Below are positions 1 through 64,000 of a stretch of DNA of 64,000 nt, piece by piece. The position numbers and the translations under genes are program-made. The stretch comes from Phyllobacterium myrsinacearum (GTDB taxonomy: Bacteria > Pseudomonadota > Alphaproteobacteria > Rhizobiales > Rhizobiaceae). Every line of letters starts with the position of its first letter. Within the stretch, counting starts at the first letter, position 1. Under the pieces are notes generated by a model. That model searched no databases and was not told where the DNA came from. It saw only the letters and a list, made by a program, of their open reading frames with translations. The stretch spans positions 1 through 64,000 of the forward strand of contig NZ_PVBT01000005.1 of the NCBI RefSeq assembly GCF_002980555.1, in the 5' to 3' direction.

Positions 1-36
1 CCCGAAGGGCGTCGTGAATGCATTCCCCGACTGCAT
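1..36 (-). CDS. repC: RepC replication initiator, 5' end only
   Basis: Only the first 12 codons are inside the window; the gene continues past the left edge. The reverse complement from base 36 reads M-Q-S-G-N-A-F-T-T-P-F-G, and the TTPFG stretch is the conserved N-terminus of RepC initiators. A purine-rich AAAGG lies about nine bases upstream of the ATG. RepC is the replication initiator of repABC replicons, and the origin normally lies inside its own coding sequence, so the origin should be just outside the window. Gene order repA-repB-repC on the minus strand is canonical. Identification is firm from context despite the short fragment. Confidence 0.85.
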   Translation of the reverse strand, partial: MQSGNAFTTPFG

Positions 37-95
37 CGTCTTCTACCTTTCAATAGGCAAAAGAAATCCATCCGCCCAAACGACGCCAATTCTGC

Positions 96-124
96 TTGAC
101 ACTGATTCCCGGAAATGCGATTCT
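96..124 (+). promoter_or_regulatory. Putative promoter of the repABC antisense RNA
   Basis: A perfect -35 hexamer TTGACA (96-101) is followed after 17 bases by a weak -10, GATTCT (119-124), on the strand opposite to repB and repC. It would start transcription near base 131, directly ahead of the terminator hairpin at 148-186. Confidence 0.55.
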
Positions 125-130
125 CGATCC

Positions 131-186
131 TGCTAGAGATATGAGAGAAGCCTTCCAAGACAGAGATGTTTAGGTGGGCTTTTTTC
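131..186 (+). ncRNA. repABC counter-transcribed (antisense) RNA
   Basis: The gap between repB and repC (37-194) carries a short transcription unit on the plus strand, opposite to repABC. It runs from the promoter at 96-124 to an intrinsic terminator whose arms are 149-156 (AGCCTTCC) and 173-180 (GGTGGGCT), followed by a T run. The predicted RNA is about 55 nt. In known repABC plasmids a small antisense RNA at exactly this position represses repC expression and sets copy number and incompatibility. Position, strand, size and terminator all fit. The start site is inferred, not observed. Confidence 0.72.
148..186 (+). terminator. Intrinsic terminator of the antisense RNA
   Basis: The arms AGCC-TT-CC (149-156) and GG-TG-GGCT (173-180) form an eight-position stem with one mismatch and one G-U pair. 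A further A-T pair (148/181) extends the base, and bases 180-185 form the T run. It terminates plus-strand transcription just before the 3' end of repB. Confidence 0.7.
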
Positions 187-194
187 TTGTGCGG

Positions 195-1160
195 TTAATC
201 TCCTGTTTTTCCTACTGTTTCCGATTCCCTGAAGGCTCGATAGAGTTCGTCAAGGTTATCGGCAATATATGCACCGAAACGAGAAGCATTTTTGGCCTTC
301 AATGCCAGTGTAAAGCTCTTTCCCGTATCTTTGATCTCTGCGTTGAGCGATTTATCCTTGGCCGCCCAGGTCTTTGTCCTTGAAGCGCCCGCTTTCGGCA
401 CCGGCCGCTTTGTATTGCTCAGGCAATCGAACAGGCGCGCAAACCGGTCATCGCTGTTCTCAACAGCAAAATCCGCAGAGCGAATGAACTCGGCCGCCCT
501 CGCTTGATTGCCCGGCTGTTCCAGAAATTTGGAAAGCTGCCACCAGCGATCCCGCCCCGTTGCCTTGGCCGAACCAATGGCAAGAACGATAGTCTCTGGA
601 ATGTTAGATGAAACCGACTGCATCTTGGAGAAGGTGGTCGGATCGAGCGCCAACGCGGATTTGATGACGGCGTGGTCATAGCCAAGATCGCCAAGCCGCT
701 TTGCAAACAGCGTCCGCTCGATAAAGGAGAGGTTTTGCCGCGCCGCGTTTTCCTGCCCCTGCGCAATGACGTGATCCTGATCCGCCATCGGCTTGACCAC
801 GGCGCGCACAAGCTTGCCGAGATGCCGTGCGGCCCTAACCCGGCGATGACCGAAGACGATCTGATAACGGCCGGATATCGAGGGATGCGGGCGAACGAGA
901 ACCGGCGAATCCTGCCCCCTCTCCGCAATGGCGGCCAGCAGTTCCTGAAAGGCCTGATCGTCGTCATCGATGCGATCGGAGACAAACGACCCGTCGATCA
1001 GTTCCGGATCAAGTTCAACCACACTGCCCTTGGCCAGCTCTTCGAACGAGCTCTTGATGGAGCGCGATGCACCTGTCACCACATAGGACAGCGCGTCATT
1101 GCGCTCCGTCTGTGCTGGCGCTGCGTTCATCACGCTGCTGAAAATATCCTTCCTGGCCAT
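195..1160 (-). CDS. repB: RepB, ParB-like partition protein of repABC replicon
   Basis: This is a 321-residue ParB-family DNA-binding protein that binds centromere-like parS sites and works with RepA to segregate the replicon. The N-terminus (MARKDIFSSVM) resembles RepB proteins. Residues about 70-130 form the ParB/Sulfiredoxin-like fold, with the G-x-R-R-x-x-A-A motif seen as FGHRRVRAARHL, followed by a helix-turn-helix region up to about 180. The gene lies between repA and repC; the 82-bp gap to repA contains a parS-like palindrome. The ATG start at 1160 is the usual RepB N-terminus. Length is normal for the family (about 320-340). Confidence 0.93.
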   Translation of the reverse strand: MARKDIFSSVMNAAPAQTERNDALSYVVTGASRSIKSSFEELAKGSVVELDPELIDGSFVSDRIDDDDQAFQELLAAIAERGQDSPVLVRPHPSISGRYQIVFGHRRVRAARHLGKLVRAVVKPMADQDHVIAQGQENAARQNLSFIERTLFAKRLGDLGYDHAVIKSALALDPTTFSKMQSVSSNIPETIVLAIGSAKATGRDRWWQLSKFLEQPGNQARAAEFIRSADFAVENSDDRFARLFDCLSNTKRPVPKAGASRTKTWAAKDKSLNAEIKDTGKSFTLALKAKNASRFGAYIADNLDELYRAFRESETVGKTGD

Positions 1161-1214
1161 CTAATTGCGTCCATTCCCAGTCATGCGGTTGATTTCTCTT
1201 GAGAAAACCAATGT

Positions 1215-1230
1215 TTTTACGGCAGTAAAT
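1215..1230. promoter_or_regulatory. parS-like palindrome in repA-repB gap
   Basis: The 14-base core TTTACGGCAGTAAA (1216-1229) is a palindrome with a single imperfect centre pair. Extended to 16 bases it fits the repABC centromere consensus GTTNNCNGCNGNNAAC except at its two end positions. A near-identical copy lies upstream of repA at 2671-2686. Several repABC plasmids carry their RepB-binding sites between repA and repB. Confidence 0.6.
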
Positions 1231-1242
1231 CGTGCGTTCATG

Positions 1243-2442
1243 TCACCGGCCCCACGCACGATGCACCAGCGAAGCGATCTCGGCATTAACAGCATCAAGC
1301 GACTCGATCGCCCGCTCATAGGTTGAGCGCGTGAAACTGTTCTTCTCCACCTCATAAAGCGTCTGTTTGGTCAGGCCGGCATCCGACACCGCCGTGGATT
1401 TCAGCATGGCATTGGCCAATATCTCTTCAGCCAGCATGGATTGCATGAAGCCCACCATCTGCGCCTGCGGAATATCCGTCGGTTCATAGCGGGTAATCAG
1501 ATAGCGGAACCAATCAAGCTCCACCTTCGCTCCGGCCTGCTTCACGGTCTTCAGGATACCGCCCAGCATCAGCAGGAACTGCGACATGGACATCAGATCC
1601 AGCATCTGCGGATGCACGGTGATCAAAACCGCCGTGGCAGCGGACATTGCCGTCAGCGTGAGATAACCGAGCTGCGGCGGGCAATCGACGACGACCACGT
1701 CATAGCGGTCATCGACACTCTCAAGCGCGCTGGCGATACGGGTAAAGAACTGCCGGCCCTCGCGCGAAGCCTTGTCTTGCATCGCCAGCGGGGTATCGTA
1801 CTCATATTCCTGCAGTTCCAGATTGGCCGGAATGATGTCGAGCCCAGGGAAATTGGTCGGCAGGATCACATCGGCAATCGGCTTGCGCTGATCGTCATAG
1901 CGGATGGATTCATACAGCGACAGATTCCGGTCCAGTTCAGGCTGGAAGCCGTGCAGGGCGGAGAGGGAAGCCTGCGGATCAAGATCGATCGCCAGAACCC
2001 GATGGCCCGTCAGCGCCAGATACTGCGCGAGATGCGCCGATGTCGTCGTCTTGCCGGAACCACCCTTGAAGTTGACGACCGCGATCACTTGCAGCTTGTC
2101 GCCGGGCTTGCGGTGCGGCACATATTTTTTAACCTCGGTCCGGCCGTTGCGGTCAAGATAATGGCGCAGCTCCAGCATCTGCTCCGCCGTATAGGAACGC
2201 CGTCCGGACGCCGCCTGCGCCGGTACGGGGCCCTTGCCTTCCAGATGCAGCCGCTTGAGATTGTTCTGCGTCACACCAAGATAGTGCGCCACTTCTGCCA
2301 TGGAGAACTGCCGCAACGTCTTCTTGGCATTCGGCGGAAACTTTTCCATCCGAAGCTGATTCAGGCGGCGTGAAATCTCTGCACCCTGATCGAGGATCTT
2401 GTCATCAAACTCAAACTTGGGCAGAGGTAGAGCGAAATTCAT
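1243..2442 (-). CDS. repA: RepA, ParA-like partition ATPase of repABC replicon
   Basis: This is a ParA/MinD-type ATPase that partitions the replicon and, with RepB, represses the repABC operon. From the ATG at 2442 it has 399 residues; a TTG three codons upstream is also open, but the protein starting MNFALPLPKF has the normal RepA N-terminus. Residues about 45-100 form a MerR-like winged helix (AEVAHYLGV to GRRSYT). The deviant Walker A motif KGGSGKTT is at about 126-133, followed by IDLDPQASLS and the Walker B-like VVVDCPPQLG. It is the first gene of the operon. Length and motifs are typical. Confidence 0.95.
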   Translation of the reverse strand: MNFALPLPKFEFDDKILDQGAEISRRLNQLRMEKFPPNAKKTLRQFSMAEVAHYLGVTQNNLKRLHLEGKGPVPAQAASGRRSYTAEQMLELRHYLDRNGRTEVKKYVPHRKPGDKLQVIAVVNFKGGSGKTTTSAHLAQYLALTGHRVLAIDLDPQASLSALHGFQPELDRNLSLYESIRYDDQRKPIADVILPTNFPGLDIIPANLELQEYEYDTPLAMQDKASREGRQFFTRIASALESVDDRYDVVVVDCPPQLGYLTLTAMSAATAVLITVHPQMLDLMSMSQFLLMLGGILKTVKQAGAKVELDWFRYLITRYEPTDIPQAQMVGFMQSMLAEEILANAMLKSTAVSDAGLTKQTLYEVEKNSFTRSTYERAIESLDAVNAEIASLVHRAWGR

Positions 2443-2801
2443 CGGAGACAAAACCTCTAATAGCGCTTTTTCAAAGCAAATCTTCTGAGAAGCGCCATTA
2501 AGCTCCGATTCGAACGAACCATCAAGAAATTTTAGGTTAACAGAAACTTAACAACAGTTTTATCATGCAGTACATGCAGCGCCATGAATCCCGCTGCATA
2601 TCCGGCAGCGCTGGGATAGCCAGCATCAGAACGCAAGTAACCCGCTGTTTTTCTTATAAAAACACCGAGAATTTACTGCAGTAAACATTCCCTGAGAGCG
2701 ATAACCGAGGTGATCGGGGTAATCAGCCCTTCGGCCGGGCGCCGTTTCACCATGGAAACCCGCAGACTCATCCGCTGGTTCATCAGCAATCACGCCTGCA
2801 A
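2443..2801. promoter_or_regulatory. Upstream region of repABC (promoter and operators)
   Basis: No coding sequence is visible in these 359 bases. The AT-rich part next to repA (about 2500-2580) is the likely promoter area and includes an inverted repeat GTTAA-N7-TTAAC (2536-2552). A GC-rich hairpin, CGCTGC (2592-2597) with GCAGCG (2605-2610), follows. A parS-like palindrome is at 2671-2686. A 10-base direct repeat, GCAATCACGC (2786-2795 and 2798-2807), straddles the stop codon of the upstream gene. The functional roles of the hairpin and direct repeat are unknown. Confidence 0.5.
2671..2686. promoter_or_regulatory. parS-like palindrome upstream of repA
   Basis: TTTACTGCAGTAAA (2672-2685) is a perfect 14-base palindrome. 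The 16-base window matches GTTNNCNGCNGNNAAC at all defined positions except the first. The matching site in the repA-repB gap (1215-1230) supports a shared role as a RepB-binding site. Confidence 0.62.
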
Positions 2802-4637
2802 TCACGCATCATCAGCCTCGGCCTGATCATCGGCAGCGAATCGAACGCGATTTCTGCCTTCCGATTTGGCACGGTAGAGCGCCACATCCGCGGCCTTGAT
2901 AAGTTTCGGCCATCCGGCAGAGCCCAAGGCGCCTCTGGCGACGCCAAAACTTGCGGTCATATTCAGGCAAACACCGTCGGACAGCTGAATCTCGTGCCGC
3001 TGCAAGGCGAGCCGGATCCGGCGGGCACGCATGACCACATCCGCAAGCTGGTCGCCTGTCGAGAGAATGGCAAACTCCTCGCCGCCGAACCGGGCGATGA
3101 CATCCGCCGAGCGGACCATCGACCGCAACAGGGCCGACACATCCCTGAGCACATGGTCTCCGGCCTGATGACCATAGGTGTCGTTGACGAGCTTGAAATA
3201 ATCGATGTCCAGGAGAATGAGACAGGCCGTCTCCGGCTGCTCGTTCTCCTTTGCTGCGCTCTGCCCGATCAGGTCGAGCGTGCGTCTGTTGAAGAGACCG
3301 GTCAAGCCGTCGGTTTCCGCCTGTTCTTTCAGTTTGTCGGTCAAAACAGCCCGCTCGTGCAGCTTGCCGCGCAAAACCTGGATCGCATCAAAAAGACGGC
3401 GCATTTCCCCCGCATAATATCGCCTGTCGCCAAGCTTGACCGGCACATCATGCGCAAGGCCGATGACCTCCTCCCGCGCCTGCAGGAGCGGCGACAGAAC
3501 GGACCGGTGCACCATGTGAACCAGGCTCGCAAGAATGGCCAGTATCGCCGACGTTATGGCGATAACCAGGATCAAGGTGCTCAAGGCATGGTCGCGCGCG
3601 TGCATGAGTTCATCGATCTTGACGTTCAGGAACTCGCTGCGCAGGCTCTCGAGCGGTTGAAGCGTTTTGACAAAGCGGTCAGTGAACTGCTCCGCCGTCA
3701 TGGAATATTGCCCGGAGACCCGGCCTTCCCCAACCAGGGCGTCGACCATGCCGAGGCCATCGCCGAAAAACACGCGCTCGATTTCCTCGCGCTTGCCGGC
3801 AAGGCGGGCATCGCTGCGGAAGAGGGCGTCTTGCCCGCCAATCAGGCGCCAGAGCTCGTTGAGCCGCCCGCGCGTCCGGCTGCTGTCAATCAGGTGCTTG
3901 CGTTCCAGTGGTTGATGGGTGGCGATCGGGGCCATGATCTGCGACGCGATGCGTCCGCCATATTCCCTCAGATCGCTCAACATGTGGCCCGTCATCACCG
4001 AGGCGGCAATCGCATCATCGGACCCGACAAGCTCGTTGACATTCCACGCCACGATTGCCTGGAAATTGTCGACAACGGCAAACATGCCTTCAATGGCCTG
4101 CTGGACATCGCCGGTGGTGCGCTGATCAAATGGGATCGCAGCGACCCGGTCGACATCCATCCTGGCGCGTTTCAGCTCAATGCCTGTCTGCTCGATCAAG
4201 GGGAGGGGCGTCGGGTGAGCCACGGCCTCGGGATCACGTGTCTGCGGGGTTGCAACTGCGGCCAGAGCGGCATCACTTGCCGCACGAAACTGGGCCAGCC
4301 GCTGGACGACGTCGCCTGCCGGCGCACCGTGGCTTCCCATGATCGTGTTCGATGGGCCGCGTTCCGCCGACAGGCGATTGGCCGCATCCAGCACAAGACG
4401 AAAGCGTTCCACCCGATCAAGATTAAGCCGCGCAAGCCGGTAATCCCCATAGGATGGCAATATGACACTCGCCGCGAGGATAGCGGTGCATGCCGCCGCC
4501 ATGCCGATCCCGGTCCAAAGCTTCCTATACAGGCTGGCGCCCGCAAGGTCTTGCGGCGGATTCCGGGGCGGTTCGGCAGGGTTGAACACGGTGGGTACGG
4601 GACGTCTCCCAAAACGGGCCGGACGAAAAGAAGTCAA
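2802..4637 (-). CDS. Membrane-anchored GGDEF diguanylate cyclase
   Basis: This 611-residue protein is predicted to make cyclic di-GMP from GTP. An N-terminal membrane segment (about 40-62) is followed by a large, probably periplasmic, helical sensor region. A second membrane segment (about 350-375) leads into a HAMP-like linker and a C-terminal GGDEF domain. The catalytic signature is intact as GGEEF (about 518-522). The product-binding inhibitory site R-x-x-D (RSAD, about 509-512) lies five residues before it, so feedback inhibition is expected. No EAL domain is present. The start is a TTG at 4637 with AGGA nine bases upstream; no better start precedes the first membrane helix. The signal sensed is unknown. 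Confidence 0.9.
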   Translation of the reverse strand: MTSFRPARFGRRPVPTVFNPAEPPRNPPQDLAGASLYRKLWTGIGMAAACTAILAASVILPSYGDYRLARLNLDRVERFRLVLDAANRLSAERGPSNTIMGSHGAPAGDVVQRLAQFRAASDAALAAVATPQTRDPEAVAHPTPLPLIEQTGIELKRARMDVDRVAAIPFDQRTTGDVQQAIEGMFAVVDNFQAIVAWNVNELVGSDDAIAASVMTGHMLSDLREYGGRIASQIMAPIATHQPLERKHLIDSSRTRGRLNELWRLIGGQDALFRSDARLAGKREEIERVFFGDGLGMVDALVGEGRVSGQYSMTAEQFTDRFVKTLQPLESLRSEFLNVKIDELMHARDHALSTLILVIAITSAILAILASLVHMVHRSVLSPLLQAREEVIGLAHDVPVKLGDRRYYAGEMRRLFDAIQVLRGKLHERAVLTDKLKEQAETDGLTGLFNRRTLDLIGQSAAKENEQPETACLILLDIDYFKLVNDTYGHQAGDHVLRDVSALLRSMVRSADVIARFGGEEFAILSTGDQLADVVMRARRIRLALQRHEIQLSDGVCLNMTASFGVARGALGSAGWPKLIKAADVALYRAKSEGRNRVRFAADDQAEADDA

Positions 4638-4957
4638 TCAATATTATCCTATCGCAATAGCTCCCGCCAGTGGCTGAAGCGCCACCTGCAAGACTGTCCT
4701 TCGTCCCTTCTGAAGTCCGCGTTTTCTGACAAACGCATGGCCTTGTCGCTCAATCGTATGGCCGTTTTGAAGGAAGATATCAATAGGCAAATACACGCAT
4801 AGGTTGAAGTATGACGCGCACCTTTGAGTTGTATCGATCCGTGAAGAAAAGCAATGAACCTACAAAAAAATACCGGGCGGCAAATGAGATACATTTGCCG
4901 CCCGGCGCTCCGGCGATAAAGCCATCCGGCCAATCAAGTCCTAACGGATATCCGTTG
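4638..4957. other. Non-coding gap between cydX and the GGDEF gene
   Basis: These 320 bases carry no convincing gene. The cyd operon terminator lies at 4864-4905. The rest (4638-4860) should hold the promoter of the GGDEF gene, but no hexamer pair stands out. Confidence 0.6.
4864..4905 (-). terminator. Intrinsic terminator of the cyd operon
   Basis: A perfect 14-bp inverted repeat, CCGGGCGGCAAATG (4873-4886) with CATTTGCCGCCCGG (4892-4905) and a five-base loop, is followed in the minus direction by a run of T residues (4864-4870 are A on the plus strand). It lies about 50 bases past the cydX stop and closes the operon. Confidence 0.9.
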
Positions 4958-5077
4958 CTATTTCTTGCCGCCCGCCTTGCGGCTGGCATCGTCCTCGACC
5001 AGCTCGTACCACATGGCATTGAGAACGGCGAAAGCAGCAGCAAACGGCAATCCGAGCAGCCAGGCAAAATACCACAT
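4958..5077 (-). CDS. cydX: CydX, small subunit of cytochrome bd oxidase
   Basis: This 39-residue single-span membrane protein starts MWYFAWLLGLP, the hallmark N-terminus of the CydX/YbgT family. It is needed for stability and activity of the CydAB oxidase. The membrane segment covers about residues 3-22 and the tail is charged (ELVEDDASRKAGGKK). A longer open frame extends upstream to 5152 inside cydB, but the ATG at 5077 gives the conserved start and has a GAAGGAG-like ribosome site just upstream. The gene lies 20 bases after the cydB stop, the usual place for cydX. Confidence 0.92.
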   Translation of the reverse strand: MWYFAWLLGLPFAAAFAVLNAMWYELVEDDASRKAGGKK

Positions 5078-5097
5078 TCTTTTACTCCTTCTTCGTC

Positions 5098-6252
5098 CTA
5101 GTAAGCGTGACCGCTCTTGTTGCTGATCGTCTTGTCGTCCACTTTCCCCCACAGCACATGGTAGACCCAGCTTGTGTAGAGGACGATCAGCGGCACGAAA
5201 ATAACCGTCACCACCAGCATGATGAACAGGGTGAGGTGGCTTGACGACGCATCCCAGACCGTCAGGCTCGATCGCGGATCAAGCGACGACGGCAGGATGA
5301 AGGGAAACATCGACAGGCCCACCGTCGAAATAATGCCGAAAATCGACAACGCGCTTGCCAGGATGGTGGTGATTTCCCGCTTGAGACGGAAACCCAGCAT
5401 GGCAACGAGAGCGCCCAGGAAGCCGAGGAGGGGGGCAGCCAGCATCCACGCATGTGTGCTGAAATTGGCGAACCAGGCGCTCTTGTCCGATATGACGGTT
5501 TTCAGCAGCGGATTGGATGGTCCGGTCGGATCGATGACGCTGGAAATGCGATACCCGTTCATACCGGTCCAAAGGATAAGTCCCGCGACGGCAAACAGAA
5601 GCACGGTGACCGGCGCCGCGATCCCGCCAAACCTGCGGGCTCGCTCGGCGATGATCCCCGTCGTCTTCAATTGCAGCCACGCACTGCCGTGCATGACCAG
5701 CATGGCGACCGAAAGAAGCCCGCAGAGGAGCGCGAACGGATTGAGCAGCCCGAAGAAGGACCCTTCGTAGAAAACGCGCAGATCCCCGTCAAAACGGAAG
5801 GGAACACCCTGCAGCACATTGCCCAGCGCCACGCCGAAGATGAGTGACGGCACGAAGCCACCGACAAACAGGGCCCAGTCCCAGGCAGCCCGCCAGGCGG
5901 TGCTCTCACGCTTCGACCGGTATTTGAACGCGACAGGCCGGATGATCAGTGCTGCCAGGATAACGAACATGGCAAGATAGAAGCCGGAGAAGGAGACCGC
6001 GTAAAGCGGCGGCCAGGCGGCAAATATCGCACCGCCACCGACAATCAGCCAGACCTGGTTGCCTTCCCAGATCGGACCGATCGTATTGATGGCGATACGG
6101 CGCTCCATGTCGGTACGGGCCACAAAGGGCAACAACGTGCCGATGCCAAGATCAAAGCCGTCGGTAACGGCAAACCCGATCAGCAACACGCCAAGCAGCA
6201 CCCACCAGATCAGCCTTAAAGTATCATAGTCGAGAAATTGATGCAGGATCAT
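5098..6252 (-). CDS. cydB: Cytochrome bd ubiquinol oxidase subunit II
   Basis: CydB (384 residues) is the second large subunit of the high-affinity quinol oxidase that reduces oxygen to water at low oxygen tension. The sequence shows the family N-terminus (LRLIWWVLLGVLLIGFAVTDGFDLGIGTLLPFV) and multiple hydrophobic helices spread over the whole length. The motif GPIWEGNQVWLIVGGGAIFAAWP near residue 60 is a CydB signature. It starts six bases after cydA and is followed by cydX. Length matches the E. coli-like bd-I type. Confidence 0.96.
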   Translation of the reverse strand: MILHQFLDYDTLRLIWWVLLGVLLIGFAVTDGFDLGIGTLLPFVARTDMERRIAINTIGPIWEGNQVWLIVGGGAIFAAWPPLYAVSFSGFYLAMFVILAALIIRPVAFKYRSKRESTAWRAAWDWALFVGGFVPSLIFGVALGNVLQGVPFRFDGDLRVFYEGSFFGLLNPFALLCGLLSVAMLVMHGSAWLQLKTTGIIAERARRFGGIAAPVTVLLFAVAGLILWTGMNGYRISSVIDPTGPSNPLLKTVISDKSAWFANFSTHAWMLAAPLLGFLGALVAMLGFRLKREITTILASALSIFGIISTVGLSMFPFILPSSLDPRSSLTVWDASSSHLTLFIMLVVTVIFVPLIVLYTSWVYHVLWGKVDDKTISNKSGHAY

Positions 6253-6258
6253 GATTGT

Positions 6259-7836
6259 TTACTCCGCAGGTACGATATGGGGGGAAATCAGGACGGCTTC
6301 TGGCTCATTATCCAGTTCCGGCCCCTTGCGAATGGCACGAAGCATCAGGCCCATCTCAATCATGAACAGGATTGTGTAGATCGTCACGAACCCGGCAATC
6401 GTGATCAGAAGCGACGTCGCGCCCAGATTGGAAACGGCGGCCGCCGTTGGCAGGACGCCTTCGATGATCCAGGGCTGGCGGCCGAATTCGGCGACAATCC
6501 ATCCCATCTCCGCTGCGATCCAGGGGAGGGGGATCGCCAGGACTGCAATGCGCAACAGCCACGGATATGCATCGAGTTGCCGCCGGACCGACAGCACGAA
6601 GAACGTCCCGGTCAACAGGATGAAGAACATGCCGAGACCGACCATGATGCGGAATGACCAGAAAAGTGTCGGAACGTGCGGGACCGTATCCAGCGCGGCC
6701 TTTTCAATCTGGGCGTTGGTCGCCTGGCGCGGATCGTCGACATAGCGCTTGAGAAGCAGGGCATAACCGAGATCGGCGCCGTTGTTTTCAAACTTGGCCT
6801 GTGTCTCCGGTGCGATCGCACTGGTGCTGCCGGCCGCACGAATCTGTTGCAGCGCGTCATAAGCGACGATCCCCTGTTTGATCCGCACCTCCGCATGTTT
6901 GACCAGATCTTCAATTCCGGGAATTTCCGTGGTCAGCGACCGCGTGCCGATGAGCCCCATCACCCAGGGAATACGAACCGCATAATGGGTTTCGCGGCTC
7001 TGCTGGTCGGGAAACCCGAACGCCGTGAAGGCGGCAGGAGCGGGCTCGGTCTCCCACATGGCCTCAATCGAGGCGAGTTTCATTTTCTGGTGTTCCGTGG
7101 AGAGATAGCCGCTTTCATCGCCAAGCACGACGACAGAAAGCGCTGCGGCCAGTCCGAAGGATGCCGCCACCGTCATCGACCGCTTGGCCAGCGCCGTGTG
7201 ACGCCCCTTCAGGATATACCAGGCGGAAACGCCGAGAACAAAGATGGAGGCCGTTACGTAACCGGCCGAAACCGTGTGAACGAATTTCGCCTGCGCGACA
7301 GGATTGAACAGAACCGCAAAGAAATCCGTAACTTCCATGCGCATCGTATGGGGATTGAAGGCTGACCCCACCGGATTTTGCATCCAGCCATTGGCGATCA
7401 ATATCCACAAGGCGGAGAAGTTGGAGCCGATTGCAACCAGCCAGGTTGCCGTGAGGTGCCCGACTTTGGACAGCTTGTCCCAGCCGAAGAAGAACAACCC
7501 GACAAAGGTCGCTTCCAGAAAGAACGCCATGAGGCCTTCAATGGCCAGCGGCGCCCCAAAGATATCGCCGACATACTGGCTGTAGTAACTCCAGTTCATG
7601 CCGAACTGGAATTCCATGACAATGCCGGTGGCGACGCCGAGCGCAAAGTTGATACCGAACAATGTGCCCCAGAACTTGGTCATCTGGCGCCACACGACGC
7701 GGCCGGTCATGACGTAGACGGTCTCCATGATTGCAAGCAATACGGAGAGGCCAAGCGTCAATGGTACGAAGAGAAAGTGATAAAGCGCGGTTATCGCAAA
7801 TTGCAGGCGCGAAAGCGCTACGATGTCGAGTTCCAT
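6259..7836 (-). CDS. cydA: Cytochrome bd ubiquinol oxidase subunit I
   Basis: CydA (525 residues) carries the three haems and the quinol site. Ligands and key residues line up with the E. coli enzyme: H20 (haem b595), H187 and M398 (haem b558), E100 and E108 in the proton/haem region, and K253 and E258 in the quinol-binding Q loop. The GRQPW motif is near residue 448. The Q loop is long, as in E. coli CydA, rather than short as in cyanide-insensitive CioA. It is preceded by cydC with an 80-base gap and followed by cydB and cydX, so the oxidase and its assembly transporter are probably one transcript. Confidence 0.97.
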   Translation of the reverse strand: MELDIVALSRLQFAITALYHFLFVPLTLGLSVLLAIMETVYVMTGRVVWRQMTKFWGTLFGINFALGVATGIVMEFQFGMNWSYYSQYVGDIFGAPLAIEGLMAFFLEATFVGLFFFGWDKLSKVGHLTATWLVAIGSNFSALWILIANGWMQNPVGSAFNPHTMRMEVTDFFAVLFNPVAQAKFVHTVSAGYVTASIFVLGVSAWYILKGRHTALAKRSMTVAASFGLAAALSVVVLGDESGYLSTEHQKMKLASIEAMWETEPAPAAFTAFGFPDQQSRETHYAVRIPWVMGLIGTRSLTTEIPGIEDLVKHAEVRIKQGIVAYDALQQIRAAGSTSAIAPETQAKFENNGADLGYALLLKRYVDDPRQATNAQIEKAALDTVPHVPTLFWSFRIMVGLGMFFILLTGTFFVLSVRRQLDAYPWLLRIAVLAIPLPWIAAEMGWIVAEFGRQPWIIEGVLPTAAAVSNLGATSLLITIAGFVTIYTILFMIEMGLMLRAIRKGPELDNEPEAVLISPHIVPAE

Positions 7837-7916
7837 CTGCTCATGCCGGGCTTACACCCGACCCCCTGTTGATCAGCGCCGCAAAGAGCGAGCGCCGAGT
7901 GATTGAGACTGCGTCC

Positions 7917-9605
7917 TCAGTCCGGCCGCAGTGCTGCAAGTGCGGCGTCGAATTCCGGTTCGCCGCGGTGTAAAGAGGCAACGATCTGCCCCTGTTTCAT
8001 GATGAGGAGGCGGTCAGCCATTTCAGCTTCCCGCCGAATATGCGTGGCGATGAGGACGGCGTGGCCGGCCATCTCCTGTGTCAGCCGCTGCAGGACATCC
8101 CGGGCCGTCTCGCCGTCCAGTCCCTCGGTCGGTTCATCCAACAGCCAGAGCGTCGCGTTGCGCAGAAGCAGCCGGGCCAATGCAAGACGGCGCAACTGTC
8201 CGCCCGAAAGCCCCAATCCGCCTTCGCCAAGCCTTGTATCGAGCCCGGCCGTTAATTTTTCCACATGGCTTGCCAGCCCGGCTATCACAAGCACCTGCCA
8301 AAGGCGATCGTCCCCGGCGGCGGGGTCGGCAAGCCTGAGATTCTCGCGCAGACTATCCTGAAAGAGTTCCGTCCGCTGCGTCAGGCGTGCTGAAGGAACG
8401 TAGACGGCACAGCCGTTCACGGGCTGCAATTCACCGGCAATCAGGGCCAGCAATGTCGATTTGCCCGCACCGCTGGCGCCAACCAGCGCAACACGCTCGC
8501 CCTTTGCCAATGACAGCGAGATGTCCGTGAGGGCGGGAACCGCCGCGCCCCGGTGAACGGCGCTGACCTTTTCAAGCCTTGCCGCCACACCTGCCGGAGG
8601 AGGGGAGGGCAGGGCGGGGGAGGGCACAGCGGCAAGATTGCCGCCGATGCGCCGCGCCGCAAGAATGGTGCGGCCCAGTTCCAGTGCACCGCGCCGCAGC
8701 CCCGCAAAGGGTTCAAGCGCTGCCAGCGCCATGAGAATAGCCAGGGCCGCAACTGGCGCGCCGATCAGGCCGGCCTGTGCGAGAATGGCAACGGCCAGCA
8801 GCGTACCCGTGAGAAGCACGGCGGAGGCGATGCCGAAACCTGCAGTCACGGCCATTTCGACACGGTTGAGCCTGTCATCCGCATTCATCAGACGATCATC
8901 GGCGGATTGGACCGCAGCACATTGCGCCGCCACCCGGCTTGCCATGATGAGATCCGTCTGCCCCGCGACAAGATCGATCACACGCGAGCGCAGCGCTTCC
9001 ATCGCATGGGCCCGGCGGCGCGCCGCATCCAGCGAAAAGCGCCCGGCCAGAAACGGTATCGCCAGCCCTGTTGCCAGAAGCCAGGCGGCAACGCCCAGGC
9101 CAAACAGCGGATGCATCAGCCCGAAGACCACGCTCACGGCCACCGCGGAGCACAGCGCCACGGCGCCCGGCACCATTATCCGCAGATAGAGCGAATCCAG
9201 GGCGTCAATGTCGGCCGTCAGCCGGAACAGCAGCTTTGACGGCCGGCGAAGCAGCAGATGGGCAGCCTCGGGTCTGGCCCATCCGCGAAACAAGGTCTCA
9301 CGCAAACCGGCGAGAACACCGAGCGTGGCGTCATGGGTCGTCAACCGTTCGCCGTAGCGCGCAGCGGTACGGGCAAGCGCCAGAAAACGGATACCCGCCG
9401 ATGGGGCAAAGACATCGAACGCAAAAGCTGTTGCCGACGACAATCCGGCAATGGCCGTGGCGGTGATGAACCAGCCCGACAGGCCAAGCAGGGCAATGCC
9501 CGCAAGCACCGTCGCCGCCGCCAAAACCGCACCGGCCAGCAGCATGAACCGCCGCTCCGCCAGGAAGAGCCGCAACACAGGCCGGAAATCGCGCCAGAAT
9601 GACAT
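7917..9605 (-). CDS. cydC: CydC, thiol ABC exporter subunit
   Basis: CydC is a half-transporter with an N-terminal six-helix membrane domain and a C-terminal ATPase. With CydD it exports glutathione and cysteine to the periplasm and is required for cytochrome bd assembly. Walker A is GASGAGKST and the signature is LSGGQLRRLALARLLL, followed by LWLLDEPTEGLD (Walker B). The ATG at 9605 overlaps the cydD TGA by one base, so the two are translationally coupled; a GTG one codon upstream (9608) is an alternative. Its position before cydAB supports CydC rather than another export ABC protein. Confidence 0.93.
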   Translation of the reverse strand: MSFWRDFRPVLRLFLAERRFMLLAGAVLAAATVLAGIALLGLSGWFITATAIAGLSSATAFAFDVFAPSAGIRFLALARTAARYGERLTTHDATLGVLAGLRETLFRGWARPEAAHLLLRRPSKLLFRLTADIDALDSLYLRIMVPGAVALCSAVAVSVVFGLMHPLFGLGVAAWLLATGLAIPFLAGRFSLDAARRRAHAMEALRSRVIDLVAGQTDLIMASRVAAQCAAVQSADDRLMNADDRLNRVEMAVTAGFGIASAVLLTGTLLAVAILAQAGLIGAPVAALAILMALAALEPFAGLRRGALELGRTILAARRIGGNLAAVPSPALPSPPPAGVAARLEKVSAVHRGAAVPALTDISLSLAKGERVALVGASGAGKSTLLALIAGELQPVNGCAVYVPSARLTQRTELFQDSLRENLRLADPAAGDDRLWQVLVIAGLASHVEKLTAGLDTRLGEGGLGLSGGQLRRLALARLLLRNATLWLLDEPTEGLDGETARDVLQRLTQEMAGHAVLIATHIRREAEMADRLLIMKQGQIVASLHRGEPEFDAALAALRPD

Positions 9606-11377
9606 CACGCATCACTCCCTGTGAAAACGGTCCGAAGATCGATGATGCGATCGGCCCGTGCGGCAAGAGCCGGATCATGCGTTGCGATGACCAATGTCCT
9701 GCCTTGCGCCAGCGCAAACAATCTGCTGGCAATATCATTTGCCGTCTCATCATCGAGATGTGCGGTCGGCTCGTCCGCGAGAATCAATTGCGCATGCGCG
9801 TTTGCGGCCGCACGCGCCAGGGCGAGACGCAGCGCCTCGCCACCGGAAAGACCCGCGCCGCCTTCGCCGATGGATGATTTTCCACGGGCATTGGCAACCG
9901 TGTCCAGGGCCGCATTGTGCAGCGCCGACGCCACCGCATCCGCATCGACTTCCGGCCGGCCCAGGGAAACATTCGCACCGACAGTCCCGGCAAAGATATG
10001 CGGTTTTTGGCCGACCCAGGCGATGCACCGGCGCTGTGCCGCAGCGCCGGTTGCCATGGATTTGCCGGCAACCATTATGTCGCCCCCGTCCAGCGGCGCC
10101 AGACCGGCAATCAGGGCCAGCAAGGTCGATTTTCCCGACCCGCTCGGTCCAAGCAGGGCCACGCTTTCACCCGGAGCGATATCGAGACTGAACTGTTCGA
10201 AAACCGGCCGCCGGTCCCCGGCATAACGGAACGTGACATCACGGATATGGACGGAGGGCGCTCCGAACTGCGCGGGGAATGCAGCCCGGTCATTATCGGG
10301 CTTGTCGCCGTCACGCGGCAGGTCCACGCCCTTGACGGCAAGTTTGCGCAGCGCTTCCAGCGATGCTTCGCCTGCCGCACGGTCATGCCAAACCACTGAA
10401 AGCTCGCGCAACGGCTCAAAGAATGCCGGGGCTAACAACAGGATGAACAGCCCTTCGCTCAAGGACAGCCTGCCGCGCCAGGTTCCAAAGTCGAGTTGCC
10501 CGAGAAGATGAAACCCGACATAGACCGCCACCATGGCAACGCCAAGCGCGGCAAAGAGCTCAAGGACCGCAGAGGACAGAAAGGCGATGCGCAGGACGGC
10601 CATCGTGCGCGACCGCAACGACTCCGCATCGGCTCTCAGGCGCTTTGCCGTCACATCCACCGCATCCAGCGCGCGAATTGTCGCCAGTCCGCGCAGCCGG
10701 TCGAGCAGAAACGCGTTCATTCCCCCGACTTCGACCAATTGCGCCTCGCTCGCCGCCTTGGCGCGCCAGCCGATCAGCGCCATGAACACAGGAATGAGCG
10801 GCGCGGCAACGAGCAGAACGATGGCAACAGCCCATGACAGGCTAAGCACGCACAGAAGAATGGCAACCGGCACCACTGTTGCCTTGAACCGGGCCGGACG
10901 GAACCGCGCGAGGTAAGGCACCACGGCTTCCGCCTGCTCGGCCAGGATGCTTGCCGCTTCCCCGGAGGCAATGCGGCCGGGATCAAGTGGCGAGCGACGG
11001 GCAAGGGCAAGAACGCCGTCCCGGCGCAGCCTGGCAAGCGTGGCGCGTGCACCGTGGAAAGCAAGCCGGTTGCCCGCAGCATCGATGAATGCGCGCAGTA
11101 TACCGATTATAAGAACGCCGGACGCAAGCCAGAGGATGCCGGACAAACCGTTGCCCGCGGCGATCCGGCCGACAGCGATGCTGAGCAGGGCCGCCTGCGG
11201 CAGCCATAGGAGCGCGGCAACAGCCTGCACAAGGGCTGCCGGTCTCTGCCCGGGCAAATGGCTGGACGTTTCCACCCCCGCCTTATCCGGCTCCGCGGTT
11301 TTTGCGCGCGCCTGACCGTTTGCGGCCGGATCACCTGCCCGCAAAGCTACCGGGGAACTGAGTGCATCGACTGACAT
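9605..11377 (-). CDS. cydD: CydD, thiol ABC exporter subunit
   Basis: This 590-residue half-transporter pairs with CydC. The membrane domain covers about residues 45-330 and the ATPase domain follows, with Walker A GPSGSGKST, signature LSGGEALRLALARA and Walker B LILADEPTAHLD. The D-x-x-T-A-x-x-L region after Walker B is complete. It starts five bases after the regulator stop at 11383, making the regulator the first gene of a six-gene operon. A long, poorly conserved N-terminal extension (about 40 residues) precedes the first helix. Confidence 0.92.
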   Translation of the reverse strand: MSVDALSSPVALRAGDPAANGQARAKTAEPDKAGVETSSHLPGQRPAALVQAVAALLWLPQAALLSIAVGRIAAGNGLSGILWLASGVLIIGILRAFIDAAGNRLAFHGARATLARLRRDGVLALARRSPLDPGRIASGEAASILAEQAEAVVPYLARFRPARFKATVVPVAILLCVLSLSWAVAIVLLVAAPLIPVFMALIGWRAKAASEAQLVEVGGMNAFLLDRLRGLATIRALDAVDVTAKRLRADAESLRSRTMAVLRIAFLSSAVLELFAALGVAMVAVYVGFHLLGQLDFGTWRGRLSLSEGLFILLLAPAFFEPLRELSVVWHDRAAGEASLEALRKLAVKGVDLPRDGDKPDNDRAAFPAQFGAPSVHIRDVTFRYAGDRRPVFEQFSLDIAPGESVALLGPSGSGKSTLLALIAGLAPLDGGDIMVAGKSMATGAAAQRRCIAWVGQKPHIFAGTVGANVSLGRPEVDADAVASALHNAALDTVANARGKSSIGEGGAGLSGGEALRLALARAAANAHAQLILADEPTAHLDDETANDIASRLFALAQGRTLVIATHDPALAARADRIIDLRTVFTGSDA

Positions 11378-11382
11378 GACAT

Positions 11383-11955
11383 CTATGCCTTGTCCGGACT
11401 GCGTTTGGAGCGGCCGAGCGAGACGATCTTGTCTTTCGCCTCGAGCAATCGCGTTACCTTGGCGCCAAGCGTCAACAGAGTTGCAAGGCGGTCAGTTTCG
11501 AGCTTCTTCACATCATCGTACCAAGTTGTGAGGCGCTCGATAAGCCCATGCATTTCCGCCATGCGTTCCTGGGCATGCCGCTCGGCATCGCTTGCCGGCT
11601 GCTGCATGAGTATTTCGCGCAAGACGGAGAGTGTCGGATCGACCTCGCGCTTCTTTCGCTCCTCCGCAAGCGTGCGCAAGATCTGCCAGACATCGTCCGG
11701 GGTTGTGAAGAAATCCCGCCGGTCATCCGGCAGGTGTTTCAGCAGGACAAGATTCCACGCCTGCAGCTCGCGCAGGCTCATCGACACATTGGATCTGGAA
11801 ATGCCCAGCGATTCGACAATCTGATCGGCATTCAGCGGTTCGGGCGTGACATAGAGCAGGGCATAGATCTGTCCCACGGTGCGATTGATGCCCCACCGGC
11901 TGCCCATTTCGCCGAAATGCAACACGAAGGACTGAACGAGAGGAGGAAGATTCAT
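11383..11955 (-). CDS. GbsR/MarR-type winged-helix regulator of the cyd operon
   Basis: This protein of about 190 residues has a winged-helix DNA-binding domain at about 20-85. The recognition segment reads LNADQIVESLGISRSNVSMSLRELQAWNLV, and a charged, probably coiled-coil C-terminal half follows (about 95-175). This layout matches the GbsR group of MarR-like repressors. An ATG at 11955 gives the protein starting MNLPPLVQSF; a TTG six codons upstream (11973) is also open but less likely. It lies directly upstream of cydD, and a 20-bp perfect palindrome sits 23 bases before its start. Autoregulation and control of cydDCABX are therefore likely. The effector is unknown. Confidence 0.82.
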   Translation of the reverse strand: MNLPPLVQSFVLHFGEMGSRWGINRTVGQIYALLYVTPEPLNADQIVESLGISRSNVSMSLRELQAWNLVLLKHLPDDRRDFFTTPDDVWQILRTLAEERKKREVDPTLSVLREILMQQPASDAERHAQERMAEMHGLIERLTTWYDDVKKLETDRLATLLTLGAKVTRLLEAKDKIVSLGRSKRSPDKA

Positions 11956-11978
11956 CAGAGATTCCCGACACAACAGTT

Positions 11979-11998
11979 ATTTCAGTAATTACTGAAAT
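11979..11998. promoter_or_regulatory. 20-bp perfect palindrome, likely operator of the cyd operon
   Basis: ATTTCAGTAATTACTGAAAT is a perfect palindrome (half-site ATTTCAGTAA). It lies immediately upstream of the regulator-cydDCABX operon. Its symmetry and size suit a dimeric winged-helix repressor such as the product of the adjacent regulator gene. Confidence 0.7.
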
Positions 11999-12104
11999 TA
12001 CGATATTCGATAAATCAATGAGATGCAAGTGACCGCGGGCATCAACCTGGCATTGCAACGATGGCGGAAAGAATGCGCTGTCCGTTCAATGACTTGGCCA
12101 ACAA

Positions 12105-12132
12105 AAAACCCGGCCGTTGCCGGCCGGGTTTT
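12105..12132 (-). terminator. Terminator of the efe operon (possibly bidirectional)
   Basis: The inverted repeat AAAACCCGGC (12105-12114) with GCCGGGTTTT (12123-12132) has a short loop and A/T runs on both sides. In the minus direction it follows the efeM stop by about 30 bases and ends in a run of six T residues. Confidence 0.88.
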
Positions 12133-12161
12133 CCTATTTCCATCTGAACACAGTGACGCGG

Positions 12162-12989
12162 TCAGTTCAGTCCGAGCTTGCCGCGCAGGGTCGAAAGGTC
12201 TTCAGCCAGCGTGTTCACGGCAGCGGCAAGCACCGAGCGGTCATCGTCGGTCAGCTTGTCATAGAGTTCGTAGCCTTCCGCGGTCTTGTATTTCGACAGG
12301 GTTTTGTCGACCGTATCGAAATTGCCCGCAACCTTGGTGACGAATGCGCCGTCACTCTTTTCGATCAGCGGACGTGCCAGCTCGAAAATCTTGCGCGAAC
12401 CGTCAAAGTTTGCCTTGAAATCCCACAGGTCCGTGTGGCTGTAGCGGTCTTCTTCACCGGAAATCTTGGTCGCCGCAACTTCTTCCATCAAGGCGGCAGC
12501 GCCGCCAAAGACCTTCTCGGGCGGGAAGGTCAGATCGGTGATGCGCTTGTGCAGTTCAACGACATCGGCCTGAAGCTTGTCGGCAAACTCCGCCAGGCCT
12601 TCCGTGCTGTTCTGGCTGAACAGGCCATATTCAAGACGATGGAAACCGGTGAACCCGGGATCCTTTTCCTTCTGCTCGTGGTCATCGGCACGCGAATCGA
12701 TGGAACCATCGAGATCGCTGAAAAGTTCGGCCACCGGCTCGACGATTTCGTAGTTCATGCGGGTCGGGGCGTAGAGCTTCTTGGCCTTTTCAAGATCGCC
12801 GGCCTTGACGGCATCGGTAAAGGCCTTGGTCTCGCTGACCAGCTTCTCCAGGTTTTCACCGATGAAAATCTTGTACTCGGCAATGGGCCCGACGAGATCG
12901 AGAGGCGAGACCTCCGCATTGGCGGTGCGCGGCGCCGCAGCCGCGATGATCGCGACGATACTTGCGGCAAGATAGGCTCTGAATTTCAT
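12162..12989 (-). CDS. efeM: EfeM, periplasmic M75 (imelysin-like) iron-uptake protein
   Basis: This 275-residue secreted protein has a signal peptide (MKFRAYLAASIVAIIAAAAPRTANA) followed by a single M75 domain. The M75 metal-binding motif H-x-x-E is present in HRLEYGLF. Unlike EfeO it lacks the cupredoxin domain, which is the definition of EfeM. EfeO/EfeM proteins are thought to bind iron in the periplasm for delivery to the EfeU permease. It is the last gene of an efeU-efeO-efeB-efeM operon with gaps of 9-15 bases, and a terminator follows. It shares its central motifs with the M75 half of EfeO, suggesting gene duplication. Confidence 0.88.
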   Translation of the reverse strand: MKFRAYLAASIVAIIAAAAPRTANAEVSPLDLVGPIAEYKIFIGENLEKLVSETKAFTDAVKAGDLEKAKKLYAPTRMNYEIVEPVAELFSDLDGSIDSRADDHEQKEKDPGFTGFHRLEYGLFSQNSTEGLAEFADKLQADVVELHKRITDLTFPPEKVFGGAAALMEEVAATKISGEEDRYSHTDLWDFKANFDGSRKIFELARPLIEKSDGAFVTKVAGNFDTVDKTLSKYKTAEGYELYDKLTDDDRSVLAAAVNTLAEDLSTLRGKLGLN

Positions 12990-13000
12990 GGGTAGCTCCT

Positions 13001-14314
13001 TCAGGATTTGGTGTTAGTTGGCGTATGGCCGGCTGCTTCCAAGAGGGGTCGGCCGAGAAAATCGTCAGCGCCGGTGACACCCGGCAGGGTAAAGAAGAAA
13101 CCGCCGCCAATGGGCTTGATGTATTCTTCCAGCGGCTCGCCATTCAGCTTGTTCTGAACGGCAATGAATCCCTTCTCCAGATCGGCCTGGTAGCAAATGA
13201 ACAGCAGCCCCTGTTCGAGCTGACCGGATTTGCTCACGCCGTTGGAATAATTGAACGGGCGGCGCAGGATGAGATGCGCGTCGGCCGCCTTGCTGCGGTC
13301 ATTCGCCAGCCGGATATGCGCATCGAGCGGCGTGACGGTTCCGTCCGGGTCTTTCGCATAATCGGGCACTTCCGTTTCGGTACGGCCGCCAAAGGGAGCA
13401 CCGCTGGGCTTGAGCCGTCCGATGATGCGCTCCTGCTCGCCAAGCGGCGTACGATCCCACCGCTCGACGAAATTGCGGATGATCCGGACCGCCTGATAGC
13501 TGCCATTGCGCGCCCAGGCCGGTTCGTCGCCACCATCCTGAACCCAGACAATCCGCTGCATCAGACCGGCATCACCGGCGTCGGGATTGGCCGATCCGTC
13601 ACGAAAGCCGAGAAAGTTGCGCGCACTCTGATGCGTCCCGTCGGGGCTGCGCGGCAGGACGGGAACCGACCCTTCCTGCTTCCAGCGCAAGACCATCAAA
13701 TCCGGCAGGTTTTTCAGGATATCGCGCAAGGCGTGAATATTGGTGTCGGGTGTGTTCGACGATATCTGCAACGACAGGTCGCCGTGGCACAGCGACTGGT
13801 CCAGCGCGTCGTTCTTGAACGCCTTCATCCGTGACAGGCGGGCGGGTTTGTGGGGTGAAAGCCACTCCCGCTGCTCGAAGAACGACGCACCGAGCGAAAC
13901 GGTGATTGTCAGATTGTCAGGCAGGACCACTGGGCCGAGGATGCCGCTGTCCGCGGGCGGCAGCTTGTCGTCGAGGGCAGGGGGCGTACCGCCCTTCATC
14001 AGAAACGCAATCCGCTCGGTGAGGCTTCTGAACAACCGTTCTACCTCTTCCGGCTTGCTCGCCAGCACCCGGAACGATGCCACCATGCCGGCGGCCGGGC
14101 GCGGTGTCACGATGCCGGACTGATATTGCCCGTGGAAGGGCTGCTGTTCCAGCATCTTGTCGCTCACGGGCGCGTCCGTCACCTGTTCGCCATGGCTGCT
14201 GGCAGCCTGAGATGCCGTGATGCCGGCCGCGAGCGCACTGCCTGCCGCACCCGCTCCAAGCAGGAGGCCGCGGCGGCTGGTCATGAAGGGCTTATTGTCT
14301 CTGTCCTTTGTCAT
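13001..14314 (-). CDS. efeB: EfeB, Tat-exported DyP-type haem peroxidase
   Basis: EfeB (437 residues) is a dye-decolorising-type peroxidase, exported folded by the Tat system, that works with EfeUO and has been described as a deferrochelatase. A twin-arginine signal is clear (TSRRGLLLGAGAAGSALAAG, about 12-32). The DyP motif GFRDGSANPD is present around residues 230-240, including the catalytic Asp. The C-terminal part reads GLLFICYQADLEKGFIAVQNKLNGE, typical of EfeB. It lies between efeO and efeM. Confidence 0.94.
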   Translation of the reverse strand: MTKDRDNKPFMTSRRGLLLGAGAAGSALAAGITASQAASSHGEQVTDAPVSDKMLEQQPFHGQYQSGIVTPRPAAGMVASFRVLASKPEEVERLFRSLTERIAFLMKGGTPPALDDKLPPADSGILGPVVLPDNLTITVSLGASFFEQREWLSPHKPARLSRMKAFKNDALDQSLCHGDLSLQISSNTPDTNIHALRDILKNLPDLMVLRWKQEGSVPVLPRSPDGTHQSARNFLGFRDGSANPDAGDAGLMQRIVWVQDGGDEPAWARNGSYQAVRIIRNFVERWDRTPLGEQERIIGRLKPSGAPFGGRTETEVPDYAKDPDGTVTPLDAHIRLANDRSKAADAHLILRRPFNYSNGVSKSGQLEQGLLFICYQADLEKGFIAVQNKLNGEPLEEYIKPIGGGFFFTLPGVTGADDFLGRPLLEAAGHTPTNTKS

Positions 14315-14329
14315 GATTGCGTCCCCAGC

Positions 14330-15520
14330 CTATTCCAGCCCGACAGCGGCATTCAATTTGCCGATGGAATCGGCAAGGGCCTGCATCTGTGTGGCCAGCG
14401 CCGTCCTGTTGTCCGCGCTTACGCTGTCATAGGCCGGGAAACCATCCGCGCCGCGCAGTGATTTCAGTGTGCCGTCCACCGCAGCGAAGCGCGCTTCGAT
14501 ATCCGCAACAACCGCGGGAGAGCCCTGTGCAACCACGGGCTTCATCAGCGCGATCATGCGCGACACACCGGCAAGGTTGGCTTCAAAATCGGCAAGGTCG
14601 GTTCGCGCATAGTGATTTTCGCCTGCGGCGATCCTTGTGCTTGCAATCGTGCCGATCAGGCGGGCGGCGCTGGCGGCGATCTGGTCAGGCGGGATGCGCA
14701 ATGACCGCACCCGATCCTTGAGCGCCGAAACGTCGGCCAGCAGTTTTGCCGAGACCGGCGCAAGGCCGTCGAGGCTCTTGACCGAATAAAGCCCGTACTC
14801 GATACGGTGAAAACCGGTAAAGCCGGGGTCCGCCTCACGCTTTTCCAGATAGTCGGCGACGGGGTCGATCGCATTGTGCAGATCGGCAAAGCGGTCTGCC
14901 ATGGGCTCGATTTGCATGTAGGGCTGGCGGGCCTTCTGGTAGAGTTCCCGTGCCTTGTCGATATCACCGGCCTTAATGGCTTCGTCAAGCGCCTGGGCGC
15001 TCTTCACAAGCGCACTTGTCTGCGTTGCAAGAAAGACCTGGTATTCGGCCAGCGGCCCAACAAACGCCACCAGCGCCGGACGCGCTGCCGCCGCATCGGC
15101 TTCCGCCGATGGTGTTACGGTCAGCGTCCCGCGCGGATTGTTGAGAAGACCGCAGGTGATTTGATACGTGCCGGGATTGAGCTTGGCGGTCAGGGTCTGG
15201 GTAAAGCCCGGAACAATATTCTCCCGTTCCTCCACCACCATGACGCCGTCGAGAATTTCCCATTCAAGGGCCCGGTCCGACTTGTTCACGATATTGAACG
15301 TGGTCCGCCCCGCCGGAACGGTCAGGGCATTCGGATCACATTTTCCCTCACTGATCGTCACCGTAATTGCGCCCTCCGAGGCGCCGGTCTTGACCTTCGT
15401 CGAGGCATAGTAGAATGCGGCTCCGCCAGCAACGACAAGCAGGCCGGCACCCACGACGGCAAGCTTCATCAGCGCTTGTGAGGGCGGGCGGGGAGCGGAC
15501 GGGTTCGTATTGTGGACCAT
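14330..15520 (-). CDS. efeO: EfeO, cupredoxin-M75 periplasmic iron-binding protein
   Basis: EfeO (396 residues) has an N-terminal membrane anchor (about 18-42) and a cupredoxin-like beta domain (about 50-140; ITVTISEGKCDPNALTVPAG). A C-terminal M75 domain carries the H-x-x-E motif in HRIEYGLYS. The cupredoxin is thought to handle copper or oxidise iron while the M75 domain binds metal. It follows efeU by nine bases and precedes efeB. The start ATG at 15520 places a short, Pro-rich cytoplasmic tail before the membrane segment. Confidence 0.92.
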   Translation of the reverse strand: MVHNTNPSAPRPPSQALMKLAVVGAGLLVVAGGAAFYYASTKVKTGASEGAITVTISEGKCDPNALTVPAGRTTFNIVNKSDRALEWEILDGVMVVEERENIVPGFTQTLTAKLNPGTYQITCGLLNNPRGTLTVTPSAEADAAAARPALVAFVGPLAEYQVFLATQTSALVKSAQALDEAIKAGDIDKARELYQKARQPYMQIEPMADRFADLHNAIDPVADYLEKREADPGFTGFHRIEYGLYSVKSLDGLAPVSAKLLADVSALKDRVRSLRIPPDQIAASAARLIGTIASTRIAAGENHYARTDLADFEANLAGVSRMIALMKPVVAQGSPAVVADIEARFAAVDGTLKSLRGADGFPAYDSVSADNRTALATQMQALADSIGKLNAAVGLE

Positions 15521-15529
15521 GGGATGCTT

Positions 15530-16369
15530 TCAGTGGGTTGGCCGGGATGCAGCGGCAGCGCCTTGACGCTGCGCAGGCCGCAGAAAGAAGAACAGGCTGA
15601 CGGCGAGGAATGCGACATAGGCGATGATTTCACCCAGCGTCGGCATATCCTGATAGCCGAACATGCCTGAAAGCAGCGTACCGAAGGCGCTGCTGACCGG
15701 CAGCACATTGCTCAAATCGAACACCACCGTCTGCAGGCTGTTCCAGACGCCCGCTTCATGCAGATGCCGCAGCGAGCCGGCAAGGATGCCCGCGGCCACC
15801 ACAAGGATGAACAGGCCTGTCCAGTAGAAGAACCGCTTCAGGTTGAGACGAACACCACCGGCATAAATGCCGTAGCCAAGACCGATGGAGACCAGAATGC
15901 CCAGAAGCGCGCCGAGCGGCGCCTCGGAGTTCGCGCTCTGTTGAAAAATGGCCAGGAGGAAGAAGACGGATTCAAGCCCCTCGCGGGCCACCGCAAAGAA
16001 GACCATGGCAACCAGCGCTGCCCCTTGCCCGGACGTGTGGCCGAGCGCGTCGTCGATGGAGGTATGCAGTTCCGATTTGATGGAGCGGGCAGCCTTGCGC
16101 ATCCAGAAAACCATGGATGACAGCACGATCACCGCGATGAACCCGACAAGGGCTTCGAAAAATTCCTGGGCTTTCTGTGGAAACTGCGCGCTGACCATCT
16201 GCAGGCCCGCGCCCACGAACAGGGACAGGGCAACGGCAAGCAGAATGCCCACCCACACCGCAGGCATCCAGGCGCCCCGGCCGGTCTGCTTCAAATAACT
16301 CGCAACAATACCGACAATCAGCGCGGCCTCAACGCCCTCGCGCAGCATAATCAAAAATGGAACAAGCAT
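15530..16369 (-). CDS. efeU: EfeU, FTR1-family iron permease
   Basis: EfeU is a seven-helix inner-membrane iron permease related to yeast Ftr1p. The two R-E-x-x-E iron-translocation motifs are present: REGVE at about residues 10-14 and REGLE in AREGLESVFFL near the middle. From the ATG at 16369 the protein begins MLVPFLIMLREGVEAAL; a TTG three codons earlier is open but unlikely. GAGGA precedes the ATG by about nine bases. It is the first gene of the efeUOBM operon and has an ICE-like inverted repeat about 90 bases upstream. Confidence 0.94.
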   Translation of the reverse strand: MLVPFLIMLREGVEAALIVGIVASYLKQTGRGAWMPAVWVGILLAVALSLFVGAGLQMVSAQFPQKAQEFFEALVGFIAVIVLSSMVFWMRKAARSIKSELHTSIDDALGHTSGQGAALVAMVFFAVAREGLESVFFLLAIFQQSANSEAPLGALLGILVSIGLGYGIYAGGVRLNLKRFFYWTGLFILVVAAGILAGSLRHLHEAGVWNSLQTVVFDLSNVLPVSSAFGTLLSGMFGYQDMPTLGEIIAYVAFLAVSLFFFLRPAQRQGAAAASRPTH

Positions 16370-16458
16370 TAAAACCAATCCTCGGCGCCGCCAGCCCGAT
16401 GTTGCGCAGCGCTGGGCAAGTCATAAACCGGGACGAAAAACGAAGCAATAACAATATA

Positions 16459-16473
16459 TTAGAAGAATTCTAA
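16459..16473. promoter_or_regulatory. Irr-type iron control element (ICE) candidate
   Basis: TTAGAA-GAA-TTCTAA is a perfect six-base inverted repeat with a three-base spacer. It resembles the ICE motif bound by Irr in rhizobia and Brucella. It lies about 90 bases upstream of efeU in an AT-rich stretch that also offers -10-like sequences. Control of the iron-uptake operon by Irr is an inference from motif and context. Confidence 0.55.
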
Positions 16474-16643
16474 GAAAGTGAGACGGCGAATTTCTGTAAT
16501 CTTTTCCGTATGTTGAGTAGTTTAGTCCACTATTTTACGGCATGAAAATGCGCGCTTTGCAGCGCTTGCAAATACCACCGGTTGCAGAACATGAGGCCTT
16601 CAGGCAGGTTTTACCAAGAGGAAAGGCACACCTGCCGGAAAAT

Positions 16644-19600
16644 TCATGCCTCGGGCTTGCCGTAGCCGCCGCCCGTCGGCGTGACGATGATGAAGGCTTC
16701 ACCCGCCTCTAGCACGGTGTGCGCACAGCCCTGCAGCGCCTCGACAGCGCCATTGCTGCGGCGCACCGCATTGGAGCCCGTCTGCCCCGGCTCCCCGCCC
16801 TTCAGGCCGAACGGCGCGACACGGCGATGACCGGAAAGAATGGCGAAGTCGAGCTTTTCCTGTGCACGGATCGTCCGCTGCGTGCCATTTCCAGCGGACC
16901 ATTTTCCCTTGCCGCCGGAACCGGCGCGGATGTGGAAATCTTCCAGAACCACCGGGAAACGCGTTTCCAGAATCTCCGGATCGGTCAGCCGGGAGTTGGT
17001 CATGTGGGTGTGGATGGCATCGGCACCGTTATATCCGGGGCCGGCCGGGGCACCGGAGCAGATCGTCTCGTAATACTGGTACTGGTCATTGCCGAAGGTC
17101 AGATTGTTCATCGTTCCCTGCGCGGTAGCCTGCGCGCCCACCGCACCGAACAGGCAGTTCGTGACGGCCTGGCTGACCTCGACATTGCCCGCAACAACCG
17201 CCGCCGGATATTCCGGCGAGAGCATCGTGCCATCGGGGACGATGATGTGGATCGGGCGCAGACACCCGGCATTCATCGGAATGTCGCTCTGCACCAGTGT
17301 GCGGAAGACATAGAGCACAGCAGCGCGTGTCACCGGACGCGGCGCGTTGAAATTGTCGGAACGCTGTTCCGATGTGCCGGTGAAATCCACCGTTACTTCG
17401 CGCGCAACCTTGTCGACCGAGATTTTGACGACGATGCTGCACCCCTGATCCATTTCATAGGTGAAGCTGCCATCCTGCAGCTGGTCGAGGACGCGGCGCA
17501 CGCTCTCGGCGGCATTGTCCTGCACGTGACCCATATAGGCCTCGACGACATCCTCGCCGAAATGGCTGATCATCTTGCGCAGCTCCGCCACGCCCTTTTC
17601 ATTGGCGGCAACCTGCGCCTTCAGGTCATTGACGTTCTGCAACAGCGTGCGCACGGGGTAGCGGGCACCGGTCAGCAGGGCTGCCAGCTCATCCTCGCAG
17701 AAGCGGCCGCGATCGAGCAGCTTGAAATTGTCGATGTAGACGCCTTCTTCTTCAATGTTCGTTGCCAGAGGCGACATGGAGCCCGGCGCGATGCCGCCGA
17801 TATCCGCATGATGGCCACGGCTCGCCACCCAGAAACGGATCGTCGTACCGGCATCGTCGAACACAGGGGTGCAGACCGTCAGGTCCGGCAGGTGCGTACC
17901 GCCATTATAGGGAGCATTGATGAGGAAGACATCGCCGGGATGAATAACCGGATTTTCCCGGATTGCGGCGGCAACCGACGCGTCCATGGAGCCAAGATGC
18001 ACCGGCATATGCGGCGCATTGGCGACAAGATTGCCTTCCGCATCGAAAACGGCGCAGGAGAAATCCAGCCGCTCCTTGATGTTGACGGAATAGGCGGTGT
18101 TCTGCAGCGTCACGCCCATCTGCTCGGCGATCGACATGAAGAGATTGTTGAAAATCTCCAGCATCACCGGATCGGCCTTGGTCCCGATGGCCGAACGGTC
18201 CGGCAGCGCCTTGATGCGCTTGAGAACAATATGGTTCTTGGCCGTCAGTTCCGCCTGCCAGCCGTCCTCGATAACGATGGTCTGGTTCGGCTCGATGATG
18301 ATGGCCGGGCCGGTCAGGCGCTGGCCAGGCTGCATCGCATCGCGCAGCACCACGGCCGCCTCATGCGCGGACCCTTGCGAGTAAAAACGGTTGTGCCGCA
18401 CCGCATCCGGTTCGCCGTTTGCAGTCGCATCGACAGCCGTTTCGGCTTGACCGGCACCGCCTCCGACTGTTTCCACTTCCACCGCGTCGATGACCAGCGC
18501 CTTGTTTTCGGCGACAAATCCAAAACGGCGCTTGTGCAGGATTTCAAATTCGCGCCGCAAACGGCCGATATCGTCATGCGCCGGAAAAGTCGCCTCGACG
18601 GCCAGCACGGTATCCGTACCGGCATAGCGAATATGGGCGCGCACAATGGTGGTGATCTCGCTGTCAGCGATGCCCTGCGCATTGAGCTCGGACAGGCATT
18701 CCCGCTGCAGTTCCGCAGCCAGACCGGCAAGCGGGACGGGGGCGGCCGGATCGAGCGGCACACCCAGCGCCTTCTGCCGGGTCGCCCGGATATCGGCAAG
18801 CCCCATGCCATAGGCCGACAGCAGGCCCGACATCGGATGAACGAGAATGCTCTTCATGCCCAGCGCATCGGCAACCAGACAGGCGTGCTGGCCGCCCGCG
18901 CCGCCAAAACAGCTGAGTGCATAGCGTGTCACATCATAGCCGCGCTGCACCGAGATTTTCTTGATCGCCTCGACCATATTGGCAACGGCAATGCGGATAA
19001 AGCCGTCGGCCACGTCTTCGGGGCTGCGGCCATCGCCGATCCGGCCCGCCAATTCGGCAAAGCGCGAGCGCACGGCATCGACATCCAGCGGCTGGTTCTG
19101 GTCCGGTCCGAAGATCGGCGGGAAGAATTCGGGCAGCAGCTTGCCGACCATGACGTTGGCGTCGGTCACGGCCAGCGGGCCGCCATTGCGGTAGCAGGCG
19201 GGACCGGGATTGGCACCGGCGGAATCCGGGCCGACGCGGAAACGCCCGGCATCGAAATGCAGGATGGACCCGCCACCGGCGGCCACCGTGTGGATAAGCA
19301 TCATCGGCGCACGCACACGCACCCCCGCCACCTCCGTCTCGAAAGCGCGCTCATACTCGCCGTCGAAATGCGCAACGTCCGTCGATGTGCCGCCCATGTC
19401 GAAACCGATGACATTGGGAAAGCCCGCCTCTTCACCCGTCCGGGCCAGGCCGACAACGCCGCCGGCCGGGCCGGACAGGATGGCATCCTTGCCCTGGAAC
19501 ATATCGGCGGCAGTCAGACCGCCCGAGGACATCATGAACATGACGCGCGCGCCGGTGCGGGCAATATCCAGCTCCGCCGACACCTGCGCCACGTAGCGGC

Positions 19601-20261
19601 GCAGGACCGGCGAGAGATAGGCGTCGATGACAGTTGTATCGCCGCGCCCGACCAGCTTGATCAGCGGCGAAACCTCGTGGCTGACGGATACCTGGGTAAA
19701 ACCCATCTCCCGGGCGATCGCGGCCATGGCAGCCTCGTGCGCCGGAAATTTGTAGGCATGCATGAACACGATGGCGAGCGCGTCATAGCCTTCATCCTTC
19801 AACGCTTTCAGGGCGGCGCGCGCCTGCACTTCGTCAAAGGCGGTTTCGACCGTGCCATCGGCGAGCACCCGCTCATTGACCTCGACAACCCGGTCGTAAA
19901 GTGCCTCCGCCTTGATGATCTCGGTGGCAAAGATGTTCTTGCGTTCCTGATAACCAATGCGCAGGGCATCGCGAAAGCCCCTGGTCGTCACGAGGGCAAG
20001 CCGTTCGCCCTTGCGCTCCAGCAGGGCATTGGTGGCAACGGTGGTGCCCATGCGCACTTCGCCGATGCGCCCGGCCGGAATGGCTTCGCCCGGCTTCAGC
20101 CCGAGATGCAGGCGGATGCCCTGTACGGCGGCGTCCTTGTAGGCCTCGGGATTCTCGGACAGTACCTTGCGGGCATGCAGCGTGCCGTGCGGATCGCGCC
20201 CGATGACATCGGTAAACGTGCCGCCCCGGTCGACCCAGAAATCCCAGCTTCCGATGCTCAT
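16644..20261 (-). CDS. 5-oxoprolinase / N-methylhydantoinase, fused A and B halves
   Basis: This protein of about 1205 residues belongs to the ATP-dependent 5-oxoprolinase/hydantoinase family, which opens the ring of 5-oxoproline (pyroglutamate) or a hydantoin. The N-terminal half is the HyuA-type ATPase ([11 protein letters not shown] at the start; [31 protein letters not shown]). The C-terminal half, from about residue 700, is HyuB ([41 protein letters not shown]). The fusion is as in eukaryotic-type 5-oxoprolinase. The ATG at 20261 is preceded by AAGAGGAG seven bases away; the frame is open 15 codons further up without such a site. It diverges from an ABC transporter operon. Oxoproline versus hydantoin specificity cannot be read from sequence. 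Confidence 0.9.
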
Positions 20262-20325
20262 CCCGCACTCCTCTTGATCGACTGCCACATTTGTAAGCAT
20301 GCTCAATTAATAGACTATGGCGTCA

Positions 20326-20340
20326 TTGACAATATGTCGA
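20326..20340. promoter_or_regulatory. Inverted repeat in the oxoprolinase/regulator divergent gap
   Basis: TTGACA-ATA-TGTCGA has a single mismatch between its arms. It lies in the 120-base gap between the divergent oxoprolinase and MarR-like regulator genes and could be the operator of that regulator. Support is only by position and symmetry. Confidence 0.35.
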
Positions 20341-20381
20341 TAAAATGATGATATAAATTCGTCAAGGCGGAGGCAAGCAGA

Positions 20382-20969
20382 ATGACGACTGGTCCGAAAG
20401 ACCACACCACGGCGGATCTCGAACAATTTGCAACGGCACTGCCGAAGCATCTCAAACCCGTCTCCTCCATTGGCCCCATTGTCTCGTCAGCCCATCTTGC
20501 CGAAGGCGGTTCGCCCGGCCTTTCCGAAGTCGAATACGGCATGATCCTCGCCTCCCATGCCTTTTCCCGCTGGATGGTGCGCTGCATGGCAGCCGCAGGA
20601 CTGCCGGGACTTTCGGCTACGGAAATTCTCATTCTTCACTCCGTCCGGCATCGCGGCCGCGAGAAGAAACTCGCCGACATCTGCCTGGTTCTCGATATCG
20701 AAGACACGCATGTCGCCACCTATGCCATCCGCAAGCTGGAAGCGGCCGGACTTGTCACCACCGGCAAGGCTGCCAAGGAAAAGACGATCAAGATCACCAA
20801 TAAGGGTGCCGATGCCTGCACGCGCTACGCCCAGATCCGCGAGCGGCTGTTTGTGGCATCGACGACCAATGCCCGGCCAGCCGAGGATACGCTGTCTGAA
20901 ATCGCTGCCGTCCTGCGCTTTCTCTCCGGCGCCTATGATCAGGCAGCCCGCGCTGCCACCACACTTTAA
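20382..20969 (+). CDS. MarR-like winged-helix regulator
   Basis: This 195-residue predicted transcription regulator resembles the MarR-like group COG5631. A winged-helix domain spans about residues 80-150 (LSATEILILHSVRHRGREKKLADICLVLDIEDTHVATYAIRKLEAAGLV). It is preceded by a helix containing HAFSRWMVRCMAAAGLPGLS. The ATG at 20382 has GGCGGAGG upstream. It is the first gene of the plus-strand ABC transporter/M14 operon and diverges from the oxoprolinase gene, so it probably controls both. The inducer may be the transported peptide or its breakdown product. Confidence 0.8.
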   Translation: MTTGPKDHTTADLEQFATALPKHLKPVSSIGPIVSSAHLAEGGSPGLSEVEYGMILASHAFSRWMVRCMAAAGLPGLSATEILILHSVRHRGREKKLADICLVLDIEDTHVATYAIRKLEAAGLVTTGKAAKEKTIKITNKGADACTRYAQIRERLFVASTTNARPAEDTLSEIAAVLRFLSGAYDQAARAATTL

Positions 20970-20984
20970 TACAAGGATTATTGC

Positions 20985-22817
20985 GTGACCGGTGAACCCT
21001 CTCCCCCGCTCCTGGCCGTGGACAATCTTTCCGTTGCCTTTGGTCCGTCGCGTGTTGTGGAGAATTTGAGCTTTTCGGTGCAAGCCGGGCGCACGCTCGC
21101 CATTGTCGGCGAATCCGGATCGGGCAAGTCCGTCACCTCGCTTTCCGTCATGCGGCTTGCCGACATGATGGGCGGCCAGTTCCCCACCGGCCAGGTGCTG
21201 TTCGAAAGCCGCCAGGGACGGATCGACCTGACCACCGCCACACAGAAAACCATGCGCGGCATTCGCGGCAAGGAGATCGCCATGATCTTCCAGGAGCCGA
21301 TGACCTCGCTCAATCCGGTGTTCACCATCGGCGACCAGATCGCCGAAGTTCTGATCCTGCACGAGGGCATGTCCAAACAGGCGGCGCTGGCCGAGGCCAA
21401 AAGGCTTCTCGATATGGTGCGCCTGCCCGATGCTGCCAATCTGCTCGCCCGTTACCCGCACCAGCTGTCCGGCGGCATGCGTCAGCGCGTCATGATCGCT
21501 ATGGCACTTGCCTGCCGTCCGAAACTGCTGATCGCCGATGAGCCGACAACTGCCCTCGATGTCACCATTCAGGCGCAGATTCTGACCATCATCCGCGAGT
21601 TGCAGACCGAACTCGGCATGGCGGTGATCTTCATCACCCACGACATGGGCGTTGTCGCCGAAATGGCCGACGACGTAGTGGTGATGTGGAAAGGCCGAAA
21701 GGTGGAAGAAGGCACGGTTGCCGACATTTTTGCCCGCCCGCAGCATCCCTATACCCAGACCCTGCTCGCCGCCGTACCGAAACTCGGCAGCATGACCGGA
21801 GAGGCTTTTCCCAAGCGCCTGCCGCTGACGGTCATGGACGGTGACACACCCCGCCTTGTCGGCGGCGAGCATGTTCAGGACACGGCCCGCTACGGCCTGC
21901 CGCCTGTCCTTTCCGTCCGCGACCTCGTCACGCGCTTCAACATCAAGAAGGGCATTTTCGGCGGCGTTACCCACCGGGTCCATGCGGTTGAGAAGGTCTC
22001 GTTCGACATCCATCCCGGCGAAACCCTTGCGCTTGTCGGTGAGTCCGGTTCCGGGAAATCCACCATCGGCCGGACGATCCAGCAGCTGCAGAAGGAAACA
22101 TCAGGCACCATTCTGTTTGGCGGGCGTCCCGTTTCGTCGATGAATGGCACCGAACGGCAAAAGCTGCGGCAGGAAATCCAGTATATTTTCCAGGACCCGT
22201 TTGCCTCGCTCGATCCGCGCAAGACCGTCGGCTTCTCCATTGCCGAACCCATCCGCACCCACGCATTGATCGACGGAAGCAAGCCCATCCAGAAACGGGT
22301 CGATGAATTGCTGGAACGGGTCGGCCTGACCAGCGCCCATGCCAGCCGCTATCCGCACGAGTTTTCCGGCGGCCAGCGCCAGCGCGTCTGCATTGCCCGC
22401 GCGCTCGCGTCCAATCCGAAACTGATCATTGCCGACGAGGCACTGTCGGCGCTCGATGTTTCCATTCAGGCGCAAATCCTCAACCTGTTCATGGAATTGC
22501 AGGAACAGCAGGGCCTCTCCTATCTCTTCATCAGCCATGACATGGCTGTCGTTGAAAAGATGAGTCACCGGGTCGCCGTCCTTTATCTGGGCCAGGTCGT
22601 GGAGATCGGTACCCGCCAGCAGATTTTCGAAACACCGGCGCATCCCTATACACAGCGCCTTTTGTCGGCAGTCCCCGTGGCTGATCCGGCACGTGCCCGC
22701 AACCGCGCCATGCTGGAAGGTGAAATACCAAGCCCCATTCGCCGCGTCGGCGACGAACCGGCCATTTTCAAGCGAACCGAAATTGCACCCGGCCACTTTG
22801 TGGCGAGTGCCGCCTGA
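20985..22817 (+). CDS. Dipeptide-type ABC transporter ATPase, fused DppD-DppF
   Basis: This 610-residue protein has two complete ABC ATPase domains joined in one chain. The first has Walker A GESGSGKS, signature [15 protein letters not shown] and Walker [13 protein letters not shown]. The second has [24 protein letters not shown] and [12 protein letters not shown]. Both carry the oligopeptide-transporter C-terminal extension ([14 protein letters not shown] and [16 protein letters not shown]). It energises uptake with the permeases and binding protein encoded next. The start is a GTG at 20985, 15 bases after the regulator stop. Fused DppDF proteins are common in alphaproteobacterial peptide transporters. 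The exact substrate is unknown. Confidence 0.93.
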
Positions 22818-22853
22818 ACCACAACGTCTATATATAATGAGGAGAACACCACA

Positions 22854-24389
22854 ATGATAAGAACACGACGGGGAATACATGCAGCGTTTCTGGCGCTGGG
22901 TCTGGCAGGCACAGCCTTGCTCGCGGCGCCCGCATGGGCGGCGGGTACGCTGACCATTTCGTCACCGCAAGACCCGGGCAGCTGGGATCCGATCGATACG
23001 TTTCTCGTCAACTGGGCCTCGGTTGCCACCAATATCTATGACGGCCTGACCTATCGCGGCGCCGATTTGAAACTGGTGCCCGGCCTTGCCACCGCCTGGG
23101 AAGAACTCGACGACGGCAAGCGCATCCGCTTCACCCTGCGCGAAGGCGTGAAATTCCACGACGGCGAGCCCTTCAATGCGGAAGCGGTCAAATTCACCTT
23201 TGACCGTCTTCTCGGCGAAGAAGGCAAGAAGGGTCCGCAGCGTTCCAACTATGCTGCCATTGACAAGGTGGAAATCATCGACGCCAAGACCGTCGATTTC
23301 CACCTGAGGGCGCCGGACCCGGTGCTTCTGACCAAGCTCGCCGGCTACGGCGCCATGATCGTGCCGCCGAAATACATCCAGGAAAAGGGTGACGATTATT
23401 TCAACGCCCATCCCGTTGGCACAGGCCCGTTCAAGGTCACATCCTACGAGCCCAAGATCGGCATCAAGCTCGAAGCCTTTGCCGACCATTGGGGCGGCGC
23501 ACCCAAACTCTCCAACCTCGAATACCGCTTTATCGCCGAACCCGCGACGGCCGTGGCCGAACTGCAGGCAGGCCGCGTCGATCTGGTCATTCCACCCACA
23601 ATCCCGGTCGGCATGATCCCGACCATCCAGGCCGATCCGAAGCTGGAGGTGGTCAGCACCGCCGGACCGACCGTCTATGCCCTGCGCTTCAACACCAAGA
23701 GCGGCCCGACAGCCGACGAGCGGGTGCGCAAGGCGCTGATCCTTGGCGTTGATCGCGATGCGATTATCAAGACCATCCTTGGCGGCCAGGCGGCGCCCAT
23801 TGCCAGCTTCCAGGGCGCTCTGTCCTTCGGCAACGATCCCGCCATGAAGCCGCTGCCCTACGATCCGGAAAAAGCCAAAGCCCTGTTGAAGGAAGCCGGC
23901 ATTGCAACCGGCACCACGCTGCAGATCGACGTGCGCGGCAACGACTCCACGTTCAACGAGGTGTCGCAGGCCATCGCCAGCTATCTCCAGGTCATCGGGC
24001 TCAACGCCACGATCAAGCCCTACGAAACCAACGTCCTGCTCAACGACATCATCCCGGCGGGCAAGACCGGCGCGATGTTCGAACAGGCATGGGGCGGCTG
24101 GACGCTCGACTACGACAACACCGCCTATTCCATGTATCACTCGGGTGAAAAGTGGAACCCCTATGACAGCGATCCCAAGCTCGATGCGCTGCTGGAATCG
24201 CAGCGCTCCATTACCGACCGGGCAAAGCGCGAGGAAATCCTCCAGTCGATCGCCCACTACACGGCGGATCGGGCGCTGGAAATCCCGCTCTACAATTACA
24301 ATGCGATTTTCGGCGTGAGCAAGCGCGTGAAGAATTTTACGCCTGTCCCCGACAGCCGCCTGCGGCTGACGGATGTCACGGTCGAGTAG
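22854..24389 (+). CDS. Periplasmic peptide-binding protein (SBP family 5)
   Basis: This 511-residue solute-binding protein has a signal peptide (about 1-28, ending APAWAA). The mature N-terminus TLTISSPQDPGSWDPIDTF and the block VPGLATAWEELDDGKRIRFTLREGVKFHDGEPFNAEAVKFTFDRLL are the family 5 signature. This family delivers di- and oligopeptides, opines, nickel or similar ligands to DppBC-type permeases. A good ribosome site (GAGGAG) precedes the ATG at 22854. The ligand is unknown; the neighbouring oxoprolinase and carboxypeptidase suggest glutamyl or pyroglutamyl compounds. Confidence 0.92.
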   Translation: MIRTRRGIHAAFLALGLAGTALLAAPAWAAGTLTISSPQDPGSWDPIDTFLVNWASVATNIYDGLTYRGADLKLVPGLATAWEELDDGKRIRFTLREGVKFHDGEPFNAEAVKFTFDRLLGEEGKKGPQRSNYAAIDKVEIIDAKTVDFHLRAPDPVLLTKLAGYGAMIVPPKYIQEKGDDYFNAHPVGTGPFKVTSYEPKIGIKLEAFADHWGGAPKLSNLEYRFIAEPATAVAELQAGRVDLVIPPTIPVGMIPTIQADPKLEVVSTAGPTVYALRFNTKSGPTADERVRKALILGVDRDAIIKTILGGQAAPIASFQGALSFGNDPAMKPLPYDPEKAKALLKEAGIATGTTLQIDVRGNDSTFNEVSQAIASYLQVIGLNATIKPYETNVLLNDIIPAGKTGAMFEQAWGGWTLDYDNTAYSMYHSGEKWNPYDSDPKLDALLESQRSITDRAKREEILQSIAHYTADRALEIPLYNYNAIFGVSKRVKNFTPVPDSRLRLTDVTVE

Positions 24390-24446
24390 CAAAACAGGCC
24401 CGTCGCCTTGCAAGGGGCGGCGGGCCAAGGATTGAAGGATAGAGAC

Positions 24447-25370
24447 GTGGCTGGTTTTCTCATCAAACGCTTTCTGCAGGCGATCTTCGTCGTCATCGTC
24501 GTGACGCTCATCGTGGCATTCGCCATTCGCCTCACCGGCGATCCGGCGCTGATGCTGACGCAAGGCGCCGGCAGCGTCACCGAGGCGGACCTTGTCCGCA
24601 TCCGCGAGGCGCTTGGTCTCAACCAGCCGTTTCTTGTCCAGTATTTCGGCTTCATCAAGGGGCTGTTCACGCTCGATTTCGGCCGCAGCTTCCTTGGCGG
24701 CACGAAGGTATCCACCCTGCTTGCCGCCGCCTTGCCCGCGACGCTGCTTCTTGCCTTCTCCTCCCTGATCGTCTCCATCGCCATTTCCATTCCGCTCGGC
24801 ATCAAGGCAGCGACGGCGCGCGGCAAGTGGGCGGATCAGGCGATCCGCATTCTGTCGCTGGTCGGCCTGTCCTTCCCGAATTTCTGGCTGGCGCTGATGC
24901 TGGTGCTTTTGTTCGCCATCACGTTGAAATGGCTGCCGCCGAGCGGCATGAACGGTTTCGAGAGCTTCATCATGCCCGCCGTGACCATGGGCATCATCCT
25001 CACCGCCACCAATGTGCGCCTGGTGCGCACCGCCATGCTGGAAACCCTCAATTCACAATACATCATGGTTGCCCGGGCCAAGGGCCTCAGCGAGAATGTC
25101 GTGCTGTACAAGCATGCATTGCGCAATTGCGCCATTCCGCTCATCACCTATTTCGGCCTGCAGTTCGGCGGCCTGCTCGGCGGCATCGTGGTGGTCGAGC
25201 GCGTATTCAACTGGCCGGGTCTTGGCACACTCGCATTCGATGCCGTCGGCGCGCGCGACTATCCCGTGCTGCAGGCGGTCATCACGGTCCTTTCCCTGAT
25301 GATCATCGGCGTCAATCTTCTCGTCGACATCGCCTATGGCCTTGTCGACCCGCGCATCCGGACGGAGTAA
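24447..25370 (+). CDS. Dipeptide-type ABC permease, DppB-like
   Basis: This is the first of two membrane permease subunits, about 307 residues with six predicted helices. The inner-membrane EAA loop is visible in VARAKGLSENVVLYKHALRNCAIPLITYFG. A GTG at 24447 is chosen as start because AAGGA lies seven bases before it and the protein then begins VAGFLIKRFLQAIFVVIVV, the usual DppB N-terminus. An upstream TTG (24408) is open but lacks a ribosome site. It follows the binding-protein gene and is five bases from the next permease. Confidence 0.92.
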   Translation: MAGFLIKRFLQAIFVVIVVTLIVAFAIRLTGDPALMLTQGAGSVTEADLVRIREALGLNQPFLVQYFGFIKGLFTLDFGRSFLGGTKVSTLLAAALPATLLLAFSSLIVSIAISIPLGIKAATARGKWADQAIRILSLVGLSFPNFWLALMLVLLFAITLKWLPPSGMNGFESFIMPAVTMGIILTATNVRLVRTAMLETLNSQYIMVARAKGLSENVVLYKHALRNCAIPLITYFGLQFGGLLGGIVVVERVFNWPGLGTLAFDAVGARDYPVLQAVITVLSLMIIGVNLLVDIAYGLVDPRIRTE

Positions 25371-25374
25371 GCCC

Positions 25375-26229
25375 ATGTCTGCCGTAGCCTCCACCCCTCG
25401 ATTTGCGCGGTTCCGCAATCTGGAATTTATTCTCGGCGCGCTGCTCGCCGGCGGCATGTGCCTCGCCGTCATCTTCTCCAGCGCCATCTTCCCGGGCGGC
25501 GCCGAAAAGATCGACCTGATGGCGCGCTTGCTGCCGCCCTTCATGAAATGGGCACACCCCTTCGGCACCGACCCGCTCGGCCGGGACGTGCTGGCACGCG
25601 TGATCACCGGCGGCAAGATTTCGCTGCAGGTCGGCTTCATCTCCGTTGCCGGCGCCGTCATCATCGGCGTGGTGATGGGCCTGATCTCCGGTTATTACCG
25701 CGGTTTCTGGGACATGGTGGTGATGCGGTTTGCCGATGTGCAGCTCGCCATGCCGTTCATCCTCCTTGCCATCACTTTCATTGCCATTGCCGGCGGCGGC
25801 CTGACCAACATGATCATCCTGCTGATCGTCTCGCAATGGGTGCAGTATGCCCGGCTGGTGCGCGGCTCTGTGCTGTCGCTGCGGGACCGGGAATTCATCC
25901 TCTCGGCGCGCGCCATCGGCGTGAAAGACCACCGTATTCTGTTCCAGCATCTGCTGCCGAACCTGATCGGGCCGGTCATCGTGCTGATGACCCTGAACGT
26001 TGCCACCAATATCCTGCTGGAGAGCAGCCTGACCTTTCTCGGCCTTGGCGTCGACCCGTTGATCCCGAGCTGGGGCGGCATGCTTGCGGACGGGCGCACC
26101 TATCTGCAGAATGCCTGGTGGGTCAGCGTCTTTCCCGGCCTTGCCATTCTCCTGACCGTACTGGGCTTGAACCTTCTGGGCGATTGGCTGCGCGACAGCC
26201 TTGATCCCACCGGACGAACATCGCGCTAA
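25375..26229 (+). CDS. Dipeptide-type ABC permease, DppC-like
   Basis: This is the second permease subunit, 284 residues from the ATG at 25375 (MSAVASTPRFARFRN). The signature FGTDPLGRDVLARVITGGKISLQVG and the EAA loop SARAIGVKDHRILFQHLLPNLIGPVIV identify a DppC-type protein. It ends 16 bases before the M14 enzyme gene, so transporter and enzyme should share a transcript. Confidence 0.92.
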   Translation: MSAVASTPRFARFRNLEFILGALLAGGMCLAVIFSSAIFPGGAEKIDLMARLLPPFMKWAHPFGTDPLGRDVLARVITGGKISLQVGFISVAGAVIIGVVMGLISGYYRGFWDMVVMRFADVQLAMPFILLAITFIAIAGGGLTNMIILLIVSQWVQYARLVRGSVLSLRDREFILSARAIGVKDHRILFQHLLPNLIGPVIVLMTLNVATNILLESSLTFLGLGVDPLIPSWGGMLADGRTYLQNAWWVSVFPGLAILLTVLGLNLLGDWLRDSLDPTGRTSR

Positions 26230-26245
26230 TCAACAGTGAATTGAA

Positions 26246-27976
26246 ATGACACTTGTTTATGAAAGCGGCTTCAACCGCATCCTCGACCAGCTTCTCGCAA
26301 CCTATGGCGAGGCGGCCGCCCGCGGCACGCGCTTCGAAGCCTGGCTGTTCGAAGATGCGCCAAGCCGGCGGGCCGCCGAGGAAAAGCTTGCAGCCATCGG
26401 CGTTGAGGCACGCTTGCGCAGCGCCTACAAACCGCTCCTGCATTTCTTTCTGGAAGAGGTCGATACCGGCGCCCTGAAAAGCATCACCATCGCCTATCCC
26501 GTGCACGAAAACTGCCCGCAGAACCGCTTTCTCCTGGAAACCTATCCGCTGGCAGCGCTCACCGGCACCGCCGAGCTGCGCTTTGAAACCGGCAGCAGCG
26601 CACCCTTCACCTATGACGTGACGCTCACCTACAAGGACGGCCGCAAGGCTGAGCACAAGGTTTTCGCCCCCAATCGGATCCACACGGATTTCATCGGCGA
26701 AACCCTTGTCTCGCCGACCGGCTGGTTAAGGCTGAACGGCGCCTTCGAGGGAACGCGCCTCGAAACCGATTACGAAGCCCTGTTCGCCAACGCCATGCGC
26801 GCCGTGATCGATCATGACTGGGGCAATACCGAGCCCTATTTCGGCGAGCTCAACATTCGCGCAACACTCCCCATGGCCGACCAGCCGCTGCCATCAGGCG
26901 ATGAAGTCATCAGCCTGCGCGAGGCGCTGCACGAAGACTTCTATTTTTCGCTGCTGGAAGTATTCCAGAAAAAATCCGGCCGTCCGCTCGGCGACCGCGG
27001 GTTGCAGCCCGGCCAGATCATACCGGAGATCGTCCACGGCAAGGGCACCCCTGCGATCCGGATCGAAACCCGCACGCTCGATACATCCGAAGCATCCGGC
27101 GAGGCACAGCCTCTTGCGACGGCGCATGCGCCCGTCTTCGTCGCACAGATCCACACGGAACTTGCCGGCATCGGCGGTGAACCCTTCGAGGCACGCTCGC
27201 GCGCCGGGAGGGCAGTTCAGGCCCGCTACCACAGGGGCACCGATGCCGCCGTCATGATCAGTGGCGGCCAGCATCCGAATGAAACAACCGGCATCATCGG
27301 TGCGCTGCGCGCAGCGCAGGCACTGGCGGATCGTCCCGGCGCGCATTTCACCATTTCGCCGCTGGAAAATCCGGATGGCTATGCGGCGCATCATCGTTTG
27401 CGCACCGACAATCCGCGTCACATGCACCATGCCGCGCGCTATACGGCGCTGGGCGACGACCTGGAATACCGCACCGCCGCACAGCCCTATGAAAAAGCGA
27501 TCCGCTTTGAGGCACAGCGCCTGAGCGGTGCGCGCCTGCATATCAACCTGCATGGCTACCCCGCCCACGAATGGACGCGGCCGCTTTCCGGTTACGTGCC
27601 GCGCGGCTTTGCCATGTGGACCTTGCCGAAGGGCTTCTTCCTCATCATGCGTTACCAGCACGGATGGGAGGAGCGGGCCGAGCGCTTCATCGATGCGGTG
27701 ACCCGGCGCCTGGCCGCCGTGCCGGGGCTCGTCGCCTTCAACGGCACGCAGATCAGTCTCTATGAAACCCATGCCGGTGAAACCGGTTTCCGCATCATCA
27801 ACGGTTTTCCCTGCATGATCTCGGTCGATGACAGGCATGACGTGCTGCTGACGCTGATCACGGAATACCCCGATGAAACGATATATGGCGACGCATTCAT
27901 TGCCGGCCATACCGCGCAGATGGAAACGGTTCTTGCCGCCTATGATGCGTTTCAAATGATCGAATCCGTCGCCTGA
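26246..27976 (+). CDS. M14-family zinc carboxypeptidase-like enzyme
   Basis: This 576-residue protein has a C-terminal zinc carboxypeptidase-like domain. Zinc ligands are visible as H343 and E346 in GGQHPNET and H436 in INLHGYP; ENPDGY near 374-379 is the conserved loop, and a Glu in TEYPDET is a candidate catalytic base. The N-terminal 300 residues show no domain I recognise. There is no signal peptide, so it acts in the cytoplasm on imported substrate. It closes the ABC transporter operon. It may trim the imported peptide or deacylate an amino-acid conjugate; products could feed the divergent 5-oxoprolinase. That pathway link is inference. Confidence 0.8.
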   Translation: MTLVYESGFNRILDQLLATYGEAAARGTRFEAWLFEDAPSRRAAEEKLAAIGVEARLRSAYKPLLHFFLEEVDTGALKSITIAYPVHENCPQNRFLLETYPLAALTGTAELRFETGSSAPFTYDVTLTYKDGRKAEHKVFAPNRIHTDFIGETLVSPTGWLRLNGAFEGTRLETDYEALFANAMRAVIDHDWGNTEPYFGELNIRATLPMADQPLPSGDEVISLREALHEDFYFSLLEVFQKKSGRPLGDRGLQPGQIIPEIVHGKGTPAIRIETRTLDTSEASGEAQPLATAHAPVFVAQIHTELAGIGGEPFEARSRAGRAVQARYHRGTDAAVMISGGQHPNETTGIIGALRAAQALADRPGAHFTISPLENPDGYAAHHRLRTDNPRHMHHAARYTALGDDLEYRTAAQPYEKAIRFEAQRLSGARLHINLHGYPAHEWTRPLSGYVPRGFAMWTLPKGFFLIMRYQHGWEERAERFIDAVTRRLAAVPGLVAFNGTQISLYETHAGETGFRIINGFPCMISVDDRHDVLLTLITEYPDETIYGDAFIAGHTAQMETVLAAYDAFQMIESVA

Positions 27977-27986
27977 AAAGGGACCG

Positions 27987-28796
27987 TCAGCGCCCGTCGA
28001 TGCGGGTGAGGAAACCCAGCACCGCCTCGTTGAACAGCTCCGGCCTTTGCAGCGGGGCGAAATGGCTGACGCCGGGCAGGCTGATCAGTTCGGCTCCGGG
28101 AATGCTGCGGGCGAGATAGGCGGCGTGCTCGGGTTTGATGAATTCGTCATGCTCGCTTTGCACGATGGCAACGGGCACACGGATATCGCCGAGATCAGCG
28201 GCGGTATAATTGGGTTCCGTTTTCATCATCAGGCTCACCGCGCCGACAAAGGCGTCGAATTCATCCGGCGTTGCCGAAAGCGCGGCGTAATCCTTCCTGT
28301 GACGGGCAAAACACCGGTCGATCACCGGTGTCGGTACGAAGTCCCTGGTGCCGCTCGAGTCCATGTTGCAACCAAAGAAGAAAACACCCGTGACGCGATC
28401 CGGTTTCTGGCTGGCGAGCACCAGTGCAATGCAGGCGCCGTCGCTCCAGCCGGCGAAGGCAGCCTTTTCAAGCTGTAAGGTATCCATGACGGCGCGAACA
28501 TCCGACGCCATGAGATGATAGGTATAGGGCCGCTCGTCCCGCGTGCTGCGGCCATGGCCGCGGCTGTCGATGAGAATGACCCGGCGGCCGGAATTGACCA
28601 GGGCCGGAAGCTGATACCCCCAGTTGCCGCTGTGGCCAAGGCCGCCATGCAGCAGGATCACCGGATGGCCGGTGCCGTAGGAGGCATACCAGATCCGGGC
28701 GCCATCATGCTCGACATAGCCTTCGCCGGTTGCCGCTGGCAAAGGCGCGGCACCATCCGCCTCGAATATCGTCAGATCGTCATCCCTGAATGTCAT
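27987..28796 (-). CDS. Alpha/beta-hydrolase
   Basis: This alpha/beta-hydrolase fold enzyme of about 269 residues has the oxyanion region LLHGGLGHSGNWGYQ and nucleophile elbow G-W-S-D-G. The acid is in a segment IVQSEHDEFI, and the catalytic His is in GVSHFAPLQRPE. It resembles lactonases and esterases such as PcaD but cannot be assigned a substrate. An ATG at 28796 (MTFRDDDLTIFEADG) is preferred over one eleven codons upstream. It is the last gene of the branched-chain-type transporter operon, 29 bases after the ATPase gene, so it may hydrolyse an imported ester or lactone. Confidence 0.8.
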   Translation of the reverse strand: MTFRDDDLTIFEADGAAPLPAATGEGYVEHDGARIWYASYGTGHPVILLHGGLGHSGNWGYQLPALVNSGRRVILIDSRGHGRSTRDERPYTYHLMASDVRAVMDTLQLEKAAFAGWSDGACIALVLASQKPDRVTGVFFFGCNMDSSGTRDFVPTPVIDRCFARHRKDYAALSATPDEFDAFVGAVSLMMKTEPNYTAADLGDIRVPVAIVQSEHDEFIKPEHAAYLARSIPGAELISLPGVSHFAPLQRPELFNEAVLGFLTRIDGR

Positions 28797-28825
28797 GGTC
28801 ACCAATCCCCTCTCGGAACAAGGTT

Positions 28826-29545
28826 TCAATGGGCAAGGCTGGACACACCAAGCAGCTGATGAACCGTTTCATCGTCCTTGGACAATTGCTCCGACGAGCC
28901 GTCCCAGACGATGCGCCCGCGTTCGAGAATAATGACACGTTCGGCAAATTCCAAGGCGCTCTGGATGCGCTGCTCCACCAGGAGGATCGTCATTTCGCCG
29001 CTGGAAGCGAGGCGCGAAAACGCCGCCATCAGTTCCTCGCAGATAACCGGCGCCAGTCCCTCCAGCGGTTCGTCCAGAAGCAGGAGGGAAGGGCGGCCAA
29101 GGATGGTACGGGCCGTGGACAGCATCTGCTGTTCGCCGCCCGACAGTTTTGCGCCGGAATTGGTGCGGCGTTCGTACAGACGCGGAAACATGTCATAGGC
29201 TTCCTGCAGCGCACTGCGCGGCCGGCCTTTCAGGCCGACGAACAGATTTTCCTCCACCGTCAGCGATGGAAAAATCGCCCGCGACTGCGGAACGAAACCG
29301 AGCCCGCTCCAGGCGCGCGCGGCGCTGTCCATCGCCGTTACGTCACTGTTGCCGAGTTTGATGGTTCCGTCATAGCGCTTCGTCTGTCCGGCAAGCGTCG
29401 CAAACAATGTGGTTTTGCCGACACCGTTGCGCCCAAGCACGGCCACGCGTGACCCCGCCGCTGCCGTGAACGAGATGTTCTCGATCACCCGCGTCGGGCC
29501 ATAGCCCGCGCACAGATTTTCCACTTCAAGCTGCGCTGCCGGCAT
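28826..29545 (-). CDS. Branched-chain-type ABC ATPase, LivF-like
   Basis: This 239-residue ATPase subunit has Walker A GRNGVGKTT, signature LSGGEQQMLSTARTIL and Walker B LLLLDEPLEGLAP, the LivF pattern. The ATG at 29545 follows GGGGAG by eight bases; another ATG two codons upstream (29551) is too close to that site. It overlaps the livG-like gene by about 20 bases. With its partners it forms a HAAT-family importer; such systems carry amino acids, amides, urea or aromatic acids. Confidence 0.92.
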   Translation of the reverse strand: MPAAQLEVENLCAGYGPTRVIENISFTAAAGSRVAVLGRNGVGKTTLFATLAGQTKRYDGTIKLGNSDVTAMDSAARAWSGLGFVPQSRAIFPSLTVEENLFVGLKGRPRSALQEAYDMFPRLYERRTNSGAKLSGGEQQMLSTARTILGRPSLLLLDEPLEGLAPVICEELMAAFSRLASSGEMTILLVEQRIQSALEFAERVIILERGRIVWDGSSEQLSKDDETVHQLLGVSSLAH

Positions 29546-30290
29546 GGGCATAGCTCCCCAGATAGGCTTCGCGCACCCGCGCATCTTTGGTCACATCGCG
29601 CGGCGAACCATCGAAGATGACCGCCCCGGCCGCCAGCACCACGACCCGTTTGGCAAAGCGGAAAACAAGATCCATGTCATGCTCGATCATCAGCACCGCA
29701 AGATCATCCGGCAATTGCGCAAGCGCATTTTCGATCAGGAATGTATCGCTGTGCGGCACGCCTGCCGCCGGCTCATCCAGCAGCAGGACTTTCGGACGCA
29801 GCGCCATCGCCAGGGCAATTTCAAGGAGGCGCTGCTGGCCATAGGCAATCGCGCCCACCGGCACCGATGCAAGCGCACCGAGACTGAGCGTATCAAGAAT
29901 CCCGTTCATTTCACGCATGACTTGCGGCATGGCATGAAAATTCCCGGCCATGCGCCCGGATTTGCCCTCGCGCTGCAGGATGGCCAGCGCCACATGCTCC
30001 CCGGGCGTCATTTCCGGGAACAGCCGGGTGACCTGGAAGGATCGCACCAGCCCCGCACGCACGCGCCGCATCGGACTGAAACGGGAGATGTCCTCGCCAT
30101 CCATCAGCACCCGGCCGGAACTCGCCTGCAGGTGCCCCGTCACCAGATTGACGAAGGTGGTTTTTCCCGCGCCGTTCGGACCGATCAGCGCCAGCCGGTC
30201 TCCCCGCGCCATGGACAGCGAAACATCCCGCGTGACATCCAGCCCGCCAAAGGATTTTTTCAGCCGTTCGACTGCAAAGACCGCACTCAT
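29526..30290 (-). CDS. Branched-chain-type ABC ATPase, LivG-like
   Basis: This 254-residue ATPase has Walker A GPNGAGKTT, the LivG-type RSFQVTRLFPEMT block and Walker B VLLLDEPAAGV. The signature motif is altered: where LSYGQQR-type sequence is expected it reads IAYGQQRLLEIALAM. The frame is open far upstream, but the ATG at 30290 overlaps the livM stop by four bases (ATGA) and gives the correct N-terminus MSAVFAVERLKKSFGGL. It is the third gene of the transporter operon. Confidence 0.92.
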   Translation of the reverse strand: MSAVFAVERLKKSFGGLDVTRDVSLSMARGDRLALIGPNGAGKTTFVNLVTGHLQASSGRVLMDGEDISRFSPMRRVRAGLVRSFQVTRLFPEMTPGEHVALAILQREGKSGRMAGNFHAMPQVMREMNGILDTLSLGALASVPVGAIAYGQQRLLEIALAMALRPKVLLLDEPAAGVPHSDTFLIENALAQLPDDLAVLMIEHDMDLVFRFAKRVVVLAAGAVIFDGSPRDVTKDARVREAYLGSYAHAGSAA

Positions 30291-31294
30291 GGGTTGCTCC
30301 TTGCAAAACGCCTGGCGAGATCGGCCGCGGTGCCATAGAGCCCCTTCGGCGCGAAGAGCACCACGGCAATCAGCAGAGCGCCGACAATGGTCAGCCAGTG
30401 GAACGGATTGGCGGCGGAGACCACATGTTCGAACCACATGAACACAACCGTGCCGGCAAGCGCGCCAAAGAGCGAGCCTGCGCCGCCCAGCACCAGCATG
30501 ACCAGCGCTTCGGCCGAATTGGTGAAGCTCAGGCTGTCGAGCCCGACGACCTGCGTTGACACCGCATTGAGCGCACCGCCAATGCCGGCGACGACGCCCG
30601 ATATCACATACATCCTGATCAGGCTCGCCTTGACCGAAGCGCCCATGGCGCTGACGCGCACCGGGTCCTGGCGGATGCCGCGGCACAGCATGCCGAAGGG
30701 CGAGCGCACGAGGATACGCAGGAGAACAAAGGCGGCGATGAGCAGGACGATACCGAAGATATAGGCCGTCCGCCCCCAAAGATCGAAGGCAAACAGCCCA
30801 AGCAGCGGATCGGGTGCAATGCCCGAGAGGCCATCGCTGCCGCCGGTATAGGCGGATGCCTTGTTGGCCGCTTCATGGAAAAGGTGAATGACGGCGATGG
30901 ACAGGACCAGTTGGGCGAGGCCATGGCCGCGCAGGATGACAACGCCGGAGACAAGACCGGCGGCGGCCCCGGCGATGGCGCCGATGGCGATCATGCTCAG
31001 CGGTTCGGTGATGCCGAAGGTAACGGCAGCAATGCCTGCCGCATAGGCCCCCGCACCGAACAGTGCGGCATGACCGAGGGTCGCAACCCCGCAATAACCG
31101 GTGACGAGGTCAAGCGACAGCACCAGGAACATGATGGCGATGATACGGGTCAAAAGCGCCAGATTGTCCGGAAACAGGACGTAGCCGCCAATAGAAGCCA
31201 GGAGGATGACGGCAACGCCGATAAGATCACGCTGCCATGGCCTGCCCGTGCGGACAGCTGGAGCGGCAGACGTGGAGATGCCGGTGGCGCTCAT
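30287..31294 (-). CDS. Branched-chain-type ABC permease, LivM-like
   Basis: This 335-residue permease has about nine hydrophobic segments and the LivM signature DLVTGYCGVATLGHAALFGAGAYAAG. The ATG at 31294 lies one base after the livH stop and gives MSATGISTSAAPAV; the open frame upstream is inside livH. It forms the translocation path with the LivH-like partner. Confidence 0.92.
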   Translation of the reverse strand: MSATGISTSAAPAVRTGRPWQRDLIGVAVILLASIGGYVLFPDNLALLTRIIAIMFLVLSLDLVTGYCGVATLGHAALFGAGAYAAGIAAVTFGITEPLSMIAIGAIAGAAAGLVSGVVILRGHGLAQLVLSIAVIHLFHEAANKASAYTGGSDGLSGIAPDPLLGLFAFDLWGRTAYIFGIVLLIAAFVLLRILVRSPFGMLCRGIRQDPVRVSAMGASVKASLIRMYVISGVVAGIGGALNAVSTQVVGLDSLSFTNSAEALVMLVLGGAGSLFGALAGTVVFMWFEHVVSAANPFHWLTIVGALLIAVVLFAPKGLYGTAADLARRFARSNP

Positions 31295-31295
31295 G

Positions 31296-32159
31296 TCATT
31301 TCGCCCTTCCGAGAAGTCCGCGCGGAAATACCCAGACGATGGCGATAACCGCAAGATAGAAGAAGAACTCACCATATTCAGGCACGAGATAGCGTCCCGT
31401 CGTATCGATGGCGCCAAGCAGAAGGCAGGCTATGAGCGCGCCCGGAATGGAACCGGCACCGCCGACCGAGACGACAACGAGGAACGTCACCATGTAGCGC
31501 AGGGCATAATAGGGTTCGACGGGCAAAAGCTCCGCGCCGATCACGCCGCCGAAAGCTGCAAGCCCCACCGCGAGGGCAAAGCTTGCGGCATAGACAATCC
31601 GGGTACGCACGCCAAGCGAAGCGGCCATGGCCGTATTGTCGACGGAGGCGCGCAGCTTGACCCCGAACGACGTGCGCTCGATCAGAAACCACAGGCCGAG
31701 CGCCACGGCGACGCCGCAGCCAATGGCAAAGAGTTTGTGGGCGGCAATGGTGCGAAAACCGAGATTGACCGGTCCCTGCAGATCCGCGGGCAGGGGGATG
31801 GTCTTCAATGTCGGGCCAAAGACATAATTGGCAAGGCCGATGACGCAGAAGGTGATGCCGATGGTCATCAGCACCTGTGTCAGTTCCGGCGCGCCATAGA
31901 TGCGGCGATAGAGGAAGCGCTCCAGCGGAATGGCGATGACGATCGTGCCGATGACAGCGAGAATGATGGCAAAACCGTAACCGAGGCCCAGATCGCGCGC
32001 CGCATAGGACGCGATATAGCCGCCGATCATGGCGAAGGCGCCATGGGCCAGGTTGACGACGCGCATCAGCCCCATGGTCACGGACAGGCCGATGGAGATG
32101 ATGAAAAGCACCATTCCGTAGGCGAGCGCATCGACGCCTATGCTGAAGAAAACCTGCAT
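31296..32159 (-). CDS. Branched-chain-type ABC permease, LivH-like
   Basis: This 287-residue permease has the LivH motif SIGLSVTMGLMRVVNLAHGAFAMIGGY near the N-terminus and about eight hydrophobic helices. The ATG at 32159 begins MQVFFSIGVDALAYGM. A 132-base gap carrying a repeat element separates it from the binding-protein gene upstream. It is the first permease gene of the operon. Confidence 0.92.
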   Translation of the reverse strand: MQVFFSIGVDALAYGMVLFIISIGLSVTMGLMRVVNLAHGAFAMIGGYIASYAARDLGLGYGFAIILAVIGTIVIAIPLERFLYRRIYGAPELTQVLMTIGITFCVIGLANYVFGPTLKTIPLPADLQGPVNLGFRTIAAHKLFAIGCGVAVALGLWFLIERTSFGVKLRASVDNTAMAASLGVRTRIVYAASFALAVGLAAFGGVIGAELLPVEPYYALRYMVTFLVVVSVGGAGSIPGALIACLLLGAIDTTGRYLVPEYGEFFFYLAVIAIVWVFPRGLLGRAK

Positions 32160-32191
32160 CAGATCATCCCGGTCACGGAGGGAAGGCCATT

Positions 32192-32258
32192 ACCCTCCTC
32201 TGTCCTGCCGGACATCTCCCCCACAAGGGGGAGATGGGCGGAAGCCCAGAGGGGGGTG
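32192..32258. repeat. Rhizobial-type intergenic palindromic repeat
   Basis: A perfect stem ATCTCCCCC (32214-32222) with GGGGGAGAT (32227-32235) is nested in outer arms CCTCTG (32197-32202) and CAGAGG (32247-32252). The TGCCGGACATCTCCCC theme resembles dispersed intergenic repeats common in rhizobial and related genomes (RIME-like). It lies between the binding-protein and livH-like genes, where a folded mRNA element could favour higher expression of the binding protein. Confidence 0.6.
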
Positions 32259-32291
32259 CCTGAATCAGGTAAATTTCGCATTGGCTATCGC

Positions 32292-33467
32292 CTATTTGGC
32301 CGCAGCCAGACCGGGGTCGGGCTGCTTCTCAAACGTCTTGATTTCCTTGTTGTAATAGGCGCCGTCGCTGCCCTTGGCGACTTCGCGCAGATAGATGTTC
32401 TGCGTGATGTGCCGGGTTTCCGGATCGATCGACACCGGACCGCGCGGGCTTTCCCAGGCAAGGCCCTTCACCGCATCGACCGCCTTCTTGGCGTCCTGTT
32501 TGCCGCCGGTGGCTTCGATCATCTTGTAGATCACATGCATGCCGTCATAGGCGCCGACCGACGGGAACGAGAGTTCCGCCGGATTGCCGATGGCCTTGCG
32601 CGCCGCCTCGACAAAGGCCCTGTTCTCGGGCGAGTCATGCGCGATGGCATAGTGGAACGTGGTGAGGATACCGAGCGCCGCATCGCCAAGCGCCGGCAGA
32701 TCGGATTCCTGCGTCAGGTCGCCCGGAGCGAGAAACTGCACGCCGGCTTCCTTCAGGCCATTCTCATTATAGGCTTTGACAAAACCCAGCGTCGTCGGAC
32801 CCGATGGCAGGAAAGCAAAGACCGCCTGCGCCCCGGAATTGCGTACGCGCTGCATGACCGGGCTGAAATCATTGGTCGACAGCGGCATGCGGATGGATTC
32901 GACGACCTTGCCGCCCTCCTTCTCGAAGGTGGTCTTGAAGGCATTCTCCGCATCGACGCCCGGCCCGTAATCACTGACCACGGTAATGGCTTTCTCGATA
33001 CCGCGCTCGCGGGCAATTTTGGCCATCGGTGCGGATGTCTGCCAGGTGGTGAACGACGTGCGCACCACATAGGGGCTCTTGGTGACAATGGCCGAGGTCG
33101 CGGCATTCATGACCACCAGCGGCACATTGGCCTGCTGCAGGAGCGGCGTGACGGCCATGGCATCGGGGGTGAAATAGAAGCCCGCGAGATACTGCACACC
33201 TTCCTTCACCACCAGCTCCTGCGCTAGCGCCTTCGATTGTGCGGGATCGGCCTGCGGCACGTCGCGGTACAGCACTTCGATCGTGTCATTGCCGATCTTG
33301 TTGCCATGGGTGGCGATATAGGCGTCAATGCCGGCCTTGAAGTTCTTGCCCTGAATGGCGAACGGACCCGAGAACGGGCCGACCACGCCGATCTTGATCA
33401 CATCGGCATAGGCCGCACCGCCAAGCAGAACGGCTGCCGCTGCAGCCAGAATAAGCTTTTTCATCAT
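32292..33467 (-). CDS. Periplasmic solute-binding protein, branched-chain type
   Basis: This 391-residue protein has a signal peptide (about 1-21, AAYA cleavage) and the LivJ/LivK-type fold, with IKIGVVGPFSGPFAIQGKNFKAGIDAY at the mature N-terminus. It is the ligand receptor for the livHMGF-like genes downstream. It lies 127 bases after pcaB on the same strand. In Sinorhizobium meliloti a transporter of this type (PcaMNVWX) imports protocatechuate under PcaQ control, so an aromatic acid is the best substrate guess here. Specificity cannot be read directly. Confidence 0.9.
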   Translation of the reverse strand: MMKKLILAAAAAVLLGGAAYADVIKIGVVGPFSGPFAIQGKNFKAGIDAYIATHGNKIGNDTIEVLYRDVPQADPAQSKALAQELVVKEGVQYLAGFYFTPDAMAVTPLLQQANVPLVVMNAATSAIVTKSPYVVRTSFTTWQTSAPMAKIARERGIEKAITVVSDYGPGVDAENAFKTTFEKEGGKVVESIRMPLSTNDFSPVMQRVRNSGAQAVFAFLPSGPTTLGFVKAYNENGLKEAGVQFLAPGDLTQESDLPALGDAALGILTTFHYAIAHDSPENRAFVEAARKAIGNPAELSFPSVGAYDGMHVIYKMIEATGGKQDAKKAVDAVKGLAWESPRGPVSIDPETRHITQNIYLREVAKGSDGAYYNKEIKTFEKQPDPGLAAAK

Positions 33468-33541
33468 TCCTCCCTTTGATCCCCTGCCGGCCAGATCATT
33501 CTCCTCATCTGGTCCGTTTGGAATGTTTCGTTCAATGTCTC

Positions 33542-33556
33542 ATACCGGTTGGTAAT
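33542..33556. promoter_or_regulatory. Weak PcaQ-like box upstream of the binding-protein gene
   Basis: ATACC-GGTT-GGTAAT keeps the ACC-N4-GGT core of the PcaQ box (ATAACC-N4-GGTTAA) but differs at five of the twelve defined positions. It is about 75 bases upstream of the binding-protein start, a suitable distance for a LysR-type activator site. Confidence 0.3.
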
Positions 33557-33594
33557 GTAAAATGAAAACTATGCGCTATTGCATAATCTCCAAG

Positions 33595-34668
33595 TTATGA
33601 TTGCGTCTGCGATCTGCCGTTTCCGAGCCCCGTTATGGAAGACAACAGGCTGCCCGCCGCCTGCAGCGATGCCGCTGAGGCCGAGACCATGGACGGCAGG
33701 ATCAGCCACTCCAGTGTCCAGGCCGCGCCGGACCGCTCCTGCTCGTGCACCAGCGCCTGATGCATGCCGGAAAGCTGCACGGCGTTGTAGCGGGCAAGTG
33801 TGACAAGCAGTTCCGCCTGAACCGGATTCTGCTTGTGCGGCATGGCCGATGAACTTCCGCCGCCACTGAGGCTGATCGCACCGCCGGACTGCGCAAGCAA
33901 GGCAATATCCTGTCCGATTTTCCCCAGACTGCCGGTCACCAGCGAAAGGAAGCCGGCGAAGTCGGCAATACGGTCGCGCTGGCTATGCCATTGCGGCCCG
34001 TCATAAAGGCCTAGCGCCGCGGCAAGGCGCTGCCGAACAGCGTTCGCCTTATCGCCCAGCTTTTCCAGCGTGCCCGCTGCGCCTCCGAATTGAACGGCCG
34101 GAAAAGCCTGGGTGAGAAAGGCGAGCCTTTGCCGGTCGCGAAGCAAGGGTGCCCGCCACGCGTCGATGCGATCGCGAACAGCGATGGGAATGGCCGCCTG
34201 CATGCGCGTATGCCCCATCAGACTGTTTGAGCCAAAGGCAGCCTCAAGCCGATCCAACCCGGCGATCACATCGCCCAGTCCGCCGGCAAGATGGGCAATG
34301 GCGGGCTTCAGCCGGATCATCAGGCTGGTATCGATGACATCCTGGCTGGTGGCGCCGAAATGCAGGGCGTTCCGATGTTCCCCGGGAATTGTCGCACGCA
34401 ATTGCCGCACCAGCTCCGGCACCACCACGCCATCGCGGGCGGTCGCGTCCTGCAAGGCCATCATGTCAGGCACGAAACACCGGCAGGCCGTGGCGATGGC
34501 TCGCGCGGCATCGGCGGAGATAAGCTCGTCATCCGCCTGTGCCTGCGCCAGTGCCGCCTCGAAGTCGAGCATTGCAGCGATATCGGCGCTGGCGGAAAAC
34601 CAGTCCGCCGCCGCTTGCGCGCCGAGAAGGCCGGAGAGAAACGGATGATCGAAGGGCGAGATACTCAT
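33595..34668 (-). CDS. pcaB: 3-carboxy-cis,cis-muconate cycloisomerase
   Basis: PcaB (357 residues) converts 3-carboxy-cis,cis-muconate to 4-carboxymuconolactone. It belongs to the fumarase/argininosuccinate lyase superfamily; the signature G-S-S-x-M-P-x-K-x-N is visible as GGSSSAMPHKQNP near residues 270-285. Other conserved regions are FGATSQDVIDTSL and GHTRMQAAIP. It ends a pcaDCHGB operon and starts four bases after pcaG. The length is that of the shorter rhizobial PcaB type. Confidence 0.94.
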   Translation of the reverse strand: MSISPFDHPFLSGLLGAQAAADWFSASADIAAMLDFEAALAQAQADDELISADAARAIATACRCFVPDMMALQDATARDGVVVPELVRQLRATIPGEHRNALHFGATSQDVIDTSLMIRLKPAIAHLAGGLGDVIAGLDRLEAAFGSNSLMGHTRMQAAIPIAVRDRIDAWRAPLLRDRQRLAFLTQAFPAVQFGGAAGTLEKLGDKANAVRQRLAAALGLYDGPQWHSQRDRIADFAGFLSLVTGSLGKIGQDIALLAQSGGAISLSGGGSSSAMPHKQNPVQAELLVTLARYNAVQLSGMHQALVHEQERSGAAWTLEWLILPSMVSASAASLQAAGSLLSSITGLGNGRSQTQS

Positions 34669-34671
34669 CGG

Positions 34672-35286
34672 TCAGATATCGAAGAAGACAGTTTCCTTCT
34701 CCCCCTGCAGATGGATATCGAAATGATAGGCCGATCCCTCCCGGCGGGCGAGAAGCGTCGGCACGCGGTTGCGGTGCTCGATGCGCTGCAGCACCGGGTC
34801 TTCGGCGTTTGCGGCCTCCTCATCAGCAAAATAGAGCCGGGTCTGCAGACCGATATTGATGCCGCGCGCCACGATCCACAGCGTCACATGCGGCGCCATC
34901 AGCCTGCCGTCCTTGTAGGGCACACGGCCGGGCCTGATCGTCTCAAACACATACTCACCGGTTTCCATATCCGTCGGGCAGCGGCCCCATCCGGTGAAAT
35001 TCGCATCGGCGGTGCCGCGCATTTCCGATGGGCTGTTGTAGAGCCCCGCAGCATCCGCCTGCCAGATTTCCACCAGCGCATCGCGCAGCGGCGTTCCGGT
35101 TCCGTCAAAAATCCGGCCGCGCAGGGTGATGCGCTCGCCCAGGGTCTTGTCATTGACCATGGCAGCGCCAAGATCGGTGTCATAAACACCTGCGATTCCC
35201 GAGAAATTCGGCGTGCAGCCGATGTGCACATAGGGTCCGGCAGTCTGCGACGGCGTTTCCTTGAGAAAACCCAGAGACTGAACCAT
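34672..35286 (-). CDS. pcaG: Protocatechuate 3,4-dioxygenase alpha subunit
   Basis: PcaG (about 204 residues) is the non-iron alpha chain of the intradiol dioxygenase that opens protocatechuate between its hydroxyl groups. Family features are TPSQTAGPYVHIGCTPN, the block LVEIWQADAAGLYNSP and the C-terminal HFDIHLQGEKETVFFDI. The ATG at 35286 overlaps the pcaH stop, giving coupled translation. It lacks the tyrosine/histidine iron ligands carried by PcaH, as expected. Confidence 0.95.
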   Translation of the reverse strand: MVQSLGFLKETPSQTAGPYVHIGCTPNFSGIAGVYDTDLGAAMVNDKTLGERITLRGRIFDGTGTPLRDALVEIWQADAAGLYNSPSEMRGTADANFTGWGRCPTDMETGEYVFETIRPGRVPYKDGRLMAPHVTLWIVARGINIGLQTRLYFADEEAANAEDPVLQRIEHRNRVPTLLARREGSAYHFDIHLQGEKETVFFDI

Positions 35287-36026
35287 CAATTGCCCTCCAT
35301 CCGGTTCTCGAACAGCGTGGAACGGCGCCCGCGCAGCACGATATCAAACTTGTAGGCGCGCGCGTCCATGGGAATGGTGTTCTGGCGGTCGAGCGCGGCG
35401 ATCAATTGTTCGATGGCCGCCCTGTCGGGGATCGATTTGACGATCGGGCACTGCCAGATCATCGGATCACCCTCGAAATACATCTGCGTAATCAGCCGCT
35501 GGGCAAATCCGTGCCCGAAAACGGAAAAATGGATGTGGGCCGGCCGCCAGTCATTGACGCCGTTCGGCCAGGGATAGGCGCCGGGCTTGACCGTGCGGAA
35601 ACGGTAATAGCCATCCTCGTCCGTGATGGTGCGGCCGCAGCCGCCAAAATTCGGATCGAGCGCCGCAAGATAGCCTTCGCGCTTGTGGCGGTAGCGTCCG
35701 CCGGCATTGGCCTGCCAGAATTCGAGCAGCGCACCCGCCACACCAACACCGCGCTCGTCGACCACGCGGCCATGCACGATGATGCGCTGGCCGATGGCGC
35801 TTTCACCCGGCTTGGCAAAATTGTGGATCAGATCCGCATCCAGTTTGCCGAGCAGCGCATGCCCGAACACCGGACCGGTGATTTCCGACAAAGTATTATC
35901 GAGCGACAACAGCGCCCGTTGCGGCGAGCGGACGACACTTGTCTTGTAATCCGGCGTATAGGCAGGGGGATGCCATTGCCTGTCGCGCTGGAAGAATGCT
36001 CCGGTTTCCAGTTTTCTATTGGACAC
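35286..36026 (-). CDS. pcaH: Protocatechuate 3,4-dioxygenase beta subunit
   Basis: PcaH (246 residues) carries the catalytic non-haem ferric iron. The intradiol signature is seen in [16 protein letters not shown] and in the region [33 protein letters not shown], which supplies Tyr and His ligands. The start is a GTG at 36026 with GGGAGG five bases before it. It lies between pcaC (12-base gap) and pcaG (overlap). Confidence 0.95.
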
Positions 36027-36038
36027 TCTTGCCTCCCG

Positions 36039-36443
36039 TCACGCGGCCTGTTCGGCTTCCAGTTCTTTATAAACTTGTTTGGCCAGCTTGATGGCATGGT
36101 TTGCCGCCGGAACCCCCGCATAAATTGCGACATGCAGCAGGGCTTCGCAAATGTCGTCCTGTGTCGCACCCGTGTTGGCCGTCGCGCGGATATGCATGGT
36201 CAATTCATCGTCCTGGCCGAGCGCCGCCAAAAGCGCGATGGTGACAATCGAGCGTTCGCGCGTGGTCCAGCCGGGACGCGACCAGACATGCCCCCATGCC
36301 GCCTCGGTGATCAGTTCCTGAAACGGCTGATCGAAATCGGTTTTGGTCGCCTCCACCCGGTTGACATGCTCTTCGCCCAGCACGACGCGGCGCGTGGCCA
36401 TGCCCTGTAGATAACGACGCGATGGGGCAGCCGTATCCGTCAT
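36039..36443 (-). CDS. pcaC: 4-carboxymuconolactone decarboxylase
   Basis: PcaC (134 residues) decarboxylates 4-carboxymuconolactone to 3-oxoadipate enol-lactone. It is a single CMD domain with the conserved tail HIRATANTGATQDDICEALLHVAIYAGVPAANHAIKLAKQVYKE and REVVLGEEHV-like N-terminus (RRVVLGEEHVNRVEATKTDF). The ATG overlaps the pcaD stop by four bases. It is a separate gene, not a PcaL (PcaD-PcaC) fusion. Confidence 0.95.
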   Translation of the reverse strand: MTDTAAPSRRYLQGMATRRVVLGEEHVNRVEATKTDFDQPFQELITEAAWGHVWSRPGWTTRERSIVTIALLAALGQDDELTMHIRATANTGATQDDICEALLHVAIYAGVPAANHAIKLAKQVYKELEAEQAA

Positions 36444-37246
36444 GATTTCCCTCCAAGCTTGAATTCATCGACAAAGGCCCTGATCACGGCGACCAGCGCT
36501 TCCGGCTGTTCGACACAGGGAATATGGCCGGCATCCTTGATCACTTCATAGCGCGCACGCGGGATGAGCCGGGCCAGTTCGAGCACCAGATCGGGCGGTG
36601 TCGAGCCGTCCTGGTCGCCGACGACGCAGATGGCCGGCACCGCGATGCGCTTTGCCGCCTCGGTAAAATCCGCATCGCGCAGCGCTGCGCAGGTACCGCC
36701 ATAGCCATCGGCGGGCTGGCGGATAAGCATGTTGCGATAGCCGGTCAGATCATTGGCCCGCTCCCGGTGGAAGGCCGGGGTAAACCAACGCTGCAGGATG
36801 GTGTCAGCAATGGATGCAATGCCATCTCTTTTCACCGCATCGATGCGCGCATTCCAGAATTCGGCCGTGCCGATCCTGTGCGCGGTATCGCACAGGATGA
36901 GGGCCTGCACCAGTTCTGGCCGCTTGGCATAAAGGCCCTGCGCCACAAGTCCGCCGACGGACAGGCCGCAAATGACGGCATCCTTGACCGAGAGATAGTC
37001 GAGCAAACCCGCGAGATCATCGACATGGTCATCGATAGTGTAGGGCGGCGTGCCCAGACCGGAAAGGCCATGTCCGCGCATGTCATAGGTGACGATGGCA
37101 AACTCTCCGGCCAGACGCACGATCACGTCCCGCCAGATGCGAAAATCCGTTCCAAGCGAATTGGCGAAAACCAGCACGGGCTTGCCTGCGGGCGCGCTGA
37201 TCAACTGGTAATGCAGCGTGACGCCATTGATGTGAGCAAATTGCAC
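36440..37246 (-). CDS. pcaD: 3-oxoadipate enol-lactonase
   Basis: PcaD (268 residues) is an alpha/beta-hydrolase that opens the enol-lactone to 3-oxoadipate. The nucleophile elbow is G-L-S-V-G (VICGLSVGGLVAQGLYAKRPE), with the catalytic His in AGHIPCVEQPEALV. The start is a GTG at 37246 preceded by GGGAGG. It is the first gene of pcaDCHGB and lies about 77 bases from a perfect PcaQ box. Confidence 0.94.
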   Translation of the reverse strand: MQFAHINGVTLHYQLISAPAGKPVLVFANSLGTDFRIWRDVIVRLAGEFAIVTYDMRGHGLSGLGTPPYTIDDHVDDLAGLLDYLSVKDAVICGLSVGGLVAQGLYAKRPELVQALILCDTAHRIGTAEFWNARIDAVKRDGIASIADTILQRWFTPAFHRERANDLTGYRNMLIRQPADGYGGTCAALRDADFTEAAKRIAVPAICVVGDQDGSTPPDLVLELARLIPRARYEVIKDAGHIPCVEQPEALVAVIRAFVDEFKLGGKS

Positions 37247-37322
37247 CGAAATCCTCCCGGTCAGTTATGTCGATAATGGATTATGCATTTGGTTCAGTAA
37301 AATGATATCTTGCCGCATTCGC

Positions 37323-37338
37323 TTAACCCTGGGGTTAT
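37323..37338 (-). promoter_or_regulatory. PcaQ binding site
   Basis: The minus strand reads ATAACC-CCAG-GGTTAA, an exact match to the PcaQ box ATAACC-N4-GGTTAA defined in Sinorhizobium meliloti. It lies in the pcaD-pcaQ divergent gap, about 77 bases upstream of the pcaD start, as expected for activation of pcaDCHGB. It also abuts the pcaQ start, so it may mediate autorepression. Confidence 0.9.
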
Positions 37339-37345
37339 GAAATAT

Positions 37346-38293
37346 ATGATCGACGGCCGTATCAAGTTCCGCCACCTGCAGACTTTTCTCGAAGTTGCCC
37401 GCCAGAAAAGCGTGATGAAGGCGGCAGCGATCCTTCATATCAGCCAACCGGCCGTCACCAAAACCATTCGTGAAATGGAGGAGGTGCTCGGGGTTGCCAT
37501 GTTCGAGCGCGACGGGCGCGGCATCCGCATCACCCGGTTCGGCGAGGTTTTCCTCCGCTATGCCGGAGCGGCGATCACAGCGCTGCGGCAGGGCATTGAT
37601 TCCGTCAGCAACGAGCAGTCGGGCGAGGGGATTCCGGTGCGGGTGGGCGCCTTGCCGACGGTTTCCACCCGCATCATGCCGCAGGCCATCAGCCTGTTCC
37701 TGCAGGAGAAGACGCAGAGCCGGCTGAAAATCGTCACCGGAGAAAATGCGGTGCTGCTCGAACAATTGCGGCTCGGCGATCTTGACCTCGTGGTCGGGCG
37801 GCTGGCGGCGCCGGAGAAAATGACCGGCTTCTCCTTCGAACATCTCTATTCCGAACAGGTGGTGTTTGCGGTCAGTGCCCGCCATCCGCTGCTCAATGCC
37901 AGCGAGGATATTTTCAATCGCCTCGCCGAATTTCCGGTGCTGATGCCGACGCGGGCTTCCATCATCCGGCCCTTCGTCGACCGGTTTCTCATTGCCAATG
38001 GCGTGGCCAAGCTGCCGCATCAGATCGAGACGGTCTCAGACGCGTTTGGCCGGGCCTTCGTCCGCTCGCACCAGGCTGTGTGGATCATTTCGGCAGGGGT
38101 GGTTGCCGGAGATGTCGCCGACGGAACGCTGGCGCTGCTGCCCATCGACACGACCGAGACCAAGGGACCGGTTGGCCTCACCACCCGCGCGGACGTTACC
38201 CCGTCATTGCCGCTGATGATCCTGATGCAGACCATCCGCGAGGCCGCGGGGGAGATGAAACCGGATCAGAAAAACTCGTCGAGCAGCCGGTAA
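37346..38293 (+). CDS. pcaQ: PcaQ, LysR-type activator of pcaDCHGB
   Basis: PcaQ (about 315 residues) is a LysR-family regulator responding to pathway intermediates. The winged helix is at the N-terminus (IKFRHLQTFLEVARQKSVMKAAAILHISQPAVTKTIREMEEVLG), and the effector domain occupies about 90-300. The ATG at 37346 gives MIDGRIKFRHLQTF, the conserved start; an ATG three codons upstream lies inside the PcaQ box, and a TTG at 37310 is unlikely. It diverges from pcaD and overlaps the 3' end of the aminoglycoside phosphotransferase gene by 28 bases, tail to tail. Confidence 0.93.
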   Translation: MIDGRIKFRHLQTFLEVARQKSVMKAAAILHISQPAVTKTIREMEEVLGVAMFERDGRGIRITRFGEVFLRYAGAAITALRQGIDSVSNEQSGEGIPVRVGALPTVSTRIMPQAISLFLQEKTQSRLKIVTGENAVLLEQLRLGDLDLVVGRLAAPEKMTGFSFEHLYSEQVVFAVSARHPLLNASEDIFNRLAEFPVLMPTRASIIRPFVDRFLIANGVAKLPHQIETVSDAFGRAFVRSHQAVWIISAGVVAGDVADGTLALLPIDTTETKGPVGLTTRADVTPSLPLMILMQTIREAAGEMKPDQKNSSSSR

Positions 38294-39069
38294 TAGGCAA
38301 GCTTTGCCGGATCAGCCTGCACCAGACCGTAGCAATCCAAAAATGGTCGAACCCACTCTTCGCCGAAATTGTCTGCAATGCTGCGGCACGCCAGGGCAAT
38401 ATCCTGATAGCGGTCGGCAAGACCAAGCCGGGCGCAGTCGATATAGCCGGTAAAGATGCCATTTTCGGCCATGAAGTTCGGCAGGCAGCCATCGCCATGC
38501 GTTACGACGACATCCGCGGTGCCGGGCCTTTCCGCCACAAGCCGGCTGAAAAGTTCGGATGCCGTCTTTCCCAGCATATCGCTGTCGAAATCCGTCTCGT
38601 CCACCAGTCCGGCCTGCATGCGGGCCCGCGCCGCTTCAATGCGCATGTCGAGCCGGTGATCGAATGGACAGGTCGCGGGATCAAGCGCATGCAGCTGGCG
38701 CAGCGCCCCGGCAAGAATCCGGATGCGCGTTTCGATGGACAATGAATCGGCCGAGGCAAGATCTTTACCGGGAACCCCGCTCATCAACAGCCAGAAGCGG
38801 CTGGCATGGGCGCCCTCGAAGAGAACATCGGGGCAGAGCATATGGCGGGAGGACAGCCAGCGAAGCCGCGCCGCCTCATCGGGCAACTCACCATAGGGGC
38901 TAACGGCTTCGACCTTGATGAAGAGCTGCGGCAAACCTTCGCCTTGCAGCATGAAAACCTGCGCATCGGAACAGCCGAGCGCATCGCGGCTCCAGCTGTA
39001 GCCAGCAATGAGAGCCTGCAGTTGGGGCGGCACAGCCATTGCGTCAGGCGGATTTGGTGTCGCGGTCAT
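38266..39069 (-). CDS. aph(3'): Aminoglycoside 3'-phosphotransferase, APH(3')-II type
   Basis: This 267-residue kinase is expected to phosphorylate the 3'-hydroxyl of kanamycin/neomycin-type aminoglycosides. Catalytic features are complete: K52 (LFIKVEA), HGDGCLPN with D193 and N198, and the metal-binding D211 (IDCARLG). It shares long blocks with transposon-borne APH(3')-IIa, notably LDPATCPFDH, ADRYQDIAL and the C-terminus YRLLDEFF, and has the same overall length. It lies 66 bases after pobA on the same strand and overlaps pcaQ at its 3' end. No insertion sequence or integron flanks it, so it looks like a resident chromosomal gene. The resistance phenotype is inferred. Confidence 0.92.
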   Translation of the reverse strand: MTATPNPPDAMAVPPQLQALIAGYSWSRDALGCSDAQVFMLQGEGLPQLFIKVEAVSPYGELPDEAARLRWLSSRHMLCPDVLFEGAHASRFWLLMSGVPGKDLASADSLSIETRIRILAGALRQLHALDPATCPFDHRLDMRIEAARARMQAGLVDETDFDSDMLGKTASELFSRLVAERPGTADVVVTHGDGCLPNFMAENGIFTGYIDCARLGLADRYQDIALACRSIADNFGEEWVRPFLDCYGLVQADPAKLAYYRLLDEFF

Positions 39070-39135
39070 GGGAATTCCGGGTTCAGGCGTGTTGTTCAGG
39101 CGCGCAGATGCGGGCGGTGGAACCGAAGCAATAAC

Positions 39136-41299
<2,164 letters not shown>

Positions 41300-41311
41300 A
41301 CCGGCGATCTT

Positions 41312-42067
41312 TCATACCAGCACCGCGGCGATGGTATCGCGGGTCGATTGCATGACGGGCAGATAGCGCTCGATCATTTCCATGATCGTCACGCGCGGCG
41401 CCTGCGCACCGACATTGATGGCAGCGATGGTCATGCCGCGCGTGTTGCGCACGGGTACCGCGATGGAGCAGAGCCCGATCTCCAGTTCCTGATCGATCAC
41501 CGCATAGCCCTGCGCCCTGACGGTGCGCACTTCATCCATCAGTTCCGGCAGTGCCGTTTTCGTGCGCGGCGTGTTTGCCGGGCGGTTGCTGCCGGCAAGA
41601 ATGCGCAGGGCGTCATCATCACTCATCGCCGCGAGCAGGACCCGGCCCATGGAAGAACAATAGGCGGGAAGGCGGCTGCCGGGATTGAGATTGATCGACA
41701 TGACACGCTTGTGCGAAGCCCGCGCGATGTAGACGATTTCGCTGCCGTCGAGCACCGATGCCGAGGCGCTTTCGCCGGTTTTTTCCGACAGCTGGTCGAG
41801 AAAGGGCTGCATCAGCCGGGGCAAGGGCGTCGATGACAGGTAGGAATGGCCAAGACGCAGGATGCGCGGCGTCAGCGTGAAGAATTTTCCGTCATAATCC
41901 GCATAGCCGAGCTGTGTGAGCGTCAGCAGGCAGCGGCGGGCCGTGGCGCGCTCAAGGCCCGTGATCCGCGCAATATCCGTGATCGACAGGCGCGTATTGA
42001 CCGCATCGAAGGCCTCGATGACGGCAAGCCCCTTGGCAAAACCGCTGATGAAATCCGTTTCACGCAT
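41312..42067 (-). CDS. pcaR: PcaR, IclR-type regulator of pcaIJF
   Basis: This 251-residue IclR-family regulator has an N-terminal winged helix (LSITDIARITGLERATARRCLLTLTQLGYADYDGKFFTLTP) and a C-terminal effector domain (PGSRLPAYCSSMGRVLLAAM; EIGLCSIAVPVRNTRG). These are typical of the PcaR/PcaU/PobR subgroup that responds to 3-oxoadipate or protocatechuate. The ATG at 42067 gives MRETDFISGFAKGLAVIEAFD, the usual start. It diverges from pcaIJF, with symmetric repeats in the gap. Confidence 0.92.
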   Translation of the reverse strand: MRETDFISGFAKGLAVIEAFDAVNTRLSITDIARITGLERATARRCLLTLTQLGYADYDGKFFTLTPRILRLGHSYLSSTPLPRLMQPFLDQLSEKTGESASASVLDGSEIVYIARASHKRVMSINLNPGSRLPAYCSSMGRVLLAAMSDDDALRILAGSNRPANTPRTKTALPELMDEVRTVRAQGYAVIDQELEIGLCSIAVPVRNTRGMTIAAINVGAQAPRVTIMEMIERYLPVMQSTRDTIAAVLV

Positions 42068-42094
42068 GCACACACGCCCTATTCGCTGCATTTC

Positions 42095-42140
42095 CGCACA
42101 ATTTGTGCGATATACGAACAAAAGTCAAATAACGCACAAA
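42095..42140. promoter_or_regulatory. Cluster of CGCACA half-sites, likely PcaR operator
   Basis: Three half-sites occur in the pcaR-pcaI gap. CGCACA-ATT-TGTGCG is a perfect inverted repeat (42095-42109). TTTGTGCG (42102-42109) also pairs with CGCACAAA (42133-42140) across 23 bases. GTGCGATATACGAAC (42105-42119) is a further imperfect dyad. IclR-type Pca regulators bind dyads at this position. Confidence 0.6.
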
Positions 42141-42244
42141 ACCGTTGACGTATAGAATGCAGCGGGACTACGCCATGGGGACAAATGGAGGTTTGCACCG
42201 GATACCGGCCGCCGCCGTGTTCCGGGAACGACAGGGAGAGAGAC

Positions 42245-43105
42245 ATGGCAAAAATCTGTACGCTTGCCGAAGCGATCGGGGACAATGTCAGGGATGGCGA
42301 TACGCTCGCCATGGAGGGGTTCACCCACCTCATTCCCTATGCCGCCGGGCACGAGATCATCCGGCAGGGCCGCAAGGATCTCTTCCTTGTGCGCATGACA
42401 CCCGACCTTATCTACGACCAGTTGATCGGCGTCGGCGCGGCGCGCGGCATGAAGTTCTCCTGGGGTGGCAATCCCGGCGTCGGTTCGCTGCACCGTTTCC
42501 GCGACGCGGTGGAAAACCAGTGGCCGCGGCCGCTTGAGATCGAGGAACATTCGCACGCGGCCATGGCCAATGCCTATGAGGCGGGGGCCGCCAACCTGCC
42601 GTTCGCCGTGCTGCGCGGCTATATCGGCGCCGACCTTGCCAAGGTCAATCCGAATATCCGGTCGGTCACCTGTCCCTTCACCGGCGAAGTGCTCGCCGCC
42701 GTTCCCGCCATCCGTCCTGATGTGTCGATCATCCATGCCCAGCGCGCCGACCGGCAGGGCAATGTGCTGATCGAAGGCATTTCGGGCGTGCAGAAGGAGG
42801 CGGTGCTGGCCGCCACCCGTTCCATTGTGACGGTGGAGGAAATCGTCGACGAGTTGAATCCGCCATCACCCAATGCAGTCGTCCTGCCGCGGTGGGCCAT
42901 CAGCGCCGTCGTGCATGTGCCGGGCGGCGCCTTCCCCTCCTATGCGCATGGCTATTATCCGCGCTCCAATGCCTTCTACATCGCCTGGGACAAGATCGCC
43001 CGCGACCGCGACAGCTTTACCGCGTGGATCAGGGAGAATGTCCTTGCCGGCAAGCCGGAAGATTTTGCCCGCCACGCCGTCCGGCGTGCAGCCAACGCCG
43101 CGTGA
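42245..43105 (+). CDS. pcaI: 3-oxoadipate CoA-transferase subunit A
   Basis: PcaI (286 residues) is the alpha subunit of the succinyl-CoA:3-oxoadipate CoA-transferase that activates 3-oxoadipate. The Rossmann-like CoA-transferase I fold begins with IGDNVRDGDTLAMEGFTHLIPYAAGHEIIRQ. The ATG at 42245 (MAKICTLAEAIG) has GGGAGAGAGAC before it; an upstream GTG/ATG frame is not needed. It is the larger subunit type found with PcaJ in rhizobia. It is followed by pcaJ after 11 bases. Confidence 0.93.
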   Translation: MAKICTLAEAIGDNVRDGDTLAMEGFTHLIPYAAGHEIIRQGRKDLFLVRMTPDLIYDQLIGVGAARGMKFSWGGNPGVGSLHRFRDAVENQWPRPLEIEEHSHAAMANAYEAGAANLPFAVLRGYIGADLAKVNPNIRSVTCPFTGEVLAAVPAIRPDVSIIHAQRADRQGNVLIEGISGVQKEAVLAATRSIVTVEEIVDELNPPSPNAVVLPRWAISAVVHVPGGAFPSYAHGYYPRSNAFYIAWDKIARDRDSFTAWIRENVLAGKPEDFARHAVRRAANAA

Positions 43106-43116
43106 GGAGCAGGACC

Positions 43117-43890
43117 ATGGCCCAGGATTTCACCCCCACCGAAATGATGACCATCGCCGCTGCCCGCGCACTGAGCAATGATGATGTCTGCTTTGTCGGG
43201 ATCGGCGCACCGTCCGCCGCATGCAATGTGGCGCGGCTGACCCATGCGCCTGACATCACGCTGATCTACGAAAGCGGCACCATCGGCACCAAGCCCGATG
43301 TGCTCCCGCTTTCCATCGGCGACGGCGAACTCAGCGACACCGCCCTGTTCACCGTTTCGGTACCGGAAATGTTCCGCTACTGGCTGCAGGGCGGGCGCAT
43401 CACCACCGGTTTTCTCGGCGGCGCGCAGATCGACCGCTTTGCCAATCTCAACACGACGGTGGTCGGGCCTTATGACGCACCGAAAGTACGCCTACCCGGC
43501 GGCGGCGGCGCGCCGGAAATATCAAGCAATTGCGGCCAGATTTTCATCACCATGGCGCTCACCAATCGCGGCTTTGTCGATCATCTCGATTTCATCACCT
43601 CGATGGGGCATGGCGAGGGCGGCGATCATCGCGCACGCCTCGGCATGAAGACCAGGGGGCCGACCCGGGTCATCACGGACCTGTGCATTTTCGAGCCCGA
43701 TCCGGTCACCAAAGAGCTGACCGTGGTGTCGATCCACAGGGGTGTGACACGCGGACAGATCGAAGAGAATTGCGGCTGGCCCGTCCGGTTTGCTAAGGAG
43801 ATCGTGGAAACGCCAATCCCCACCGCAACCGAACTTTCCGTGCTGCGCGATATCAATGCCCGCACGAAACGCGCTCACGAGGCCGCCTGA
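43117..43890 (+). CDS. pcaJ: 3-oxoadipate CoA-transferase subunit B
   Basis: PcaJ (257 residues) is the beta subunit of the CoA-transferase and carries the catalytic glutamate, seen in LIYESGTIG. Other conserved stretches are FVGIGAPSAACNVARL and GGGGAPEISSNCG. The ATG at 43117 follows GAGGAGCAGGACC. Its TGA overlaps the pcaF ATG, giving coupled translation. Confidence 0.93.
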   Translation: MAQDFTPTEMMTIAAARALSNDDVCFVGIGAPSAACNVARLTHAPDITLIYESGTIGTKPDVLPLSIGDGELSDTALFTVSVPEMFRYWLQGGRITTGFLGGAQIDRFANLNTTVVGPYDAPKVRLPGGGGAPEISSNCGQIFITMALTNRGFVDHLDFITSMGHGEGGDHRARLGMKTRGPTRVITDLCIFEPDPVTKELTVVSIHRGVTRGQIEENCGWPVRFAKEIVETPIPTATELSVLRDINARTKRAHEAA

Positions 43891-45095
43891 TGTCTGAAGC
43901 CTATATCTGCGACTATATCCGCACGCCCATCGGCCGCTTCGGCGGCGCCTTAGCCTCTGTCCGCACCGACGATCTGGGCGCCATTCCGCTGAAAGCCCTG
44001 ATAGAGCGCAATCCCGCCGTCGACTGGGAAGCCATCGGGGAAGTCATCTACGGGTGCGCCAATCAGGCCGGCGAGGACAACCGCAATGTGGCGCGCATGT
44101 CGCTGCTTCTGGCGGGCCTTCCAGTCACGGTGCCCGGTACAACCATGAACCGCCTGTGCGGTTCGGGCATGGATGCGGTAATCACGGCGGCCCGCGCCAT
44201 CAAGGCCGGGGAAATCGAGATTGCCATTGCCGGCGGCGTCGAATCCATGTCGCGCGCGCCCTTCGTTTTGCCGAAAGCCGAAGGTGCGTTTTCGCGCCAC
44301 GCGGAAATTCACGACACCACCATCGGCTGGCGCTTCGTCAACCCGCTGATGCAGCAGCAATATGGCATCGATTCCATGCCGGAGACCGGCGAGAATGTCG
44401 CCGAGGAGTTTCACGTTGCGCGCGCCGATCAGGATGCGTTTGCCGTGCGCTCCCAGCAAAGGGCAGGGGCGGCCATGGACAATGGCCGGCTTGCCTCGGA
44501 AATCACGCCCGTCACGATTCCACAGCGCAAGGGCGACCCGGTGATCGTCGACCGCGACGAGCATCCGCGTCCGCAGACAACGCTCGAGCAGCTGGCCAAA
44601 CTGCCGGCACCCTTCAGGAAGGGCGGATCGGTAACGGCGGGCAATGCCTCGGGGGTCAATGACGGTGCAGCGGCGCTGATCATCGCATCGGCAGCGGCAG
44701 CGCAGAAATATGGCCTGAACCCCATCGCCCGCATCATCGGCGGTGCGACTGCCGGTGTCCCACCGCGCATCATGGGGATCGGCCCTGTCGCCGCCACGGA
44801 GAAGCTCTGCGCGCGGCTTGGCCTGACACCGCAGGATTTTGGCGTGATCGAACTCAATGAAGCTTTTGCCTCGCAGGGCCTTGCCAGCCTGCGCGCACTC
44901 GGGCTTGCGGACGATACCGACCACGTCAATGCCAATGGCGGGGCGATTGCCCTTGGCCATCCCCTGGGCATGTCCGGCGCGCGCATCACCGGAACCGCAG
45001 CGCTGGAACTCGGCGTCAGGCATGCACGCTATGCACTGGCCACCATGTGCATCGGTGTCGGCCAGGGCATCGCGATTGCTCTGGAACGGGTCTGA
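43890..45095 (+). CDS. pcaF: 3-oxoadipyl-CoA thiolase
   Basis: PcaF (401 residues) cleaves 3-oxoadipyl-CoA to succinyl-CoA and acetyl-CoA, the last step of the beta-ketoadipate pathway. The active-site Cys is C90 (NRLCGSGMDAV). The catalytic His is in GHPLGMSGARI and the second Cys in MCIGVGQG. The N-terminus (YICDYIRTPIGRFGGALASVRTDDL) is specific to PcaF-type thiolases. It ends immediately next to a convergent ABC ATPase gene without a visible terminator. Confidence 0.95.
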   Translation: MSEAYICDYIRTPIGRFGGALASVRTDDLGAIPLKALIERNPAVDWEAIGEVIYGCANQAGEDNRNVARMSLLLAGLPVTVPGTTMNRLCGSGMDAVITAARAIKAGEIEIAIAGGVESMSRAPFVLPKAEGAFSRHAEIHDTTIGWRFVNPLMQQQYGIDSMPETGENVAEEFHVARADQDAFAVRSQQRAGAAMDNGRLASEITPVTIPQRKGDPVIVDRDEHPRPQTTLEQLAKLPAPFRKGGSVTAGNASGVNDGAAALIIASAAAAQKYGLNPIARIIGGATAGVPPRIMGIGPVAATEKLCARLGLTPQDFGVIELNEAFASQGLASLRALGLADDTDHVNANGGAIALGHPLGMSGARITGTAALELGVRHARYALATMCIGVGQGIAIALERV

Positions 45096-46772
45096 TCAGG
45101 CGAAGTGCCGGGCCCGCGGATCGGGAATCGGCACCGCCGCCATCAGCGCCTTCGTATAGTCATCCTGCGGATTCTCGAAAACCGCGCGGCGCGTTCCCAT
45201 TTCGACAATGCGCCCGCCGCGCATGACGGCCACATTGTGCGACATGCGCTCCACCACCGCCATGTCATGCGATATGAAGAGATAGGCGAGCCCCATCGTT
45301 TCCTGCAATTCCAGCATGAGATCGAGGACCCTGGCCCGCACGGAAACGTCGAGCGCCGCCACGCTTTCATCCGCCACGATCAGTTTTGGCTGCAGGGCCA
45401 GGGCACGTGCAATGCAGACGCGCTGGCGCTGACCGCCGGAAAACTCGTGCGGATAGCGCGTCGCCGCGTCCGGCTGCAGGCCGACCCTCCGCAACAGTTC
45501 CGCCACCCGGTCGTCGCGTTCGCTCCGCCCGCCCAGACCGTGAATGATCAAGGGTTCGGCGATGGCAGCCCCCACCGCCATGCGCGGATCGAGCGAGGCA
45601 TAGGGGTCCTGGAAAATCATCTGCGCCGAGCGGCGAACCGGCTGCATCTGCCGGGCAGGCAAGCCGGCAATGTCCCTGCCGTCAATGACGACATTGCCGG
45701 TAAACGGGATCAACCCAAGAACCGCCTTGCCGGTGGTCGATTTACCCGAGCCGCTTTCGCCGACAAGCCCCAATGTTTCACCGGGGCGCAACGTGAACGA
45801 GACATCGTCGACGGCGGCAAGCGGGGGCTTGCCCTTGAACAGCCAGCGTGCCGGGCTGCCATAGGTCACGCTCAGATTGCGGACATGCAGGATCGGCGAA
45901 GCCGATACCGGCTGAGCAACGTCCGTTTCCGCGCTGACGCGCGGCGGCCCTTCGGTTCCCGCATGGGCGCCCAGGCGCGGCACGGCTGCCAATAATTCCT
46001 GAGTATAGGTTTGGCTGGGCTTTTCGAAAATCGACAGCGCCTCGCCCTGTTCAACAATGCGGCCATTCTGCATGATCGCAACCCGGTCCGCCATTTCGGC
46101 GACAACGCCCATGTCGTGGGTAATCAGGATGATCGAGGCGCCGAACTCCTGTTTCAATTCGCGCATCAGTTTCAGGATCTGTGCCTGAACCGTCACATCA
46201 AGCGCCGTCGTCGGTTCATCGGCGATCAGCACTTTCGGGCGGCAGGACAGGGCCATCGCGATCATCACCCGCTGGCGCATGCCCCCGGAAAGTTCGTGCG
46301 GATATTGCGACAGGCGGCGGGCAGGATCGGTGATGTGCACGGCATCGAGCATCCGCCGCGCGATGGCATCGGCCATTCCACCCTCGCTGCCCTGATGTTC
46401 ACGGATGGCTTCCGTCAGCTGAGCCCCGATCGACATGACGGGGTTCAGCGACGTCATCGGTTCCTGGAACACCATCGCCACGTCGCCCCCGCGCACGCTG
46501 CGCATGGCCCGGTTCGACAGCGCGACCAGGTCCTTGTCGCCGAGCCGGATACTGCCCGATGCCACCTGCAGCGAGGCTTTCGGCAGCAGGCCCATGATCG
46601 AGAGCGATGTCACCGATTTGCCGGAGCCGGATTCCCCGGCAATGCACAGTGTTTCCCCGGCATTGAGGTCGAAGCTGATATCGTCGAGCACGCGCCGCCG
46701 TCCTTGCGGCGTACGGGCATCGACGCACAGGTCGCGGACGGTCAGGATGGGCTTTGCGGCAGGCACAATCAC
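45096..46772 (-). CDS. Dipeptide-type ABC transporter ATPase, fused DppD-DppF
   Basis: This 558-residue protein has two ABC ATPase domains in one chain. Domain 1 has [23 protein letters not shown] and [12 protein letters not shown]. Domain 2 has [24 protein letters not shown] and [12 protein letters not shown]. The start is a GTG at 46772 overlapping the stop of the amidase gene (GTGA). It is the last gene of the amiC-like operon and energises the permeases encoded upstream. Its second domain uses DES instead of the usual DEP after Walker B, as in many DppF-like ATPases. Confidence 0.92.
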
Positions 46773-47713
46773 GCGAACACGATCCTCGGGAAGTAGAAGG
46801 AAACCACCCAGTTCGGCGCATCGACGATTTCACTGATGCGCAGATCGCCGCAGACCGAGCAGAGCAGATAGGCATCGATGGCGCTCATGCCATGTTCGGC
46901 GCCCAACAGATCGATCATGCGCATCAGGGCCTCGCGCGCGCCGGTCATCAGATCGGGACCGATGCCCGTGGTCACCTCATAGCCTGCGCCATCGAGATGC
47001 CGGGTCACCGGTTCGGTCGTGGTGAAGCGCGGGCTGTGCAGCCGGGCATCCCTGACCAGTTCGATGGTGGCTTCCACTTCCATCTGGCTTTCGATGGCGG
47101 TGCCGCAGACTTCGCCGTCACCCTGGGCCGCGTGGGTATCGCCGATGGAAAACAGCGCGCCATCCACCTCAACGGGAAGATAGAGCGTCACGCCCGAGGT
47201 CAGGTCGCGAATATCGAGATTGCCGCCAACCCGGCGCGGCGGCACGACGGAATGCAGGCCCGGTTCGGCCGGTGCAACGCCGATCGTTCCGGCGAACGGC
47301 TTCAGCGGCACCCGGCCGCCAGGACCATAAAGCGCCGGTGCCATGCTGATGGGATCATAGGTCCACATGTGCAGAGCGGGTTCCTGGAACTGGTCCGCCA
47401 GCAGGCCGAAACCGGGGATATTGGCGGTCCAGCCGATACCCGACGGGACAAAGCGGCGAATGGTGACCTTCAGGGCATCGCCCGGCTTGGCACCTTCCAC
47501 ATAGACAGGTCCGGTGACGGGATTGATCTTGCCGAAATCGAGCGCGCCGAGGGTTTCCAGCGTCGATCCCTTGCCCAGCTGCCCGCCGGAGGAATCGAGG
47601 CATTCGAAATGAATCGTTTCACCGGCCTTGGCGACCAATGCTGGCTCAAAGTCGCGGTTCCAGCCGAAATGATGTTTTGCACGATGAATGGTGTGGGTGC
47701 AGGCGATGCACAT
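46769..47713 (-). CDS. Acetamidase/formamidase family enzyme
   Basis: This 314-residue protein is an FmdA/AmdA-type amidohydrolase that releases ammonia from small amides such as formamide or acetamide. Family hallmarks include a beta-rich fold with GIGWTANIPGFGLLADQF and ISMAPALYGPGGRVPLKPFAGTIGVAP, followed by GGNLDIRDL, SIGDTHAAQGDGEVCGTAIE and SAIDAYLLCSVCGDLRISE. It lies inside an operon with a transporter and AmiC/AmiR-like regulators, which supports amides as substrates. The exact amide is not known. This is not the AmiE nitrilase-type amidase. Confidence 0.88.
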   Translation of the reverse strand: MCIACTHTIHRAKHHFGWNRDFEPALVAKAGETIHFECLDSSGGQLGKGSTLETLGALDFGKINPVTGPVYVEGAKPGDALKVTIRRFVPSGIGWTANIPGFGLLADQFQEPALHMWTYDPISMAPALYGPGGRVPLKPFAGTIGVAPAEPGLHSVVPPRRVGGNLDIRDLTSGVTLYLPVEVDGALFSIGDTHAAQGDGEVCGTAIESQMEVEATIELVRDARLHSPRFTTTEPVTRHLDGAGYEVTTGIGPDLMTGAREALMRMIDLLGAEHGMSAIDAYLLCSVCGDLRISEIVDAPNWVVSFYFPRIVFA

Positions 47714-47740
47714 GTCAGATCTCCCGGAATATGATGCAGG

Positions 47741-47764
47741 TCCCCGGGGCGTGTTCCCCGGGGA
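47741..47764. other. GC-rich hairpin between binding-protein and amidase genes
   Basis: TCCCCGGGG (47741-47749) pairs with CCCCGGGGA (47756-47764) across a six-base loop. It has no T run, so it is more likely an mRNA-stabilising structure after the binding-protein gene than a terminator. Confidence 0.6.
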
Positions 47765-47785
47765 TGGGTCGAGGTCAGGACCGGC

Positions 47786-49405
47786 CTATTGCTTGACGTA
47801 GATCGCGTCGTAATTGATGACACGGGTCGGATCGACATAAATCTTGTCCGAACCGCCCATGCGCGGCGACTTGGCCACAACGCGGCGCTCGTTGATCACG
47901 GGAATCCACGGCGCATCGGCCATGATATCCGTGAAAATCTTGCCCCAGACCGCCGCCCGCTCGGCTGCCTTGGCCGGATCGGACATGGAGTCCGCCGCGA
48001 CCGCACGCTTGTCGAGATCGGCATTGCAGTACCACGACCAGTTCCAGCCGCCGCTGACCGCCCCGGAGCAGCCGAGGATCGGCCCGTAGAAATTCGACGG
48101 ATCGGGGAAATCGGCAATCCACGCCATGCCGCCCGACCAGATCATCGGGGCTTCGCCTTCCGTGCCGCCCGCCGCAATCACGTTGGACTGCGCCAGCGCG
48201 CGCACTTCCGCCTTGACGCCGATAGCGGCCAGATCCTGCTGGATGGCCTGCGCGATGCGTGGCTGCGGATCGGTGTTGGTGGAATAAAGAACCGTCTGGA
48301 AGCCGCTGGGGAAACCGGCCTCGGCCAGCAAAGCCTTGGCCTTGGCCACGTCGTAGGCATAGCCGGCATAGCTCTTGTCATAGCCCGGCATGGCCGGCGG
48401 CAGCGGCTGGCTTGCCGGCGTGGCGCGGCCGTTGAGAATGCGGGTGATGCGCTCCTTGTTGACGGCCATGTTCACCGCCTGGCGCACCTTCACATTGTCG
48501 AAGGGCTTGACCTTGGTGTTGAGCGTCACATAGCCGGTGTGGAGCTGGTCGCCATCCACGATCATCTGCGCACCGGCGGGAGAATTCTTGATCTCGAGGA
48601 ATTTTGCCGGCGGAATGCCGTCACCGGCAATATCGACCTCGCCCTTTTGCAGGCGCAGAAGGGCAACGAGCGGCTCCTGGCCGACTTCCACCGTGAACTT
48701 GTCGATATGCGGCATGTCCTTGACGAAATAATCGGGATTGCGCGCGAAGACGAGACGCTGGCCGATGGTCCATTCCTTCAGGACAAACGTGCCCGAGCCA
48801 ACCGGCTTCTTGCCGAAATCACCACCGGCAGCCTCGACAGCTTCCTGCGGGACAACCGAAGCGAAGTTGATGGCAAGCACATGCAGGAACGTGGCATCCG
48901 GACGCGACAGATGGAAGACCACCGTAGCCGCATCCGGCGCCTCGATGCCTTCAAGTGTCGTGGTCTTGCCGCCTGACAGGTCTTCATACCCCTTGATCGC
49001 ACTGAAGAAGCCGGCACCGGGGCCCTGTGTCTTCGGATTGACCGCACGCTCGATCGAGTATTTGACGTCGGAGGCCACAAGCTCGCGGCCATTGGTGAAC
49101 TTGACACCCTTGCGCAGCTTGAACGTGTAGGTCAGACCGTCAGAGGAGACATCGAACGTTTCGGCAAGGGACGGAACCAGATCAGGCGTTCCGGGCGTAT
49201 AGTCCATCAGGCGCGAGTAAAGGCTCTTGATCATCGACCAGTTGACCCAGTCATAGCCGACGGCCGGATCAAGCGTGGCGATATCGTCCTTGTAGGTGAT
49301 GAGCACATCGCCGCCCTGTTTCGGCGTTTCCTGTGCCCATGCGGGCAGCGGCGATAGGACAAGCACCGTTGCCATGGTGGTATTGCGAAGCCAGCGGTTT
49401 AACAT
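47786..49405 (-). CDS. Periplasmic substrate-binding protein (SBP family 5)
   Basis: This 539-residue solute-binding protein has a signal peptide (about 1-25, ending PAWAQ). The family 5 pattern is clear in GGDVLITYKDDIATLDPAVGYDW and LVPSLAETFDVSSDGLTYTFKLRKGVKFTNGRELVASDVKYSIERA. It should present its ligand to the two permeases encoded upstream. Its ligand is unknown, but the operon's amide regulators and amidase suggest a small amide or an amidated peptide. Confidence 0.92.
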   Translation of the reverse strand: MLNRWLRNTTMATVLVLSPLPAWAQETPKQGGDVLITYKDDIATLDPAVGYDWVNWSMIKSLYSRLMDYTPGTPDLVPSLAETFDVSSDGLTYTFKLRKGVKFTNGRELVASDVKYSIERAVNPKTQGPGAGFFSAIKGYEDLSGGKTTTLEGIEAPDAATVVFHLSRPDATFLHVLAINFASVVPQEAVEAAGGDFGKKPVGSGTFVLKEWTIGQRLVFARNPDYFVKDMPHIDKFTVEVGQEPLVALLRLQKGEVDIAGDGIPPAKFLEIKNSPAGAQMIVDGDQLHTGYVTLNTKVKPFDNVKVRQAVNMAVNKERITRILNGRATPASQPLPPAMPGYDKSYAGYAYDVAKAKALLAEAGFPSGFQTVLYSTNTDPQPRIAQAIQQDLAAIGVKAEVRALAQSNVIAAGGTEGEAPMIWSGGMAWIADFPDPSNFYGPILGCSGAVSGGWNWSWYCNADLDKRAVAADSMSDPAKAAERAAVWGKIFTDIMADAPWIPVINERRVVAKSPRMGGSDKIYVDPTRVINYDAIYVKQ

Positions 49406-49435
49406 TCTGTTCCCTTTTCTTGTTCTGGTTGAAAT

Positions 49436-50356
49436 TCAGCGCGCACGGATACGCGGATCGATCAGCGGCGCGATGATATCGGCAAGCAGGTTGCCGAGAA
49501 CGATCGCGAGCGCGGAAACGAGGGTCACCCCCATGATGATCGGGATGTCGACCTGTTGAATGGCCTGCCATGCCAATTGACCGATGCCCGGCCAGCCATA
49601 GACCGCTTCGACGACGACGACACCGCCCATGAACTGGCCGATATCGATGCCGATCATCGCGATGATCGGCAGGAGCGCATTGGGCAGGGCGTGGCGCAGC
49701 ACGATGCGGACCGACGAGAGGCCCTTGGCCCGCGCAGTGCGCACATAATCCTGATTGAGCACATCGATCATGGCCGAGCGCACCATGCGCGCATACCAGC
49801 CGGCGCCAAGAATGCCGAGGGTGGCCGCGGGCAGCACCACATGGGCCGCCGTTCCGAAGCCGCTCATCGGGAACCAGCCAAGCGTGACGGCAAAGACGTA
49901 GAGCAACAGCAGGGCGACAACGAATTGCGGCGCGGAGACGCCGACGAACGAAGCCATCATCACGACGCGGTCGACCACGCCGCCGCGGCGCAAGGCGGCG
50001 ATGATCCCAAAGATCAGGCCGAGGACGACTTCAACGGCGATGCCTGCGGCCATCAGGATCAAGGTCGCCGGAAGACGGGCAAGGATCAGTGCGCCGACAT
50101 CGGTCTTCTGCGCATAGGAACGGCCGAGATTGCCCTGCAGAATACCCTGCAGATAGGTCCAGAACTGCACGAGCAGGGGCTGATCCAGGCCAAGCTCGCG
50201 GCGGATATTGGCCACCGTCTGTGCGGTAGCGCTGCGTCCGGCAATCATGCGCGCGGGATCCGCCGGCAAGGCATAGAGCAGCAGGAACGTAATCGCGGCA
50301 ACGCCAAGCAGGATCAATGCAGTTTGCACGAGGCGGCGCAGAACAAGCAGAGCCAT
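49436..50356 (-). CDS. Dipeptide-type ABC permease, DppB-like
   Basis: This permease subunit (306 residues) begins MALLVLRRLVQTALILLGVAAITFLLLYALPADPAR at the ATG 50356. The EAA loop is VRTARAKGLSSVRIVLRHALPNALLPIIAMIG. It lies one base after the DppC-like gene and 30 bases before the binding-protein gene. Confidence 0.92.
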   Translation of the reverse strand: MALLVLRRLVQTALILLGVAAITFLLLYALPADPARMIAGRSATAQTVANIRRELGLDQPLLVQFWTYLQGILQGNLGRSYAQKTDVGALILARLPATLILMAAGIAVEVVLGLIFGIIAALRRGGVVDRVVMMASFVGVSAPQFVVALLLLYVFAVTLGWFPMSGFGTAAHVVLPAATLGILGAGWYARMVRSAMIDVLNQDYVRTARAKGLSSVRIVLRHALPNALLPIIAMIGIDIGQFMGGVVVVEAVYGWPGIGQLAWQAIQQVDIPIIMGVTLVSALAIVLGNLLADIIAPLIDPRIRAR

Positions 50357-50357
50357 A

Positions 50358-51206
50358 TCAACCCCTCCCGCGCTGGGTGGGATCGAGAATATCGCGCAGC
50401 GCATCCCCGACCAGATTGAAGGAAAGCGCTGTCAGAAGGATGATCGCACCGGGAAAGAACACCAGCCATGGCGCCGCCTGAAAATAACTCTGGCTCTCGA
50501 AGATGATGTTCCCCCAGGAGGGCTGCGGCGGCTGCACGCCGATACCGAGGAAGGAGAGGGTGGCTTCCAGCAGCACGGTCGTGGCGATGCCGAGCGTTCC
50601 CCAGACAATGGCCGTCGGCATCAGATGCGGCAGGATATGCACGAACAGAATGCGCAGATGCCCGGCCCCGAGCGACCGCTCGGCGAGGATGAAATCGCGC
50701 TCGACCAGTCCGCGCGTTTCCGTGTAGACGATGCGCGCCACCTGCACCCAGTTGACGAGCGCAATGACCATGGCAACGATCCACAGGCTTGGATGCAGCA
50801 GCGCCGCAAGGACAATGGCCAGCAGCAAGGCGGGGAATGCCATCATCAGATCGGTGAACCGCATGAGCAAGCCGCCGATGGGGCCACGCAGATAGCCGGA
50901 CAGGATGCCGACCATGAGCCCGATGCCGACCGCAATCCCGTTGGCGACAAGGCCGATGATCAGCGATGTGCGTGCACCGAAGAGAAGCCGCGAAAACAGA
51001 TCGCGTCCCAGCGTGTCGGTCCCGAGCAGAAACTGCGCGCTGGGCGGCAGCGGTGCGCCCTCAAGCGATAACCCGTCGAACATCTGGTCATCGGGACTGT
51101 AGGGCGCAATCAGCGGCGCGCCCAATGCCAGAAGCACGACGAGCGCAACGACAATCAGGCCGAACATTGCAGACGGCTGGCGCAGCATGCTTTTCAGAAC
51201 GCGCAT
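50358..51206 (-). CDS. Dipeptide-type ABC permease, DppC-like
   Basis: This 282-residue permease has the DppC signature FLLGTDTLGRDLFSRLLFGARTSLIIGL and an EAA loop (LAERSLGAGHLRILFVHILPHLMPTAIVW). Its ATG overlaps the TGA of the AmiR-like gene by one base, so regulator and transporter are translationally coupled. The order DppC before DppB is less common than the reverse. Confidence 0.92.
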   Translation of the reverse strand: MRVLKSMLRQPSAMFGLIVVALVVLLALGAPLIAPYSPDDQMFDGLSLEGAPLPPSAQFLLGTDTLGRDLFSRLLFGARTSLIIGLVANGIAVGIGLMVGILSGYLRGPIGGLLMRFTDLMMAFPALLLAIVLAALLHPSLWIVAMVIALVNWVQVARIVYTETRGLVERDFILAERSLGAGHLRILFVHILPHLMPTAIVWGTLGIATTVLLEATLSFLGIGVQPPQPSWGNIIFESQSYFQAAPWLVFFPGAIILLTALSFNLVGDALRDILDPTQRGRG

Positions 51207-51787
51207 CAGCCAGCCTCCGGCAAGGGTTCAGCCCCGGCAAGAATAAGCGCCGCGACCTGTTCCATGGGGAACCGCCGCTGCATCGCGCAATTGCGCAGGA
51301 TGCTGTAGGCATGCTCCTCGTCGACATTGCGTGCCGCCATGATTTTCTGAACGGCTCCATGCACCAGCGGGCGAAGCCGCACGCGTTCTTCAAGATGCTG
51401 GAGCTGCCTCAACGCCACGGTCCGTTCCGCATGAATGGCAACCGCCATCACAAGCGTGGGATAGACCGCAGAGGCTGCAACCGGCTTGGCAATGATTGCA
51501 CCGGCCCCCTGTTCCATGGCCCATGCGATACGGCCCGGCGCTTCCGACCCGAGCAGGGCGACGACAGGCAGCGGCGCCTTGCTGTCATGCCAGGGCAGAA
51601 GATCATCCCAGCCCTGGTCCGCGTCGACGAGGACAATGTCGGGCAGATCCGTGGATGCCAGGGGCTCCCATTGTACCGAGACATGAAGACCAAGCAGCTT
51701 GAGCTGGCGGGTCAGACGGTCGGTCGTGGCATCGGGCCGATGCAGGATCGTGGCGCGCCAGCCGGTGAAATTGGGGGTCTCTCTCAT
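51206..51787 (-). CDS. AmiR-like antiterminator with ANTAR RNA-binding domain
   Basis: This 193-residue protein has an N-terminal pseudo-receiver domain (about 1-120) and a C-terminal helical ANTAR domain (about 125-185; LRPLVHGAVQKIMAARNVDEEHAYSILRNCAMQRRF). ANTAR proteins bind paired hairpins in leader RNA and stop intrinsic termination. AmiR, the founding member, is held inactive by the amide sensor AmiC. Here the gene overlaps the AmiC-like gene by four bases and lies just inside an operon whose leader has a terminator. The receiver domain lacks a clear phospho-acceptor layout, as in AmiR. Confidence 0.85.
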   Translation of the reverse strand: MRETPNFTGWRATILHRPDATTDRLTRQLKLLGLHVSVQWEPLASTDLPDIVLVDADQGWDDLLPWHDSKAPLPVVALLGSEAPGRIAWAMEQGAGAIIAKPVAASAVYPTLVMAVAIHAERTVALRQLQHLEERVRLRPLVHGAVQKIMAARNVDEEHAYSILRNCAMQRRFPMEQVAALILAGAEPLPEAG

Positions 51788-52920
51788 GAAACGATCCGCA
51801 ATCTGACCGGCGTTTTGGTGCGGCGGCGGGTGAGATAGGGATCGGCGGCAATCGCCGGCTGCGCATTGACGATGTCAAAACCGTTGAGGTCATTGATGCG
51901 GCCAAGCAGGAAGGGCAGCGCCATATGGTTGGTGTCGGGATCGATCCGGACAGGACCGAACACCGTCGACAGCGGCACGCCAGACAGGGCGCGGCGAACC
52001 GCCTGCGGCTCGTCGGTCCCTGCAGCGACAATGGTCTCGCCGCAGAGCTTGACCGCCGCATAGGCGCTGGCGAAAATATTGGACAGGCGCCGCTGCGGCC
52101 CGAACCGCCTCGATGCAGCAGCCTTGAAGGCGAGATTTTCCGGCGAGACGAGGCTGTCGAAATAGGCCGCGACGGAAAAATGTCCGGTCGCCACGCCAGC
52201 GCCGATCTCGTCCAGTTCGCACTCGGACAGATCGCAACTGACGACCGGGCAGTTTTCCGGCAGGAACGCAGAGTCCCTGTCACCGAGCGCCCTGAAGGCC
52301 CGCAGGAAAGCGTAGCTTGCCGGTCCGATCAGATTGTTGAGAACGAAGCTCGGCCGCCGCTGTTCGATATCGAGGATGATGCGCTCGACCGCGGTTTCCT
52401 CCAGCGGCAGGTAGCGTTCTCCCAGCACCTCTCCGCCCGCCTTGCTGATCAGCTCGCGCGCAAGCCGGTTCATCTCCCATCCCCACACATAGTTCGCACC
52501 GACCAGATAGGGCCGCCGGCCATAGCGCGGCAGGAGGTAGTCGAACAACGGCAGCAGATGCTGATTGGGGCACGCCCCGGTATAGATCACGTTTTCATTG
52601 GCCTCGAACCCCTCATAGGGGCACATGTACCAGAGCAGGCCGTCATGCTTTTCGACGAGTGGAATGACTTCCTTGCGGGCAATGGATGTGATGGTTCCGA
52701 CAATGTGGCGGCAGCCATGTTCACGCAGCATGGAGCGGGCCCCTTCGAGATAGTCGGGGATATGACCCTGCGGATCGATGAAGACGGGTTCGACGGCACC
52801 GGGATAAGCCGCCCGGATCTCGTCCATGGCAAATTCGGCCCCGTCGCGGCTGTCACGGCCAATGGCGCCATACGGCCCCGTCGTCGAATAGAGAATGCCA
52901 ATTTTTACCGCGTCGGCCAT
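51784..52920 (-). CDS. AmiC-like cytoplasmic amide sensor (periplasmic-binding-protein fold)
   Basis: This 378-residue protein has a branched-chain amino-acid-binding-protein fold (VKIGILYSTTGPYGAIGRDSRDGAEFAMDEI) but no signal peptide from the ATG at 52920. That places it in the cytoplasm, like the amide sensor AmiC. The block PYEGFEANENVIYTGACPNQHLLPLFDYLL is AmiC/UrtA-like. Coupled to the downstream AmiR-like gene, it probably releases the antiterminator when its ligand binds. A ligand-import role (UrtA-like) is unlikely without a signal peptide. Confidence 0.85.
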   Translation of the reverse strand: MADAVKIGILYSTTGPYGAIGRDSRDGAEFAMDEIRAAYPGAVEPVFIDPQGHIPDYLEGARSMLREHGCRHIVGTITSIARKEVIPLVEKHDGLLWYMCPYEGFEANENVIYTGACPNQHLLPLFDYLLPRYGRRPYLVGANYVWGWEMNRLARELISKAGGEVLGERYLPLEETAVERIILDIEQRRPSFVLNNLIGPASYAFLRAFRALGDRDSAFLPENCPVVSCDLSECELDEIGAGVATGHFSVAAYFDSLVSPENLAFKAAASRRFGPQRRLSNIFASAYAAVKLCGETIVAAGTDEPQAVRRALSGVPLSTVFGPVRIDPDTNHMALPFLLGRINDLNGFDIVNAQPAIAADPYLTRRRTKTPVRLRIVS

Positions 52921-52929
52921 GTCCCCCCC

Positions 52930-52982
52930 AAAACCAAAAACCCCATGACGCAAGCTCCCATCGAGGATGGGGCGTCATGGGG
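52930..52982 (-). terminator. Leader terminator (attenuator) in front of the amiC-like gene
   Basis: A perfect 10-bp stem, CCCCATGACG (52941-52950) with CGTCATGGGG (52973-52982), encloses an inner CCCATC/GATGGG hairpin. In the minus direction it is followed by TTTTTGGTTTTG and then, about ten bases on, the start codon of the sensor gene. A strong terminator inside the leader of an ANTAR-regulated operon is the expected attenuator. Confidence 0.85.
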
Positions 52983-52993
52983 CGAAACTGCCC
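52980..52993 (-). promoter_or_regulatory. Hexaloop hairpin competing with the attenuator
   Basis: On the minus strand GGGC-AGTTTC-GCCC forms a four-pair stem with a six-base loop. Its 3' arm shares bases 52980-52982 with the first arm of the terminator, so the two structures exclude each other. ANTAR targets are hexaloop hairpins with A at loop position 1 and G at position 4; this loop has the A but a U at position 4. Confidence 0.45.
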
Positions 52994-53049
52994 GTCGACT
53001 ATCGAAGTCATGTGGATGCAGACAAGCCACTGCTCAATCTGCAGGCACG

Positions 53050-53079
53050 ATTAAAATACGTGCATACGCCCCTTGTCAA
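53050..53079 (-). promoter_or_regulatory. Promoter of the amide operon
   Basis: On the minus strand a perfect TTGACA (53074-53079) and a TTTAAT -10 (53050-53055) are separated by 18 bases. Transcription would start near 53043 and give a leader of about 120 nt that ends in the attenuator. It is a near-consensus housekeeping promoter, which suits a control point at termination rather than initiation. Confidence 0.75.
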
Positions 53080-53134
53080 GCGGGTATCGGGCAGAATCCC
53101 ACCATGGCGATCAATGCGGGCAAGCAAGCCGGGA

Positions 53135-54154
53135 TTATACGGCGATGCGTGCCTCCGACTGTTCCTGCGCCTTCATGATGGCAAGCTGCCGCTCCCACGC
53201 CAGAGCATCGCCGACGATCAGATCGAGGTCGGCGCGTTTCGGTTCGAAACCGAACACGGTGCGGACACGTTCGTTGCCTGCCACCAGCACCGCCGGATCG
53301 CCCGCACGCCTCGGCGCAGTCCGGACCTCGAAATCCACGCCCGACACGCGCTTGACCGCATCGATGATGTCAAGGACGGAGTAACCATAGCCATAGCCGC
53401 AATTGGCGGCGGTGCTGGCTCCTCCGGCCTCCAGATAGTTCAGGGCGCAAAGGTGCGCCTGCGCAAGGTCGCTGACGTGGATGTAGTCGCGGATGCAGGT
53501 GCCGTCGGCTGTCGGATAGTCCGTTCCATACACCTCGATATGCGAGCGCTCGCCCGTCGCCGCCTGGCTGGCGATCTTGATGAGGTGCGTGGCGCGTGGA
53601 AACGACTGCCCGGAGCGCAATTGCGGGTCGGCACCCGCGACGTTGAAGTAACGCAGCGCCACATAGTTGAAGTCCGGATGGGCCACGGCCGCATCGCGCA
53701 GCATCCACTCGGTCATCAGCTTGGACGTGCCATAGGGCGAGATCGGCTGATGCGGCATGGTTTCTGTGATCGGTGTGCGCTCCGGTTCACCGTAGACCGC
53801 AGCGGTTGACGAGAAAATGAAATGCCTGATGCCTTCGGCAATGGCCGCTTCCATCAGGGAACGCGATTGCACGGTATTGTTGCGGTAATAATAAAGCGGA
53901 TCGCGCACGGAATCGGGAACGACGATCGAACCGGCGAAGTGCAGGATCGCCGTCACATTGTGCCGGCGGATCAGATCGCGCACCAGCGTCTGATCGCCGA
54001 TGTCTCCCTGCACAAAAGGCACATCATCCGGCACCAGCCAGGCGAAACCGCAACTCAGATCGTCAAGGACCACGACCGGCCGGCCGGCATCCTTGAGGGC
54101 AAGCACCATGTGGCTGCCGATATAGCCGGCGCCACCAGTAACAAGAACAGTCAT
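53135..54154 (-). CDS. galE: UDP-glucose 4-epimerase
   Basis: GalE (339 residues) interconverts UDP-glucose and UDP-galactose for polysaccharide synthesis. It is an extended SDR enzyme: the NAD-binding GGAGYIGSH is at residues 7-15, the catalytic Ser/Thr in SSTAAVYGE, and Y-x-x-x-K in PYGTSKLMTEW. The C-terminus carries the RAGDPAVLVAGNER sugar-nucleotide region. It is the most downstream gene of the glycan cluster, 130 bases after the pyruvyl transferase-like gene. Its 3' end lies next to the amide operon promoter. Confidence 0.95.
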   Translation of the reverse strand: MTVLVTGGAGYIGSHMVLALKDAGRPVVVLDDLSCGFAWLVPDDVPFVQGDIGDQTLVRDLIRRHNVTAILHFAGSIVVPDSVRDPLYYYRNNTVQSRSLMEAAIAEGIRHFIFSSTAAVYGEPERTPITETMPHQPISPYGTSKLMTEWMLRDAAVAHPDFNYVALRYFNVAGADPQLRSGQSFPRATHLIKIASQAATGERSHIEVYGTDYPTADGTCIRDYIHVSDLAQAHLCALNYLEAGGASTAANCGYGYGYSVLDIIDAVKRVSGVDFEVRTAPRRAGDPAVLVAGNERVRTVFGFEPKRADLDLIVGDALAWERQLAIMKAQEQSEARIAV

Positions 54155-54284
54155 GGGGAGGAACTCCTGAAACTTTGTTTGAGATAGTGATGGGGTGGAG
54201 CGGCGTGTGCCATGTCTATGACCTGTCTTACATCTCCTTTCCTAAGGTTTGCTTTCCTCCCGGGAAATTCCGATTGTTTGCTGT

Positions 54285-55472
54285 CTAAGCGACCCTTCGG
54301 GCCGCATCCGATGCGCGCCTGCCCGTTTCGGTCATCTTGTGATCGACGCCGTTTTCGGTCAGGAAGATATTCATCTCGCCATAGGTCTCGAACCAGGCGC
54401 GATTGTATTGATCGAAAAGCGATTGATCCCAATAATCCTCCAGCCTGAACGGCTTGCCGCCAAAGACATCATAACTCGGGATCTTATAGGTCTCGGCGAA
54501 TTCCGCGGTGCGGCTGTCATAGGTGAAATAGATCGACGGCACGCCATTGGCCAGCGCCATGAGATTGCCGTGCAGGCGGTAGCCGAGAACCAGCTGATGC
54601 GCGCGAACCAGGGTTTCGTAATCCGCAACCACGTCGGAATAGTACATGCGCTCGCGGTAGAGCTTTTCGATCGCATCGTCGAAATACCAATCCGAGACCC
54701 AGCGGTTCGCCTTCAGCGCGGCGATGGCGTCTTCCTTCTGCTCGCCGGTGCCGAAAACCATCTTCTTTTCTTCCACTTCGCCCTGCGCCATCAGGGTGAT
54801 ATCGAAGCGGTTCGCCATCTCCTTGATAAGGTCGCGGTGCAGGGTCAGATAGCGCTGGATATCCTGTGCATAGGTCGGCGAGACCTCGCGGCGGACCGTC
54901 ACACCCACCTTTTTCACCGTGTCCAGTGCGGGCAGTTTTATGCGCAGATGCTGGTTGTTCCGCCGGAACGCCGTGGGACAGCCGATGACGCGCACATTCT
55001 TGATGCCGATATCGTTGAGCACCTGGGCGGAATAGGCACCGCGCACACCAACGGAGGTGGCTGAATCCGCAATGAGGCGCCAAACCGCCTTGGACTCCTC
55101 CGACAATTCCAGCTGTCCCTTGACCGGGGCCTGCGCGCCAACGCCGAAGGCGATGACGGGCAGCCCCAGGCGCTTGAGAACCGGGATGGTGTCGCGCCAG
55201 TTCATCTCCCTGTTGATGTAATTGGACCCGCGCAGAATGACATAATCATACTCCTCGCGCAGCTGGTCGATCTTCTCCATCGGCGGTCCTGCGATGGGAA
55301 GTTCCGCCACCTTCTCGTAGTTCATCAGCTTCAGGGATGATTCAAAGACGAAGGCATCACCGATATTGTGGTAGTGATCGATGCTGCGCTGAATGTCGCT
55401 GTGTTTGTACCAGCGGACATTGTCGTGATCGTAAACTTCTCCGGCGGGGATCATTACGAGGACGCGTGCCAT
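54285..55472 (-). CDS. Polysaccharide pyruvyl transferase family protein
   Basis: This 395-residue protein belongs to the family that adds pyruvate ketals to sugars in exopolysaccharides. Characteristic parts are the N-terminal NIGDAFVFESSLKLM, the middle YDYVILRGSNYINREMNW and VIAFGVGAQAP, and the C-terminal LVLGYRLHGNLMALANGVPSIYFTYDSRTAEFAE with the conserved RLHG. No signal peptide or membrane segment is seen, so it acts in the cytoplasm. It lies between galE and a GT4 gene in the same direction. Which sugar is modified is unknown. Confidence 0.85.
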   Translation of the reverse strand: MARVLVMIPAGEVYDHDNVRWYKHSDIQRSIDHYHNIGDAFVFESSLKLMNYEKVAELPIAGPPMEKIDQLREEYDYVILRGSNYINREMNWRDTIPVLKRLGLPVIAFGVGAQAPVKGQLELSEESKAVWRLIADSATSVGVRGAYSAQVLNDIGIKNVRVIGCPTAFRRNNQHLRIKLPALDTVKKVGVTVRREVSPTYAQDIQRYLTLHRDLIKEMANRFDITLMAQGEVEEKKMVFGTGEQKEDAIAALKANRWVSDWYFDDAIEKLYRERMYYSDVVADYETLVRAHQLVLGYRLHGNLMALANGVPSIYFTYDSRTAEFAETYKIPSYDVFGGKPFRLEDYWDQSLFDQYNRAWFETYGEMNIFLTENGVDHKMTETGRRASDAARRVA

Positions 55473-55510
55473 GAGGTATTCCTTCTTTTGGCGATGAAAG
55501 CTGGATAGAA

Positions 55511-56839
55511 TCAGCTTGCTTGGGAAAGAACAACGTCAGTTCTTGCAGCTATTGTGAGTGGCTGCTGCCGGCTAGATTTAAGCAATTCACCATAGAGAGC
55601 AAGGTGTTCCTGAGCACAGTCGATATAGTTCACGGGATTCCGGATAGTCTGATGCAAACGGTCCCAGATTGAGGTGTCGCTGAGTACTTCGGTGAACCGG
55701 TCGGCCAGGTCTTCGGCACTGCGCACACGGAAGTGAAGACCATCCAGCCCATCCCGGACTTTTTCGGCCATGCCGCCAATATTGGAACAGATCACCGGAC
55801 GCCGGTGGTGCAGCGCCTCCTGGATCACAATCGGCGAATTCTCCCACCAGATCGACGGCATCACCACCCAATCGACCGGCTGCATGAGACGCGGCATCTC
55901 GGCATTCTGGTAAGCGCCGTAAAAGCGCACGCGCGACCCCGCCTCTTCGATCAGTTTTCGCATGCGGTCCTGGAAGTCGCGCGGCTGCTTCTCCAGATTG
56001 CCGCCAAAAATCATCAGGCGCGAATCCTCGCCCCATGTTTCCTCAGGCACACGCGACACCGCATCGATCAGGACATCGATGCCCTTGAACGGGGTTATCT
56101 GCCCGAAATAGGCGAAGCGGTTGCGCCGCGGCCTTGGGCCCGCCAGCTCGCGCGGCGGTGTCACGCCATCGATGGCGATGCCATTCTCGATCACCCTCAG
56201 CTTGGCGGGATCAAGCCCCCACTCCTTGTATCGTCCGGCCAGGAATTCGCTGGGTGAGACAAAGGCATCGGCAAGCTCGAGCATGCCGCGGATGAAGCGT
56301 TCCCGCTTGAGGAAGCGGGCCGGGGGGACATCGGGAAAGCAGGCATGGCAATCGATGGGCGAAGCCTCGTTGCACAGCTTCGCCGAGCTTGCCTTCACCA
56401 TCTGCCCGTCATTGTTGCAGATCGACAGATATTCATGAAAGGTCATGAGAATGACGGCGTCGGGCAGCGCCTCGCGGATGGCATAAAGCGTTTCCAGCCC
56501 AAGTCCGAGCACATGGTGGAAATGCACCACCTGCGGATTGAGGTCGCGGACAAAGCGCAGGAGATCGCGGCGGATTTCATCGGTGTTCTTGTTTGACAGA
56601 TAGAAGTGGTCATATTCATCGGCGTGGAACAGGATTTCATCGCTGCTGCGCCGCATGCTCATCAGCGCCGTGGTGCCATGCCGCGGAATGGGATGCCCGG
56701 CGCGCGCCAGGTAGACGGACTGGACACCGGGCAGGCTGTTGAGCCCCTTGTGCAGATTATAGGATGCAATTTCGCCGCCTCCCAGGGAAATGCTGGGATG
56801 GGCGTGGGAAATCACCAGAACCCGAAGCCGTTCGGTCAT
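55511..56839 (-). CDS. GT4-family glycosyltransferase
   Basis: This 442-residue retaining glycosyltransferase has a GT-B fold. The N-terminus VLVISHAHPSISLGGGEIASYNLHKGL is the acceptor-side Rossmann domain, and FAYFGQITPFKGIDVLIDAV and MPSIWWENSPIVIQEALHHRRPVICSNIGGMAEKV form the donor site (E-x7-E motif region). A Cys-rich insert (CNNDGQMVKASSAKLCNEASPIDCHACFPD) is shared with the second GT4 protein of this cluster (59901-61160). The ATG at 56839 overlaps the upstream gene's stop by four bases; the open frame extends to 56998 but without this conserved start. Confidence 0.9.
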   Translation of the reverse strand: MTERLRVLVISHAHPSISLGGGEIASYNLHKGLNSLPGVQSVYLARAGHPIPRHGTTALMSMRRSSDEILFHADEYDHFYLSNKNTDEIRRDLLRFVRDLNPQVVHFHHVLGLGLETLYAIREALPDAVILMTFHEYLSICNNDGQMVKASSAKLCNEASPIDCHACFPDVPPARFLKRERFIRGMLELADAFVSPSEFLAGRYKEWGLDPAKLRVIENGIAIDGVTPPRELAGPRPRRNRFAYFGQITPFKGIDVLIDAVSRVPEETWGEDSRLMIFGGNLEKQPRDFQDRMRKLIEEAGSRVRFYGAYQNAEMPRLMQPVDWVVMPSIWWENSPIVIQEALHHRRPVICSNIGGMAEKVRDGLDGLHFRVRSAEDLADRFTEVLSDTSIWDRLHQTIRNPVNYIDCAQEHLALYGELLKSSRQQPLTIAARTDVVLSQAS

Positions 56840-59079
56840 GCTGTTTCCTCTGCAGAAACACTGCGCTTGTTGGAAAGATTGTTGGCCCAGCGCCCGTCGA
56901 AAACCTGCCGGTCGATGCGTTCGATGAGGGCAATGGTCGAGGCCTTGTCGGACACGGATATATCGTCGGACCCGAGCATCTGCGCCGACGGCAGCCAATA
57001 GGATTTCAGGCCCGCCTGCTTGAGCTTGAGGCCGAGGTCGAGGCCCTTTTCATGCGTGCCAAGATATCCGCGGGTAAAGCCGTTGACGGAGAACAAGGCG
57101 TTTCGCGGCAGGACGCAGCACTCGAATGTCGCCGTTGCCACTTCCGTCGTTTTCATCCCCGCCACGGCATCGATGGGATAGCCGGCATAACGGCTGATCA
57201 AGGCGCGGTCGGATTGCGCGCCCGCCACCCATGTTCCGGCCCAGCGAATGGAATCATCCTCATAGGCGAGCGTCGGAGACAGCACGCATTCCCCGCGGGC
57301 ATCATAGGCCGAGAGCAGTTTCTGGAACCATCCCGTGCTGCGCGGCAGGAGTGACGCGGCAAGAAAGACCACGCTTTCCGTGGAAACCGCCCGCGCGCCG
57401 ACCTCCATCGCATCATACAGATCCTCGGACCCGCTGGCGGAGACAAGGCGCACGCACAGCCCGTAGAAATCGGCCAGCCTGCGCAGTTGAACGCCAATAC
57501 GGTCAATGATATCAGTGGCCGCCGCAACGACAATCGGCGCCTCGCGCGTCTCCGGATCGAGCGCCAGCAGGGCGAGAAGCGGACCGATCTCCTCGACGCG
57601 TTCGTCCACACCGATGATCAGCGCCGGTCCGGCAGCATTTTCAAACGCGCCGAGATCAACGACGCCGAAAACCTCGGGAGCCGGCCGGCTGACGCCGCGC
57701 AACAGCGGAACAAGCTGCTGGTCAACGATGTGGCGCAGCGCCCAGGCGTTCGGATCGATGGCCCGAATCTGCCGGACAACCGCGTCGCGCGATGTGATCC
57801 GGGTCGGCGTCAAAGGCATGAAGGCCCGCCGGGAATCGCTCAGCTCCAATTCGATATAGAAGGGAGCCGTGCTGTCGCCCGCAAGCTCCGGGGCAAAGGC
57901 GACGAAGCCATGCGCATGGCGATTGGGGTCCAGCCCGGCATTGAATGGCGGCTGGTTGTCGAACTCCCGCGTCACATCCGCCCGGTCCACCCGGGTCCAG
58001 TTGCCGTCCAGCTGGATTTCGCCGCGATGGCGGCGCAGCTTGACCGACTGCACGTGATTATCGGGGTCGAGCAGCCAGCCGGAGACAAGCAGACCGCTGC
58101 CTTCGACACGAAACACATTGTCGATGCCCATGCGGACCGGAAAGGGAAGACTGGATATGGTTTCCGTGCCGTCGAAGCGGTTGGCGGCCGAACGCAGGCG
58201 AAGCAGAATCTCGGTCGAACTGCGCATGTTGGGCAGAATGGCCCGGACGTGGTTCGGGGTTTCCCGCGACCCGGCAAGCAGGCGGCGGTCATAAACCTCG
58301 ATAAACCGCCAGCCGCGCCGGCCGCGAAACAACAGGCGCTCGATGTCATTGGGCGAAATGGGCTCGTTCGCCAGCAGCAGCCCGGCAAAACCGGATGCCT
58401 GCTCGCTCACATCGGGGCGTGCGAAAACGCCGATGGCGCATTCGGCGAGGGATGGCGTGCGGCCGCTGATCAACAGCCGCGTGACGGAGGGTGTCAGGTC
58501 CTGTGCCCAGCCCTGCACGAAAATCTCGCCCTCGTCGCTGCCGCCGATCAACTCGATAACGCCATCGGAGCGCGCACCGGCCTGCAGCAGGATGGTAATG
58601 GCCGAAAGTTTCTTGCGGCTGATGGGACCGGAAATCAGCCCTTCAACCAGCCCGTCGATCGCACCCGGCAAATGCGCTCCGGCAAGATCGGCAATCATGG
58701 CCGCCAGATCGCCGATGGCGGCGGCACGCGCGGCAAACGAATAGCGGGATACCTTTGCCTTGTGCTGAAACATGATGGTCTTCAGCTGCACGCGGCGCAG
58801 CACGTTCGTCGGCACGATTGCGACAAATCCGTGCGTGCCGGCTGGCGACGGTGCCTTCAGCGGCCAATTGATGAAGGTCGCTTTGACACTCATGGCGGGA
58901 TCGCCATTGAGAAAGACCGTGAGCTGTTCGGGCGTATGGCCGCCGATGCCCATGATGAGCACCAGCGTATCCTCGACCGGGCAGCCGACAACCATTTCGC
59001 CTTCCATGACAATGGAATTGCGCTCCGGTGCCTTGGCGGTCTTGGGGACAGGCAGCAGTTTTTTGTCGTCGCGAGTCAT
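56836..59079 (-). CDS. Large GT2-like protein with GW modules, DxD motif lost
   Basis: This 747-residue protein has two copies of a beta-rich module (GW at about residues 190-191 and 334-335; second copy LLVSGWLLDPDNHVQSVKLRR). A third degenerate copy may lie near residues 25-90. The C-terminal part (about 470-700) aligns by eye with the GT2 domain of the neighbouring protein at 61999-64000. However, the donor/metal-binding N-S-D-V of that protein is replaced by A-A-S-L (about 574-577). It may be an inactive or scaffold glycosyltransferase. It overlaps the GT4 gene downstream and lies 11 bases after the small GW protein gene. Confidence 0.72.
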   Translation of the reverse strand: MTRDDKKLLPVPKTAKAPERNSIVMEGEMVVGCPVEDTLVLIMGIGGHTPEQLTVFLNGDPAMSVKATFINWPLKAPSPAGTHGFVAIVPTNVLRRVQLKTIMFQHKAKVSRYSFAARAAAIGDLAAMIADLAGAHLPGAIDGLVEGLISGPISRKKLSAITILLQAGARSDGVIELIGGSDEGEIFVQGWAQDLTPSVTRLLISGRTPSLAECAIGVFARPDVSEQASGFAGLLLANEPISPNDIERLLFRGRRGWRFIEVYDRRLLAGSRETPNHVRAILPNMRSSTEILLRLRSAANRFDGTETISSLPFPVRMGIDNVFRVEGSGLLVSGWLLDPDNHVQSVKLRRHRGEIQLDGNWTRVDRADVTREFDNQPPFNAGLDPNRHAHGFVAFAPELAGDSTAPFYIELELSDSRRAFMPLTPTRITSRDAVVRQIRAIDPNAWALRHIVDQQLVPLLRGVSRPAPEVFGVVDLGAFENAAGPALIIGVDERVEEIGPLLALLALDPETREAPIVVAAATDIIDRIGVQLRRLADFYGLCVRLVSASGSEDLYDAMEVGARAVSTESVVFLAASLLPRSTGWFQKLLSAYDARGECVLSPTLAYEDDSIRWAGTWVAGAQSDRALISRYAGYPIDAVAGMKTTEVATATFECCVLPRNALFSVNGFTRGYLGTHEKGLDLGLKLKQAGLKSYWLPSAQMLGSDDISVSDKASTIALIERIDRQVFDGRWANNLSNKRSVSAEETA

Positions 59080-59090
59080 CTATGCCGCCC

Positions 59091-59879
59091 TCAACGCAGA
59101 ACCCCGACGGCCATGAGCGCGCCCGCGGCAAACCCCACCAGGACGAACAGCAGCAGGAACAGCGGTCTGGCATCGCCGCCGGCGCGCTTGTGCAAAAGCT
59201 CCAGACGCTTCTCCAGTCCCGCCACGACACCGTCCATCCGCATCAGATGCACGTCGAGTTCCGTCATGCGCTGATTGAGGTCGCCGCGCAGCCCTTCGAT
59301 CGAACCGGCGACACCGCCGAGATCGCCCGGCGTTGCCCCGCCCGTACCATCGATGGTGGCGGCGGGCCGCTGCAGCGAACGCTGGCTGACCTGCAACTGC
59401 CGCTGGGCTGCCATCAGCATGTCGAGCTTGTCGAGAATGCGGGTCATCGGCGCGGCGATGAGCGCTTCGGCCGCCTGCTCATCCGGCTTCGGCACGCGCA
59501 AGGACTGCTCCACGCCTGCGCCGCTGATGGCCACGACAACCAGTTCACCGGCGCGCGCCGATGCAAACTGCGGCAGCATCACGTCAAAGGCATGAATGCC
59601 GTCGCCGACGCCGTTGCGCTTGAGGTCAGGGCGTTCCTTGTCGGCCACCGCCTCGGCAATCGGCTTGCCATCCAGCAGGACCCGAATGGTCAGCCTTGCG
59701 CCCGGCGCCTGCGGATCGAAGGCCCAGCCATAGAGCCGGCCGGCATCGACGGCATCCACGCGGCCCTTCAGGAGTTCGCCGCGCACCGCCTCGGTTTTGG
59801 CAGGTCTGGCATTGTCCTGTTCCGGGATCGTGGTCGGCTTCACGGAGGCCTGCGTCGGTACTTTGGTCACTATGGACAT
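59091..59879 (-). CDS. Small membrane-anchored protein with GW module and coiled coil
   Basis: I recognise no named family for this 262-residue protein. Residues about 38-125 form one GW module (LYGWAFDPQAPGARLTIRVLLDGKPIAEAVADKERPDL and GIHAFDV). A helical, probably coiled-coil stretch follows (about 140-230, with repeated Leu and Glu/Gln). A C-terminal membrane helix (LFLLLFVLVGFAAGALMAVGVL) ends the protein. It has no N-terminal signal, so the module is probably cytoplasmic and tail-anchored. It may organise the glycosyltransferases at the membrane; that role is inference from context. Confidence 0.65.
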   Translation of the reverse strand: MSIVTKVPTQASVKPTTIPEQDNARPAKTEAVRGELLKGRVDAVDAGRLYGWAFDPQAPGARLTIRVLLDGKPIAEAVADKERPDLKRNGVGDGIHAFDVMLPQFASARAGELVVVAISGAGVEQSLRVPKPDEQAAEALIAAPMTRILDKLDMLMAAQRQLQVSQRSLQRPAATIDGTGGATPGDLGGVAGSIEGLRGDLNQRMTELDVHLMRMDGVVAGLEKRLELLHKRAGGDARPLFLLLFVLVGFAAGALMAVGVLR

Positions 59880-59900
59880 GGAAGAGTCCTTTCTGATTGA

Positions 59901-61160
59901 TCAGGCAGCCTCGACACGGTCAAGCCGCAGCGTCTCGATCAGATCGAGATACCGTCCGGCTGTCGTGTCGATGGTGTCGGGGTGGCGTGCCCCAAGGGAA
60001 AGATGCGCGCGCAGATCGGCATCTTCGGCGATACGCCGCATGGCAGCTGCCAGTGCCAGCGGATCGTTCGGGGGGACGGTCAGGCCATTGACGCCATTCT
60101 CGATCATTTCGGCCATACCGCCAATATTGCTGGTGATGACGGGACACTCCTGGCCCTGGGCCTCCTGAATCACCAGCGGCGCGTTCTCCCACCAGATTGA
60201 CGGCATGATCGCACAATCGACGGCCGCAATGTGATTGCCGATATCCTCGCGCCGATAGGCACCGCGCCTCTGCACAAACGGTGCGGTTTCGGCAAAGAGC
60301 CTGTCAATATCGGCAACAAAGGTTTCACTCTGGAACGGCGCGGCACCATGGACACGCAGCTCGAAATCAAAGCCTTCGGCGATGAGCTGTTTCGCCGCCT
60401 CCAGAAGGACGGTCGTGCCCTTCCACGGGTTGAGATTGCCGAAATAACCGAAGACCGGCTTGCTGCGGGCCGGCGCAGCAGGCTTTGCCGCCAGCGGCCG
60501 CGCGGGCTGCCCGTTGGCGATGACATGGATCAGTTCTGCGGCAATCCCCCAATCCACATAGCGCTGCTTGAGAAATTCACTGGGGGAGACGAAGGCATCC
60601 ACCACGCTCAGAAGCGATTTGAGATGACGTTCGCGCAAAACGAACTTGTCGAGTGCGATGTCCTTGAAACAGCTGTGGCAGCGGTCCGGACTGGCGCCAT
60701 AGCAGAGTTCCTTGCCGCTTGTGCGCACCATCAGGCCATCGTGATGGCAGATGGGGTAATAATCGTGCAGGGTGAGGACAATGCGGCATTCCGGCAAGGT
60801 CTGGCGGACAATATGCGGGAATTCCGCGCCCAGCAGCAGCAGATGATGCAGGTGGACAACATCCGGCTTGAAATCCCTCAGCAGTTCGACAATGTCGGGG
60901 ACAATGCCGTAGAGATCGACCTGACTCATGAAGAACCGGTCGAAATGGCCGGACCACAGCAGGATTTCATCGCCCTTGTCGCCGATGCTCTGAAAGCTCG
61001 TGCCAGGTCTGGCTTCCCGGTGAATGTGATTGGTCGCACCGAGAAACAGGGCTTCACATCCCGCCCTCTGATAGGCGCGGAAAAGATCGTGCGCGAAGAT
61101 TTCCGTGCCGCCGGGATGCAGGGACGGATGATTGTGGGCCGCAACGAGAACACGGGCCAT
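59901..61160 (-). CDS. GT4-family glycosyltransferase
   Basis: This 419-residue GT-B fold glycosyltransferase starts MARVLVAAHNHPSLHPGGTEIFAHDLFRAYQRAGCEA at the ATG 61160. The donor-site region reads FGYFGNLNPWKGTTVLLEAAKQL and IMPSIWWENAPLVIQEAQGQECPVITSNIGGMAEMI. The insert CHHDGLMVRTSGKELCYGASPDRCHSCFKD parallels the one in the GT4 protein at 55511-56839, so the two are close paralogues. Its ATG overlaps the methyltransferase stop (TAATG). The open frame extends further up but only inside the methyltransferase gene. Confidence 0.9.
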   Translation of the reverse strand: MARVLVAAHNHPSLHPGGTEIFAHDLFRAYQRAGCEALFLGATNHIHREARPGTSFQSIGDKGDEILLWSGHFDRFFMSQVDLYGIVPDIVELLRDFKPDVVHLHHLLLLGAEFPHIVRQTLPECRIVLTLHDYYPICHHDGLMVRTSGKELCYGASPDRCHSCFKDIALDKFVLRERHLKSLLSVVDAFVSPSEFLKQRYVDWGIAAELIHVIANGQPARPLAAKPAAPARSKPVFGYFGNLNPWKGTTVLLEAAKQLIAEGFDFELRVHGAAPFQSETFVADIDRLFAETAPFVQRRGAYRREDIGNHIAAVDCAIMPSIWWENAPLVIQEAQGQECPVITSNIGGMAEMIENGVNGLTVPPNDPLALAAAMRRIAEDADLRAHLSLGARHPDTIDTTAGRYLDLIETLRLDRVEAA

Positions 61161-62002
61161 TATCTGTCGCCTCCGGGACCGGCAATGAAAACGTCCTGAT
61201 AATGATCGGCGGCAACACCGCGCCAGTGCCCGAGCGACTTGCTGAAAACCTGCAGCCCGGCCCGCGCCAGCGCGCGATCCAGAAACCCGTCGTCGAAGCC
61301 GACCGCGGCGAGGGGCGGCAGTTCCGGCACGAACCAGCACGGCCCCTCATCATAGCGCTGGAAACCCAGGCGCCTGTCGCGCTTGCCCAGCGGATTGTCG
61401 GCAGCCGTCTTGTCGACCACGAACGCCGTCATGAACAGGCGCCCGCCGGGCGCAAGCACCCGCGCCACTTCCCGCAGGTAGACGCTGACTTCCTCGTCGG
61501 GAAGATGCGTGACCACCGAAGTCATGATGACGAAATCAAACTGCTTGTCCTCGAAGGGCAAGCGGAGCGTGAGACCGTCGATTGCCCCCTTCGGATTGTA
61601 CAGGGAATGAGCAATATCCATGTAGCGGAATTCGAAATTCGGATAGACCGGCGTGATCTTCTGCTGGCACCAGTTGATGCCGCCGGACACCGGATCGATG
61701 CCGCAATAGCTGCCCTTGGCCGGATCGATATATTGCGTGAGCGGCACCGCCATGCGGCCGATGCCGCTGCCGATATCAAGCACGCGGCTGTCCGGCCGCA
61801 ATCCGCCCTTGCGGATGAAATGGCCGAGAAACTCCGAGCCAACCGCCTGGAAATCGCCATCGCCGACAAACACGCTGTCCGGATCGGGACAGGGCAGGAA
61901 CCGGTTGCGCCGGACGGCTTCCATCAGCCAGTCGACATACTCGTCGTGCACGGGGCTGATCGGCTCGGCCTGGGCGTTCTTGAGTGCGATAACTTCGGTC
62001 AA
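61160..62002 (-). CDS. SAM-dependent methyltransferase (class I)
   Basis: This 280-residue methyltransferase has the SAM-binding motif VLDIGSGIGRMAVPL (about 85-100), an acidic residue in GIDPVSGGINWCQ, and motif IV-like FDFVIMTSVVTHLP. The start is a TTG at 62002 with AAGGAG six bases upstream, overlapping the upstream GT2 stop (TTGA). Acceptor is unknown; in this cluster a sugar hydroxyl on the growing glycan is likely. Confidence 0.88.
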   Translation of the reverse strand: MTEVIALKNAQAEPISPVHDEYVDWLMEAVRRNRFLPCPDPDSVFVGDGDFQAVGSEFLGHFIRKGGLRPDSRVLDIGSGIGRMAVPLTQYIDPAKGSYCGIDPVSGGINWCQQKITPVYPNFEFRYMDIAHSLYNPKGAIDGLTLRLPFEDKQFDFVIMTSVVTHLPDEEVSVYLREVARVLAPGGRLFMTAFVVDKTAADNPLGKRDRRLGFQRYDEGPCWFVPELPPLAAVGFDDGFLDRALARAGLQVFSKSLGHWRGVAADHYQDVFIAGPGGDR

Positions 62003-64000
62003 GCAGCGCTCCTTTCAGACTTTGCCGCGATGAAGGGCGCAACCGTGTCTTGCGCCGCTTCATCACGGTACGTCGTCATCAATTCCGTTATGTCGTCGTT
62101 CCAGCGCTGGGTGTGCAGCCATGAATTGTACTGGCTTGCCAGCCCCCGCATGTAATCGGCACTGCGGCGGATGGACCGCCGCTCGAAGTGATAGAGGGAC
62201 ACATCAGGCGCATAGGCGATGTGGAAGCCGATCTGACGAATTTTCAGGCACAGGTCGCTGTCTTCGTAGTCGCCGATAATGTAGTCCTCGGTAAAACCGC
62301 CGACGAGATCGTAGATGTCCTTGCGTGTCACAAGGCAGGCTCCGGTCACTCCCGGCACGGTGCGGGGGACCCGCGCCGGCGCATAGGCGCCCGGCATGCC
62401 CTTGTAGAAATGATGGTTGAGCCAGATACCTTTCTGGTCGCGGGCAAAGTAAAGCCCGGCGTGCTGCAGCGAACCATCCTCGAACAACAGGCGCGGTCCG
62501 ATGGCACCCAGCTTCTTCTGGTCGAGCAGCGGCTGCGTCAGGGCCTGGAGCCAGCCATTGGCACAGGGCACCACATCGGAATTGAGCATGACCAGCATGG
62601 TCCCGTTGGCGAAGCCCGCTCCGGCATTGCAGGCACGGGCATAGCCGCTGTTGCGGTTCATCGTCACCAGCCGGAAGGGCAGGCCGTGCAAGATGTGCAG
62701 CCCGCCCAGCATGTGCTCCGTATCGTCCTGGATTTCCGGGGAATCGAGCACAAAGATCAGCTCGGCATTGGCAACGAGCCACGGATCGGTGGCCATCGCC
62801 GAAAACTGGAAGCGCAGGAAATCCAGGTTGCGATAGAGCGGAATGACAATCGACACGGCAGGCGCAGCGGGCAGGGCGCCGTATTCCTTGGTGTCGGCCA
62901 CCTTCACCGTCTTGCCGAGCCTGTGTTCGACCTCCTGCAGGGCAGGGGCGAGAATATTCTCGAAGACCTGATCGCGCGCGTGCTGCGGCGGCACTGCCCG
63001 CAGAATGCGGTTGCGCTGGGCGGATGCTTCGAATGGCTGCAACGGCGGCACCAGTGCGGCCGTTGCGCCGGACGCCAGCCGCATCTGGAAGCGCGGCTGC
63101 AGCAGGGGGCCAAGGTTTTTGCTCTGGGGAAGCCAGGCGACAAAACCCGTTACATCCGCGCCGAATCCGTCTTCCCGTTCCCCTGTCTTGCCGGGAAACT
63201 TGTAGAAATTGGGCTGCAGCGGCAAAGCCCCGCTGCTGCCGGAAAGATATTCAACGCCCGACAGCATGGCGGAGGGATCGTGGCTCCAGCCGCCCACCAG
63301 CAGGCCGCCCTGAAGCGCGAGGGCAAGATCGATCTCGGCAGCCGGATGCGTTGCGGATTTTGCGATCTGGCGCACCGTCAATGGTGCGCGCGTCTGCATG
63401 TCGATGGCCGTGGCAAGCCCGGGGCCGGTCGCCTGCGCCATTTCCCGGATGAGAAACTCGCGCAGATCCATGTCCCCATGGCGCTTCGCCCACCACTTTT
63501 CAAAATCGGCGGGCTGGCCGTCCCCGTCGGAGAGCCTGCGCACCGCAACGCCGTTCCTGCCGGAAAAGACCAGATGCAAAGACTGCGGCAGCGGACGGAG
63601 AGATTCAACCAGAAGGTGACACGGTTGCCCGCCGCGTTTCGACTGGGTTCCCATGACAAGCCGCGTCGGCAGGATCGTCACCGCGCTTGGACTGATGGCA
63701 TAGATCGTGGTGATTTCGCCCAGGACCGGATCAATCGCCGTTTCCAGCAGATATTGACCGTCGATGGGTTGGCCGCACAGGCGCGCCGGGCGCGGCTCGG
63801 GTGCCAGCGCCAGCATGATTTCACGCGCCGCGCTGGCAAAGATCTGGTTTTGCGAAAGCCGGAACGTACTGCGCCACGTGCTCAGCACATTGTTGAGCAG
63901 CTTGATGTGCCCGGCAGCCGACAGATTGGCGACGGCGCTGTTGACGTCAAAGGATGCCAGCTCATCGGCGGGATACAGGATGGTCTGCGCCGTTGGCCCG
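61999..64000 (-). CDS. GT2-family glycosyltransferase with GW module, 5' end outside window
   Basis: The reading frame is open without a stop from the window edge to 61999, so the N-terminus is missing; a GTG at 63888 is only an internal possible start. One GW module is seen (LLVGGWSHDPSAMLSGVEYL, around base 63290). A GT2 domain follows: VSIVIPLYRNLDFLRFQFSAM, then the D-x-D-type motif in MLNSDVVP (around base 62575), and IGDYEDSDLCLKIRQIGFHIAY with the catalytic acidic region. It is an inverting glycosyltransferase of the rhamnosyl/galactofuranosyl-like type. It overlaps the methyltransferase start by four bases. Confidence 0.88.
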   Translation of the reverse strand, partial: GPTAQTILYPADELASFDVNSAVANLSAAGHIKLLNNVLSTWRSTFRLSQNQIFASAAREIMLALAPEPRPARLCGQPIDGQYLLETAIDPVLGEITTIYAISPSAVTILPTRLVMGTQSKRGGQPCHLLVESLRPLPQSLHLVFSGRNGVAVRRLSDGDGQPADFEKWWAKRHGDMDLREFLIREMAQATGPGLATAIDMQTRAPLTVRQIAKSATHPAAEIDLALALQGGLLVGGWSHDPSAMLSGVEYLSGSSGALPLQPNFYKFPGKTGEREDGFGADVTGFVAWLPQSKNLGPLLQPRFQMRLASGATAALVPPLQPFEASAQRNRILRAVPPQHARDQVFENILAPALQEVEHRLGKTVKVADTKEYGALPAAPAVSIVIPLYRNLDFLRFQFSAMATDPWLVANAELIFVLDSPEIQDDTEHMLGGLHILHGLPFRLVTMNRNSGYARACNAGAGFANGTMLVMLNSDVVPCANGWLQALTQPLLDQKKLGAIGPRLLFEDGSLQHAGLYFARDQKGIWLNHHFYKGMPGAYAPARVPRTVPGVTGACLVTRKDIYDLVGGFTEDYIIGDYEDSDLCLKIRQIGFHIAYAPDVSLYHFERRSIRRSADYMRGLASQYNSWLHTQRWNDDITELMTTYRDEAAQDTVAPFIAAKSERSAA

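Follow-up and report, generated by a model that had tools for sequence, protein, structure and literature searches.

Upstream of an operon of Phyllobacterium myrsinacearum that begins with the genes for an AmiC-like ligand sensor and an AmiR-like RNA-binding protein of the ANTAR type, and continues with a transporter and an amidase, we observed a leader that is real, conserved and most likely an autogenous attenuator. It combines a promoter match with hairpins, an overlap between two of them and covariation, is linked to amiC-amiR, and carries a hexaloop with A at position 1 (A1) and without G at position 4 (G4). In our reading, to which we give a probability of about 0.84, the AmiC-AmiR pair works this attenuator through the non-G4 hexaloop, with a transcript start, binding of AmiR, control by AmiC, a ligand and a helper role of a further hairpin (P1) as its predicted parts.

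The operon and its promoter

All features considered here lie on the minus strand of the window, the whole 64,000-nucleotide stretch of DNA that was analysed (Table 1). The first-pass annotation, made from the letters of this stretch, had placed a near-consensus promoter at 53050-53079, and the TTGACA-N18-TTTAAT elements agree with this placement in every coordinate, as does the sequence with its estimate of a leader of about 120 nt, up to the amiC ATG at 52920. Across the 89 aligned leaders, TTGAC is invariant, partly by construction since the leaders were cut at the best TTGACA-like site with at most one mismatch; the best spacer is 16-18, and TTTAAT is exact in 38 of the 89. A generic promoter and terminator scan listed neither this promoter nor the terminator at 52941-52982, which we attribute to its rules, as these demand an A at the second position of the -10 hexamer and a loop of 3-8.

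Table 1. Features of the leader and of the operon in the window
Feature	Position	Strand	Basis
-35 hexamer TTGACA	53074..53079	-	sequence
-10 hexamer TTTAAT, spacer 18	53050..53055	-	sequence
Conserved GATTRRGCA by predicted transcript 5' end	53031..53039	-	alignment of 89 leaders
Predicted 5' stem-loop P0	53017..53043	-	MFE only
P1 hairpin GACU-UCGAU-AGUC, variable loop, no ANTAR hexaloop	52997..53009	-	covariation
P2 hairpin GGGC[AGUUUC]GCCC, hexaloop A1 U4, putative antiterminator	52980..52993	-	sequence and conservation
Intrinsic terminator, 11-bp stem with inner CCCATC/GATGGG hairpin	52941..52982	-	sequence, covariation
U-tract TTTTTGGTTTT	52930..52940	-	sequence, aligned leaders
amiC-like ligand sensor, 378 aa, Peripla_BP_5	51784..52920	-	Pfam E 9.6e-104; PDB AmiC 1pea E 3.5e-50
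amiR-like regulator, 193 aa, AmiR_N and ANTAR	51206..51787	-	Pfam; PDB AmiR 1qo0 E 3e-11
oppC-type permease	50358..51206	-	Pfam, gene order
oppB-type permease	49436..50404	-	Pfam, gene order
SBP_bac_5 peptide-type solute-binding protein	47786..49405	-	Pfam, gene order
Acetamidase/formamidase family, FmdA_AmdA	46769..47713	-	Pfam, gene order
Fused Opp/Dpp-type ABC ATPase	45096..46772	-	Pfam, gene order

The identification of the first two genes as an AmiC-like sensor and an ANTAR-containing, AmiR-like protein is borne out by their Pfam domains and their PDB relatives, 1pea and 1qo0. In the orthologous loci among named genome records, taken as the best 80 of 158 relatives, a Peripla_BP sensor gene adjoins a gene encoding AmiR_N and ANTAR, amiC followed by amiR, without exception, and the order amiC-amiR-oppC-oppB is likewise kept in 80 of 80. 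All seven genes, down to the ABC ATPase, are present in 78, with the fetched flank stopping short of the C-terminal end of the ATPase in each of them; the contigs of the other two (L013 and L054) end early. A thiolase gene would fall outside this flank, and its absence from the loci therefore carries no information.

Upstream of the promoter lies a galE-like gene (53135-54154) on the same strand, which ends about 55 bases before the promoter, so that the terminator could conceivably be the ordinary terminator of this gene, without any regulation. This explanation has next to no probability and we reject it: the promoter match sits between galE and the terminator, and galE is the upstream gene in only one of the 80 loci (L005), the leader being kept regardless.

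Two mutually exclusive hairpins

From 5' to 3', the leader consists of P1, a 3-nt linker, P2 and the terminator with its inner hairpin, followed by the U-tract TTTTTGGTTTT. The terminator had been described with a perfect stem of 10 bp; its coordinates stand, whereas the stem has 11 pairs. The hexaloop hairpin at 52980-52993 does share bases with it, the 3' arm of P2 and the 5' arm of the terminator having three nucleotides (52980-52982) in common. The exact terminator stem has a single match in the window and none in 100 shuffles. Free folding of the 126-nt leader yields the terminator at -50.0 kcal/mol, compared with -45.8 kcal/mol when P2 is forced. When the leader is shortened from its 3' end, P2 appears in the minimum free energy fold at lengths of 70, 75, 90 and 100 nt, that is, before the 3' arm of the terminator is complete, and is absent at 60, 66 and 80 nt. 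The leader as a whole folds only modestly better than shuffled sequences (z -2.09), so that folding energy alone is weak evidence, and the motif GGCANNNNNGCC by itself is common, with 59 occurrences in the window, so that the weight rests on conservation. These 59 compare with 25.5 expected from dinucleotide shuffles, and many of them are inverted repeats found on both strands.

The 89 aligned leaders comprise 85 distinct cores, of which 84 were realigned, L064 having been left out because its P1 region aligns poorly. In these 84 cores, 95.4% of the cells of P1 and the terminator are paired, compared with 32.0-42.4% in slid controls, and 13 of the 21 pairs are changed on both sides; the cells changed on both sides number 139, against 27.6 in shuffles, which ignore kinship. 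P2 is paired in 100% of the cells that have a letter on each side. The outer pair of P2 is GC in 74 cores, GU in 8 and AU in 2, and the remaining three of the four P2 pairs are invariant and, as they never vary, say nothing by covariation. Column 42, which varies between C and T, pairs in both P2 and the terminator. Thus, the intrinsic terminator lies downstream of P2 and is mutually exclusive with it, both pairings being kept across the 84 cores. The comparison of orthologous leaders for covarying stems, which the first-pass annotation had proposed, hence came out in favor of its central claim: the terminator covaries, the lack of conservation that it had named as a refuting result did not occur, and mutually exclusive hairpins at the head of an AmiC/AmiR-led transporter operon are supported by conservation, covariation and linkage to amiC-amiR.

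The loop of P2 carries A at position 1 in 84 of 84 cores, as expected of an ANTAR target, and at position 4, where the canonical target has G, it carries U in 67, A in 17 and G in none. Accordingly, the earlier remark that the loop has A1 and lacks G4 is correct for the window and can be made general.

At the 5' end, GATTRRGCA is kept in most of the subfamily and missing from the most divergent rows, and it forms no consistent stem. The predicted stem-loop P0 received no support from covariation, as RNAalifold applied to the whole leader returned only P1 and the terminator. Past the terminator, a second U-tract, set off by GG or GC (TTTTTGGTTTT), recurs in many leaders, including those of a more distant group described below. 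The comparison with Rfam, also proposed earlier, gave no meaningful match: the best hit of the leader at E values up to 10 was one of 19.8 bits to an S. aureus RNA with a gathering score of 56.1, and none of 10 loci (7 amiC-amiR and 3 nasT) had a match at the gathering score.

P1 and the search for a second hexaloop

P1 is preceded by a conserved ACAU. Its helix is paired in 96.0% of cells in the 84 cores, with two of the four pairs changed on both sides, and it is separated from P2 by 3 nt in 83 cores and by 2 nt in one. Enclosed by GAC and GTC, the loop of P1 is not conserved, its length being 7, 6 and 8 nt in 65, 15 and 4 of the 84 cores. Given that the conserved CACATGAC contains an ATG, a leader-peptide attenuator starting from this codon can be conceived; it is extremely improbable and was rejected, because the variable length of the P1 loop, which lies between the ATG and P2, does not keep the frame, and because some members lack the ATG (ACATCGAC).

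Among the 89 leaders of the subfamily, 72 contain a P1-like hairpin that ends 0-3 nt before P2, against 15% of shuffled sequences, and not one of these 72 best P1 hairpins has an A1 hexaloop. When everything upstream of P2 was scanned under looser conditions, six of the 89 leaders (L034, L035, L064, L065, L067 and L068) showed an A1 hexaloop closed by a stem of 4 or more pairs, none with G4; the one in L065 occupies the place of P1. A second upstream hexaloop with both A1 and G4, as in canonical ANTAR targets, was found in none of the 89. These counts bear on the possibility that a second loop escaped notice and that the leader is a canonical dual-hexaloop target, each loop having A1 and G4. 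In favor of this, AmiR belongs to the ANTAR proteins, the overlap of P2 with the terminator is the canonical layout (PMC3369931), and six leaders do carry a second A1 hexaloop; nevertheless, we consider this very unlikely and reject it, since G4 is missing from all 84 P2 loops and all six upstream loops and an A1 hexaloop from all 72 P1 hairpins, whereas pairs of A1/G4 loops were seen in 19 of 19 NasT leaders (see below). The first-pass annotation had been unable to assign a second hexaloop with confidence and had noted the lack of G4; the observation holds, and both are conserved features rather than a failed assignment.

Distribution of the leader

In its own genome, the covariance model of the core yields one strong match (E 5e-26), the next best being at E 4.6. 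At E 0.01, 29 of 297 genomes of the family have a match, one each, and these include all 25 genomes that encode an AmiR with 55% identity or more. Two of the 29 matches precede more distant amiC-amiR pairs (L234 and L236), and two others are weak, with no amiC-amiR genes seen beside them (L235 and L237). Many training sequences came from the same groups, and scoring was limited to 15 candidates per genome under strict filters, so that the useful outcome is that no further good copy was found, not the recovery of the known ones.

These results, along with the elements outside P2, have to be weighed when considering whether a metabolite-binding RNA (riboswitch) or another RNA-binding protein works the switch while AmiR acts elsewhere. 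The conservation of P1 with its ACAU flank and of the 5' GATTRRGCA, which goes beyond the needs of a single hexaloop, would be explained in this way. We nonetheless deem it unlikely: the leader stands beside amiC-amiR in 27 of the 29 matching genomes, the other two matches being weak, a second copy was not found in its own genome by covariance model R1, and the form of P2 is like that of the ANTAR P2 hairpins of NasT leaders. The linkage in cis of the leader with amiC-amiR is also expected from plain co-inheritance.

We analysed a further 60 AmiR loci, of which 45 (L157-L201) encode AmiRs with 30-43% identity. Upstream of amiC, 42 of these 45 have an intrinsic terminator with a GGC[A.....]GCC hairpin beside it, the exceptions being L161, L172, which has G at position 1 (GGC[GATAGA]GCC), and L201. 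The scans of this group required A1, two of them also GGC/GCC, so that the count for A1 holds by construction. The GGC/GCC rescan and the count at position 4 took 43 loci (without L161 and L201), and 39 of the 43 pass a stricter U-tract rule. At position 4, the 42 loops have C in 22 cases, U in 19, A in one and G in none. A P1-like hairpin ends 1-4 nt before P2 in 27 of the 42 distant leaders, against 20% in mononucleotide shuffles; in L158 and L160, P1 has an A1 hexaloop, in both cases without G4. The other 15 loci (L142-L156) gave no accepted amiC leader, with only scattered candidates 200-400 nt upstream in L147, L148, L150 and L156.

The NasT contrast and the residues of AmiR

There are only two ANTAR matches in the genome, AmiR and NasT, the latter being part of a nitrate switch. 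The NasT sample consists of 19 leaders: that of the genome itself, that of G149 and those of 17 hand-picked loci of the family. The nas leader of the genome contains the hexaloops GTC[AACGAA]GAC and GAC[ACAGAC]GTC, and two A1/G4 hexaloops are present in 19 of 19 NasT leaders by a scan that required A1 and G4; the residue that aligns with EutV position 149 is lysine in all 19 proteins. When the A1/G4 condition was lifted, 16 of the 19 still had the same P2 within their three best hairpins, the misses being L240 (cut before the terminator), L244 and L249; a competing register, CAG[GCAAAG]CTG, occurs in L245, L249, L250 and L253. Scanning near nasT for tandem A1/G4 loops under a spacing rule of 12-40 nt gave none, and both loops were seen once the rule was dropped. 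The nas leader adjoins nasT-nasS outside the window (L233:8042-8431, contig C5 at about 96.0-96.4 kb). It scores 27.4 bits against the narK RNA of Rfam, below the gathering score of 43.2, which suggests that the narK RNA may be a NasT/ANTAR target.

In the structure of EutV, R142, K149 and E160 form hydrogen bonds with G4, on which Y164 stacks; binding drops 60-fold in E160A and 55-fold in Y164A, K149 not being among the mutants described (PMC8934654). The AmiR of the window retains R142, E160, Y164, R168, M172 and R175 of the contact residues, whereas K149, K143 and K147 are replaced by V, P and G. With R142, E160 and Y164 among the retained residues, a flipped base other than G at position 4 is still plausible. 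At position 149, the 89 AmiRs of the subfamily have V, I, L or M, and those of L157-L201 never have K.

The difference in loops between AmiR and NasT is a contrast of two groups of paralogs, perhaps a single evolutionary event. A strict rule that couples K149 to G4 has a counterexample in the putative amiE leader L142, where the AmiR has K149 and the P2 loop is AACAAG, with A1 and without G4. In another putative amiE leader, L154 (Q149), the loops AACAGC and AAAAAA again have A1 without G4, so AmiR proteins as a whole may follow the A1/G4 rule less strictly. Scans of L144 and L145 for a hexaloop-terminator arrangement found none, and two further loci fetched in the search for classical amiE leaders contained no amiE leader.

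Within the subfamily, D160 is present in 12 of 18 AmiRs that go with an A4 loop and in none of 71 that go with a U4 loop, and residue 150 is Q or E in 71 of 71 of the U4 kind and in 2 of 18 of the A4 kind (L064 and L106 oppose the pattern). Because the loop base changes only twice on the AmiC tree, so that a sign test cannot reach significance, this coupling does not amount to independent evidence. In L071, AmiC belongs to the A4 clade while the loop and the AmiR residues are of the U4 kind, as if a joint transfer or a joint change had affected the leader and amiR.

Tentatively, and at slightly less than even odds, we propose that alphaproteobacterial AmiRs read a separate A1/non-G4 code, with U, C or A at position 4 and usually a single hexaloop accompanied by a helper hairpin at a constant distance. 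This code would insulate them from NasT, which reads A1/G4 dual hexaloops within the same cell, and may be set by position 149 (K to V/I/T), perhaps along with positions 150 and 160.

Proposed mechanism and related systems

Transcription would start at about 53043. In the absence of ligand, AmiC would hold AmiR, the terminator would form, and transcription would mostly end before amiC. When a cytoplasmic ligand, probably of the amide type, is present, AmiC would let go of AmiR, which would then bind the hexaloop of P2 and keep the 3' arm of this hairpin out of the terminator, allowing the polymerase to read into amiC, amiR and the genes for the transporter and the amidase. P1, at its fixed distance of 3 nt, would act as a conserved helper hairpin, and the loop would be read by an A1/non-G4 rule, unlike that of the NasT leader of this genome, for which the rule is A1/G4.

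Such a mechanism has close precedents. Ligand-bound AmiC is described as freeing AmiR, which stabilizes P2 so that the polymerase passes (PMC3369936, PMC3369931). The P. aeruginosa amiE leader shares with the leader described here an AmiC-type sensor, an AmiR-type ANTAR antiterminator, a leader terminator and an operon that includes amiC and amiR (PMC3369936). The first-pass annotation regarded the presence of the sensor and the antiterminator inside the regulated unit as a difference from Pseudomonas; this does not hold, as the P. aeruginosa operon is named amiECBRS (PMC3369936), amiC and amiR are within it too, and the gene order alone differs. In the window, amiC-amiR come first, and the transporter together with an FmdA-type amidase replaces amiE. 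Furthermore, compared by description, the hexaloop of the window lacks the G4 of the dual A1/G4 loops reported for amiE (PMC3369931), and the AmiR of 1qo0 has a lysine at position 149, in contrast to the V of the window AmiR.

The nas leaders of NasT/NasS likewise involve an ANTAR protein and a partner sensor, with a P2 that is often GGC[A.....]GCC at the terminator; unlike them, with their two A1/G4 hexaloops and K149, the AmiR leader has one A1/non-G4 hexaloop and a plain hairpin P1. The EutV-dependent eut leaders of E. faecalis share with the window the overlap of P2 with the terminator and the A1 hexaloop, and differ in having two hexaloops, an important G4 and a linker of 5-12 nt (PMC3369931).

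From the EutV structure, a single hexaloop has been proposed as the minimal ANTAR site (PMC8934654), which fits the leader of the window. The genetics of EutV-eutP are at odds with it: induction was ablated by deletion of P1, reduced when A1 or G4 was changed in either of the loops, and drastically lower with a 3-nt linker (PMC3369931), whereas a single hexaloop, the lack of G4 and a linker of 3 nt are usual in the leaders described here. SELEX with NasR likewise favored A1 and G4 (PMC7496416).

Among the literature matches listed, which cover the main texts of openly readable papers, none dealt with AmiR leaders in rhizobia or with ANTAR targets that lack G4 as a class. As described in PMC3369931, the first wide search for such targets started from a seed that retained A1 and G4 in two loops, so that a non-G4 class would escape it.

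The most interesting part of these findings is that a single genome seems to hold a second loop code next to that of NasT. Its two ANTAR systems lend themselves to testing how paralogous RNA-binding proteins are kept separate, since a single residue and a single loop base can be exchanged and the effect measured. For many rhizobia, the attenuator predicts that an uptake operon would be under the control of amides.
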